A stretch of 43,415 bases of DNA from a virus: positions 1 to 43,415 of the IMG/VR virus record IMGVR_UViG_3300010300_000002, one strand, 5' to 3'. The position numbers and the translations under genes are program-made. Positions within the stretch are counted from its first letter, which is position 1. Each line of letters begins with the position of its first letter. This document shows, piece by piece, positions 1 to 43,415 of this stretch. The notes beneath the pieces are model-generated. The model saw only the letters and a list, made by a program, of their open reading frames with translations, was not told the DNA's origin and ran no database searches.

Positions 1-123
1 ATATAAATCATGTGCCAGATATTCTTCTTTCTTATCTTGGTCCCAAAGATGAAAGTGCTTTCCATTTTCCTCTTTCGGCTCCAGCCCAAAACATACTGCT
101 AAATCTGAAAGACTTATAAACGA
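1..123. repeat. Terminal direct repeat, left copy
   Basis: These 123 bases are identical to 43293-43415. A perfect match at the two ends of a contig means either a circularly closed or permuted assembly or a genuine short terminal redundancy. The reading frame of the exonuclease gene passes through the overlap without a shift, which supports joining the ends into a 43,292-bp circle. The sequence lies inside that gene and has no visible features of its own. Confidence 0.97.
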
Positions 124-300
124 TGCACCGTATTTTCCAGCATTATGCCATGCCATCAAATCGTAGTAAACACTCGGCCAATATCTTCCGTTAACAGGCT
201 GCAAAAACTGACTCCCCTTGGCACCGTTAAAAGCTGACCAATGCGTCAAATATCGAAGATCAAAATCATATATATTATGACCGACTATTTTTTGAGTCAT
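1..300 (-). CDS. Circularly permuted DnaQ-like 3'-5' exonuclease, first part (runs off the window start)
   Basis: The ATG at 298-300 opens 100 codons that run off the window start and continue at 43292-42900, giving a 230-aa protein. A strong Shine-Dalgarno, AAAGGAGGG, sits 4 nt upstream, and ATGA overlaps the stop of the DnaA-like gene. Residues 5-14 read IVGHNIYDFD, the exo II motif (N9, D14). RYWPSVYYDLM follows at 39-49. YLAHD at 94-98 is the exo III Y-x3-D motif. In the phage exonuclease family this is normally the C-terminal half. Here it comes first, and motif I (DIET) follows about 109 residues after motif II. The protein probably trims or proofreads DNA ends alongside the ERF protein. 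All catalytic residues are present, so activity is plausible. The family is clear; the swapped order is discussed in the findings. Confidence 0.88.
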   Translation of the reverse strand, partial: MTQKIVGHNIYDFDLRYLTHWSAFNGAKGSQFLQPVNGRYWPSVYYDLMAWHNAGKYGASFISLSDLAVCFGLEPKEENGKHFHLWDQDKKEEYLAHDLY

Positions 301-596
301 GCTACCCTCCTTTCACAAAGGCAGGGATAAGCTGCTTCGATACCGTCCAAGATCTCTTTGGTCTGCCAGTCATCTTGCCGCCAGCCTGTAATTTTTTCTA
401 CACCGTGCAGGATAGCACCATGAGTGCGGCCAAACTTCTCAGCGATAGACTCATAAGTGTCACCTAGCAAATAAGCATAGTAATAGATTACCTGCCTAGC
501 TATAGCTACAGGCTGCCTGCGGTTTCGGCCTTTAATGTCACCTTCTTTAACACCGTAGGCATCTGCTACAATTGTCGTTAATTCTGGAATGCTCAT
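297..596 (-). CDS. Stand-alone DnaA domain IV-like DNA-binding protein
   Basis: This 99-aa protein matches only the C-terminal DNA-binding domain of the replication initiator DnaA. A helical region at residues 30-45 is followed by GRTHGAILHGVEKI at 56-69, which resembles the DnaA-box-binding signature (GRDHTTVLHAxRKI). There is no AAA+ domain. It starts with ATGA overlapping the ERF stop and ends with ATGA overlapping the exonuclease start, so the three are translationally coupled. It may recruit or compete with host DnaA at the phage origin, or act as a regulator (inference). Two perfect DnaA-box nonamers exist in the genome (1314-1322, 29421-29429), but they are far apart. Confidence 0.8.
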   Translation of the reverse strand: MSIPELTTIVADAYGVKEGDIKGRNRRQPVAIARQVIYYYAYLLGDTYESIAEKFGRTHGAILHGVEKITGWRQDDWQTKEILDGIEAAYPCLCERRVA

Positions 597-1240
597 GCTG
601 CCTTATTTCTCCAAGCTTCTACCTTTGCGAAGATCTCATCATCACTAAGATCTAAGAATCTTTGTAACTGATCTTCCTTCGTTCTATGAGGGATGAATCC
701 AACAGCTTCAGCCCAGTCTATTATCGCAAGCTCGGCCAATCTGGCATCTACTCTATCAACCAATTGCGGATCTCTGATTGGCTGCTTCTTTGGTGCAGGA
801 GCCTTTTTCTTTGCTGGTTGGCTACCCACTCCATCAGTATCTTCATCTGCTGGGCAAATATTTAGCAAGCCAAGCAAAGCATATCTTTTTCCATAGGTCA
901 GTGATGCCCCGTAGTCTTGTACTGGATTGCTACCAAATTTAATTGGCACTTGGGCCTGTTCAATAAGGTGCTGGCCACTTTCGTGAAACAGAACCGTTTT
1001 TATAATAACAGTGTTGTCTTCAATCTTTCCAGCAGCTTGATAAATTCCTACACCATGCTTACTCAATATTGGCTTTATGAGCGTAATGAGCGAATCCAGT
1101 TGCGTGTATTTGTAGCCGTAACCCTGTGCGTCCTTCGTAGGATTGGCCAACTCCGATTGAGCAGCAAGCAGAGCAGAGAATATATGAAGTGGAATGGGAA
1201 CTTCCTGCACTTCGTTTTGATTAGTTTGATTTTCATTCAT
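593..1240 (-). CDS. erf: ERF-family single-strand annealing protein
   Basis: The 215-aa protein has the ERF recombinase layout. The N-terminal helix at residues 15-35 reads PLHIFSALLAAQSE, FKYTQ-like YGYKYTQLDSL lies at 41-51, and the conserved SLTYGKRYALLGLLNI lies at 113-128. A lysine/proline linker (144-153) and a small C-terminal helical domain follow. ERF proteins anneal complementary single strands during phage recombination and genome circularisation. The gene sits between an Hjc-like nuclease and the DnaA-like and exonuclease genes with 4-bp overlaps, forming a recombination module. Confidence 0.9.
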   Translation of the reverse strand: MNENQTNQNEVQEVPIPLHIFSALLAAQSELANPTKDAQGYGYKYTQLDSLITLIKPILSKHGVGIYQAAGKIEDNTVIIKTVLFHESGQHLIEQAQVPIKFGSNPVQDYGASLTYGKRYALLGLLNICPADEDTDGVGSQPAKKKAPAPKKQPIRDPQLVDRVDARLAELAIIDWAEAVGFIPHRTKEDQLQRFLDLSDDEIFAKVEAWRNKAA

Positions 1241-1569
1241 TTTTGTAATGAGGTTAGTAGTTTTAGCAGGTCATCTAACCTGCATGTAAAAAGTTCTTCC
1301 GAGTGGTTCTTTTTGTGGATAACGCATGGCGGCTTGCCTGCCTTCTTGGCATCTCCAATTGCTTGAGTCATGGCAGCGTAGAGGTTCAGCTTCTCAACAT
1401 GCTTGCATTCCAAATGGAAGGGAAAGTCTGGGGCGATAACATCAGCATCCCCATTGGCCCCACAAAACTGTTGGCCCCTTCTTGCGGTCCAGCCAGCATC
1501 ATTAAGAATATGAGCAATGGCCCTCTCAAATCTGGCTCCCTTTTGTTTACTGTTGATCTTCTTCGCCAT
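1237..1569 (-). CDS. Hjc-like PD-(D/E)XK nuclease (putative Holliday junction resolvase)
   Basis: The 110-aa protein has the small restriction-endonuclease-like fold pattern of Hjc-type resolvases: GARFERAIAHIL at residues 11-22 (E15), GDADV at 40-44, and the ECK catalytic strand at 54-56. The start is supported by TTAGGAGAATT upstream. It overlaps ERF by ATGA and would resolve recombination or replication junctions before packaging. It could instead be a general phage endonuclease of the same fold, since substrate specificity cannot be read from the motifs. Confidence 0.75.
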   Translation of the reverse strand: MAKKINSKQKGARFERAIAHILNDAGWTARRGQQFCGANGDADVIAPDFPFHLECKHVEKLNLYAAMTQAIGDAKKAGKPPCVIHKKNHSEELFTCRLDDLLKLLTSLQK

Positions 1570-1705
1570 CGATTAATTCTCCTAAGATCTCCAGCAATTC
1601 TGGGATTGAGCCTTGCCATGGACCCTTGGTCTCTAGCTCAAGTGCATGATCATTTGTAACACCAATTGTCAAATTGTTAACCGTTATTGATTTGTTGGTT
1701 AACAA
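1547..1705 (-). CDS. Possible small ORF with TTG start
   Basis: A frame is open from just after the integrase stop down to a TAA at 1547-1549, overlapping the nuclease start by about 22 nt. The translation looks protein-like (for example LELETKGPWQGSIPELLEI) and rich in acidic residues near the end. There is no ATG; the only candidate starts are TTG codons (1703-1705 is the first) without a good ribosome binding site. It may be a real gene with an unusual start, a decayed gene, or a frame affected by a sequence error. Confidence 0.35.
   Translation of the reverse strand: MLTNKSITVNNLTIGVTNDHALELETKGPWQGSIPELLEILGELIDGEEDQQ
1674..1705. promoter_or_regulatory. Inverted repeat with TTGTTAACC / GGTTAACAA arms
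   Basis: Perfect 9-bp arms at 1674-1682 and 1697-1705 are separated by 14 bp. The half-site GGTTAACAW also occurs at the inverted repeat upstream of the scaffold gene (28814-28823). It lies between int and the recombination operon, a natural place for a repressor operator or integrase arm sites. The function is inferred only from symmetry and position. Confidence 0.4.
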
Positions 1706-1768
1706 TGATGAAACAACAGTTTCTTGATTATTTATAGAGTAGCCTATCTTTTTACCGCATCCTTTCCT

Positions 1769-2905
1769 CTACACCGTTAGCTCATTCTTATGAGAGGTGA
1801 GGTCACTGTAGTACCTCTCCGCTACTTGAACGCTATTTCTTAATTGCTTGGCTGCATGATATATCCCATGTTGGGTTGCCAATCTTGCACCAAGAATCTT
1901 TCTTAATCTGTGGCAGGCTTTATTTTCTGTAATGCCCACCTCAGTTTTTAAAAACTTTACGAATCGTTTGTGAAGTCTGGCTCCACCTTCGATAATTCTC
2001 CCCTCATGTCGATGAGATGTAAAGAAATCGAAAACATGTTTACTAACAGGAACTTTTTCGACATGTCCTGTAAGCTGCTTCAGTTTCGTTCGTTTTGTAG
2101 CAAATGGAAGCAGCAGGAAATGCTGCCCATTAAATGTAGTGAAGTCTTCATACTTCACTTGATAAATTTCTGATTGTCTTAAACCGCAGCCAAATGCCAG
2201 CAGGTAAATCTTATAAAATATTGGATGTTCCTCTTTAGCCGCATTGAAGAAATTAATAATGTGGTCCACTTCAATGTCAGAAGTTGAGAAGGGCTGGGAC
2301 ACGGTTGTCTCTGGTATGAAGGAAATAAAATTCCCAAAGACGCTAGTGTCCCAACCTTCTCGTTTGAACAACACAATATTTTTGCGACCAAATATGCTGC
2401 GGACCTGCCGTAACTTATGAGGTAAATTGTAAAGTGCTTCCCACCTTTCTGGTAGGGTGCGGCCAACTTCATCTGTTTTCGATAAGATGGAAATTGGCTC
2501 ATCTAAAGAGATCCCCTCTCTTTTGCAGTAGTCTATAAAATTAGCTACATTTTTCTTACGGGTACTAAGACTACCAGTTCCATGCTCCAGATAAAAGTCC
2601 AGCAGGGTACGAAGACTGATGAGTCCATCAATCTTTTGAATGAATTTTTTAACAACGGTTTCAATGTCTAATCCAGTTAATTGGGCAAGTGGAACATATA
2701 AACGCTGAGTGTGTGAGTTGCCTTTATATGAAAATTTAAGAGAGACAAATCTACCATTGTCACGAATAGTGACTGGGGTATCCACGCCACCATGATATAC
2801 CAAAAACTGGTCTCCACTTACAAAAGAAAAATGGAGGCGCGGGTGAGAATCGAACTCACGAATAGAGGATTTGCAGTCCCCTGTACTATATCTTGCCGTG
2901 TTCAT
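1769..2905 (-). CDS. int: Tyrosine recombinase (integrase)
   Basis: The protein is 378 aa if it begins at the ATG at 2905. The catalytic domain occupies about residues 210-378: R243 in GCGLRQSEI, a lysine region at 271-276, H332-R335 in CHRLRK, and the nucleophile in AERYYSDL (probably Y366). The usual LGH histidine is replaced in LRNS (N357). The N-terminal core-binding domain spans about 95-200. Codons 9-25 overlap the tRNA-Cys-like attP. The ATG has no Shine-Dalgarno, whereas a TTG at 2801-2803 (residue 35) has TGGAGA upstream and lies beyond attP, so the real start may be there. It would integrate the phage at a host tRNA-Cys gene. Confidence 0.92.
   Translation of the reverse strand: MNTARYSTGDCKSSIREFDSHPRLHFSFVSGDQFLVYHGGVDTPVTIRDNGRFVSLKFSYKGNSHTQRLYVPLAQLTGLDIETVVKKFIQKIDGLISLRTLLDFYLEHGTGSLSTRKKNVANFIDYCKREGISLDEPISILSKTDEVGRTLPERWEALYNLPHKLRQVRSIFGRKNIVLFKREGWDTSVFGNFISFIPETTVSQPFSTSDIEVDHIINFFNAAKEEHPIFYKIYLLAFGCGLRQSEIYQVKYEDFTTFNGQHFLLLPFATKRTKLKQLTGHVEKVPVSKHVFDFFTSHRHEGRIIEGGARLHKRFVKFLKTEVGITENKACHRLRKILGARLATQHGIYHAAKQLRNSVQVAERYYSDLTSHKNELTV
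2832..2881 (-). other. Putative attP core: 3' half of a tRNA-Cys(GCA) gene
   Basis: On the minus strand this reads as an anticodon arm with loop CTGCAAA and stem GGGGA/TCCTC, then a variable loop, a T arm with GTGAG/CTCAC around TTCGATT, and an acceptor end CCGCGCC-T-CCA. The D arm and the 5' acceptor strand are missing, so it is not a functional tRNA. Phages often carry such a tRNA 3' half as their attachment core. It lies directly beside, and in frame within, the integrase 5' end. Confidence 0.85.
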
Positions 2906-2946
2906 TTGGTTGTTAATTGAGTTATATAGAGTCTATTGAGACAGTG

Positions 2947-3117
2947 TCAAGAACAAGTTCTTACATTAATGGTTGGATAGTAATGGCCCCACTCGGCTGC
3001 CCATTTTTTCCCAAACTCTGTGGCATAATAGTGGGCCCTAGTTCCACTGCATTTGTATTTATTTCTGGTCCGCAATACAACCTTGCCATCCACGATTATT
3101 TTAATTTCTACTTCCAT
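2947..3117 (-). CDS. Hypothetical 56-aa protein
   Basis: The ATG at 3115-3117 lies 4 bp after the preceding gene's stop and has GGGAG nine bases upstream. The translation begins MEVEIKIIVDGKVVLRT and is rich in basic and aromatic residues (HYYATEFGKKWAAEWGHYY). No family is recognised. Its position immediately upstream of attP and int is typical of excisionase or small regulatory genes, but no HTH is evident. Confidence 0.6.
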   Translation of the reverse strand: MEVEIKIIVDGKVVLRTRNKYKCSGTRAHYYATEFGKKWAAEWGHYYPTINVRTCS

Positions 3118-3121
3118 CTAA

Positions 3122-3370
3122 TTATGCTCCCAAGGTTAATAATTTTATTTCTATATCGTAGCTGGCGATAATTTCTCCACCCTCTCCGTACCAGTGTAGT
3201 TCACTGTCGCTAACCTCATCCCCGTCACAATCTAGATATTGCTCATAGCAGGGTCTGACATTTCTCTTGGCAGTGGCTTTAGTGATCTTAATTTGATCTG
3301 ATGCGTACCTTTCTGGGTACCATGTAAGTTTAAAGTCTATTGCTTGGTTAAATGCTTTTTTAAGTTTCAT
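3122..3370 (-). CDS. Hypothetical 82-aa protein
   Basis: The start is supported by AGGAGA eight bases upstream. It is a mixed-charge soluble protein with an aromatic segment (LTWYPERYASDQIKI) and an acidic C-terminal half (DCDGDEVSDSELHWYGEGGE). No domain is recognised. It is the second gene of a short cluster that starts after the 27-bp motif at 3626. Confidence 0.65.
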   Translation of the reverse strand: MKLKKAFNQAIDFKLTWYPERYASDQIKITKATAKRNVRPCYEQYLDCDGDEVSDSELHWYGEGGEIIASYDIEIKLLTLGA

Positions 3371-3394
3371 TCGGTCGGTCTCCTGTTTGGTTGA

Positions 3395-3622
3395 TTAAAT
3401 TTTGTAACCGCTGAACCTGTTGCGTTGTTTAACTCCACCTTGTTGCTCAACAACGACTTCTAATGTTCCGAAATCTAAATCACTTTTGAGAAGTTTTTTG
3501 CCTTCTTCTAAAGCGTGAAGATATTCGACACGATCATCGGTTTGGATGATTCGGTTGTGAATAAGCCTAGCGTAGCTATGCAATGCGTTAGTGATGACTG
3601 AGGTTTCTAATTTGTTGTTCAT
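3395..3622 (-). CDS. Hypothetical 75-aa protein
   Basis: A mostly helical soluble protein beginning MNNKLETSVITNALHSYARL. It follows the 27-bp motif at 3626-3652 by only 3 bp, so its start region overlaps the presumed regulatory site. Its opening MNN and size resemble the gene at 35089-35325, which has the same motif upstream; homology is not established. Function unknown. Confidence 0.65.
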   Translation of the reverse strand: MNNKLETSVITNALHSYARLIHNRIIQTDDRVEYLHALEEGKKLLKSDLDFGTLEVVVEQQGGVKQRNRFSGYKI

Positions 3623-3625
3623 GCT

Positions 3626-3652
3626 CTTACTTATAGGGATTCAATAAGCAAG
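3626..3652. promoter_or_regulatory. 27-bp conserved motif, copy a
   Basis: One of four intergenic copies of an imperfect inverted repeat (left arm CTTACTTAT, centre GGGATT, right arm ATAAGCAAG). Read on the minus strand it is directly followed by the start of the 75-aa gene. It is probably an operator or a promoter element; see the findings. Confidence 0.6.
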
Positions 3653-3696
3653 ATGCAAGAAAAACCTCAAGGTGCTTGTGTCATAAAGTTTATGCC

Positions 3697-3831
3697 CTAG
3701 CGAGCGAGGGGATTATTGCCTTGAACTTTAATGTTGTTGCGGACTTCAGCTTTTGTCTGGGTCTCTTCAACTTGTTCCTCGGCAGGTGCCTCCTCGATGA
3801 TTTCTTCCTCAATTATTTCTTCCTCGTTCAC
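3697..3831 (-). CDS. Small acidic protein, GTG start
   Basis: A 44-codon frame starting with GTG at 3829-3831, overlapping the stop of the upstream gene as GTGA, with GGAGG seven bases upstream. The product is extremely acidic (repeated EEEII units, then EEAPAEEQVEETQ) and ends with basic and polar residues. The upstream gene also ends in an acidic tail, so this could alternatively be its extension reached by frameshifting. It closes the tail and internal-protein operon. Confidence 0.6.
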   Translation of the reverse strand: MNEEEIIEEEIIEEAPAEEQVEETQTKAEVRNNIKVQGNNPLAR

Positions 3832-4010
3832 GATTCTTCCTCCACTTGTTCAGTGTTTTGTTTTTGTTGCTCCTCAACTGGGTTCTCTGGAAGAGTGCGA
3901 GAAATGTCAAAAGACATGATGGTATTATAGTTATCATTAAAGATCGGTACATTAGTATTGTACCCGTTCTCTTCTGCCCACTTTTTTAACCAGTCTTCTA
4001 CATCTGTCAT
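3828..4010 (-). CDS. Hypothetical 60-aa protein downstream of the giant virion protein
   Basis: It starts by ATGA overlap with the stop of the 2,487-aa gene. The N-terminus MTDVEDWLKKWAEENGYN looks like an amphipathic helix and the C-terminus is acidic and glutamine-rich. No family is recognised. Operon position suggests a virion-associated or assembly role, which is inference only. Confidence 0.65.
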   Translation of the reverse strand: MTDVEDWLKKWAEENGYNTNVPIFNDNYNTIMSFDISRTLPENPVEEQQKQNTEQVEEES

Positions 4011-7000
4011 TTCTTCACCTTACCAGAAGTTTCTGGAGTTGTAAAATAACTATTTTGCGACTTAGCCGATGCCCTTACTTCTTTTGATAGTAAATCCATT
4101 GACTTAGCTTCGCCCATAATTTTCTTGGCCTTGTTCTTAAATTGAGTCGGCCCAAAATATCCAGACCGCATGTGCCAAAGTATATTTTTCTTTTTAGACT
4201 TGGTTGTCTTTGGGTCATCTAATCTCTGCAATAATTTCTTTTCAATCTTTGGTGCCACTGGGTTTTTCTTGGCCTTTATTTTGTCTGTGTATTCCTTGAG
4301 ATCATCCTTGCGAGCCTTGTGCGTATCTTCATCAATAATGTTTTCTATGTGAAGAAGATCCAGTGCAGATGCCAGCCCTTCCTTGGCTTTTGTTAATTCA
4401 CCAGAAGATAATTCCTGCTTACTCAAGTTGTGCATACCATCAATTACTCGCTGCAATTGACTGGGCACCTCTGGGAGGCCATTGTATTTTCTGCCCTGTG
4501 CATTCCTAACCTTACTCTTGATAAGATTATGCACCCCTCTTTGAAAAGATGATCTAGGCCCAGTCCTCTCACCTCTGGCAAATGTTTCTGCTACCAACTG
4601 GTGGGTTTCAAACCCTTTCACCTTATGCTTTTTCATAACCTTATCTATCGCTTGGATATTTGCCTTAATCTCATCATGCAATCGATTAGGTTTATAATAT
4701 TGATCACCAATAAACATTCCAGCGTCAGTGTTAGTGAACCCTGTTATAAATGCTTCACCGTCTTGGTCCTTGAGTTTGTTCAAGTCCATAAAGAAATCAG
4801 ACTGTTGCTGCTTAGTTAGACCTTTAGTCTGAAATGATATTGTTTGATTGAATTTAGTCTTTGGATCATTCAGTTCAATGATTGTTGGCTGCCTAAAAAC
4901 ATTACCATCTGCTTGGTCTAAAGCACTGGAAATTTCCATCATCACTGACCGCACGGTCTCTGGGTTTCCTCGCATGGTCATAGATATGTTAGGAGTCACT
5001 GCTGCGGCACCATCTTCCGTATAACCTCCAAATCCTCTTTGTACATTTTGGACCACTAATTCTTCCCCGTATTGGTCTGCAATCTTTTGTACCTCGGCAC
5101 CCAGTTGATCTGCTACCGCATCTGTAATCTTCTGGACCCCCAGACTCCTGTCTTCTCCACCAAGTTGGCCGATCTTGTCCTGTACTGCCTTTGCATTTGC
5201 AGAGTCACCCCATGTATCCACTTCAAATGGAAACTTCTGGTCTGCGGTCTTGTTGTAAGTGTCAAGAATGGCCCCCAAGATGCCCTGTGCTTCCTTAGAA
5301 ATCTTTTTTGGATCTAGACCCTTTCCAGCGAGCAGCGGCTGCATTGCCTGCTTGAAATGCTGGAAGCGATCACCGAATAAAACAAGCTGCTGGTTAGACT
5401 CCAGTGGGTTTTCAAATTTAGTCAATGCCCAGAGGATCTCTTGTGCATTTCTAGCAACCAGTTTTTGTTTACCAAAGAATGAAGCGTGACCTCTTTTGTT
5501 AAGCATGTCTGCAATGAGTCCATCAACAGTCTGGTGGGCATCATACAATGGTCCTCCACCCTGCGGAGTCAGTCCACCTTCGTCATTCTTTTTGTAGTAG
5601 GACCATTTCGTTTCTTCACCAAAACCTTTCTTGCTTCTCTCTGCCCATGTGGTTTCGTTCCAGTTATTAATGTTATCAACCTGCAATGCGTTGGCCTGCT
5701 GAAAATTCATTTCCGCAGCACTGTCAATTTTCATATCCTTCTTTGCCGCTTTCCAGTTCGTGCCACTCTCGGCCATTGTTGAAATAACACGGTGCTTCGG
5801 TATGGACCAAAGAAACGGTTTAGCATTAGGAGTGTCACGGCCAGACTTAATTACATAAGCTGGGTGAGCATATTCCTTGGCTGCCATGTCCCACATGTCA
5901 ACTGTTGCCAGACCGTCAAGCAGCTTGTTCAGCTTGGCTTCTAATTGTGGTGTAAGCTTTTCCTTTGGCTTTATGAGATCCAAGGTAACTGCTGCCCTGT
6001 GCATCAATTCACTTGCGGCTTTAGCGGCACCCTCACTGGTGTCTGCTTTAGCTAAATCAATAAGCTCGGCCAATCCATTAAGGTAGAAATTCCTTACCTT
6101 ATCGCTGGCACCCTTGCGGTCTGGATCTAGCACCTCAAAATGTTTTCCTGCCTTCCAGTCCAGTGCGGTCTCTTGTGCAGCCACTTGCTGGTCAACTGGA
6201 TTAATTTTGTGCCCAGAGATCCCAGTGTAATGACCCATGATTGACCGTCCAGACTTTGTCATGTTGGCAGCTACTGCACTACGAGGTGAACCAAGGGCTA
6301 AGAATCTAAGCTGCAAATCTGCAATGTCATATTGGCTGCGGCCCTTCATTGGAACGAACTTTGCCATATCAAATGCAGTCTTACCCATGTCTGAGTAAAA
6401 GCTTGCGGTCCTCTTTGTAAACTCTGGATATTTCTTCTTATAATATTCTATTTTGTCTACGAGTTTGTTAATCAAATTGGTAACATCATCATAGGACTTA
6501 AACATGCCAGAAACTTTATTGTTAACCACTCCCATACGGGATGGTAATGCGACTGAATCTTGATATGGATTCTCTGGATAGTCTGCCATTGTAAGCTTTG
6601 CTTGAATCGCATTCTTATCACCCTCTAAGTTTTTTATTACATCTGTAGAGATAGTCTGAAATGGAGGCTTTGGCGGCATGTATGCAATACCATCAATATT
6701 GCCAGTGTCGAAAATCTTGCTAGTTACTGGGCCTTGGTCTTTAACTTGTGCAAGGAAAAGCTTATTTGTAATGATTGCCCTTTTTGCAGTAGTAAGGCCA
6801 ACTCCATCTTCTGCTGGGTAAGTTCCATCAATTCGATCATCGGCCATTAATTGCTCCTGCAATCTTTTGTCTGTAATTGGTTTATTAAATTCAGAAAACT
6901 TACCTGTTTTAAAATTGTAGTCAAAATCGTCAATTTCCTTGAATCTTTCTCTGACCATGGACAACTCTGACATTGCAAGTAAAGCAACATCTTGCTCGTA

Positions 7001-10000
7001 GTCTTTACCAAATGCTTCTACTTCTGACCTAGAAAAACCATTATCTACATTTGGCTTTAAGTGCTTTGTTGACTTATGTTTTAATGCACTGGAAAGCATA
7101 GCAGAAAGTGATCTAATTTGATTAATATAAGATAAAGCACTTGGTGCATAAACCAAGTCATTAGCGGCAGCATAATCCAGTAAGATTTGATATGCAGTGA
7201 AACCAAACCCTTTACCTTGTTCTGGCGCAGAAGATGAATCCACTTTGAGAGTACCATAACCATCTATCTCGGTCATCAATTTATCTTCGTATGCAAAAAT
7301 GTAATCTATAAGCTGATCATTTTTTAATCCGTCATCTTCTGCTCGGATTAAATAAAAACCTTCTCCATCTGTATTTTTAAATGGACGGTGTACTATTTTA
7401 CCACCAGATGCTTGCTTGACTATCCGTTCAATATTTTTTGATTTAGTGGTGGGAACCTTAAATGCCTTGCTTGTATTTGTAACTGCTTCCCAGCCCTTGG
7501 TAATACGCTTTTGCATATCTTTTTCTTTGAGGGCATTACCTAGTTTCTCTACACCCTCTTTTGCTAAAGCATCATCTAAGAAAGCAAACTTACCATCTTT
7601 ATCTTTCCCAAAAAACTGAGGCCGCCCAGCCATGGACATATTTATTTGGTCCACATCCCCTCGTTGGACTGCATCCCTTGTAGATATAGTTTCCATGCCA
7701 GACTTTGTCCTTGCCTGCACCATATCCTCTGCCTTTGGCGGCATAAGATTGTTAATGATCTTTACAGGGTCTACATGCCTTTGCCCTGTCAATTGATCAG
7801 CCTTACCTATTCTTTCAATTCTGCGGCTGCGATACACGGGCCTTGGCTGCTTGCTCTTCGCTCCAGAATCTAATGCAGCAAGCCATGGGTTTGCATCAAC
7901 ATGTGCTTTGGATGATTTACCAAACATTGCATTGATAAAATTCATCTTCTGTTTAGCAATTGCTGGATCAGCATCTAGATTAAACCAACCGTGCCTGCCC
8001 TCACCATGATTTAAATGGTATTGATGCATAGCATCCATGAACGCATCTTTTGGATTTGATGTTCCAAATAGACGGGTGACCTCGGCCTGCTGCTGACGGA
8101 AAACTTTATCAATATTTTTGTACAGAGAATCAACATTGACCGTGCGGATATTGATGTTTCCTTTTTGCGTAATCTCTATTCCGTAAGGAACCTCAAGAAC
8201 ATGCTGGACCTTTGCATTTACATATCTCCCACCACCTTTTCCAGTAGCCTTAAAATAACTAATTAACCAATCAGAACCACCCTTGGCATTTGTCCCGTTT
8301 TTTAGGGACAAATTAATTTCTTTAAACAAATCTATCTGTGCTTTGTTCCAGCCGCCTTGTGATGCAACTTCATCAATAATACTTTCATCAATGAATCTAC
8401 CTTCAAATGATATCGCTTTAGTCTTTTCATTTTCTTTCTCACGAATATGACCAGCAGGTAAACCATCTGCTTCATCCTTACGCTTGACTGCATCCAGTAA
8501 TGCTTGACTAAAATCTTGATTGTATTTCCTTTGCTGGGCTGGAGTCATGGCAGTGTCTGGGACAATGTTTCCATTCTCATCCACCCTCATTATAGTCCCT
8601 GCCCGTAGCTGCTCTATTAACTCTGGATTCTTTGCAAACTCAGCACCAGAAATATCAATTACATTTTGACCTTCATCTATTGGAAACTTTTTCTGGACCT
8701 GCTCTTTGGACAGTCCTTCTATCTCACGATTGTATTTCCTAATTAATTCTGTGACCGCAGGTATTCTTTGCATCTGCCCAAAAACACCGTTAGGTGATTG
8801 CAATGTTCCATCTGCACGAAAGGTGCCGCCCAGTCTGGCAATCATGCTCCGCAGCAAAGTTTTATTTTTAAGCATGGGAGATTCAACCAATGCTCGCATC
8901 AATGCACCAGTTGGTCCCTCATGCAAATCCCTGTATCTCCTGCTATCTGATAAGAAAAAGTCAGCACCATGTTCAGCAACAATCTCACGGGCAATTACAT
9001 CATCTGGAATTAGATCAATAACTTCTTGCCTTGGTTTGTCTGGCTCAAAGAAAAATTTTCCGTACTCGTATTTAAAGTCATCCAGTTTTTTGTTTGTCTT
9101 GTAGCCCTTCCCGTCTTCTCTCATCACAGGCTTTCCTGCATCATCAACGAGCGTAAAGATCCCTTTTTTCTCAAGCAGATGATTACCTAGCAGAAGATCT
9201 GTAAACTGTCTTGAGCCGCCCGTTTCCTCAAGGTAATGAGTTATCTCATGCCGCAGAAGTGGTTCAATTGCCCATGCAGAATCAGTGTTAACTTCTATGT
9301 ATGCGGTTCCATCTACACGGTACTGTCTTCCACCCTTACCATCTGCACCGAGTGACTTAAAATTAAACACGGTATCTTTATAAGACATCGCAGCATTTGC
9401 ATATGCAATCTGGTTGGCCTTAGACATTGAGGAAAATGATTCCTTCATGCCAGAGGGTAGTAAATTTTTGACAAAATACTGATAACTACCATGCCGCCTT
9501 TGTGATATCTCGGCAGCACTTTTCCCACCAACCATTCTAAAAGGTTTACTAGCAGTGTAGGCACCTCCTCCGAAAACAGATCCCCCACCAATGCCTCCAT
9601 ACATGGCTTCTTCTTGCTCTCCACCCCCAGCGACATATCCAAATGATCCACCAATTGCGGCACCCTTTGCCGTTTGATTTGCCAACCTTCCTGCACTCTC
9701 TACGGTCCTGCCTATCTTTGTGGCATTAAGCATATCTACCACACCCTGTGTGCCAGTAGATAACTGTCCTCTTGGTGATAAGATGCGATTAAGAAGCTTG
9801 CCTTCCCCTGCCTTAAAACTTTTTTCAGCAGTGCTTCTAACAGTGCCAAATAATGTATCTCGATCAATGATCCTGTCTGTGATCATTTCCCTGCCATTGG
9901 CCCCTAATCGCTGAAAGTAATTAAGCTCAGTGGCAGGCTCCATCAGTTCTCTACCTAGCAGTGCAGCATCCCTTCCGTACCTTGCGAGAAACGGCAAGCC

Positions 10001-11470
10001 AAGAACTGTGGCAGTAGCCATGGTAGATAGCATCTCGTCATCTGTTAAAAAGTCTGTGAGTGCATAAGTACCAGATCCTGCGGCTCCGTATTTTAAAAGC
10101 TTTGATGCCATGCCGTTTTGAAAAAGCTGAACTGCTTTCTCTTCTGGAATGCCCATCTTCATGGCAATAGTAATTGCAGTTTCTGGGGCCAAATCTTTAA
10201 GGAAAGAAATAGCATTACCCACTCCCTCTATCGTCTTGCCAGTGACAACCATTCCGCTACCTGCAACCACTCCACCAAAAGTTCTTCTACCCTTAACTGG
10301 TATACCCTTAATCTCAGATTGAATAAGTTGTTTAAGTGGATTGCCTGCTGGTAAAACCTCTGCTGCTCTAAGCATTGCTTCACGCTGGGGACGGGCCATT
10401 GTTTGAATCTTGTCTAGATTCTCCAAAATGATTCCATCTAGTGCTTTTATCTGTGCTTCAGCAGCTTCTGCCCCTTTACCAAATGCACCTTTACCTGCAT
10501 ACTCGCCAAGCTCTAAAGCTTTCTTTATAACCGCTTGTTTAAGAATTGCATCTTTGGTTTCATTAACCATTGCAATCTGCGGTCCCCTCATAATTTTATT
10601 AAAAAAAGCACTACCGCCCTTTAAGCCTGCACCAAACGGTACAAAGTTCCATGGGTCTGCAATCATAGAACCACCCGTGGCTGCTTTTCTATCTGGCTGG
10701 ACCTCTCCACTAAGAATCATTTCTTTAATTTCTGGGTCTAGTCCTGCGGTCATCCAACTTGCAGTGTTTTCTAAGTATATTGTTTGTCTATGTTTTTCTA
10801 CTTCATTTAATTTCTTCCAAAATTCATATGAGCTACGAAGATCTTCTTCCGAGTCATCATCTGAGGTAAGCATATCTATAACCCTACTACCCCCCTTTAT
10901 TAGCATTTGAGTGTTCAACTTAATATCACCCAGCATCTGGTTTTGAGTTGCCACTGCCTTTGCCCGTTTTCTTTTCTTTGCTTCCTCAAATTTCTTTTTC
11001 TGCTCACTGGTCATTCCAGATGGAGTGCCAATAACAGGGATGGAAATATAATCATTTAGCGGCAGCATCGTTATTCCAAAATTGGAAAGAAATCTTTCTG
11101 GCCAAGTCTTTGCGGCATGTCCCATATCCTCAACGATCATCTTGGCACCATCCATGATCATTTCACCAGCACCCTTTTTTGATTTTAATTCACCAGACAG
11201 TTTGAAATATTTGAATGTTTCATAATCTTGCAAGATATCATCCATAGTAATATCCCGTGCTTCTTCTTCAACTGGTGCTTCAAAAGGTTTGTTTGCAAGC
11301 AAAGGATCTATTTGCGTATAACCTCCACCCTCTAATGGTATCTTACTACCCTGCTTGGGCATAGGCAGTGCTACCATTTTATTTACATAGTTTTCCTTGG
11401 CTTCTTCTTGCTTAATTAATTCCAACTCCTCTGGAGTAGGGTCACGGGCCTCAAGTAAATCCTGCATCAC
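4007..11470 (-). CDS. Giant internal virion / polyvalent protein with HEITH metalloprotease-like motif
   Basis: At 2,487 aa this is about 17% of the genome. Phages of this type carry one very large protein that is packed in the head and ejected with the DNA (known from T7 gp16-like systems). Visible features: a charged N-terminus; glycine-rich hydrophobic segments near residues 590-645 that could insert in membrane; H741-E742-x-x-H745 followed by YLEE, a zinc-metalloprotease-like HExxH site; a GKGFGFTAYQ segment near 1415 resembling an acetyl-CoA loop; and a lysine-rich C-terminus. It overlaps its neighbours by ATGA. Ejection, membrane penetration and inhibition of host proteins are all possible. 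No lysozyme motif was recognised. Confidence 0.85.
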   Translation of the reverse strand: MMQDLLEARDPTPEELELIKQEEAKENYVNKMVALPMPKQGSKIPLEGGGYTQIDPLLANKPFEAPVEEEARDITMDDILQDYETFKYFKLSGELKSKKGAGEMIMDGAKMIVEDMGHAAKTWPERFLSNFGITMLPLNDYISIPVIGTPSGMTSEQKKKFEEAKKRKRAKAVATQNQMLGDIKLNTQMLIKGGSRVIDMLTSDDDSEEDLRSSYEFWKKLNEVEKHRQTIYLENTASWMTAGLDPEIKEMILSGEVQPDRKAATGGSMIADPWNFVPFGAGLKGGSAFFNKIMRGPQIAMVNETKDAILKQAVIKKALELGEYAGKGAFGKGAEAAEAQIKALDGIILENLDKIQTMARPQREAMLRAAEVLPAGNPLKQLIQSEIKGIPVKGRRTFGGVVAGSGMVVTGKTIEGVGNAISFLKDLAPETAITIAMKMGIPEEKAVQLFQNGMASKLLKYGAAGSGTYALTDFLTDDEMLSTMATATVLGLPFLARYGRDAALLGRELMEPATELNYFQRLGANGREMITDRIIDRDTLFGTVRSTAEKSFKAGEGKLLNRILSPRGQLSTGTQGVVDMLNATKIGRTVESAGRLANQTAKGAAIGGSFGYVAGGGEQEEAMYGGIGGGSVFGGGAYTASKPFRMVGGKSAAEISQRRHGSYQYFVKNLLPSGMKESFSSMSKANQIAYANAAMSYKDTVFNFKSLGADGKGGRQYRVDGTAYIEVNTDSAWAIEPLLRHEITHYLEETGGSRQFTDLLLGNHLLEKKGIFTLVDDAGKPVMREDGKGYKTNKKLDDFKYEYGKFFFEPDKPRQEVIDLIPDDVIAREIVAEHGADFFLSDSRRYRDLHEGPTGALMRALVESPMLKNKTLLRSMIARLGGTFRADGTLQSPNGVFGQMQRIPAVTELIRKYNREIEGLSKEQVQKKFPIDEGQNVIDISGAEFAKNPELIEQLRAGTIMRVDENGNIVPDTAMTPAQQRKYNQDFSQALLDAVKRKDEADGLPAGHIREKENEKTKAISFEGRFIDESIIDEVASQGGWNKAQIDLFKEINLSLKNGTNAKGGSDWLISYFKATGKGGGRYVNAKVQHVLEVPYGIEITQKGNINIRTVNVDSLYKNIDKVFRQQQAEVTRLFGTSNPKDAFMDAMHQYHLNHGEGRHGWFNLDADPAIAKQKMNFINAMFGKSSKAHVDANPWLAALDSGAKSKQPRPVYRSRRIERIGKADQLTGQRHVDPVKIINNLMPPKAEDMVQARTKSGMETISTRDAVQRGDVDQINMSMAGRPQFFGKDKDGKFAFLDDALAKEGVEKLGNALKEKDMQKRITKGWEAVTNTSKAFKVPTTKSKNIERIVKQASGGKIVHRPFKNTDGEGFYLIRAEDDGLKNDQLIDYIFAYEDKLMTEIDGYGTLKVDSSSAPEQGKGFGFTAYQILLDYAAANDLVYAPSALSYINQIRSLSAMLSSALKHKSTKHLKPNVDNGFSRSEVEAFGKDYEQDVALLAMSELSMVRERFKEIDDFDYNFKTGKFSEFNKPITDKRLQEQLMADDRIDGTYPAEDGVGLTTAKRAIITNKLFLAQVKDQGPVTSKIFDTGNIDGIAYMPPKPPFQTISTDVIKNLEGDKNAIQAKLTMADYPENPYQDSVALPSRMGVVNNKVSGMFKSYDDVTNLINKLVDKIEYYKKKYPEFTKRTASFYSDMGKTAFDMAKFVPMKGRSQYDIADLQLRFLALGSPRSAVAANMTKSGRSIMGHYTGISGHKINPVDQQVAAQETALDWKAGKHFEVLDPDRKGASDKVRNFYLNGLAELIDLAKADTSEGAAKAASELMHRAAVTLDLIKPKEKLTPQLEAKLNKLLDGLATVDMWDMAAKEYAHPAYVIKSGRDTPNAKPFLWSIPKHRVISTMAESGTNWKAAKKDMKIDSAAEMNFQQANALQVDNINNWNETTWAERSKKGFGEETKWSYYKKNDEGGLTPQGGGPLYDAHQTVDGLIADMLNKRGHASFFGKQKLVARNAQEILWALTKFENPLESNQQLVLFGDRFQHFKQAMQPLLAGKGLDPKKISKEAQGILGAILDTYNKTADQKFPFEVDTWGDSANAKAVQDKIGQLGGEDRSLGVQKITDAVADQLGAEVQKIADQYGEELVVQNVQRGFGGYTEDGAAAVTPNISMTMRGNPETVRSVMMEISSALDQADGNVFRQPTIIELNDPKTKFNQTISFQTKGLTKQQQSDFFMDLNKLKDQDGEAFITGFTNTDAGMFIGDQYYKPNRLHDEIKANIQAIDKVMKKHKVKGFETHQLVAETFARGERTGPRSSFQRGVHNLIKSKVRNAQGRKYNGLPEVPSQLQRVIDGMHNLSKQELSSGELTKAKEGLASALDLLHIENIIDEDTHKARKDDLKEYTDKIKAKKNPVAPKIEKKLLQRLDDPKTTKSKKKNILWHMRSGYFGPTQFKNKAKKIMGEAKSMDLLSKEVRASAKSQNSYFTTPETSGKVKK

Positions 11471-13077
11471 TTTTTGGGATCTATTATTTTTTGTTCACCA
11501 TTTATCGAAACAACCCTCTGGCCAGTTGGTAGTGTTCTCAATAATTTCACTACCTTTCTTTTGCCTTCGTGCATGATACTTATGTTTCCATCATCGTCAG
11601 AATCTTTAGTAGATTTACTTGAATCTTCTTTGCCGTAAGTATCTAGAAAAGCTTTAGGGATATTGTTGTATTCTTCACTGAAAAATCTTTCCCTTATTTG
11701 TTTTTTAAAGCTTCCATAATATGGGTCATTTGGATTTACATATGAATTTGAAATTTCATTTATTGCAGATTCAGTGCCAGCAATTTTTATTTTAAATGCA
11801 GTGTCTCTAAGTATTTCCGCTGCATCTCGTAAGTCTTTTCTGCTGGAATCTGGAAGCTTACCAGTCGCAGAAACACTTATTGCTTTTTCAATCTTTTTCA
11901 TTACTGACTGGGCACCACTAAATCTTTGAATGTCTGGCTCGGTCAATATACCTACAGGCTCAAGTAATCTTGCCATTTTTACTACGGCAGCAACATCACC
12001 AACATCTTTTTTAGCATCTATTAAGGTCATTAATTGTTCCACATTACGGATAACCATATCTGCCTCATTGATCTTATTGTCCTTCTCGTAGCTTCTTTTT
12101 TCCGACAATATTTCTTTTGGAGCAACAATGGTATACTGCTGCTTCATTTTTTCCATTTGCTCAGAACTTAACTGAACTTTGTTATCTTTAGCCCAGTCCT
12201 GTATCCCTTGCATCGCTTCACCTTCGTCAAAAATTATGCGAGTGTCTGGTCTAAAATTTGGTGCCATGTCAGCAGCCTTTTCTTCATCCCGTAAGTTTTT
12301 TACTCGCAAAGCCTGCTCAACAGTGTCCATGCTTTGAAGCTGCATTTTATCTTTCCTCTCTTGCAATTGTCTCATTGCTCCTGCCTTGAGCATTGCTTGG
12401 TAAGGTGAATTTACTGGACCATATGCAGCCGCAAATTTATCTGGGTCCAATTCATTCATTGGAATTGTTTTTGGAATAGCAGATTTTTGCTTTATCAATC
12501 TGCTCTTTTTGGTATCTAAATCATTAAATTTATCTCTATACTCATCCGCAGTAATCTCTCCATCTCTTAGCATTTCAGCATACATGCTTATCTCAGTTCT
12601 GATTGATGATATTCCTCCATCAAGTTCTTCTACTCTTGGATTCTTTACTGCCCCAGACATTCTATTGAAATGATCCAGCTTGGCATTAATTTCTTGTTTC
12701 TGTTGCTCAAATAAATAGTTTTGCTGCTGCTGCTGTTGAGCATTTCGCTCCTCCTGCATTTTTAATTGCATTGATTTCTGGAACTCTTGGAAACCACCAT
12801 GCGATTTAATTAAACCCTTTGCCATTTTAATGGTCTCTTTAGGGTCATCTGTGTTTATTTGCACACCAGCTTGCCCAAGCATTTGTTTACCTAAATCAGT
12901 TTTTATGTAGTCTGCAATTTGTTGCTCAAAACCTTTTTCTTGAAAGTACAAACTACCTAGTTGACCGAACGCACGAAAGGCTTCCCCTATACCCCTTCCA
13001 TATGCTTCTGCCCCTCTAGTGATTGGCGAGAAGTCAGGTTGCTGCACTCTGATTTGCTGGAAATATGGGGAAGCCAT
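11467..13077 (-). CDS. Putative internal virion protein, glutamine-rich
   Basis: The 536-aa protein begins MASPYFQQIRVQQPDF, a common opening for proteins placed between the tail genes and the giant ejection protein. Residues 100-125 are very rich in glutamine (a run of six Q), followed by predicted helices and coiled-coil stretches. It is mostly helical with no enzyme motif. It overlaps the giant gene by ATGA, which suggests the two are made together and probably co-packaged. The function is inferred from position and composition. Confidence 0.7.
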   Translation of the reverse strand: MASPYFQQIRVQQPDFSPITRGAEAYGRGIGEAFRAFGQLGSLYFQEKGFEQQIADYIKTDLGKQMLGQAGVQINTDDPKETIKMAKGLIKSHGGFQEFQKSMQLKMQEERNAQQQQQQNYLFEQQKQEINAKLDHFNRMSGAVKNPRVEELDGGISSIRTEISMYAEMLRDGEITADEYRDKFNDLDTKKSRLIKQKSAIPKTIPMNELDPDKFAAAYGPVNSPYQAMLKAGAMRQLQERKDKMQLQSMDTVEQALRVKNLRDEEKAADMAPNFRPDTRIIFDEGEAMQGIQDWAKDNKVQLSSEQMEKMKQQYTIVAPKEILSEKRSYEKDNKINEADMVIRNVEQLMTLIDAKKDVGDVAAVVKMARLLEPVGILTEPDIQRFSGAQSVMKKIEKAISVSATGKLPDSSRKDLRDAAEILRDTAFKIKIAGTESAINEISNSYVNPNDPYYGSFKKQIRERFFSEEYNNIPKAFLDTYGKEDSSKSTKDSDDDGNISIMHEGKRKVVKLLRTLPTGQRVVSINGEQKIIDPKK

Positions 13078-13078
13078 G

Positions 13079-15076
13079 TTATTTATCCTCCTGAATTTTT
13101 GAGTCCATCCATTTGCGGATTCGTGCCTTTAATCTTGGTTTGTTTTTTATGAACTTGGCAAACCTTTCACCGAAGTTGAGGTAAACTGCACGGAACCAGA
13201 ACGGACTGATGTTAAGCATCCAGTGTCTAAACATTACCCATCTTGGATTATGAGATCCGTAAACTTCTCTTGCTACCCAACAAGCAGGTCTGGATAAATA
13301 TCCACCTCCCAATGCACCAAGTCCACCAGCAACACCACCAATGATTGATCCCATCATTGCTTGGTCTGCACCATATGTGGCTGCATTGTATGAGTTCAGC
13401 ATAGATGATTGATTTGCCATAAACTCAGCACCCTGTGCAGGATTGTAAAGCGTTGGCCCAGCACCTAAAGCACCAGTTGCATTACCAAATGCACTTTGCC
13501 CAGAGGTCATAGATTGCCCACTTGGGCGGCCAGTAATCGCCATAAATGCGTCAGCACTTGTAGCTTGCTCAACATTAATTAAATTCTGGAGGGCGGCTCG
13601 ATCCATTCCCAGACCCTGCATTTCCATCTGCTTATTAATTTGGTCAATTGCAATATCCCTATCAAGATCGTTTTGCCTAGTAGCGACTTTCATCCGTCCG
13701 AGATCCATTTGCGTCTGGATATTAGCAACCTCGCCAGCTTGTCTCATTTGATTAAGTTGTGCCAACCTATTTGCTTCCATGCCTTTTGCTTGCAGGTCTC
13801 GGTCCTCAATCATTTGCCTATTTTGCAACTCTACCTGCTGTGCTTGTAAGTTAGCTTGCTGGTTCATTGATCCAGCTTGTAAATTTGCCTGCTGGTTAGC
13901 TTGCTGTCTTTGCAAGTCTGCACTTTGATTAGCCTGCTGGCTTCTTTGACTGGCCTGCTGGTTAGCAAGTTGAGCCTGCATATCCATCTGTTGGTTAGCC
14001 AACCCAGCTTGCAATGAACTATTTTGATTTGACAAGTTGGCTTGCAAATTCGCCTGTTGATTGGCCAAGTTGGCTTGCAAATTCCTGCCAACATCACTCT
14101 CACGCAACTGTGCTTCTTGTCCAGCAATTCCCTGTGCAAACTGTCTCCGTTCGTTCTGCCTATCTCTTCTTGCACTTTCAAGATTAGACACTTCATCAAC
14201 AATAGCAGAAACATCCCTGCCCCTGCCCCTTGCAGATGCTGCTGCCCGTGCATCCTGCTCAATTTGCCTTCTTTCTCCATCAGACAAATTACCTCCTAAA
14301 GCCAAGTCAGACATTGCTTGACTTGATAGAGTTGATCTTAGACCTCCTAGGTCACCTATGGATTCTGCACCTACAGATTGATTGCTTACATTTTGTGACG
14401 ATACTTGACTAGCACCATATATGGGAGAACTTGTAACTTGTGGGACTGCACTGATTCCTTGTGCTTGAACATTTTGAGATGTTACATCATGCCCAAAACG
14501 ATTTGCTTTAATCTTATCGTTTTGCCCAGTGTAATAGCTACCTACTTCGCCTACATCACGCTTTAATGCATCGACTGTACCAGTAACCCCCATCTTCTTC
14601 TCTATGCCTAAAGGAGTGCTAGTCTGATTTGCCTTTGTGGTAAAATTATTAATCGCTTGTTGCATTTTACCAGTAGCCCCACCTCGCAATGCAGTGGTTA
14701 ATGCATTTTGGTTTGCTTGAGCTAAAGAAATATCTTGCTGTAGATTGTCGGCCTTACCTCTCTGCATCAAGTCTTGTTCTAGCTTACTGGCACCTAAGAA
14801 ATTACCACCAGCATCATACCCTGCCTTACGATATCCATCCGCGAATTGATATTTTTGATCACCACCAAGTAATGATGCGATTCCATTTGCTCCTGTAAGT
14901 GCTTCTCTTTGAATCTCTCCATCAAGCTTAGCATAAGCTTTACGACCTGTCTGTGGATCAGCTTCTGCCTTGTAGAGATCTGGTGATAATTCAATCTGAG
15001 CCTCCAATGCTTCACGCATCGACTCTTGGTAATTATTTGTTACTGGTGGTGGTGGAGATCCTCCGTACATTCCCAT
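13079..15076 (-). CDS. Putative virion protein with Gln/Asn/Ala repeats
   Basis: The 665-aa protein has a proline stretch (SPPPP) near the start and a long low-complexity region at about residues 325-430 made of repeating units such as QANLQA and LANQQ, likely an extended coiled coil. A glycine-rich hydrophobic segment lies near 575-600. The end begins CWVAREVYGSHNPRW, similar to a conserved C-terminal module of many phage tail or internal proteins (CxVAxxxYG). It precedes the two internal virion proteins and may link the tail to ejected proteins. Confidence 0.7.
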   Translation of the reverse strand: MGMYGGSPPPPVTNNYQESMREALEAQIELSPDLYKAEADPQTGRKAYAKLDGEIQREALTGANGIASLLGGDQKYQFADGYRKAGYDAGGNFLGASKLEQDLMQRGKADNLQQDISLAQANQNALTTALRGGATGKMQQAINNFTTKANQTSTPLGIEKKMGVTGTVDALKRDVGEVGSYYTGQNDKIKANRFGHDVTSQNVQAQGISAVPQVTSSPIYGASQVSSQNVSNQSVGAESIGDLGGLRSTLSSQAMSDLALGGNLSDGERRQIEQDARAAASARGRGRDVSAIVDEVSNLESARRDRQNERRQFAQGIAGQEAQLRESDVGRNLQANLANQQANLQANLSNQNSSLQAGLANQQMDMQAQLANQQASQRSQQANQSADLQRQQANQQANLQAGSMNQQANLQAQQVELQNRQMIEDRDLQAKGMEANRLAQLNQMRQAGEVANIQTQMDLGRMKVATRQNDLDRDIAIDQINKQMEMQGLGMDRAALQNLINVEQATSADAFMAITGRPSGQSMTSGQSAFGNATGALGAGPTLYNPAQGAEFMANQSSMLNSYNAATYGADQAMMGSIIGGVAGGLGALGGGYLSRPACWVAREVYGSHNPRWVMFRHWMLNISPFWFRAVYLNFGERFAKFIKNKPRLKARIRKWMDSKIQEDK

Positions 15077-15079
15077 AGC

Positions 15080-15532
15080 TTATTCCCCCTTATCGTAGGT
15101 TCTTAGATTTTTTAATTTTCTCATGTGGTCCCAGCCGCCTGCTAGGTATGCAATATGCAAAAACACATCGAGGTCACCACATCTTACAACGCAAGCAACT
15201 TGCCTGTCCCATTCAGATTCACTCTTTTCCATTTCATCACCGTCAAGCGTTCTATTGGCCAGACTTACTAGCAATGGAAAGATGGATTCTTTGTGAGTAT
15301 TGTAAAATGGATTGAATGAAATTTCTTTTACAAATTCTACTAACTCGTAAAATATTTGTTCTTTTGTTGGCTGCTTATCTTGGTCAACCAAATCATCAAA
15401 CATGTGATTGAAACACCAGAGTCTCCATGCAAAATTGTATGCATCGACATTTCCAGCAGCTACAATTTTACACCAATCTTGAGCCTCTGGATTTTTGGCT
15501 ACCTCATCTTCTGCCTGACAATAATCTATCAT
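15080..15532 (-). CDS. Hypothetical 150-aa protein
   Basis: It starts by ATGA overlap with the fibre gene stop. It contains a helical aromatic core (NFAWRLWCFNHMFDDLVDQ) and six cysteines. The DDLVDQD segment recalls acidic motifs of all-helical enzymes, but the match is too short to assign. It sits between the large fibre protein and the repeat-rich virion protein and may be a fibre assembly factor or a virion component. Confidence 0.7.
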   Translation of the reverse strand: MIDYCQAEDEVAKNPEAQDWCKIVAAGNVDAYNFAWRLWCFNHMFDDLVDQDKQPTKEQIFYELVEFVKEISFNPFYNTHKESIFPLLVSLANRTLDGDEMEKSESEWDRQVACVVRCGDLDVFLHIAYLAGGWDHMRKLKNLRTYDKGE

Positions 15533-18033
15533 AATAAGGCAGGGATTAATTTTGTGTTCTTGGAAACCCCATCCAGTTTTGTATTGCTATTCATAGCAGT
15601 GTCTAATTGTGGTGATATATATTGTACGAGTTCTCCAGTATCCTGAACCATTGGTTGGTCTCCTGCCTGTGCATAAAGAACACTTGTTCCATCGCTACGG
15701 AAAATTCTAGCACCACTGATTACTAGTGGAGTGCTTCCAGTGTTCTGAAGTTTTATATCTGCATTACTCACATTTATGCGATAGTTCATTGCATTGATTG
15801 CAGTGATCGCATTAAACCAATTCTCGATCCCAGTGGGTGTAGTGGATTGGTAGACCGCAAATGCATACAACTCTCTGGAGTCTGCTACCCCATCACCATC
15901 AGAGATATCTATCTGCACATTCGGATAGTCAGCAGTGAGTGTAGTGATAGTGCTTCCGTCTATACCATTGTCGTTGTAAACAGTGTCTGCTTGTTGGTCT
16001 GCAATGAATGAAATTCCTGCACTGGTTGCCACACCAAATGCCTCGTAGGGAAGAAATGCTTCTGCTCCTGCTTGGCAAGTCAGACGAATACGGACATTAT
16101 CTCCTGCCTCGATCTGCGAGGTAGTGTAAGTGCCACTGGTTGATGTTCCAGAGATTACTTGATTAACTACCTCTTGCGATTTTGTGACATTGTAAATCTG
16201 GAGAGTGCTTCCTGCTTGTATATTGGACACTGCATATTCCAGAACAATGTTTGTTCCATTAGCATCAGTATACCTACCTTGGACATTTGAATTAGTGAGT
16301 GTAATGACTCCAGTGGTTGTCAGATTTCCCACAAATGTAGATGCTTTAATCGTGATCGTTGAACCATCGAATGCAAATGCCGAAGAAGCACTTGAATCGA
16401 TAACCAAGTTATAAGAACCAAGGTCAATTTCATTTCCTGATCGAGCTACGATTGTAGCGGCTTCACCAGCGTAATTGTCAGTGAGATATGCTTTAGCTTT
16501 ATCGTAAAACTTTTCTGGACTCTCGATATCAGTGTAAGCATCCACTAAAGATTTATCTGACTCAGAAATTGTTAAGTCATCAAATAACACCCAGTTAATA
16601 CTTAGTTCACCTAGTCCTTTGAGTACTTGGGTTGAGGAGGACAATGAATGTCCATATGAACAAAACTTAAATGTGAAGTCATCAGCGTTTGTATTGGAGT
16701 CTGAACGACGGTCTACACGATAAAAGTTTCCGAAGTTTGATGTGTCCCAATCAGCGTAAATCGCGGCTCTCAAGTCGGAACTACTTAGCCGCCAACTCCC
16801 GTTGTGAAAATGTATTCCATATTCAGTCGCACCATCCGAATCTGTGGTTGTATATTCGTGAATCTGTACTCCTGTGAGTACCTCAAATTTTGCTACATTA
16901 CCATTCGCATCTGAAGTTTTATTGTAGACTTCGGGCGTACTGTAATCATAAACCATATCACCATTGGCATTTACTGTACCTCTCGTAATAGGCGAGTCAC
17001 CTGACGCTGTGTATCCGTTGGTTGTATCAAATGCTTTGCTTTTTACAAATGTCGCATTCTTGGCGTAAGTGGATGGATTGTCTTCAAGATATAGTTTCAA
17101 ACCTTCTATCGCTGTTCCACTCGCATCTTTAAAATTAAACGAGACTTCCTTCTTGATGGCAACCACTCCACGCTGACCTACTGATCCTCTAGTATCTCTC
17201 CACATCTTGACCACATCTGTACCTGTAGCGGAGTTTATGACTTCGTACTCTCGGTGAGACTGATTAGTCTGTCCGTCTGAACCAATGTCGTAGTCGTTAA
17301 TATTCTGAGAAACATCGAACTCACGGAGCGTGTGGTAAGTAATTACACCTTGGTTAATAACCTCACCAATAGACGAGTTTGCAAACTTAAAAGTAGCGTT
17401 GAAAGCTGGAAGCAAAACTGCAACTCCATCAAATGTACCGTCGAATGAACCATTGGCATTACCGAATGGATTACGCCACTCAAGTGAAGATGTAGTGCCT
17501 CTCCAAGTAGTTCCAATAACATCAAGATTCATTGACCCCGTACAAGGTCTACCTGTTAAAATCACACCGCCTCTACCAACAAAGCTAGAGTTACCGCCAC
17601 CACCGCCCATACAAGCGTCACTCGGATGCCAATTAGAAATCCTAGCACCCGTAAAGATTAATCCCGTGCTTTTTGAGTTAGTCGATGTACCTCTAGTTGA
17701 ATTAGTACGAGTAGTGCCATAATAATAAAACGCTGGATTTGCATTCGTTCCGCTAATATTCATGGCATTTGTTGCAGTTGAATTACTCAAACCTGCATTG
17801 GTATGATGCATGATTAATATCTCAGTATCAGGATCGTGATATAAAGTGCCATTTATTACTATTTTTGTATCAGCGGCTATCTCGTAAACATCAATATGGT
17901 TTTCGTTTATGTAATGAGTTACACCCGTCAGCCCCACTAAACCACTCAGATCATTCTCTGTAGTTCCAGCGACTACTGATAATACATTTCTATTACCCGA
18001 TGAATGGGAGGAAGCTGTGTAAGTCCAAGTCAT
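15529..18033 (-). CDS. Large tail fibre / adhesin-like protein
   Basis: The 834-aa protein is rich in Ser, Thr, Asn and Gly with few charged residues, typical of beta-structured receptor-binding proteins. The central part (about 60-330) looks like a beta-helix with repeated N/S/G turns. Later parts contain short beta-strand repeats (SGTSTSGTYTTSQIEAG). No lyase or hydrolase motif was recognised. It follows two small proteins that share an N-terminal anchor-like motif and probably forms the distal host-recognition element. Confidence 0.75.
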   Translation of the reverse strand: MTWTYTASSHSSGNRNVLSVVAGTTENDLSGLVGLTGVTHYINENHIDVYEIAADTKIVINGTLYHDPDTEILIMHHTNAGLSNSTATNAMNISGTNANPAFYYYGTTRTNSTRGTSTNSKSTGLIFTGARISNWHPSDACMGGGGGNSSFVGRGGVILTGRPCTGSMNLDVIGTTWRGTTSSLEWRNPFGNANGSFDGTFDGVAVLLPAFNATFKFANSSIGEVINQGVITYHTLREFDVSQNINDYDIGSDGQTNQSHREYEVINSATGTDVVKMWRDTRGSVGQRGVVAIKKEVSFNFKDASGTAIEGLKLYLEDNPSTYAKNATFVKSKAFDTTNGYTASGDSPITRGTVNANGDMVYDYSTPEVYNKTSDANGNVAKFEVLTGVQIHEYTTTDSDGATEYGIHFHNGSWRLSSSDLRAAIYADWDTSNFGNFYRVDRRSDSNTNADDFTFKFCSYGHSLSSSTQVLKGLGELSINWVLFDDLTISESDKSLVDAYTDIESPEKFYDKAKAYLTDNYAGEAATIVARSGNEIDLGSYNLVIDSSASSAFAFDGSTITIKASTFVGNLTTTGVITLTNSNVQGRYTDANGTNIVLEYAVSNIQAGSTLQIYNVTKSQEVVNQVISGTSTSGTYTTSQIEAGDNVRIRLTCQAGAEAFLPYEAFGVATSAGISFIADQQADTVYNDNGIDGSTITTLTADYPNVQIDISDGDGVADSRELYAFAVYQSTTPTGIENWFNAITAINAMNYRINVSNADIKLQNTGSTPLVISGARIFRSDGTSVLYAQAGDQPMVQDTGELVQYISPQLDTAMNSNTKLDGVSKNTKLIPALL

Positions 18034-18341
18034 TATGCGTAATCCTTTGTAATCGATTCTAAGTTTTCCTCAGAGTCATAAGTGAATGTCTGTGTTAACT
18101 CCGTAGCGTTTGAGCCATCGGTTACTAAAATCTGAGTCAATAATCCATTAGTGTAGGTAAACACTTTTGTCTGCAAAAGGTTGGACTTACTAGATGTAGA
18201 CCAAGTTGTAATCTGACTTACGACTCCATTCGTATAAGTAGTCTCAGAATAACTATCAGATGACTCTAGGGCAGAAACGCGACCAGACAGGGAACTTATT
18301 TCAGTCCCTACCTTGGCCCCGATCTGTCCAAGAATCGACAT
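18033..18341 (-). CDS. Small fibre-associated protein
   Basis: This 102-aa protein has an N-terminal helix (ILGQIGAKVGTEISSLSGRV) related to that of the next upstream gene, followed by beta-rich YTNGLLTQI-like repeats similar to YD-type strands. Its Ser/Thr composition matches the neighbouring fibres. It is probably a short fibre or adaptor. It overlaps the 834-aa fibre gene by one to four bases. Confidence 0.65.
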   Translation of the reverse strand: MSILGQIGAKVGTEISSLSGRVSALESSDSYSETTYTNGVVSQITTWSTSSKSNLLQTKVFTYTNGLLTQILVTDGSNATELTQTFTYDSEENLESITKDYA

Positions 18342-18988
18342 TATAGATTCGCTAAGAACTCAGTCTCAAAACTGGCATAGTCACCAAGCTCAACATTGTT
18401 GACCAGTAAGCCAGCACCTGAGCTAACTTTTACAGTCTTACCTGATGCAGTTGCGTCAACAGATCCAGTCAGGTCACCAGTAACATTTCCAGTCAGGTTA
18501 GCCTCGATTGTTCCTGCCGTAAGATTTGCGTCACCTGTACCTAAGAGAAGTTTAAATTTGGATACCGCATCGTCCCAAGTCAGAGATGCTTTGTCGGAAC
18601 TAGATCCACGATTGATATTAATACCAGAAGTCTGTGCTGTTTCTGTACCATCCTCGGCTTTATTAAGCTCAAGAAAGTTATCAGACACTTCAACTGTCTG
18701 TGTATTAACCACAGTCATTTGACCAGAAACTTTTAGCTCACCAAGTTCTGCTCTTGTTCCTTTAATTAAGCTAAAAACAGATGTACCATCCGCATAGTTT
18801 GCGAGTGAAACTTTATCTGCTTTCGTGCTATCAAGTGATGCAATGTCAGACGCATTAGTGGATACATTTGTATTTGTATTTCCTAAGCTTACTTTAGTTG
18901 CGTAATTTGTGCTAAGATCAGTGCTTAAAGTATTGATCTGCGATCCTACTTTTTCACCAATCTTTCCCAGTATATCAGTTGCTGCCAT
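18341..18988 (-). CDS. Tail fibre segment protein
   Basis: The 215-aa protein begins with a heptad-rich helix (ILGKIGEKVGSQINTLST) followed by repeating N/T/S-rich coil, then a segment (QTVEVSDNFLELNK) typical of phage tail fibre shafts, and beta repeats (LTGNVTGDLTGSV). It is likely a trimeric fibre. Its N-terminal motif recurs in the following gene, suggesting a shared attachment point on the tail. Confidence 0.7.
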   Translation of the reverse strand: MAATDILGKIGEKVGSQINTLSTDLSTNYATKVSLGNTNTNVSTNASDIASLDSTKADKVSLANYADGTSVFSLIKGTRAELGELKVSGQMTVVNTQTVEVSDNFLELNKAEDGTETAQTSGININRGSSSDKASLTWDDAVSKFKLLLGTGDANLTAGTIEANLTGNVTGDLTGSVDATASGKTVKVSSGAGLLVNNVELGDYASFETEFLANL

Positions 18989-19000
18989 TTATTTTTTCTC

Positions 19001-19255
19001 CTATATTAATGTTGTGTTCAGACCTAACTCAAATGTTACTTCATCCCCATATTCAGTTCGTATAATGTCCAACCCTGCATCATCGATGTAAGGCAGGTCA
19101 TTCCACGAAAGAAAACCATCTCCTACTTTCATACGATTGTATCCACTACCAGACTGGTCAATTTCAACTCCCACCTCACCTTGACGCAAGGCTGGGTTGT
19201 TGGTTTGCCAGTTACTAGCAAAATCTCTCCGTAAAACAATCCTGCGATATGCCAT
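19001..19255 (-). CDS. Tail fibre N-terminal domain-like protein
   Basis: The 84-aa protein resembles a recurrent phage tail-fibre repeat: RRDFASNWQTNNPALRQGE followed by VGVEID and KVGDGFLSWNDLPY (compare the usual W..NP.L..GE.G.E.D....K.GDG...WN.LPY). The family is found at the N-termini of fibres and in adhesins. Here it stands alone, overlapping the gene before it by a base, and likely assembles with the other fibre proteins. Confidence 0.75.
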   Translation of the reverse strand: MAYRRIVLRRDFASNWQTNNPALRQGEVGVEIDQSGSGYNRMKVGDGFLSWNDLPYIDDAGLDIIRTEYGDEVTFELGLNTTLI

Positions 19256-19635
19256 TACGCAAAACCTCCATCTAAATCGAATGCTTGCACATAAACAGTG
19301 TCAGAAAATCCAGCATCTATAGTAGCATCAAAAAATTCTGTTTCTGTTCGTGCCACCCATTTTTCTTGAGTGAGATCGTATTGTAAAATTGATAAATCTT
19401 GTGGATTGGCATCATCCACATCATCCAGTTGCCTCAGAAATGTCCGTATGCTCGGACTGGTAATAGTTCCAGTAACTGTAAGATCATTGGTAATCTGCAC
19501 AGTGTCCATCGTGACATTACCGACTAGATCTGTTGGAACCGTTACCTCTGGGAGTACATTCCTGCGAAGTAGCTCAGGATTAAACTCAATCCCAACTGGA
19601 GCATTATCTAGAGTAACTGTTGCCTTATTAGCCAT
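19255..19635 (-). CDS. Putative tail fibre component
   Basis: The 126-aa protein contains a VTMDTVQITNDLTVTGTIT beta-repeat of the kind found in fibre shafts and a FLRQLDDVDD segment that recurs in phage tail fibres. Its stop overlaps the next start. It probably forms part of the fibre stack with the 84-aa and 215-aa products. Confidence 0.65.
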   Translation of the reverse strand: MANKATVTLDNAPVGIEFNPELLRRNVLPEVTVPTDLVGNVTMDTVQITNDLTVTGTITSPSIRTFLRQLDDVDDANPQDLSILQYDLTQEKWVARTETEFFDATIDAGFSDTVYVQAFDLDGGFA

Positions 19636-21155
19636 TACTCAAAATCCCCCACTGTATTGCTGGTGTAGGATGCCTCTAGATGCACACTCTTATACTTAGC
19701 TGGTTGATACTCAGAGGTGACTTCTATGGATGAACTGTATCCACGCTTCCGTAGATTGAACCTAGCTATTGCATCACCTGATGCGGAAAAAGTTTCGTCT
19801 TTCACTGTAGTCGATTCATCTGGGTCTACAGTGTTTGCATCAACCTTCAGCTTGGTCCCATTAGAGACCGTGTAAGAAATGGACCCAGATTTAAAATTCT
19901 TAATTCCTCTACTTCCCAGTAAATAATTTCTGGTCTTAAATTTAGTCACAAAATTATATGTATCATCTTGCTGACTATCACTGTCTTCATATTTGTACAG
20001 TGCTTGGTTAGTCAGTAGATACATGTCATCACCCCAGCTTTCGATATCTATGATCCACTGCCCAGAGTTACTAAATGTATCTAGGGATATAAATGTACTT
20101 AGCAAAGAATCGTAGACTAAGATAGCATTGGGTTGGACAGCACCATCAATCGGAATTGCAAAATAAACTTTATTCTTGTGGTAGTGTACCACACACTTGT
20201 CCAGAGCATTAGAATTAATTCTATTTATCACTGGAGTCACGGGCTTGCTCAATGGCTCCTGATCTAAAGTCACTTTACTAATTGCTAAACCAAGACCTTT
20301 TGCAGGATCGGATGAAGGAACTAAAACCTGTATGTTACCTTCATTGCTAATAAAATAAATGTACGATCCATTCTGGACATATGCTTTACTCCCAGCTACT
20401 CCGTACTGTCTAGTGATCTCAAAGTTAGTAGAACTATCTCCCAAAAAGTGCGTACCATTTATGATATGAATACTTTTATTATTTAGGATAAGTGCTTGGT
20501 TTTCTGCATAGGGAATTACCGCTAAGGTTTTGTCATTAGTCCCCTTGTTACAGAAGTAAGTGTTTAAATTATCAAATTGGTTTGGCTCAAAAGTATCACT
20601 GAATGCAACAGTAGTGCTGGAATCGTCAGCTTTAGGAACGACTAGACGATTAGACATGTAATTACCGAATCCTGCATTTGGACAAACAAAGTCTACTGAA
20701 TTATCAGCAGGCACACTACTAAACTCCACAGTGTCCTCTCCTGTTACACCTGACCACTCCCTTGGTCTTCTTCCTTCTGCAAACAAAAATAACTTCTCAA
20801 ATGCCTGCACAGGTATTACTTGCTCACCGACATCGTAGATCAGGCCAGCCCCATAATTTGAGATCAATTGACCTGTGCTGTTGTACAGACTGTATCTGTT
20901 GATAACAATCAATTCCTCATTACCATCTGGGTCAGAAAATAGTTTGAGGGCATGTCCACGATTGGTATCGTATACCTTTGTCATTCCTTTCCTTGAAAAA
21001 ATAACTCCTCCATCAATTCTGATGTTTTCTGCTAGTTGCAACATACCTGCTCCTAGCAAGGTGGGACTGGTGTACATATCCAGCCCATTAAAGCTCAGAT
21101 CACCATCCTCTACATAAGGATCATCTAGCTGACCAAATGACCTATACCTTGCCAT
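19635..21155 (-). CDS. Tail protein, probable beta-propeller-like tube or hub
   Basis: The 506-aa protein starts MARYRSFGQLDDPYVEDGD and contains many short beta repeats with aromatic and glycine turns (YVQNGSYIYFISNEGNIQVL, YDSLLSTFISLD). The organisation suits the nozzle or tail-tube B proteins of podophages, which pair with a neck protein. It lies between the lysis-like genes and the fibres. The assignment rests on size, fold-like repetition and position. Confidence 0.6.
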   Translation of the reverse strand: MARYRSFGQLDDPYVEDGDLSFNGLDMYTSPTLLGAGMLQLAENIRIDGGVIFSRKGMTKVYDTNRGHALKLFSDPDGNEELIVINRYSLYNSTGQLISNYGAGLIYDVGEQVIPVQAFEKLFLFAEGRRPREWSGVTGEDTVEFSSVPADNSVDFVCPNAGFGNYMSNRLVVPKADDSSTTVAFSDTFEPNQFDNLNTYFCNKGTNDKTLAVIPYAENQALILNNKSIHIINGTHFLGDSSTNFEITRQYGVAGSKAYVQNGSYIYFISNEGNIQVLVPSSDPAKGLGLAISKVTLDQEPLSKPVTPVINRINSNALDKCVVHYHKNKVYFAIPIDGAVQPNAILVYDSLLSTFISLDTFSNSGQWIIDIESWGDDMYLLTNQALYKYEDSDSQQDDTYNFVTKFKTRNYLLGSRGIKNFKSGSISYTVSNGTKLKVDANTVDPDESTTVKDETFSASGDAIARFNLRKRGYSSSIEVTSEYQPAKYKSVHLEASYTSNTVGDFE

Positions 21156-21369
21156 GCCGACCCTCCAGCAGCCTGTCTAATTTTGACTCAATATTATCTA
21201 GTCTCTTGAATAAACTTTCATTCTCAGCAGTGTTGCGAGCCATGTCTACTTCAAGCTTGTTAATTCTTTTATCGTGCTGGGTTAACGAATTGAATGCACC
21301 CTTTAAGATAAACCCACCCATTGCGATGAGTAAACCAGAGATCAATTGGAATATAAAATTAATGTCCAT
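21142..21369 (-). CDS. Small membrane protein with coiled coil, holin or haemolysin XhlA-like
   Basis: The 75-aa protein has one N-terminal transmembrane helix (residues 4-27, FIFQLISGLLIAMGGFILKG) followed by a heptad coiled coil (about 35-70, ending LDNIESKLDRLLEGR). This layout is known from XhlA-type proteins in phage lysis cassettes. It lies in a run of three small membrane proteins. Topology supports a lysis role, but no functional motif exists. Confidence 0.6.
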   Translation of the reverse strand: MDINFIFQLISGLLIAMGGFILKGAFNSLTQHDKRINKLEVDMARNTAENESLFKRLDNIESKLDRLLEGRHGKV

Positions 21370-21372
21370 TAT

Positions 21373-21837
21373 TTATCGTCTTGGACTGGGGCCAAAATAG
21401 AATCCCAAAATGCATGGAAGGATAGTGAGGTTTCCCATAAGGGAGATGTGGCCAGAAGTGATTTGGATTGGTTCTTGGGGAGATTGCCAACTGAGGAGTC
21501 CAAAAAGGATTTCTGTTCTACCTTCTCCTGTTGCGTTTGAGAGTACGACCAATTCTGCACTGGGAAAGATCGTGCACAGGATAATTGAAAAACACAAAGA
21601 ACTGACACCAATACATGCAAGTAACTTACGCACACGATTAGTAGATTCTGAAGAACCGCTTTTAGCGAGGCACTCTTGCAGTCTAACGAAATTATCATTC
21701 GCACGACTTTCTCTCGCAAGCTCAAGGTCATGCTTCTGCTTCCTAGCTTCAAAAACCATCCCAAACACACCTTTGAGAATAGCACCCATTGCAGTCGAGC
21801 CTCCACCAGTAAGAAACATGACCAGTATCTCACCCAT
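21373..21837 (-). CDS. Putative holin-like membrane protein
   Basis: The 154-aa protein has a glycine-rich hydrophobic N-terminus (residues 3-28), a charged basic/acidic helix (EARKQKHDLELARESR), a strong membrane segment at about 72-92, and a third near 133-148. This pattern is typical of phage lysis-region membrane proteins in aquatic podophages. It lies between two other small membrane proteins. No endolysin gene is next to it. Confidence 0.6.
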   Translation of the reverse strand: MGEILVMFLTGGGSTAMGAILKGVFGMVFEARKQKHDLELARESRANDNFVRLQECLAKSGSSESTNRVRKLLACIGVSSLCFSIILCTIFPSAELVVLSNATGEGRTEILFGLLSWQSPQEPIQITSGHISLMGNLTILPCILGFYFGPSPRR

Positions 21838-21838
21838 T

Positions 21839-22159
21839 TCACTCGGACCCTCCGTAACGCAATTTCTCTAGCAACTGGTCATGCTTACCTGCTTGCTTCT
21901 CCAGAAATGCTAGTCGCATATTCTGCTCCGCATCGTCTGGTAATGCACCCAACTCACCTCTAGGCCATTTGATTCTAAACTCGCTATTAAGCTCAACTTC
22001 ATGCTGAAGGCGAAGGATCTCCATCTCCAGAGTATTGATGCGAGCGAAAATCATTGCTCCAGAATACACACAAAACACCACACCTCCAATTAGCTTCAAG
22101 GCAAAGCCAGTATTGGTTTTCAAGCTTGAGTTCTCTGATATTCCTTCGGACATAAGCAA
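21839..22159 (-). CDS. Small membrane protein with coiled coil (lysis region)
   Basis: A single transmembrane helix lies at residues 20-40, followed by heptads and a conserved-looking segment EFRIKWPRGELGALPDDAEQ. Two starts are possible. The TTG at 22157-22159 has AGGAGG eight bases upstream; the ATG at 22151-22153 (104 aa) has a long spacer. It may be a spanin-like or holin-accessory protein; the exact role is unknown. Confidence 0.6.
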   Translation of the reverse strand: MLMSEGISENSSLKTNTGFALKLIGGVVFCVYSGAMIFARINTLEMEILRLQHEVELNSEFRIKWPRGELGALPDDAEQNMRLAFLEKQAGKHDQLLEKLRYGGSE

Positions 22160-22224
22160 ACAACCACCCTCCTAGCTGACTTGGCTAAGAGGATGGAAAT
22201 TCATAACAAACCAAAATAATTCGA

Positions 22225-22632
22225 TTAGTCTATTTGGATTGTAAAGCCACTAGGTGGAACCTTAAAGATGTCTCCAGTGCCAATCTCGACTGGGGATGTA
22301 AGTTGTCCGTAGATCAACATGTTTCCACCAGATGCTGCATCATAGAGTGCAATATGGGTAATTGATCCCCATGCGTTTTCTGCATCGCTCCAACGAAACT
22401 CATCGTCATTAGTAGCTGACCCTGCGGTTCCGATAACGAAAGAACCTTGTGATGGATCTCCTACCCTGACTCGCGCATATCCTTGCCCAGAACATTCAAC
22501 ACCACCAGTGTTGTCAGTTGGTGCAGAGGTGAGTAAGCCAATGTATGGTTTACCACTAGATAATTCTATCTGTGTTCCATTGATAAGCCCTTCTAGGACT
22601 TTATTTTCTGTGTAATCTGTAGCTTGTGCCAT
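22225..22632 (-). CDS. Tail-associated beta-rich protein
   Basis: The 135-aa protein matches a recurrent phage tail pattern: IGLLTSAPTDNTGG, then GYARVRV, then WGSITHIALYDAASGGNMLIYG and a C-terminal strand. Proteins of this type occur near tail fibres as small accessory or baseplate-like components. It lies 28 bp after the S74 fibre gene. Confidence 0.65.
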   Translation of the reverse strand: MAQATDYTENKVLEGLINGTQIELSSGKPYIGLLTSAPTDNTGGVECSGQGYARVRVGDPSQGSFVIGTAGSATNDDEFRWSDAENAWGSITHIALYDAASGGNMLIYGQLTSPVEIGTGDIFKVPPSGFTIQID

Positions 22633-22659
22633 TTAATTATCCTCCTTGGTTTGTTAAAA

Positions 22660-24738
22660 TTATAATTCTTCTGCTCTTGAATTACTTACTTCTGTAAGTG
22701 ACTCCCCTGAAATACTTGCCCCTAATGAAACTGATTCTTCTACAGGTGCTTCCTCGGCTACTGGTTCTTCTGAAGCCTCTTCCACGGCAGGTTCTTCTGC
22801 CTTGTCAGGTTCGGGGCTGCCACCTTCTAGCGCTACAATTCTAGACTTCAAGTCTTCGATTATTTGTTGTTGCTCTTGGATGGCCTTTACTAGAGTAAGA
22901 GTAATTTTAGATTCAGTTGGAATCGTTTTTAAATCTTCTTCCCCTTCACCAATGCAATGCTCCCAGCCTTTCATTTTTTGCCTAGATACCAACTCTGGAT
23001 AAACTTCTTCAAGCTCGTCAGCAATAAGACCAATATCAACAGAAGTCATTGGTTCTGTTGAATTCCAATCCCAACTTCTCAATTTTAAAGCTTTAATTGA
23101 ATCAATGCCCTTGATTGAGGTATCATTGATATTTTTTTTGATCCTGCGATCAGATCCGCTAAAAAATGCAACGGTTGTATTACTAGTATTTTGTATACCA
23201 CCTATAATAGTGGAACCGTTACCATTATAAAACTCTATCCATTTATTATTTCCAGCTGTACCTGAGTTAGCCATGCCTGCTTGAATTTTTATTCCCTTAT
23301 AGCCGGGATGACCTGGATCTGTATAGGTTGAAATAAATTGAGCGACATAAGTAGTATCTCTACCACGAACATCTAAATTCGCATCAGCACTAGGATTCGG
23401 AGTACCAATCCCTACCTTGCCTGCGGAGGTGATGCGCATTGCTTCATTACCTTGTGTAAATATAGCAAGCCCAACTTTATCAGTATAGTCAGTTGCTCCA
23501 GTCACATCAGTTCTGCCGTCAATAAATGCAGAATTGGAAATACTAGAAGATCCATTTTGAAATTTCAAGCCTGCCAATCCCTGATCGGCTGTTGTAATTG
23601 TGCTTCCTGAGTTTAGCTCCAACTTAGCACTAGGACTCGTAGTACCAATACCTACCTCGCCTGCCTGCGTGATAACCATTCTTGCCTGATTAGCATTATC
23701 GTCAGCAAAGAAACCTAATTTTCCACCACCTCCAATATTCCAACCACCAGCAGATGTGTGAATGCCCCACTTTCCTCCGTCCGTGGAACTATTTTGCAAT
23801 ACAAGCTGCCCAGTTGCCGAGCTTGCGACCGAAGATTGACCATCAACTATGTTCAACCTAGCACTAGGACTCGTAGTACCAATTCCGACATGGCCATTGT
23901 GAGTTATCGCCAACGCATCAACAGCGGTACTATTATCATAAGATCTAAATAATAAACCCCCATCATTACTTGATTCGTCACCGTTTGCATCAACTCCCGA
24001 AGTATGGACTATTTCAGCCCTTGTGCCTTGATTTTGAGTCGTTCCTCCTGAGAAAGTTATGTCACCTTTGATATGCAACTCTGATTCAGGACTCGTAGTG
24101 CCAATACCGACATTGCCTCCGTTAAAATATGAATCACCGCTAGTGTCTAGGACTACTTTCTGGTCACCCTCGTCCATCATGCTGAGGTAAGCCGTGTCTA
24201 GCTCTGTACTGCTTCGCCTTCCTAAGGAAAATAAATTATAATCATCACTTCCGATGAACATTCTTTTATTATCACCTTTAATGTGCAATGCCTCGTCAGG
24301 ACTCGTAGTTCCAATACCTACCTTGCCTGAAGGGTCGATTTGCATTACTACTCTTTCACCATCACTACCTTTTTGCTTGATTGAAAAAGTCGATTGCGGA
24401 TCTGCTAATACATTTGTATCTCGCGTGACGGTAATGCTTCTATATCCCATTTCAAGATTTTGACCCGCATCGTCCGCACCTCTGTATATCTTCAATCTGT
24501 CATCAGTCGATCCAGCGGAAGTCGGTGACCCAAGAGTTAAATCGTGACTAGGACTCGTAGTTCCAATACCTACCTTACCCATCACTGAAGCTTCCGTGTC
24601 ACTAAGATACAATGCACTACCCGTGCCCTCCCCATCAAAGACTCTAGACAAATCTGAAGTAACTCCAGTGTTGCCATTGTTCATGTGCAACAAGTCTTTA
24701 TATGTTTCCTTTATTTCCTGTCCTGTTAAATCACTCAT
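22660..24738 (-). CDS. Tail fibre with C-terminal S74 intramolecular chaperone
   Basis: The 692-aa fibre carries six copies of a VGIGTxxP shaft repeat (five VGIGTTSP, one VGIGTPNP), then a peptidase S74 self-cleaving chaperone domain from about residue 527: SGSDRRIKKN with S529 and K534 as the likely catalytic dyad, then WDWNSTEPMTSVDIGLIADEL. S74 domains trimerise the fibre and then cut themselves off. A coiled coil (EQQQIIEDLKSRIVALEG) and an unusually long acidic tail (EEP/VEE repeats) follow. Its start overlaps the upstream stop. It likely recognises the host surface. Confidence 0.88.
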   Translation of the reverse strand: MSDLTGQEIKETYKDLLHMNNGNTGVTSDLSRVFDGEGTGSALYLSDTEASVMGKVGIGTTSPSHDLTLGSPTSAGSTDDRLKIYRGADDAGQNLEMGYRSITVTRDTNVLADPQSTFSIKQKGSDGERVVMQIDPSGKVGIGTTSPDEALHIKGDNKRMFIGSDDYNLFSLGRRSSTELDTAYLSMMDEGDQKVVLDTSGDSYFNGGNVGIGTTSPESELHIKGDITFSGGTTQNQGTRAEIVHTSGVDANGDESSNDGGLLFRSYDNSTAVDALAITHNGHVGIGTTSPSARLNIVDGQSSVASSATGQLVLQNSSTDGGKWGIHTSAGGWNIGGGGKLGFFADDNANQARMVITQAGEVGIGTTSPSAKLELNSGSTITTADQGLAGLKFQNGSSSISNSAFIDGRTDVTGATDYTDKVGLAIFTQGNEAMRITSAGKVGIGTPNPSADANLDVRGRDTTYVAQFISTYTDPGHPGYKGIKIQAGMANSGTAGNNKWIEFYNGNGSTIIGGIQNTSNTTVAFFSGSDRRIKKNINDTSIKGIDSIKALKLRSWDWNSTEPMTSVDIGLIADELEEVYPELVSRQKMKGWEHCIGEGEEDLKTIPTESKITLTLVKAIQEQQQIIEDLKSRIVALEGGSPEPDKAEEPAVEEASEEPVAEEAPVEESVSLGASISGESLTEVSNSRAEEL

Positions 24739-26327
24739 TTTGCTTTATCCCAATGTACATTTACTTCATCCCATGATGCCCTACTTGCCCATGCGACCAT
24801 TTCACCCAAAGCTACAAAACTCATCTTTACCTGCATCACTGTTGCCTGACCAGATGCCTGCCTGCCTTGTGCGGTTAAATTAATTTCTGCGGAGGCACTG
24901 CCTGTACCCCTCACTGTTGCCTGCCTGCCCTCTGCCACAGTTGTGATGCTAAGAGGAATATTATCTACTGCCTGAGACTTTTCTCGATGTGCAGTAACAG
25001 GACTAACATTGATACCGATGTGATAAGCAATTACGCCTTGCTCAATACCTTTTACAAAACCTATTCCAGTTGCTCGGAATTGTGCTCCAGTAAATAATTT
25101 GAAGTCTGAACTACTACCTCTAAATAAAACTGCCTGCCTACCAGATCCATAAGATCTGATATTCATTACATGCACAACAGAATCAGCTTTCTTTACATAG
25201 TTGCGAATTGAATCTGATTCAGTATCAAAGCGTATCTTAGAAGTAAATGCCTGACATGGTTTATGTGCATTTCTTGCTGGAATATCATTCGGTACAAATA
25301 TGCCTAGCTTTGCATTTACTGTACTAGTCTTAAATCCACTAATTCGATCATACCTCTGCTCAGTTGGCACACTAGCACTTGCATTTACCCTGCGGTATGG
25401 TTCGCTCGATATTTGATATTTTTGACCACGGTCCTGTTGATGATTTAATTTATCGACCTCACGCAATAGCATATCAATCGCTTGCTGATCTTGAATTTGC
25501 GCTTTTTCGTGCTGGCCATCTCCAATAAGCCACGATTTATACGCATAAGCCTTTATTGCTGGTGCAAGAAAACTGGGCACTTTTTGGTCAGTTCCATCAT
25601 GCGAATAAATTGGAGCCTCTGGCCTGTATTTTAAATAAACGAAATTGATATCCCTTTCAGGCATTTCAACGAAAACACCTTCGTTTTCTTCAGTCCAATT
25701 TAATGGCCTTCCGCTTGAGAACTTAGGGTCATCTATATGAACACTTAATACTGTGCCTATGGTATCAAACCCATCTTGCTCAAAAGGGATGTAACGCTTC
25801 AACACTGGATTAATTTTTAACCAGTACTGATTATTGGTTGGTAAAATTTTATCGTAAAAGTAATTTACAATTTTTATGTCGGTAGACGCATTTTGACCTA
25901 AGTCAGATACGCAAAGATAGGTCTCACCTTTGTATACTACCCTTGAACCTATTTTGTAAAACAATTGCTCCTGCCACTCAGGATCATCGTTAATGTCACC
26001 AATTTCGTACCAACTTAATAAGTCTTCTGCTGGTGCTAAAAAAGGAGGGTCACTTCTATACGAGTTACTATAAAGTCGGTAATATTTTCCAGCAGAATGA
26101 ACTTCGTCATTTATTTGATACTGGTAGCTGGAATCATAATCTTCGCGAAAATACCTTTTTTCAATTTTAACTGCCTCGGACCAAGGATAGTAATCCCAGC
26201 AGTAACGAGTAGCGTCATTGATGTATTCGGCTAAAAGAACTTTTTCGTGCGTGAGAACATTGCTAGGATCAATTCCTGCAATGGCCGCTATTCCTGTCTC
26301 GACCTTAGCGTAATCTATGCTTCTCAC
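24735..26327 (-). CDS. Neck/tail-tube A-like protein with adhesin-like C-terminal repeats
   Basis: GTG start (26325-26327) with AGGAA upstream. The 530-aa N-terminal part (LLAEYINDATRYCWDYYPWSEAV) resembles podophage tail-tube A or head-completion proteins. Inside it is a YKGETYLCVSD segment like a small carbohydrate-binding repeat. The last 190 residues differ: three GRQAxxxGxxS repeats (GRQAVLFRG, GRQATVRGTG, GRQASGQAT) with beta-rich sequence. The protein lies after the capsid gene and before the S74 fibre, consistent with a connector carrying a surface decoration. Confidence 0.65.
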   Translation of the reverse strand: MRSIDYAKVETGIAAIAGIDPSNVLTHEKVLLAEYINDATRYCWDYYPWSEAVKIEKRYFREDYDSSYQYQINDEVHSAGKYYRLYSNSYRSDPPFLAPAEDLLSWYEIGDINDDPEWQEQLFYKIGSRVVYKGETYLCVSDLGQNASTDIKIVNYFYDKILPTNNQYWLKINPVLKRYIPFEQDGFDTIGTVLSVHIDDPKFSSGRPLNWTEENEGVFVEMPERDINFVYLKYRPEAPIYSHDGTDQKVPSFLAPAIKAYAYKSWLIGDGQHEKAQIQDQQAIDMLLREVDKLNHQQDRGQKYQISSEPYRRVNASASVPTEQRYDRISGFKTSTVNAKLGIFVPNDIPARNAHKPCQAFTSKIRFDTESDSIRNYVKKADSVVHVMNIRSYGSGRQAVLFRGSSSDFKLFTGAQFRATGIGFVKGIEQGVIAYHIGINVSPVTAHREKSQAVDNIPLSITTVAEGRQATVRGTGSASAEINLTAQGRQASGQATVMQVKMSFVALGEMVAWASRASWDEVNVHWDKAK

Positions 26328-26330
26328 AAG

Positions 26331-26660
26331 CTAGATTCCTACTTTTGCAGATACACTTTTTATTTTTACGAGGTTACCGAATCGCTTTTCTATCCAGTTT
26401 AAGAAAGACTTATCTTTCCATATTCCTTGACCAAGCTTACCCTCCCAAAAATAAAAAACTTCTGGGCAAATCTTCATGCGAACTCTACCAAATGAAAAGT
26501 TTTTTCTCTCTCCACCTGATACTCTTTTCTCGGCCTGCATAAGTTTGATTTGCTCATCTTCAGCATTAGCAAGCTCGGAGCGGTACATGTCGGCAAACTC
26601 TGTCCAAACATCCTTCGTGATGTTCTCTTTACCAACTATGATTTCTTCCGCTCCGAGCAT
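26331..26660 (-). CDS. Hypothetical head-tail region protein
   Basis: The 109-aa protein sits 20 bp after the major capsid gene, where head-completion proteins are usually encoded. It has a helical acidic N-terminal half (FADMYRSELANAEDEQIKL) and a basic aromatic C-terminal half (VFYFWEGKLGQGIWKDKSFLNWIEKRF). No family is recognised. Its position suggests a head or neck part. Confidence 0.65.
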   Translation of the reverse strand: MLGAEEIIVGKENITKDVWTEFADMYRSELANAEDEQIKLMQAEKRVSGGERKNFSFGRVRMKICPEVFYFWEGKLGQGIWKDKSFLNWIEKRFGNLVKIKSVSAKVGI

Positions 26661-26680
26661 ATACTAACCTAATACCCCTT

Positions 26681-27733
26681 TTAGGAAAGAGTGTATTTGC
26701 CGTGGTCTAAACCACCTGAATATGACTTCAAGGAGAAAACAGATTCGATGATAGAGCGTGGTCCACCACCAAGATCAGGCAATTCGCGAACGCTTGTCTC
26801 TTCTGCAAAACATGCCTCTAACTGAGCCATATTAAGAATGAACAATGTTTTTTGCCCAACCTCTGCATCAAACTGTGCCGATCCATCTCTGGCATCCTGC
26901 TCAAGGAAAGAAGACAGGTTCAAAGTTATGGTTCCGAAGTCACTTTCGATAATGTCAACCGCTGCACTTAACCGCCCTTCGTCAGTGTCTCTATTGGAAA
27001 CGACAAGGTTGTTTGTGCGAGGAGTAAACAGAGTAAAGTTAGAAATGGTTTTCTTAACTTGTGTTCCGCAAAGACCATAAAAAGTTTTGTCGGCTTCTCC
27101 AGTTTGCTCGTAGATTGACTGCAAGATGTCACGAAGATCTTCTTCCTTAGCATCGGCTGCTGCTACTGATTTGATTGATCCAGATGGAGTCAAGAAATCA
27201 CTAGGAACTGGCAGTGTAGCTTGTGCGCTAGATGAGATCCATTTACCAAGACCGCGAGTCTGGTAAGGACTGGAACTGGTTTCTTGTGCAGTCTCCTGTG
27301 AGGAACATAAAGTGCTCTCTATATCTCTTTTGTGAGTTACAAGAGCTTTAGCAATCGAATTTGCCATTTCCTTCTTGTAACCAACTCCAGCGATATCAGA
27401 AGTCATGTTAGCCAAGCGAGAAACTTTAGGCACCCTGCGAGTGTACTGAAGATAAACCGAGCACTTAGTACGGTCATCATAATTCTCAAAATCAGCACTG
27501 GTGATGTCTTCACCATCAACTGGCAAGTTACTGCTTACTCCTGAGCTATATGTTGCTGTTTGAACAAGGTTAGCTTTATGCTTATCGAGTGGCCATTCTA
27601 CGAATGAGTTTTTTGGGGCTGCACCCTTTTTTACTGCACTCATGAACGGGCATGATTTCTTGTCAACAATGGTCATCAAGTCACTGAGTGACTCGCGTTT
27701 TAAAGTTTGGTCTCTTTCTACTATTCCAGCCAT
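26681..27733 (-). CDS. Major capsid protein, DUF5309-like (HK97 fold)
   Basis: The 350-aa protein follows the scaffold gene and has the features of the DUF5309/SU10-type major capsid family: MAGIVERDQTLKRESLSDLMTIVD at the start, then PFMSAVKKGAAPKNSFVEWPLDK and a TRRVPKVSRLANMT segment. AGGAGA is present upstream of ATG. It forms the icosahedral shell and lies between scaffold and connector genes as in related phages. Confidence 0.85.
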   Translation of the reverse strand: MAGIVERDQTLKRESLSDLMTIVDKKSCPFMSAVKKGAAPKNSFVEWPLDKHKANLVQTATYSSGVSSNLPVDGEDITSADFENYDDRTKCSVYLQYTRRVPKVSRLANMTSDIAGVGYKKEMANSIAKALVTHKRDIESTLCSSQETAQETSSSPYQTRGLGKWISSSAQATLPVPSDFLTPSGSIKSVAAADAKEEDLRDILQSIYEQTGEADKTFYGLCGTQVKKTISNFTLFTPRTNNLVVSNRDTDEGRLSAAVDIIESDFGTITLNLSSFLEQDARDGSAQFDAEVGQKTLFILNMAQLEACFAEETSVRELPDLGGGPRSIIESVFSLKSYSGGLDHGKYTLS

Positions 27734-27751
27734 GATAATTTTTCTCCTATT

Positions 27752-28729
27752 TTATAACAATGATTCGATATACGAGGCTGCATCATCTATTTCGCCAGAG
27801 GCTGCTTGTTGCAGGAGTGACTTCTTATTGGTAGTTTTTTTACGAGTCATTGAGGTTGCACGATTTGGCACTGGTGCTTTTGGTGCTACTGCCTGCTTGA
27901 CTGTTTGCTGAGACTTCTTTGTGTTTACTGATTTGATTCCTTCAATTGCGTAGGCAATTGTAAGAACAGAAAACGGATCTTTGTCGTAATAATCTTTGAT
28001 AAAATTATTACTACTAAGAATCTTTTGAATCTCTTGCATTTCTGGAGAAGACTTATCCTTCATCCATTCAAAGGTCTGCATGGCAGCTTTATGATTTTGC
28101 TCTTTCTGCTGAAGTCTTTGTGCAGCTAATGGAATATTTTTTCTCAGATCACGATCTGTCTCTACCATGAGCTTTCTTGCCTGCTCATACTCAACATCAT
28201 GCTCTGCCCCAGTGATGTCAGTGTATTCTCCACCATCTGGATTTTCCAATAACCATTCACGCAAATGTTCGGCCTCTGCTTCTCTGGCTTGCAATTCTTT
28301 AATGTCTTTAACTTTCTCAAACCTATCCATTCCTTTAGGGTCTGGAGCAGGTTGCGAATCAGACGATGATTCAAGTTCTGCAATTTTTGCCTTTAGCTCT
28401 TCTGTCTCAGCTTCAGCTTTATTCCGAGCTTCGATCAATTTACCAATGCGTTTCTTAACTCCATCAGATTCCTCTGCTGGCAGTTCCTGTGGCTCCTCTT
28501 CCTCTGTATACTCAGCGGTTTGAGGTTCCTCAGTTTCCTCTATCTCTTCTACCTCTTCAGTCTCCTCAACTTCTTCAGTCGATTCTTCTGGTTCTGGTGA
28601 TGCACTCTCAAAGAACGATGATTCTATTCCTGCGGCTTCGGCAATATCTCCGAAACTGACTAGTCCAGAATCTTCTTTAACTTGATTTTCTTCTGCTGTT
28701 TCGGGAGCGACCCCTGTTGAATCTGCCAT
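27752..28729 (-). CDS. Scaffold protein
   Basis: The 325-aa protein has a very acidic N-terminal region (runs of EETEEVEE), a long coiled coil at about 88-125 (RIGKLIEARNKAEAETEELKAKI), helical central segments, and a basic C-terminus (TSMTRKKTTNKKSLLQQA). This is the usual organisation of phage scaffolds, which act as internal frames during head assembly. It lies directly upstream of the capsid gene. Confidence 0.8.
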   Translation of the reverse strand: MADSTGVAPETAEENQVKEDSGLVSFGDIAEAAGIESSFFESASPEPEESTEEVEETEEVEEIEETEEPQTAEYTEEEEPQELPAEESDGVKKRIGKLIEARNKAEAETEELKAKIAELESSSDSQPAPDPKGMDRFEKVKDIKELQAREAEAEHLREWLLENPDGGEYTDITGAEHDVEYEQARKLMVETDRDLRKNIPLAAQRLQQKEQNHKAAMQTFEWMKDKSSPEMQEIQKILSSNNFIKDYYDKDPFSVLTIAYAIEGIKSVNTKKSQQTVKQAVAPKAPVPNRATSMTRKKTTNKKSLLQQAASGEIDDAASYIESLL

Positions 28730-28859
28730 AGGTTTTTGTGTTCTCTGACGGTGGAACTGTTTACTCGTTGGACCGCAACGGACGGGTTAAATGTTAATCT
28801 AAAATGAACGCTCGGTTAACATTTTGCCAAGAGTCATTTCCTAAATGCATGGAGTTGCA
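28730..28859. promoter_or_regulatory. Untranslated region before the capsid operon, with an inverted repeat
   Basis: The 130 bp upstream of the scaffold gene hold no gene. Perfect 8-bp arms AATGTTAA (28790-28797) and TTAACATT (28816-28823) are separated by 18 bp. A small hairpin (CGTTG/CAACG, 28766-28780) and ACGGGTTAA lie close by. The GGTTAACA half-site recurs at 1674-1705. The gap size and symmetry suggest an operator or promoter for the capsid genes; no clear -35/-10 pair was identified. Confidence 0.45.
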
Positions 28860-29099
28860 TCAAACAAACTTGTACCAAATTTTTCTAGTCAATTGCTTTT
28901 GTGTAGGATTCCATGCTGAACCCTTGTGGACCTTTATTTTACCTTCTTTTATTAATTCCTTAATAATTTTGTGGGCCCTAGTTATTCCTATATTTGATTT
29001 TTCTCTAAAATCTTCTGATGTAAACCAGTCATCCCCTTCTGGAATATTTTCATTTATTCTTTCAACCTGTTGCAATTCTTTGGCCCAGTTTATTGCCAT
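28860..29099 (-). CDS. Small winged-helix DNA-binding protein
   Basis: The 79-aa protein has a predicted helix-turn-helix in DWFTSEDFREKSNIGITRAHKIIKELIKEGKIKVHKG, typical of winged-helix regulators. It overlaps the phosphoesterase stop by 10 bp and precedes the scaffold gene by 130 bp that contain an inverted repeat, so it may regulate the head genes. The target is unknown. Confidence 0.7.
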   Translation of the reverse strand: MAINWAKELQQVERINENIPEGDDWFTSEDFREKSNIGITRAHKIIKELIKEGKIKVHKGSAWNPTQKQLTRKIWYKFV

Positions 29100-29806
29100 A
29101 TATATTCTCCATCAAATTTCTTGGCTACATAGACCTGCCAACTTTTGTTTGAGTAATAACCGTAGACCCAGCCTGTTTCATGGGCCAAGCGATTTACTTT
29201 TGCACGGTTCCATCCCATTTCCGTTTGCGTAAGGCATCCTGCCGAGAATGCTGCTCCACCCTTGTGCCTTGGGACCGTAAACATTTGAATTGAATGAATG
29301 TGCCCATGAACACAGCATCCACCCTGTTTGGCAAATGTTAGTGCATGTTGCTTGCAAGCGGAAACGGCACCGTGAAAGTAGCCATGAACAAATGTCATTA
29401 TTCCTAACTCAAGAACACCCTTATCCACATTGTAAGGCAATATCTTACACTTCAACTTTTTGCATCTGCTAGTAATATCCTTAATGCCAGAACGCGCGGT
29501 ATCCCGTACAATTCCAACAGAATGCTTTTCTGCCGTTTGCCATAACCTGTCATCATGATTGCCAAGCAGGAAATAGTGAGGTTCCCAATTTCCGAGAAAC
29601 TCCATGCCTGCTTCAACATCGGCCTCCATGCTGGCATTTTTCTCTGCTGGATCTGCACCCCTCATTAGTGGAGAAAAATCAAATAGGTCACCTCCGAATA
29701 TTCGGACATCTGGCTTGAACTCCTCTGTAAATTTATAGAGGGCCGAAACCGCATCTGGATCTTGCATGTCACCATGCAGATCACTCGCAAAAACAAAAGA
29801 CTTCAC
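29090..29806 (-). CDS. Calcineurin-like metallophosphoesterase
   Basis: The 238-aa protein carries the metallophosphoesterase motifs in order: D9-x-H11 (ASDLHGD), G38GD40, G82NHD85, H141 (HGYFHG) and H167-x-H169 (VHGHIHS). These bind two metal ions and hydrolyse phosphomono- or diesters. The GTG start overlaps the upstream TAG by one base. Its position among head genes is odd for a nucleic-acid enzyme; it could act in nucleotide or RNA turnover or as a packaged enzyme. The substrate cannot be inferred. Confidence 0.85.
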   Translation of the reverse strand: MKSFVFASDLHGDMQDPDAVSALYKFTEEFKPDVRIFGGDLFDFSPLMRGADPAEKNASMEADVEAGMEFLGNWEPHYFLLGNHDDRLWQTAEKHSVGIVRDTARSGIKDITSRCKKLKCKILPYNVDKGVLELGIMTFVHGYFHGAVSACKQHALTFAKQGGCCVHGHIHSIQMFTVPRHKGGAAFSAGCLTQTEMGWNRAKVNRLAHETGWVYGYYSNKSWQVYVAKKFDGEYIWQ

Positions 29807-29871
29807 TAGCAGGCTTTTCTTTTACCCTTAGTAGTTGCTTTCTTAACTTTCTTTTTTCTTGTGTAAGGCAT
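29806..29871 (-). CDS. Very small basic protein (21 aa)
   Basis: The ATG at 29869-29871 shares one base with the preceding TAA (TAATG). The product is almost entirely lysine, arginine and threonine, with a final KAC. It overlaps the phosphoesterase GTG by one base. Such short basic proteins beside head genes may bind packaged DNA (inference); it could also be a leader peptide for coupling. Confidence 0.5.
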   Translation of the reverse strand: MPYTRKKKVKKATTKGKRKAC

Positions 29872-29987
29872 TATCTTTTCTTTCTAACTTTTACGCACTT
29901 GTCTTTACCTTTTTTGGTCCCTGTAAATCGATATCCTTTCCAGCAGGCTTTACCGTCCGATCCCTTTTTCTTCTTAGTCCTCGGCAT
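29871..29987 (-). CDS. Small basic protein (38 aa), DNA-binding-like
   Basis: The start has GAGGAGG six bases upstream. The product (MPRTKKKKGSDGKACWKGYR) is highly basic with two cysteines and a KGYRFTGTKKGKDKC core. Similar short K-rich proteins with a DGKACWKGYR pattern are encoded near the head genes of many aquatic phages. It may condense packaged DNA. Confidence 0.65.
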   Translation of the reverse strand: MPRTKKKKGSDGKACWKGYRFTGTKKGKDKCVKVRKKR

Positions 29988-30189
29988 CGTCATCCTCCTC
30001 AAAATCTATATGACTTTCAAAATCTATCACATATTCCTCAAGCCACTCTTTAGTGTCCTCACGAACAATTTCTCCGATTCTACTTTCGTCAATATCTGAT
30101 TCCTCGACCCAGTATTCCAAGAAATTACGGTGAGCATTTTTTACCTGCTGCTCTGGAGTCTCTTTTACCTTTTTCTTTTTCTTAGGCAT
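29974..30189 (-). CDS. Hypothetical small protein with basic start and acidic end
   Basis: I prefer the internal start MPKKKKKVKETPEQQ (about 71 aa), which overlaps the 3' end of the methyltransferase gene; a longer frame begins at 30264 inside that gene. The N-terminus is lysine-rich, the middle helical (NAHRNFLEYWVEESDIDESRIGEI), and the end strongly acidic (DFEEDDDAED). It is co-translated with the tiny basic proteins that follow. Role unknown. Confidence 0.6.
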   Translation of the reverse strand: MPKKKKKVKETPEQQVKNAHRNFLEYWVEESDIDESRIGEIVREDTKEWLEEYVIDFESHIDFEEDDDAED

Positions 30190-30955
30190 TTTTTTCAAAA
30201 TGAAATTCAGAAACTTTGATAGGTGCATACGGGCAATTCCCGTGAAACTCATGCAGCTTATCATTTACTAAATCCTGCCACTTTGAATAATCAAGCAGCA
30301 CATTCATGTTATCTAATAAATAAGTTGGCTTTAATCCTACTGCACGGGCAGCAGCTAAATGATATTCTACTGAGTAACACATATAGTGCCAGTTCTCTTG
30401 CAGTGATCTTATCTGCATTGAATACTCAGGGTCTGGATCATCTATTTGGCACATATCGCTTACTATTGCCTTGCCACCGTTTTTAAGAACTCTACGAACC
30501 TCAGAGTAAGTATTAATCAACGGACGATACCCTATGGACTGATCGAAAATTGCTAAATCGAATGTATCACTCTCAAATGGCATATTGTCGTAGCTACCCT
30601 CGGATATCTCTACATTTTTTGGCAAATCTTTACTTGCTTCTTCAATTTGCACATCTGATATGTTCAAGCCCACAAAACTAGCATTTGGTCTTTCTCCAGC
30701 CATGTGCTTCAAAGAAGTGCCTATTCCGCAACCTGCATCGAGAATATTTTTTCTGCTAGGATTTATTTTTCTTCTAGCAAACTGAAGATCTAGATGTTCA
30801 TCAAAATCATTTGATAACAACCCAGCTTGAAAAACAGAGTAGCCAGCATTCACATAAATGCCACTTACTTTATTCCAATAATCTTTTAAATAATTTGTGC
30901 TCTTACATGCAGATTCATAATGTGCATTAAGTAAATTAAATTTATCTATATTCAT
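30182..30955 (-). CDS. SAM-dependent methyltransferase (class I)
   Basis: The 257-aa protein has motif I LDAGCGIGT at residues 72-80, a second-strand motif FVGLNIS at 94-100, and FDLAIFDQS at 132-140. The GLNISDVQIEEA arrangement is typical of small-molecule and sterol/UbiE-type enzymes rather than DNA methyltransferases, and no DPPY or PCQ motif is present. It overlaps the neighbouring 88-aa gene by ATGA. Location between portal and scaffold is unusual. The substrate could be a lipid, a virion protein or a metabolite. Confidence 0.85.
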   Translation of the reverse strand: MNIDKFNLLNAHYESACKSTNYLKDYWNKVSGIYVNAGYSVFQAGLLSNDFDEHLDLQFARRKINPSRKNILDAGCGIGTSLKHMAGERPNASFVGLNISDVQIEEASKDLPKNVEISEGSYDNMPFESDTFDLAIFDQSIGYRPLINTYSEVRRVLKNGGKAIVSDMCQIDDPDPEYSMQIRSLQENWHYMCYSVEYHLAAARAVGLKPTYLLDNMNVLLDYSKWQDLVNDKLHEFHGNCPYAPIKVSEFHFEKNA

Positions 30956-31218
30956 TTTTTATATTCTTCAATTCGTGATTTTATTCCAGATATGGCATCC
31001 ACTCGGCCAGCAGCATGAGCGAATTTAGTGACATCATTTTTTGGGTCTGATACATCATTCACTGCATCGAGCAGCATGTTGTCTAAGACTGAATCTAATG
31101 CCTGCCACAATTTTGAGTCTCTACCCTGCTCGGCAAACACCTTTGCAACCTGTTCACCATTCATAGGTTCTGGATATTTGACTATCGTTGCTTTTTTCTT
31201 TTTGCAGAAACAAAACAT
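30952..31218 (-). CDS. Hypothetical 88-aa protein after the portal
   Basis: It starts by TAATG overlap with the portal stop. MFCFCKKKK at the start is cysteine- and lysine-rich, followed by helices (VAKVFAEQGRDSKLWQALDSVLDNMLLD) and a segment FAHAAGRVDAISGIKSRIEEYKK. In podophages a small protein often follows the portal. No motif assigns a role. Confidence 0.65.
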   Translation of the reverse strand: MFCFCKKKKATIVKYPEPMNGEQVAKVFAEQGRDSKLWQALDSVLDNMLLDAVNDVSDPKNDVTKFAHAAGRVDAISGIKSRIEEYKK

Positions 31219-33344
31219 TAGTAACCTCCTCCCATTACTGGCTTAACACCTACTCGGCCAATCTGTGCATTCTCCTGCTGCTGGATACCGAATTGAAGAT
31301 ATTTCATGCGATTGTCGGCCAGTTGTTTAACTAACGGACTCTCGGATGCTTTCTTTTGGAACTCTTGCGATTGCTGCATAATCTGCTGGGCAGTTTGCGA
31401 ACGAAGCTGAAAGTTTACTCCTTCTTTTGGAATTGGCTCAATTTCGTTCATAATCTTGACCCAGCTATTTTGCTCATCATCAATTTCTTTCTGGGCAGCA
31501 GTTTGCTTGTCCATAATGACCTGCTTGGCCAACATTGGATCAATTGATTCAGCAATAATCTCAAGCAGCTTATTTCTATCTAAAGCACCAGTAACATCGA
31601 ACTGAGTAAGCTTAGTCACCGCATCGAGCTTCTTTTCCATAAACTCTGGATTTAATGTATCAACTGAGAATCTAAGAGATAAATCAAATCTGCCCTCGAT
31701 GTCTTCCTGTTTCATTGCAATCTCTTCAACTGGACCTCCAGTTATTCTAGAAACAAAAGCTGGGTCCAAGTATTGCTGGCACAAAGATAATGCTTGTGAG
31801 AATGCTTCCCTCCAAGAATCCAGCCAACGGTTCACCATGCATTGCTGGTATAGTTGACGGGCCTCTGGCTTATCTGGGTTCCCAAAGTATCTTTCTGCAT
31901 CCATTATAGCAGCCTGCTCGGCTTCCATTGAGCTTTGCGAAAGAGGGGGCGGCTGGAGCCAACCAACATCATCTGGGCGAGATATAGTAATTTGAGATGC
32001 AGGGGCAACCATCAGATTCAATCCTGCTCTACGAGCATTTACCAGCAAGGGAGGTATGACACCAATCTGGCTTGCATCATTTCTAAGATCTCTTTGCACC
32101 TTTGCTTCATATTGATTGGTAGCAACCAGTTCAGAGATTCCTCTAGAATCAAATATGGACCGTGATAACCGTTCCCGTGCAAACAGGACAAACGGCATTT
32201 GATTATGGCCATATTTTAAAATTTCATGCTTACCATAGAGGTCTGGAACATGTGATGAAAATGCCGTGCAATAGATGGCAGGTACATTGGTGTCTTCATC
32301 ATAGACCCTATGGTAAGCATAAAAGATTTCGTAAAGGTCATTAAAGTCACCCTCTACACCCTTACCCATGGTATGGACCCCAAGCTGGATAGGATTTCGA
32401 TAATCATATTCGGCCACTCCAGACTGACCTTCTGATTTTTCCAAAACCTGCTCGACAAATTCCTCATCGAATCCTTCAGAAATAATTTTGTCCCGTAGCT
32501 CAGTCTCACTTAACCACTCTCTACGCATTATTACTCTAGCTCGATCTAACTCCGTGCAATTTGCATCAACAAAGACATCTTCGTACAATCTGTGGGCAAC
32601 AAACCTTGGACGGTTTTCGTGAATAGTTGGCGTAGGCACTTCCATTGAACCAGTGGCCCTAAACTCTTCTAATGCTTTGGATAATACTTTTTCCTTAACA
32701 CCTGCAAAGTGCTGCATAAGTAGACCCATGGCATCTTTCTCCATGTCTGGATCTTGCAGGATTGTTAAAATCTGCTGGGCAGCTTCCTCATCTCCACCTT
32801 GCTCGGAAACCATTTGTACAACATCCTGTACACTAAAACTTTTCATTCGCATGATGGTTTCTTGCTGCCAATAAACACCCAAGATTCCAATAGCAGGAGA
32901 TCCAGAAAACATTTCCTGTGCAAGAATTTCTACTTCCCTGCGAAGTTCTGGCAGCATCCTTTGCTCTAAGAAATAGGCCAAGCAATCTCTCCAGTAGGCT
33001 GCTTTTTTCTGATCACTTGTCTCTATTCCAGAAACTGACATATTTGCTCGGAAAAAACTTTCCAGTGCCATATGCACATGCTCATTGATTAACCTGTCGG
33101 CCAATCGCATATGAATGTCGCTGGCACCCTCCCATGGTGTAGGTCTGGCACCTATTTCATCTTCATGCTTTCGGCCATCATCTGATTGACCTTCCCAGCG
33201 AGCATATCTTACATCATCAAAGTCATCTCGCCTGCGAAGATTTCGGCCAGCATCTTCCAAGATGTCAGTAAGCTCAGATTGTAGCTGGGCAACATCAGGC
33301 TCATTCTGGGCCTTATTCTTTTCAGAATTATATTGATATCTCAT
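31218..33344 (-). CDS. Portal protein
   Basis: The 708-aa protein is of podophage portal size and has the opening ARWEGQSDDGRKHEDE then RPTPWEGASDIHMRLADRLINEHV, a pattern common in portal proteins of aquatic phages. Long helical stretches follow, with a glutamine-rich C-terminus (QSQEFQKKASE, IQQQENAQIG). It forms the dodecameric DNA gate and is encoded directly after a small HTH protein and before the head genes. Confidence 0.85.
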   Translation of the reverse strand: MRYQYNSEKNKAQNEPDVAQLQSELTDILEDAGRNLRRRDDFDDVRYARWEGQSDDGRKHEDEIGARPTPWEGASDIHMRLADRLINEHVHMALESFFRANMSVSGIETSDQKKAAYWRDCLAYFLEQRMLPELRREVEILAQEMFSGSPAIGILGVYWQQETIMRMKSFSVQDVVQMVSEQGGDEEAAQQILTILQDPDMEKDAMGLLMQHFAGVKEKVLSKALEEFRATGSMEVPTPTIHENRPRFVAHRLYEDVFVDANCTELDRARVIMRREWLSETELRDKIISEGFDEEFVEQVLEKSEGQSGVAEYDYRNPIQLGVHTMGKGVEGDFNDLYEIFYAYHRVYDEDTNVPAIYCTAFSSHVPDLYGKHEILKYGHNQMPFVLFARERLSRSIFDSRGISELVATNQYEAKVQRDLRNDASQIGVIPPLLVNARRAGLNLMVAPASQITISRPDDVGWLQPPPLSQSSMEAEQAAIMDAERYFGNPDKPEARQLYQQCMVNRWLDSWREAFSQALSLCQQYLDPAFVSRITGGPVEEIAMKQEDIEGRFDLSLRFSVDTLNPEFMEKKLDAVTKLTQFDVTGALDRNKLLEIIAESIDPMLAKQVIMDKQTAAQKEIDDEQNSWVKIMNEIEPIPKEGVNFQLRSQTAQQIMQQSQEFQKKASESPLVKQLADNRMKYLQFGIQQQENAQIGRVGVKPVMGGGY

Positions 33345-33544
33345 GCTGGCACCTCCGCTGGTTCCAGCATGGTTTTCTCAATCTCTCGTTTTACGAAAAA
33401 AGCCCTTGCACCTTCACGAAAGTACTTAGGCTTAATTACACCATCCTTAATGAGGTTGGTCATTTCATGGTCCGCAAGTCCCAACCAATCCATGACCTCT
33501 CTTCGCCTCAGTAAGGCTTTACTCGGTTCATTTTTTCCTGCCAT
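33341..33544 (-). CDS. AlpA/excisionase-like HTH protein
   Basis: The 67-aa protein contains an AlpA/MerR-type HTH (LLRRREVMDWLGLADHEMTNLIKDG) followed by a short wing (IKPKYFREGARAFFVKREIE). It overlaps the portal start by ATGA. Its start codon lies in the loop of a perfect hairpin (33534-33553) with no Shine-Dalgarno, so translation may be controlled. It could be a terminase small subunit-like protein, an excisionase or a regulator. Confidence 0.65.
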   Translation of the reverse strand: MAGKNEPSKALLRRREVMDWLGLADHEMTNLIKDGVIKPKYFREGARAFFVKREIEKTMLEPAEVPA

Positions 33545-33553
33545 TGCAGGAAA
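33534..33553 (-). promoter_or_regulatory. Perfect 8-bp hairpin with the start codon in its loop
   Basis: Arms TTTCCTGC and GCAGGAAA pair perfectly around a four-base loop AATG that contains the ATG of the HTH gene (33542-33544). A second hairpin, GACGG/CCGTC with loop GTTGA (33562-33576), lies just upstream. There is no poly-U tract, so neither looks like an intrinsic terminator. The structure is visible; regulation is inferred. Confidence 0.6.
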
Positions 33554-33579
33554 TAGTGTCAGACGGTCAACCCGTCAAC

Positions 33580-33789
33580 TTATTTTTTTCGCTTGCGTAG
33601 TCGGACAAGTTTGTCGATGGCCTTGCCCATGCCTTCATCATCTTTTGCTAAGTAGTCTCTAGTTTCTGGTAAAACACGGGTACGCAATTGTACTCGCCTC
33701 ATTTCTTCTGGCATTGGAGGGCGGCCAGTTTGATTCGGTCTTGGCCCACCCCACCCCAGCTTGGGTTTGTCTTCGGTTTCCTCGGTCAT
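33580..33789 (-). CDS. Hypothetical basic protein (69 aa)
   Basis: I choose the ATG at 33787-33789; a TTG nine bases upstream is possible. The product has a proline-glycine N-terminal part (PKLGWGGPRPNQTGRPPMPEE) and a basic helical end (LVRLRKRKK) with a segment RVLPETRDYLAKD resembling CopG-like or DNA-binding helices. It follows the 27-bp motif copy d. Function unknown. Confidence 0.6.
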   Translation of the reverse strand: MTEETEDKPKLGWGGPRPNQTGRPPMPEEMRRVQLRTRVLPETRDYLAKDDEGMGKAIDKLVRLRKRKK

Positions 33790-33798
33790 ATCCCACAA

Positions 33799-33975
33799 CT
33801 ATAGTTTTTGTTTAGTGGGATGCAATGAGCAAATGCTATGATTTTTGCTATCTATCAAAACGACATTTCCGTTAGCAATGTCTTTGCAGATCTTCATAAC
33901 AAACTCATCTTTTTGACCAACCAAGATAGGCACTGCTAAGATTTCGCATACCCGTTGTAAGATTTCAGTCTTCAT
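33799..33975 (-). CDS. Hypothetical 58-aa protein
   Basis: This frame begins MKTEILQRVCEILAVP, overlaps the previous gene by 11 bases and has no strong ribosome binding site. The coding sequence is compatible with a small helix plus beta protein with three cysteines. Motif copy d (33807-33833) lies inside its 3' end. It could be a real small gene or only an open frame. Confidence 0.5.
   Translation of the reverse strand: MKTEILQRVCEILAVPILVGQKDEFVMKICKDIANGNVVLIDSKNHSICSLHPTKQKL
33807..33833. promoter_or_regulatory. 27-bp conserved motif, copy d
   Basis: The most diverged copy (TTTGTTTAGT, then GGGATGCAATGAGC). It lies just upstream of the 69-aa gene and inside the end of the 58-aa ORF. It shares GGGATGCAAT with copy c. 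Confidence 0.5.
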
Positions 33976-34156
33976 TTTTTATAATTTTGTTAAGTTCCGT
34001 TAAGGTCATGTCGATAAAACTTTTGTTTTTCGGCACATCCATCTTTTGTGTCGATTGCCTAGCTATATCTTTTTCCCACTCTTCAATAAAAGATTGCTGC
34101 TTGGCATATGCAATCTCTTCCTCTGGGGAATTTGGTAAATGTGGGTAATCGCTCAT
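33965..34156 (-). CDS. Hypothetical 63-aa protein
   Basis: An acidic helical protein (PEEEIAYAKQQSFIEEWEKDIARQ) that overlaps the upstream gene by ATGA. The pattern NKSFIDMTLTELNKII resembles small accessory proteins of phage operons. No homolog is recognised. Confidence 0.6.
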   Translation of the reverse strand: MSDYPHLPNSPEEEIAYAKQQSFIEEWEKDIARQSTQKMDVPKNKSFIDMTLTELNKIIKNED

Positions 34157-34413
34157 TGGAATGTATATTTTCTGATGACCTTGGTTTGACGGTCTGGTGA
34201 TTTGCTTACAATTTGAGTGACTTGATAACCCCGTTTTGTGTATTCACGGGTAAGGGTTTCGCTGCCGCCCAGCCTGCGAAAGTATGGTGCCGCATTTACT
34301 GCATTGATATGCTGCTCTGAGGTAACCTCTGAAATTTCCTCTGACTCAAGTTCATACACGGTTTTAGTGCCTTCCTTGAGGGTGAATGTTTGGTGATGTA
34401 ATGTGATTTTCAT
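34153..34413 (-). CDS. Hypothetical 86-aa protein
   Basis: The start at ATG 34411-34413 overlaps the stop of a 30-aa membrane ORF (ATGA). The frame is open further upstream, but that part overlaps the two upstream genes and is less likely. The protein begins MKITLHHQTFTLKEGTK and ends with basic beta-rich sequence (YQVTQIVSKSPDRQTKVIRKYTF). Function unknown. Confidence 0.6.
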   Translation of the reverse strand: MKITLHHQTFTLKEGTKTVYELESEEISEVTSEQHINAVNAAPYFRRLGGSETLTREYTKRGYQVTQIVSKSPDRQTKVIRKYTFQ

Positions 34414-34502
34414 TTGGATAATAATTCCTTTGCTATGGTGAATAAAAAGATGGTCACTGCTATTGCAGGACCGAGTAATATGAGGTGATCGTATATGGTC
34501 AT
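34410..34502 (-). CDS. Single-transmembrane micro-protein (30 aa)
   Basis: The short frame begins MTIYDHLILLGPAIAVTIFL and contains one hydrophobic helix followed by KELLSK. It overlaps the 76-aa gene at its start and the 86-aa gene at its stop, both as ATGA. Such exact double coupling is unlikely by chance. It may alter the membrane of infected or lysogenic cells (inference). Confidence 0.6.
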   Translation of the reverse strand: MTIYDHLILLGPAIAVTIFLFTIAKELLSK

Positions 34503-34729
34503 AGGTTGCGGATGTTTTCCTCAAAGTATTTGTCCGAGTAGAACAAATCGTCATTGAAGCAGTAATATTGGTGAAACTGTAAGGTGGAGATCCAAACATA
34601 GATGTACCACTTGCCTGCAATTTTCTGTGGCCGCTCAGTGCCGCCACATGCGATGGAAACACCTTCTGGATATCCAGACTCCCACTGATAGGGGCATTCA
34701 AGTGAATTGTGAGAAGTAGAAGTAGTCAT
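34499..34729 (-). CDS. Hypothetical 76-aa protein
   Basis: First gene after motif copy c. The protein is aromatic-rich (KWYIYVWISTLQFHQYYCF) with cysteines at positions 12, 28 and 57, beginning MTTSTSHNSLECPYQWESG. It is followed by the coupled membrane micro-protein. No family is recognised. Confidence 0.6.
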   Translation of the reverse strand: MTTSTSHNSLECPYQWESGYPEGVSIACGGTERPQKIAGKWYIYVWISTLQFHQYYCFNDDLFYSDKYFEENIRNL

Positions 34730-34738
34730 GGTATAAAT

Positions 34739-34765
34739 CTTATATACTGGGATGCAATAAGCAAG
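34739..34765. promoter_or_regulatory. 27-bp conserved motif, copy c
   Basis: Contains CTTATATACT, then GGGATGCAATAAGCAAG. It lies 9 bp before the 76-aa gene and between two convergently spaced small operons on the same strand. A TATAAG hexamer follows it on the minus strand and could serve as a -10 element (weak). Confidence 0.6.
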
Positions 34766-34777
34766 TGATAAATAGAT

Positions 34778-35092
34778 TTATGACACAAGCTTTGCTTTGG
34801 CTCGGATCTCTTTGATAGTAAATTTATTTTGCTTAAAAGAGTGACCCAGTGCAAAAACCGCCCCGTCATCAATTCTTTCTACTGTTACAGTGCCACTAAC
34901 TGGCCATTGTTTATTTACTCGTAATAATTTGAGCAAACTCTGCTTATTGTCTCCATTGGGGTGACCTTTGGTGACTGCAATATGTTTAAGCATTGACCAG
35001 ATTCGCTGATGGTAATGTCTGGCCTTTGCTGATCTTTTGACAATCTCCCAGCGGATGTTGTCTTGATTCTCCCATATAGTTTCAATTTTCAT
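34778..35092 (-). CDS. Hypothetical 104-aa protein
   Basis: The product is basic and helical at first (RWEIVKRSAKARHYHQRIWSMLKHI) and becomes beta-rich later (GTVTVERIDDGAVFALGHSF). It overlaps the upstream gene by ATGA. The composition suggests nucleic-acid binding, but no domain is recognised. Confidence 0.6.
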   Translation of the reverse strand: MKIETIWENQDNIRWEIVKRSAKARHYHQRIWSMLKHIAVTKGHPNGDNKQSLLKLLRVNKQWPVSGTVTVERIDDGAVFALGHSFKQNKFTIKEIRAKAKLVS

Positions 35093-35325
35093 ACAATTTG
35101 ATTTTTGGTGGATTCGATTTGGCCTACAAAACGGGCCTTTGCTTGTTTAGCGATAACGATTGCGAGTGATCTGCGATCTGGCAGGTGATTATCAATCAAG
35201 ATTTCTTGAGCCTTATCTGCTATTTCGTGAACCGTTGATCGTGAGGTTAGATTGAATTGAAAGTGCGTGAGTAATTCACTGACCACTTCGTCAATGTCGG
35301 ATTGATGTAAGAATTGATTGTTCAT
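35089..35325 (-). CDS. Hypothetical 78-aa protein
   Basis: First gene after motif copy b. A helical protein (DIDEVVSELLTHFQFN, VHEIADKAQEILIDNH) with a basic C-terminus (VIAKQAKARFVGQIESTK). The opening MNN and the position behind the motif resemble the gene at 3395-3622. Function unknown. Confidence 0.6.
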   Translation of the reverse strand: MNNQFLHQSDIDEVVSELLTHFQFNLTSRSTVHEIADKAQEILIDNHLPDRRSLAIVIAKQAKARFVGQIESTKNQIV

Positions 35326-35334
35326 GTTTACTAT

Positions 35335-35361
35335 TTTACTTATTGGGATTCAGTAAGCAAG
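35335..35361. promoter_or_regulatory. 27-bp conserved motif, copy b
   Basis: Contains TTTACTTATT, then GGGATTCAGTAAGCAAG. It lies 9 bp before the start of the 78-aa gene and about 40 bp from the decamer array. It is the copy closest in sequence to copy a. Confidence 0.6.
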
Positions 35362-35400
35362 ATAAATAATAATTTTCCTATGTCATAATCCTTGTAAATC

Positions 35401-35530
35401 TAAAGTGGACTTAGGTGGAATAAGGTGGAATAAAGTGGAATAAGGTGGAATACACAAAGCTGTAGTAAGCTGTAGTAAGCTATACAAAGCTATACAACTC
35501 TGTAGTAATCTGTAGTAAGCTATACCTAAT
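35401..35530. repeat. Array of thirteen tandem decamers beside terL
   Basis: The array keeps exact 10-bp phase throughout. Five type A units (consensus TAAGGTGGAA, the first ending in C) occupy 35401-35450. Eight related type B/C units (TGTAGTAAGC or TATACAAAGC forms) occupy 35451-35530. It ends inside the terL stop. The 10-bp period matches one helical turn, so all units face the same side of the DNA. It could be an iteron origin, a packaging site or a regulatory array. Confidence 0.85.
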
Positions 35531-37154
35531 AAGCCCCACCTTGGCTTATAATGGCATCATTTGGATCCAAATAGGTTGGTCCAGATAGGCAAAAATAGCG
35601 TAAGACATCAGTGAAATCTTTGCAGGCTCCATGCCGCCCGTCCTTCCCAGTCCATGTTGACAAAGCAAATCTGAGGTTTTTACAGTCTTTATGAATGTAC
35701 AATCTGGGGCAATTGATGGCCGTTATTTCCTCTTCATCATTCCAATCTAGTAAATCATTGATCATGGTTACACCTTCCTCAATCCTTACACCAATGCTTG
35801 GCTCAAAATGTAAGCCAATATCGCTCATCTGGTCAATTAAAGTAGTCATACCAGATTTCGTAGGAGTAGGAGCCGATCCAAATCGACTATCCATAATCCG
35901 AATGAATATTTCCTCATCCTTTTCGACATCCTCAATCATTTCCTTATATCTATTTAAAGAAAATCCTAATGGTTCTTGTGCTGGTCCCTTGTCACCATCT
36001 ACCTTCTTTCCGCTCACGGCCCACTCTCCAAGAAATCCAAAACCTTTTACTGGTTCCACTTGGCTCGGCCATTCTCGGTAAACATAACATTTTCCATCCT
36101 TAGCAACCCGTACCCAAATCATAACCCAATTTTTACCGTGAGATGGGTCACATATCATGTAATTAGTCCCCTCTTCTGGGATTTGTTCGTCAGTTACTAG
36201 ATGAGCCTCCGAAAAACGAGGGAACTGGCCAGACTGGACCTTAGTTGGCCGCCCATACGCTCGCATCAAAATTTTTGTCTTAGGATCTGACCGTAAGGTC
36301 CGCTTTAACTGGGTGTAATCATTAAATTTGTTCCACTGGGACCAAAAATAGATAATTTTTGCGTTTTCTTTGATCGGCTGCTCAATAATTGGCACCCTTT
36401 CTTTCTCCAAGAGATCTTCATCGGCCCAACCCCACTTTTCCATCGTTGCACCTTGTAAATATTCTCGGACGGTAGGTGTATATCCACTCACGGGTGTAAA
36501 TGTAATCAACATGCCTCGCCAAGGATATCCATTTGGATAATTCGGTGCTGGTTTTCTCGCACGGGTAACCAATCTAAACCGCAAGGCCTGCACATGGTCT
36601 AATCCGCAAAGCTCATCCATCCATACCATGTCCCATTCTGAACCTTCCAAGATACCAGAATCCAAGTTCTGCGAATAATTACGGAAAAAGATGCGGCTAC
36701 CGTTAGGAGCAACGCAACATGATTCAGTAAAGCCGCCCTTCTTAGAAAAAGTCATGTTTGTAACCTTACCCTTTTTAGCTGCCTTCCATTCGCTGGGGAT
36801 GTATTTCCAGATATATTGCTGCTGCTGCTCAATCGAAGTGCTGGCGGTAGTATGCATACAAAGCACATTCGCTTCTGGAATATCATTTATGCACTTTACT
36901 ACTCTTTTACTTGCATATTCACTTTTGCCACTACGGTTCCCTCCCAAAATAAGAAGTTCATCAGTCTTAGAAAACTCTTCATCTGCCATTTTCCAGTGAT
37001 CTGGCTCAATACCATGGTGAAAAGGATCTTTAATTGACTGCTGGATTACCTCTTCTCTCTTATCCAGCACTTCACTTAGTCTCTCTGGGCCCATTTCCAA
37101 CGCTTCCTTTTGCGTAGGCAGCCGAAAATATGGATGTGGTGTAGGTTGTATCAT
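35526..37154 (-). CDS. terL: Terminase large subunit
   Basis: The 542-aa protein has a Walker A at residues 71-78 (GGNRSGKS), a Walker B at 174-181 (WDMVWMDE), and the C-terminal nuclease with acidic residues D336 (ICDPSHG), D422 (IRIMDSRFG) and D516 (FTDVLRY). It packages DNA into the head by cutting and translocating. Its stop lies within a 130-bp decamer array. It overlaps the upstream small gene by ATGA. No clear small terminase is beside it; candidates are small HTH proteins at 33341, 37787 and 40473. Confidence 0.92.
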   Translation of the reverse strand: MIQPTPHPYFRLPTQKEALEMGPERLSEVLDKREEVIQQSIKDPFHHGIEPDHWKMADEEFSKTDELLILGGNRSGKSEYASKRVVKCINDIPEANVLCMHTTASTSIEQQQQYIWKYIPSEWKAAKKGKVTNMTFSKKGGFTESCCVAPNGSRIFFRNYSQNLDSGILEGSEWDMVWMDELCGLDHVQALRFRLVTRARKPAPNYPNGYPWRGMLITFTPVSGYTPTVREYLQGATMEKWGWADEDLLEKERVPIIEQPIKENAKIIYFWSQWNKFNDYTQLKRTLRSDPKTKILMRAYGRPTKVQSGQFPRFSEAHLVTDEQIPEEGTNYMICDPSHGKNWVMIWVRVAKDGKCYVYREWPSQVEPVKGFGFLGEWAVSGKKVDGDKGPAQEPLGFSLNRYKEMIEDVEKDEEIFIRIMDSRFGSAPTPTKSGMTTLIDQMSDIGLHFEPSIGVRIEEGVTMINDLLDWNDEEEITAINCPRLYIHKDCKNLRFALSTWTGKDGRHGACKDFTDVLRYFCLSGPTYLDPNDAIISQGGAY

Positions 37155-37405
37155 TTTTTTATTATTGGTTTACTAAAAGGGACTGGATATTTCACCTGTG
37201 CTTCTTTCGCTTCCATTCCCTTGACTAATTTTACTGCTTCAGATGTAGAAAAATGCCCACCGTAAGTGTCATGGGTCCAGAAGTCCCTGTATAATTGCCT
37301 TTTTGTTGGATGTAACAGTTCAGCAGTTTTCCTATGAAAACCGAGAAATCTAAGCATTCTCCATTTTTCCACATTAGAAAACTTACGCTCCCTGCAGTAC
37401 ATCAT
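37151..37405 (-). CDS. Hypothetical 84-aa protein before terL
   Basis: A basic protein (EKWRMLRFLGFHRKTAELLHPTKRQL) with a WTHDTYGGHFSTSEAVKLVKG segment. It overlaps terL by ATGA and the next upstream gene by ATGA. The basic first half suggests nucleic-acid binding and the position would suit a small terminase partner, but no HTH is clear. Confidence 0.65.
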   Translation of the reverse strand: MMYCRERKFSNVEKWRMLRFLGFHRKTAELLHPTKRQLYRDFWTHDTYGGHFSTSEAVKLVKGMEAKEAQVKYPVPFSKPIIKK

Positions 37406-37647
37406 TTTAATCTTCTTTCAAGTTCATATAGATAAAACCATGCGTCGATGATTTCCTCTTTTATCGACACAATCAAATCACTGGACTTCATTCTGGCTAA
37501 ACCTTTAGTTCCATCTGGGTTATGCTCCTCAATACCCTTTAAGAATTTTTCTCTAGCAGAATGATGAAACTCTAATAAAGCTTCATCCATAATCTTGTAA
37601 TCATTATTTTCATTAAACCATTTTCCACCATGTACTTTATCACTCAT
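37402..37647 (-). CDS. Hypothetical helical protein, possibly MazG-like
   Basis: The 81-aa protein has a helix DLIVSIKEEIIDAWFYLYELERRL whose EExxDAWFYL pattern recalls all-alpha NTP pyrophosphatases (EExxD motif). The rest (EFHHSAREKFLKGIEEHNPDG) is helical. It could clean nucleotide pools, but it is short for a MazG domain and only one motif is visible. Confidence 0.6.
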   Translation of the reverse strand: MSDKVHGGKWFNENNDYKIMDEALLEFHHSAREKFLKGIEEHNPDGTKGLARMKSSDLIVSIKEEIIDAWFYLYELERRLK

Positions 37648-37787
37648 TTCTTTTTCTTAGGTGCCTTCTTCTTGGGTGCAGGAGACTTAATCATTTTGAT
37701 CAAAATTTGCTCCAATGGACTCTTCTCTTTTCCCATGCGTTTTTGTTCTTCCCACTGGGCAACAATGTTTTCACTTTCTCTACTCAT
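37644..37787 (-). CDS. Small lysine-rich protein (47 aa)
   Basis: I choose the start at 37785-37787 because the TAATG junction with the upstream gene is exact and GAGGG lies upstream. The product has a helical body (QWEEQKRMGKEKSPLEQI) and a lysine-rich tail (KKKAPKKKK). It may bind nucleic acid. No domain is recognised. Confidence 0.55.
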   Translation of the reverse strand: MSRESENIVAQWEEQKRMGKEKSPLEQILIKMIKSPAPKKKAPKKKK

Positions 37788-38188
37788 TAGTATTTCCCTC
37801 TCCATCTGGGACATCTCCCTACCATCACCCAAACCTGCTCACCAGTGGCAGGCGGCCTAGCATTAAGTTTCATCCCAATTAAAAAATTCTTATTCTCTCT
37901 CACCCTAACCCGTGTGTCTCCACACATGACCAGTTTTGGATTCAATGGGATCTTAGTAATCTCCATCTCCCGTGGACCGTCTGGTTCTGGTAGCGGTTCA
38001 GATAATTCATCCGCACAAAGTTCCCTCTGTACAATATTCCTTACCTCATGCTCACCTTCCTCATGATATGTAATCTGATTACTAATCTTTACCCAGCTAC
38101 TAGTCGCAACGATACCGTCCTTTCTCCACCCAGCCAGCATCTTACGATCAATACCTAACTCATTTGCCAATTCTTTTTCTGTCTTCAT
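37787..38188 (-). CDS. HTH-containing protein
   Basis: The 133-aa protein begins with a HTH (ELANELGIDRKMLAGWRKDG) followed by an acidic linker (ELSEPLPEPDGPREMEI) and a basic C-terminus (GRCPRWRGKY). A DNA-binding adaptor of this size upstream of terL would fit a small terminase or a transcription regulator; neither is proven. It overlaps the upstream gene by ATGA. Confidence 0.65.
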   Translation of the reverse strand: MKTEKELANELGIDRKMLAGWRKDGIVATSSWVKISNQITYHEEGEHEVRNIVQRELCADELSEPLPEPDGPREMEITKIPLNPKLVMCGDTRVRVRENKNFLIGMKLNARPPATGEQVWVMVGRCPRWRGKY

Positions 38189-38646
38189 TTAATTTTTATC
38201 CAAATACATTTATCTTTAGGGCAGCGGTATATTTCCTGCTCTTCCCCTCCCCTTGTTCCGTCAGCAGATTTTGCTACCGTCCAATGCTTAAATGTGTTGG
38301 CCATAATGATCACTGCATACATCTTATTTTTACTCACTATCGCAATATGATGAGGCTTTGGATCTTTTGATTCCCATGCATGTACTGCCATCACATTGAC
38401 ATTCTCAAAAGGCCAATCACTCGGTCCATTTGGCCAACCATCTACCCTACTTGTTGACTTAACCTCCACTGGTTGATGCATTTCTAAGTCGCAATCATCT
38501 ACAAAGGTCATCCACTCCTCCCTACTCGGTCTCTCCTTATTCGGCTTTATTGTAACCGCATAATTCTTTTTGCCCCGTAAATATTCAGCGTAAGCATTAA
38601 CATATTCATGCGAATCTCTAAGTGCTTTTATAAAATCTCTACTCAT
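38185..38646 (-). CDS. PD-(D/E)XK-like nuclease candidate
   Basis: The 153-aa protein contains DDCDLEMHQPVEVKSTSR, where the D and the EVK triad resemble the PD-(D/E)XK nuclease core, followed by HAWESKDPKPHHIAIVSKN. A short phage endonuclease is plausible for trimming replication or packaging intermediates. Only the motif supports this. It overlaps its neighbours by ATGA. Confidence 0.55.
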   Translation of the reverse strand: MSRDFIKALRDSHEYVNAYAEYLRGKKNYAVTIKPNKERPSREEWMTFVDDCDLEMHQPVEVKSTSRVDGWPNGPSDWPFENVNVMAVHAWESKDPKPHHIAIVSKNKMYAVIIMANTFKHWTVAKSADGTRGGEEQEIYRCPKDKCIWIKIK

Positions 38647-38879
38647 TTAATTTTCTCTATAACTTTATTAATCATCTTATCTAGTTCCTCCTCTGACCAA
38701 TGATCAAAAAGTGTAGATACCGAGTATCTTCGCATCTCATGCAAAACATCACCCAGTGCCTTGGCTTCCCTGTTCATCTTTTTTCTCTTCTCAGTAAGAT
38801 CTTTTATTTTTTTAGATATCACTTTGGAGTCCTGCTTTAGGAAAACATATCGAGCCGCTAGTCTTTCGTAGTGGTCCAT
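38643..38879 (-). CDS. Hypothetical coiled-coil protein
   Basis: The 78-aa protein is basic and heptad-rich in the middle (SKKIKDLTEKRKKMNREAKAL), suggesting a coiled coil or nucleic-acid-binding helix. It overlaps the upstream gene by 22 bases. The role is unknown. Confidence 0.6.
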   Translation of the reverse strand: MDHYERLAARYVFLKQDSKVISKKIKDLTEKRKKMNREAKALGDVLHEMRRYSVSTLFDHWSEEELDKMINKVIEKIK

Positions 38880-39067
38880 TCTTTTCCTTTCTTTAATTTA
38901 ATATCCCATTTCTCTGTGTCCTTGGAAAAACACTCATCTACGCATACTGGATGAAATCCTAATCCTACAAGCAGACCCTTAAATCCACTTATTGCACTAG
39001 GCAGGTCATCAGACATGCTATGCTCCCATGATACATCTTGATCGAGTAGTTCTATTGTTATCTTCAT
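38858..39067 (-). CDS. Hypothetical 69-aa protein
   Basis: A small acidic protein with an alternating hydrophobic pattern (MKITIELLDQDVSW) and a GLLVGLGFHPVCVDECF segment. It overlaps the arginine-rich protein gene by ATGA. No family is recognised. Confidence 0.6.
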   Translation of the reverse strand: MKITIELLDQDVSWEHSMSDDLPSAISGFKGLLVGLGFHPVCVDECFSKDTEKWDIKLKKGKEWTTTKD

Positions 39068-39786
39068 TGTTTTTTTATTGGGTTGTGGGATATTCCCTTT
39101 AATGATCGTGCAGGTGGAATGAATCCTCTCTTGTAAGGTTCTGGAATATCGAATGGCATACTCTTACCTTTCGGCACCCAAATCGTGTACCTGTATCCAT
39201 CTGCACCTATAAAATCTTTAGGATAATTATTCTCTCGGAACTTACGGTCCTCTTCCTTTTGCCACTCAAGATGAGCCAATAACTCCGCTTCTTTCCTTTT
39301 CTTCAATTCTAGATCAAGCATTCTCCTAAAACGGGCCGCTTCTTTCGCTGCCATTGATCTCCTTCTTCGTCCCTTCCTTGCCCTACTCCTTGCCCTTCTC
39401 CTTGCCCTTCTTCGCTTCTCATCCTGTCTCTGTATCCGCTGCCGCTTCTCGCCCCTACTCTCAGTCCTGTCTCGGATCTCATCCATTTTCTTCCTTATTG
39501 CAACCTGTGCATCCGTAAGCTTACCGTCAGAAAAATTAGATTTTTCAGATAAAGACGGTTCTGTAATTACATCCCTACCCTTATCAATACTGCCCACAAT
39601 AGTACGACATGACATAAGAACTTTATCTATCGAAACCCGTGCTGCCGTACCAGTAACCTTAAACCTCTTGCCAATGTCTGTGTAGGTACGGTCATCATAG
39701 TATCTAAGCTTTAGTAATTCTACCTCACATGGGGGTAGGTGATCGAATATGCATTCAAGGTAATCTTTCTGTTCTAATTCATTCAT
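39064..39786 (-). CDS. Sigma-region-4-like HTH protein with arginine-rich centre
   Basis: The 240-aa protein starts with a sigma-factor region 4-like HTH (VELLKLRYYDDRTYTDIGKR, extending to about residue 56). Residues 112-144 are extremely arginine-rich (EKRRRARRRARSRARKGRR). The last 90 residues are helical and then proline-rich (PFDIPEPYKRGFIPP). It may redirect host RNA polymerase or act as a DNA/RNA-binding regulator; no region 2 is present, so it is not a complete sigma factor. Confidence 0.65.
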   Translation of the reverse strand: MNELEQKDYLECIFDHLPPCEVELLKLRYYDDRTYTDIGKRFKVTGTAARVSIDKVLMSCRTIVGSIDKGRDVITEPSLSEKSNFSDGKLTDAQVAIRKKMDEIRDRTESRGEKRQRIQRQDEKRRRARRRARSRARKGRRRRSMAAKEAARFRRMLDLELKKRKEAELLAHLEWQKEEDRKFRENNYPKDFIGADGYRYTIWVPKGKSMPFDIPEPYKRGFIPPARSLKGISHNPIKKQ

Positions 39787-39808
39787 TTTTTGAAATTAAA
39801 ATTTTTCT

Positions 39809-40033
39809 CTATGCCAAACGGTCTGAGATATGTGGATCTCCACCCCCCCTACCCCCCCCACGGTCCATCTGAGGTAGGCAGGGGACAATTAATCCTCTGT
39901 ACACCTGCATAAACACTGGGCTTCCGTTGGTTACAGCAAGGTTTGGCAAGGTTTGGCAAGGTTTGTGGACCGATCTAAGGCCTACACGCGCGCGAGGCAC
40001 AGGCCGCTGGGGATACCTGCAACCGATTTTCAT
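39809..40033 (-). CDS. Doubtful Arg/Pro-rich ORF over a repeat region
   Basis: A 74-codon frame overlaps the upstream stop by ATGA, as a real gene would. However, the translation (RYPQRPVPRARVGLRS, GGGRGGGD) is odd, and the DNA carries tandem repeats and long G tracts. It may be a non-coding regulatory or origin region that happens to be open. It is recorded so the region is not left blank. Confidence 0.3.
   Translation of the reverse strand: MKIGCRYPQRPVPRARVGLRSVHKPCQTLPNLAVTNGSPVFMQVYRGLIVPCLPQMDRGGGRGGGDPHISDRLA
39843..39859 (-). other. Paired G tracts (possible G-quadruplex)
   Basis: On the minus strand, runs of eight and seven G are separated by TA. This is the strongest G tract in an otherwise AT-rich genome. 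A G-quadruplex is possible. It could affect transcription or replication here. Confidence 0.4.
39936..39965. repeat. Short tandem repeats of GTTTGGCAAG
   Basis: Two perfect 10-bp units (39941-39950, 39951-39960) are flanked by partial copies. They are in helical phase like the array at 35401-35530 but unrelated in sequence. They lie in the doubtful ORF region, near the G tract. Confidence 0.6.
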
Positions 40034-40377
40034 TCCCTATAACTCAGCTGCCCTTCCAACCTTCTAATCTCCTCTGATAACCCTTCAATCTTAACCGCAA
40101 GCAATCGAATATGCTCTAGTCTCGTAAAATTGCCGTTTACAGGCTCATACAAGGCCCCTAAAGGCTTTTTGGCTGCATTTCGATAGGTATTAAGCATTTC
40201 CTCCTGTTTAAGCAAATAATCCCTTATCTTATGTTTATGCATATCCCTAATGCGTGGATTACCTTGCTGAGAGATAAGAATATCAAGTGCTTCCAGTGCT
40301 TCATCAAATGTCGCAGCTATATCCATTGTTTGGTCTATATCGCTTGATATTGGTTCTAACGACTTTTCCGTTTTCAT
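40030..40377 (-). CDS. Hypothetical helical protein (115 aa)
   Basis: The start has AAAGGA ten bases upstream and overlaps the previous gene by 74 bases in another frame. The protein is mostly helical (TFDEALEALDILISQ, DYLLKQEEMLNTYRN, LAVKIEGLSEEIRRLEG) and may form a coiled coil. Function unknown. A later ATG at 40326 would remove most of the overlap. Confidence 0.55.
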   Translation of the reverse strand: MKTEKSLEPISSDIDQTMDIAATFDEALEALDILISQQGNPRIRDMHKHKIRDYLLKQEEMLNTYRNAAKKPLGALYEPVNGNFTRLEHIRLLAVKIEGLSEEIRRLEGQLSYRE

Positions 40378-40510
40378 ATCTTAATTGTCCTTTCTGCCAG
40401 ACTTCATCATATGCTCTGGCAAACTGTTCATAATCCTTTCTAGTAAACTTCGGTATTATTTCCTCCCAGAACTCAAGTGCTTGGAATGGATTTGCTTCCC
40501 TTTTTTTCAT
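40304..40510 (-). CDS. Hypothetical 68-aa protein
   Basis: Chosen start: ATG 40508-40510, with GGAGG nine bases upstream. The product (NPFQALEFWEEIIPKFTRKD, then AYDEVWQKGQLRYENGKVV) is basic and aromatic-rich. It overlaps both neighbours. No family is recognised. Confidence 0.55.
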   Translation of the reverse strand: MKKREANPFQALEFWEEIIPKFTRKDYEQFARAYDEVWQKGQLRYENGKVVRTNIKRYRPNNGYSCDI

Positions 40511-40928
40511 CTTCAATGACCTCCGCTTTTTTGGGTAATTGTTTAATAAACTCATCCCAGTTATCTTGATTGAATTTATTCTTAGTTACTTCGATGCGTT
40601 GGGTTGGTTCGCCTTGTAGCCTTGTCAGTGCATCATTGATGATTTGATAGAGTGCTGGTAATCGATGCGTAGGCACCTTATCCAATTCATTAATCATTCG
40701 ATGAAGTGACTTGTCACTCAGCAGCCTCAAATTTGACTCACAATGCTTCTTGAAATCTTCTAGGGAAAGATCCATGAGTGCATCTCTTGCTTCTACATCT
40801 GATTCTACGAGTGCAAGTGGATGCTTCTTATCAAGAACGATATCTACCTTATCATTGATGATTTTGTTGAGGGCACCAAGTTCAAGGTTCTTAATCTTCC
40901 TTTCAGTTATCTTTGATCTACCTGCCAT
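40473..40928 (-). CDS. Hypothetical protein, possible small terminase-like
   Basis: I favour the start MAGRSKITERKI (40926-40928); upstream starts at 40958 (ATG) or 40970 (TTG) are possible. It is helical with a C-terminal segment ALTRLQGEPTQRIEV, a pattern seen in small terminases and phage DNA-binding proteins. It overlaps the next gene. Without a search the assignment stays open. Confidence 0.55.
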   Translation of the reverse strand: MAGRSKITERKIKNLELGALNKIINDKVDIVLDKKHPLALVESDVEARDALMDLSLEDFKKHCESNLRLLSDKSLHRMINELDKVPTHRLPALYQIINDALTRLQGEPTQRIEVTKNKFNQDNWDEFIKQLPKKAEVIEDEKKGSKSIPST

Positions 40929-41091
40929 GACTATTTGGGTGCCATGGGCAAGGTCCATGATTTGGTTCAACGCAATGGGGTTGGCCGCATTTATTGGTTG
41001 AGCAACTACTTACTGCATATCCCCAGATTAATACGATTAGAATAATCAATAGAATGAATCCCCAATCACCATGTAAATCTCTCCATCTCAT
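40918..41091 (-). CDS. Candidate small lipoprotein with cysteine-rich tail (57 aa)
   Basis: The ATG at 41089-41091 has GGAGG upstream and overlaps the helicase-loader stop by ATGA. A hydrophobic segment at residues 11-27 (GFILLIILIVLIWGYAV) is followed by VSSC at about 27-30, resembling a lipobox. The remaining sequence is rich in Cys, His and Pro (CSTNKCGQPHCVEPNHGPC). Small phage lipoproteins often block superinfection or act in lysis; an ordinary membrane protein is possible. Confidence 0.6.
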   Translation of the reverse strand: MRWRDLHGDWGFILLIILIVLIWGYAVSSCSTNKCGQPHCVEPNHGPCPWHPNSHGR

Positions 41092-41921
41092 TCCTTATCC
41101 TCCTCTATTTCATCTTGAGTGACCTCTTGATTGGTAACATAGAGATCACATGATTCCCGTAATCGATTAAGAAGTGCTTCTCCTCTTTGTGGATCCCTGA
41201 ATTGTTGCACTGCCATGGATCTCTTCACTTGAGTGGTGATCAGAATTGGCTTTTTACGGGCCATTCTGCCCTCTATTATCTCAAATAATCCAGACTGTAT
41301 GGTCTCGGTCAGTTTCTCGGCAAAGAGGTCATCTATGGCCAGTACAGGGATATTGATCTGCTGATCTCTCCAATCGGTAAAATTATATCCTTTCTTAGCA
41401 TCGACTAATTCTGAATGAAATTGGCCAGCCTCAAATAATTTGAATGGAATATTACATTTGTACACATGCTGGAGAATCAATGAAAGTGTTCTTGTCTTAC
41501 CTGTTCTGCTTGATCCGAGAATATAAACACCTCTACCATTTACTGATTGCCAGTCCTGTAATTTCTTAGACTCAAACTTTACCTTCTTTTTAGTCTTTGG
41601 ATCTTCGCGTTCATAGGTGTATCCATACCGCCAGATATTTTGTGCCTGCTTTGGTAGAAGCTTGAAATCAGTCTCCAGATAAATCTTAGAGATATAATTC
41701 TCAATCATTGGAAGCTTTGGTTTTGCCTCCTCTTCTGCATTAGCTGCATCGCAGCAAGCATCACATACCACTATCCTTTTATTGTTTCCGAAAGCAGCTA
41801 ATACACTGCTCTTGTAGGGTACATCAGTTTCACATTCCCTGCATGGTACGACAATATCATCGTAATCCACATCTGGCACATTTGCCACTGGGACCACATT
41901 GCCAATCTTTTGTAATGTCAT
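41088..41921 (-). CDS. DnaC/IstB-like AAA+ helicase loader with zinc motif
   Basis: The 277-aa protein has two cysteine pairs (C27/C30 and C53/C56, plus C57) resembling a zinc ribbon, then an AAA+ module: Walker A GSSRTGKT 136-143, Walker B VLAIDD 193-198, sensor-like ITTQ 228-231, and R253/R255 near the end. Such proteins load the host replicative helicase at phage origins. It lies after the RHH replication gene with an ATGA overlap. Confidence 0.8.
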   Translation of the reverse strand: MTLQKIGNVVPVANVPDVDYDDIVVPCRECETDVPYKSSVLAAFGNNKRIVVCDACCDAANAEEEAKPKLPMIENYISKIYLETDFKLLPKQAQNIWRYGYTYEREDPKTKKKVKFESKKLQDWQSVNGRGVYILGSSRTGKTRTLSLILQHVYKCNIPFKLFEAGQFHSELVDAKKGYNFTDWRDQQINIPVLAIDDLFAEKLTETIQSGLFEIIEGRMARKKPILITTQVKRSMAVQQFRDPQRGEALLNRLRESCDLYVTNQEVTQDEIEEDKE

Positions 41922-42478
41922 AAATCATCCTCCGAGTAAGTTGTGTTTGTTTGTTCGTCTTGGAAATCGTTATCGAAAACGAATCCTTTCCATCCACTGG
42001 AAATAGATCTCTCCCATCGCTCGACTAATTGGGCTTCCGTTTCATTCGCCAGCACCTTATCAATATATCTCTTTTGGAACTTCTCTTGGGCCTTCTTAAT
42101 CCCTCGATACTTCTTCCACTCCTGCCATGCCTGCTGAGTTTTCTCAGACAAAAAAATAATACTATTATTATTATTTACTTTATATATATCTACATATGTA
42201 GACATGAGTAAAGGCGCGCGCGAGGGAGTGGATGGTTTGGCCCTACTGGTGGGGCCATGTGTGGGGCCAGATTGAGTTTTCTCTAATTGTTCCATTTTGG
42301 CCCCATCTGTGGGGCCATGTATGGGGCCAAATTTAGAATGAAGGTGATGCTGGATTAAGGTGAATTTCACCGCATCATTTAAAGACAATTCATACTCAGC
42401 AGCGAAGCTGCGAACATGGTCTTCCAGCACCTTCGGCAAACGAAGATTTAGTTTAAACTGTTTGCCTGCTTCAGACAT
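41918..42478 (-). CDS. RHH replication-type protein with repeats in its gene
   Basis: The 186-aa protein begins with an Arc/CopG-like ribbon-helix-helix (KLNLRLPKVLEDHVRSFAAE, LSLNDAVKFTL). A linker carries two peptide repeats, GPIHGPTDGAK (51-61) and GPTHGPTSRAK (71-81), encoded by DNA repeats exactly 60 bp apart, then a polar run. The C-terminal half is helical (TQQAWQEWKKYRGIKKAQEKF). Position before the helicase loader, with an AT-rich tract nearby, suggests a lambda O-like replication initiator. Confidence 0.65.
   Translation of the reverse strand: MSEAGKQFKLNLRLPKVLEDHVRSFAAEYELSLNDAVKFTLIQHHLHSKFGPIHGPTDGAKMEQLEKTQSGPTHGPTSRAKPSTPSRAPLLMSTYVDIYKVNNNNSIIFLSEKTQQAWQEWKKYRGIKKAQEKFQKRYIDKVLANETEAQLVERWERSISSGWKGFVFDNDFQDEQTNTTYSEDDL
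42147..42205. other. AT-rich tract inside the replication gene
   Basis: About 59 bases of nearly pure A/T, including ATTATTATTATT and TATATATATC tracts. It lies 30-90 bases from the GC-rich direct repeats (42237-42333). A GC-rich repeat cluster next to an AT-rich tract inside a replication gene recalls lambda-type origins, where such AT-rich DNA is unwound first. Confidence 0.5.
42237..42333. repeat. Two 37-bp direct repeats with TGGGGCCA units
   Basis: Units at 42237-42273 and 42297-42333 differ at six positions and are offset by exactly 60 bp. Each contains two TGGGGCCA octamers (partly palindromic GGCC) 12 bp apart, plus an opposing TTGGCCC. They sit in the linker-coding part of the RHH protein. 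They are candidate initiator-binding iterons. Confidence 0.75.
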
Positions 42479-42885
42479 CAGAATGGTACATCTTCATCCA
42501 AATCTGGATCAGCAAATTGCTCTGCGATCTCATCTGGCACCTCATCCACTCCAGCCGCAACCGTTGCCCGTGACGCTTTTGGATAGAACCGTTTGATGGT
42601 ATCATATCCTTGCTGGTTTTTCCCTATGTTAATCTTCACCTCTTCGCCAATCAGTGAATCGAAATGGGATGTGTTAATTGCATCCGCAGACGGTGCCTCC
42701 AGCCCAGCAGCCTTGAAAATATCTTCTACTCGCCAATGTGCCCTTGGAGTAAGAAAAACAGAATCATATAATGACTCACCGTTCTCCAGTGCATAGAGAA
42801 TCTTTACATAAAGATTCCCAGACTTTGTGACAAATTCTTGTCCCTCTTGTGATGTGGTATAAATACCCTTTATAGTTGCATTCAT
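42478..42885 (-). CDS. SSB-like single-strand DNA-binding protein
   Basis: Chosen start MNATIKGIYTT (42883-42885); a longer frame from 42969 would overlap the exonuclease. The protein has OB-like beta strands (MNATIKGIYTT, VKILYALENGESLYDSVFL) and ends with DLDEDVPF, which resembles the acidic DDDIPF tip of bacterial SSB that recruits repair and replication enzymes. Other phage OB-fold proteins are alternatives. It lies directly after the permuted exonuclease and before the RHH replication gene. Confidence 0.65.
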   Translation of the reverse strand: MNATIKGIYTTSQEGQEFVTKSGNLYVKILYALENGESLYDSVFLTPRAHWRVEDIFKAAGLEAPSADAINTSHFDSLIGEEVKINIGKNQQGYDTIKRFYPKASRATVAAGVDEVPDEIAEQFADPDLDEDVPF

Positions 42886-42899
42886 ATTAGTTGTATTAA

Positions 42900-43415
42900 T
42901 TAGTATTTGTTTTTTGCTTTCAGTTCGTTGTGCAAAACTTCGCTGCATTTCTCCCAGAACTTGTTGCATAGTGCTACAGGCTCATCGAAATCCATTTCTA
43001 CCCTGCCATCTGAGTAGCGATATCCTATAGCTATAGGGTCACTATGCGTTGCATGTAGAGCAGCCTTATCTAAGATATTAGGCCAGTATTCTGCTTCCGC
43101 TTTATCGATGTAATTATCGATTACCTCCTGCTTCTTATAAGTTTTGGGTACGGCAACATTGTCTCTGTCAAATGGTGGGACAATTTCTTGCAATTCTTCC
43201 AGTGTTTTGGGTGCCGTTTCGATATCGAAAACCATCCATTCATCTGCAATATTAAAAGCTTCATTGACCTGCTTGAAGATCCCATCTGTTAAATATAAAT
43301 CATGTGCCAGATATTCTTCTTTCTTATCTTGGTCCCAAAGATGAAAGTGCTTTCCATTTTCCTCTTTCGGCTCCAGCCCAAAACATACTGCTAAATCTGA
43401 AAGACTTATAAACGA
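42900..43415 (-). CDS. Circularly permuted DnaQ-like 3'-5' exonuclease, second part (continues from window end)
   Basis: This is the continuation of the frame that opens at 300 and crosses the contig join, ending with TAA at 42900-42902. Residue 120 is the M of WMVFDIETAP, with exo I D123-x-E125, the sequence that normally begins this family. The N-terminal family layout continues (TLEELQEIVPPFDRDN, ILDKAALHATHSDPIAIGY, CNKFWEKCSEV) and the protein ends where motif II would usually follow. The right contig end alone already shows motif III (YLAHD) encoded upstream of motif I. No strong ribosome binding site precedes the internal ATG at 43235. Confidence 0.88.
   Translation of the reverse strand, partial: SFISLSDLAVCFGLEPKEENGKHFHLWDQDKKEEYLAHDLYLTDGIFKQVNEAFNIADEWMVFDIETAPKTLEELQEIVPPFDRDNVAVPKTYKKQEVIDNYIDKAEAEYWPNILDKAALHATHSDPIAIGYRYSDGRVEMDFDEPVALCNKFWEKCSEVLHNELKAKNKY
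43293..43415. repeat. Terminal direct repeat, right copy
   Basis: Exact copy of 1-123. It encodes part of the exonuclease (from SFISL to HDLY), so the swapped gene order is already visible at this end, where motif III precedes DIETAP. The repeat length could be an assembler overlap or a real terminal redundancy. Confidence 0.97.

Follow-up and report, generated by a model that had tools for sequence, protein, structure and literature searches.

The window analysed here is the whole 43,415-base stretch of a virus record, whose positions 1-123 are identical to a 123-bp terminal repeat at 43293-43415, so that the contig closes as a circle of 43,292 bp. The circle-closing overlap lies inside an exonuclease gene on the minus strand, which reads from 300 to 1 and then from 43292 to 42900 as one uninterrupted 230-codon frame with a TAA stop. 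The product (MTQKIVGHNIYDFD...YLAHDLYLTDG...WMVFDIETAP...KNKY) carries the motifs of a DnaQ-like exonuclease in an unusual order. The 5' part of the coding sequence (1-300) specifies residues 1-100, with exo motif II, the D-x-M segment and motif III, and the 3' part (42900-43292) specifies residues 101-230 and the stop, including the end of the motif III helix, the motif I strand, b2, b3 and aA. Motif II (GHNIYDFD, 259-282, residues 7-14, catalytic D14) stands directly behind the start codon and is followed by motif III (YLAHD, 7-21, residues 94-98, with Y94 and D98). Motif I (FDIETAP, 43209-43229, residues 122-128, with D123 and E125) lies downstream of motif III. The start region (297-312, minus strand) consists of AAAGGAGGG, a 4-nt spacer and an ATGA that overlaps the stop of the upstream gene. 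Upstream of the start the frame continues for only four codons until it meets an in-frame stop, and hence no motif I can lie ahead of it.

The neighbouring genes, all on the minus strand, form a conserved block headed by an integrase of the tyrosine recombinase type (1769-2905), followed by a PDDEXK/Holliday-resolvase-like nuclease (1237-1569), an ERF single-strand annealing protein (593-1240), a stand-alone DnaA domain IV (Bac_DnaA_C, E 1.5e-15; 297-596), the exonuclease and an SSB-like gene (42478-42885). The latter encodes an acidic tail (...DEDVPF) and, having no Pfam match, was assigned from this tail and its context. The block, with the DnaA domain IV gene as a variable component, occurs in the window, L265 (G001), L266 (G003) and L276; it extends to a DnaC-like helicase loader (41088-41921 in the window) in all of these except L266, where the available stretch stops after the SSB-like gene. 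Part of the series ERF, exonuclease, SSB-like and DnaC-like was recovered in L275. No second exonuclease of the same kind is encoded in the window. In L057/L134, the normal-order relative that is nearest by path, the exonuclease gene directly follows and overlaps ERF, and the permuted gene thus occupies the same slot. The small DnaA domain IV protein found between ERF and the exonuclease (99 aa, a DNA-binding domain) is 94% identical in L053 and absent from this position in L264/L265, L275 and L276; in L055 and L056, small proteins resembling it are encoded close to the normal-order gene.

A preliminary description of the window, made from the sequence alone, had proposed the 230-codon frame across the contig ends, the positions of the three motifs, a start with AAAGGAGGG four bases upstream and ATGA coupling, a TAA just before an SSB-like gene (here at 42885 to 42478), and the retention of D123, E125, D14 and D98. 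All these claims held, given the identical window ends and the single open frame. One refinement is needed, as the stretch to which the swap had been assigned (42900-43415) shows by itself only motif III followed by motif I; motif II followed by motif III is found at 300-1, and the whole II-III-I order exists in the window only across the circular join. Since the order in the window depends on circularisation, independent contigs decide whether it is real.

The search of metagenomes for the same half order, also proposed in that description, recovered six such contigs from other samples, in each of which the II-III-I order, as opposed to the I-II-III order of normal DnaQ/PolB-type exonucleases, runs uninterrupted within a single contig, and the gene begins and ends at the same points as in the window, with the same neighbours. 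A 10.9-kb contig (L003) encodes the 230-aa frame without a break, at 93% identity to the window protein. Members from two further samples (L052 and L053) are 62-64% identical to it, that of L264 (232 aa; same record as L166) 41-42%, and those of L275 and L276 39% each, pairwise identities among the seven proteins ranging from 38 to 97%. The D, E, D, Y and D residues align without any variation across the seven proteins and the 39 normal-order relatives checked, motif I D-x-E being aligned with motif I of the relatives. The ATGA start coupled to the preceding gene, just before motif II, is likewise common to all seven. In the six other members the frame is open for just 4-17 codons upstream, so that motif I cannot precede the start in these either. 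The linear order I-II-III, which is usual although it is not part of the catalytic definition, is absent from all seven; it was found in every full-domain locus among about 120 other homologous loci fetched, as had been claimed for the known phage family. Both segments of the domain are therefore complete in all seven members, in swapped order and on a single chain, which constitutes a natural circular permutation.

These members were found in part by pattern scans of viral sequences. A pattern requiring a ribosome-binding site and an ATG shortly before GHNxxxFD matched at least 119 stretches, most of which are normal-order enzymes where the ATG is fortuitous, and led to L166/L264, which is truly permuted. 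A direct pattern (GHN..FD, then Y...D, then DxE; glycine codons GGA and GGG lay outside the scan) matched 10 viral stretches, among them L275 and L276 as new permuted members and three already known; L272, L277 and L279-L281 proved to be normal-order proteins and were rejected. A search of genome contigs with a profile of the permuted alignment returned zero relatives, and neither of two genome-contig matches to the order-specific pattern is a permuted exonuclease. Searches of cultured phages with tblastn yielded normal-order relatives only, at half coverage, with no permuted member, and a plasmid search with the L275 protein gave no relatives. L182 contains an exonuclease-like frame (12162-12217) in which GHNSKQFD lies only 23 codons past a stop, which could reflect an enzyme that is split or frameshifted; a search of this record with the window protein gave no match.

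The permutation was also evident from profile matching. A profile built solely from five normal-order relatives matched the native window protein in two blocks standing in swapped order, profile positions 119-232 at residues 4-111 (56.2 bits) and profile positions 5-77 at residues 121-197 (27.8 bits). After rotation of the protein, a check that the preliminary description had suggested, the two blocks merged into one end-to-end match of 94.9 bits. When the point of rotation was moved along the chain five residues at a time, the highest-scoring single match was that at residue 115 (95.9 bits vs 56.2 for the native chain). The E-values of this test derive from a tiny search space and the bit scores are the meaningful figure. 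In PHROGs, residues 5-88 fall in the later portion of phrog_403 (positions 144-215 of 321), annotated as DNA polymerase exonuclease subunit, and the profile of the permuted alignment identifies the exonuclease region in a family-B DNA polymerase (5mdn, 226-347, E 3.3e-6). No Pfam family reaches threshold on the native window protein; the L264 protein scores 14.5 bits against PF10108 and 14.3 bits against PF03104, below the cut-offs of 24 and 23.

A structure prediction, likewise suggested beforehand, was obtained with AlphaFold2 for the L003 protein in its native order. The alignment rows were the other permuted proteins and separate halves of normal-order enzymes (19 halves with motifs II-III and 8 with motif I, the catalytic columns being correctly placed); four rows taken from GenBank phage records were left out, and alignments mixing many separate halves were dropped because motif III was misplaced in them. 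The model is a single domain (mean pLDDT 92.5, pTM 0.87) with the elements E(II)-H-E-H(III)-E(I)-H-E-E-H. In detail, a strand (II), a helix, a strand and helices precede a long helix (88-113, III), after which come a strand (118-128, I), a helix (155-177), two strands and a last helix (205-228). The model of the normal-order sister L057 (pLDDT 94.1) reads E(I)-H-E-E-H-E(II)-H-E-H(III) in short form and, more fully, strand (I), two helices, two strands, helix, strand (II), helix, strands, helices and helix (III), so that the models predict for the permuted protein the L057 element list in rotated order.

Foldseek, which aligns in sequence order, returned no PDB match at E<=1e-3 for the permuted model, the best hit being the exonuclease of T4 polymerase (E 0.29 over 132 columns), whereas L057 gave 122 matches at this threshold, with family-B polymerases at the top (about 240 columns). 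A viral structure library gave only partial matches to the permuted model. It is inferred from these predictions that the chain folds into a normal RNase H-like domain, and, from the confident single-domain model and homology, that the catalytic residues meet in space; no geometry was measured. Standard profile and fold searches would miss such proteins, because the native chain has no Pfam match and no significant PDB match.

Phylogenetic analysis placed the permuted proteins in one clade (support 100/94) next to normal-order enzymes. In trees of the separate halves each half groups with the same normal-order set, the support for the permuted clade being only 79 in the motif II-III tree. The permuted order is old and, among the sequences found, confined to a single clade. 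It is inferred to be derived, since family-B polymerases and every other relative seen have the normal order. Monophyly of the seven members, together with conserved start coupling and synteny, shows that the swapped order was fixed by descent rather than by an assembly or annotation error. The circular permutation proposed in the preliminary description is accordingly supported by profile rotation, monophyletic homologues, predicted rotated elements and the contrast in fold searches.

Pairwise dN/dS over the whole gene (NG86) was 0.11-0.20 in the four closest members, the only ones tested, and indicates that purifying selection maintains the permuted gene. Between the window and L053 (L266), DNA identity is mostly 57-80% in the exonuclease gene and mostly 80-100% in its flanks, the low island spanning window positions 42879-303 across the join; at the protein level the exonuclease is 62% identical and its neighbours 85-96%. 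The gene probably represents an allele exchanged among phages that otherwise resemble each other. An Erf is among the Rad52-like phage proteins for which homology-tolerant recombination has been documented (PMC3945230). In the gene that follows the SSB-like gene (41918-42478), DNA identity with L053 falls abruptly to about 50%, a second exchange boundary.

The closest known proteins are phage exonucleases of phrog_403, PF10108 (DNA_pol_B_exo2) and PF03104 (DNA_pol_B_exo1), such as the 'exonuclease DnaQ-like protein' of Rhizobium phage RHph_Y25, gp67 of Pseudomonas phage KLEP17-4 and the IMG/VR sister L057. They are homologous to the permuted protein in both halves, share its DEDDy residues and are similar in length (about 225-240 aa), and they too often adjoin ERF or another recombination gene. 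All of them, however, run I-II-III, whereas the permuted protein runs II-III-I and starts right before motif II. In the exonuclease domain of family-B polymerases (5mdn; T4 polymerase 1noy) the permuted profile matches the motif II-III part and the normal-order sister model matches the whole domain; this domain is linear in order and embedded in a polymerase, while the permuted protein is small and stands alone.

The protein is therefore very likely a naturally circularly permuted PolB-type/DnaQ-like (DEDDy) 3'-5' exonuclease, its activity being inferred in the absence of data. The usual chain runs b1 (motif I), b2, b3, aA, b4 (motif II), aB, b5 and a last helix (motif III). In the permuted protein this chain is opened immediately ahead of b4, and a link of about 4-5 residues connects the former C-terminus to b1, giving b4-aB-b5-aC(III)-b1(I)-b2-b3-aA. 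Two metals would be bound by D123, E125, D14 and D98, with Y94 assisting, and the enzyme would strip 3' nucleotides from DNA. That it retains a working 3'-5' exonuclease activity appears likely, again by inference and without activity data. With the ERF annealing protein and SSB it may act in phage recombination-dependent replication or end processing; this role in a recombination and replication module rests on gene order only, and we favour it by a narrow margin. As to its origin, the exonuclease gene may have been tandemly duplicated in the slot after ERF, the C-terminus of the first copy fused to the N-terminus of the second, and the outer halves lost. This route of duplication and trimming is inferred and has not been shown.

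An alternative route, which remains possible, is fission into two genes followed by refusion in the other order. Both routes lead to the same product and neither is backed by a duplicated or split intermediate among the sequences found, yet the single post-ERF slot shared by normal-order and permuted phages fits duplication in place slightly better. A second alternative accepts the permutation and has the protein assemble into a domain-swapped dimer or a larger complex, with the active site completed by halves from different chains. The new termini and the short linker from motif III to motif I could favour swapping, but the confident and compact monomer model (pLDDT and pTM as given above) makes this unlikely. 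Less plausible still is the view that the gene is a remnant, decaying or repurposed, that has no nuclease activity: biochemical data are lacking, and between the window and L053 the exonuclease has diverged more than its neighbours, but the catalytic residues are invariant across members down to 38% identity, the dN/dS values are low and the start coupling is conserved. Finally, an assembly artefact, in which the 123-bp overlap wrongly joins the ends of a normal-order gene, could account for an order seen in the window only across the join but is all but excluded by the six contigs from other samples in which this order is internal and the gene boundaries and neighbours are the same.

Circular permutations that rearrange the active-site motifs of an enzyme are rare. 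Precedents of the same kind of event, with catalytic residues kept, are the YRG/cpRAS GTPases with rotated motifs (PMC2430557) and permuted DNA methyltransferases (PMC10853773), the latter also noted in jumbo phages (PMC7824862), although both have unrelated folds and serve as precedent only. The preliminary description had held that permuted DnaQ-type exonucleases are not commonly described; no earlier description of a permuted DnaQ/DEDD exonuclease was found in open-access PMC text, a search that leaves most subscription journals uncovered, and a survey of the RNase H-like superfamily (PMC3985635, 152 families) contains no word beginning with 'permut'. Priority is thus probable and not certain. 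The permuted topology is probably new, the kind of enzyme being known, and its bearers form a small, old family in uncultured phages. On a bolder reading, which we also consider likely, no natural circular permutation had been described before in the DEDD/RNase H-like exonuclease superfamily, and the permuted proteins are an old phage family of single origin that replaced the normal-order enzyme in the ERF slot and possibly gained termini for docking to ERF or SSB.

The PolB-type exonuclease domain can thus accommodate new termini placed at the motif II strand, and a conserved permuted exonuclease offers a natural test of folding and of the importance of termini for partner proteins. Direct searches for swapped motif orders may reveal more permuted enzymes.

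Other features of the window include a 2,487-aa protein (4007-11470) that carries a large polyvalent protein domain (LPD37, E 5.5e-15) and matches no PHROG, and five related 59-nt direct repeats (23380-24596) within the tail-fibre gene. Metallophosphoesterase-like (29090-29806) and SAM-methyltransferase-like (30182-30955) genes lie among the head genes, and a possible regulator of 240 aa (39064-39786) contains a sigma-70 region 4 domain.
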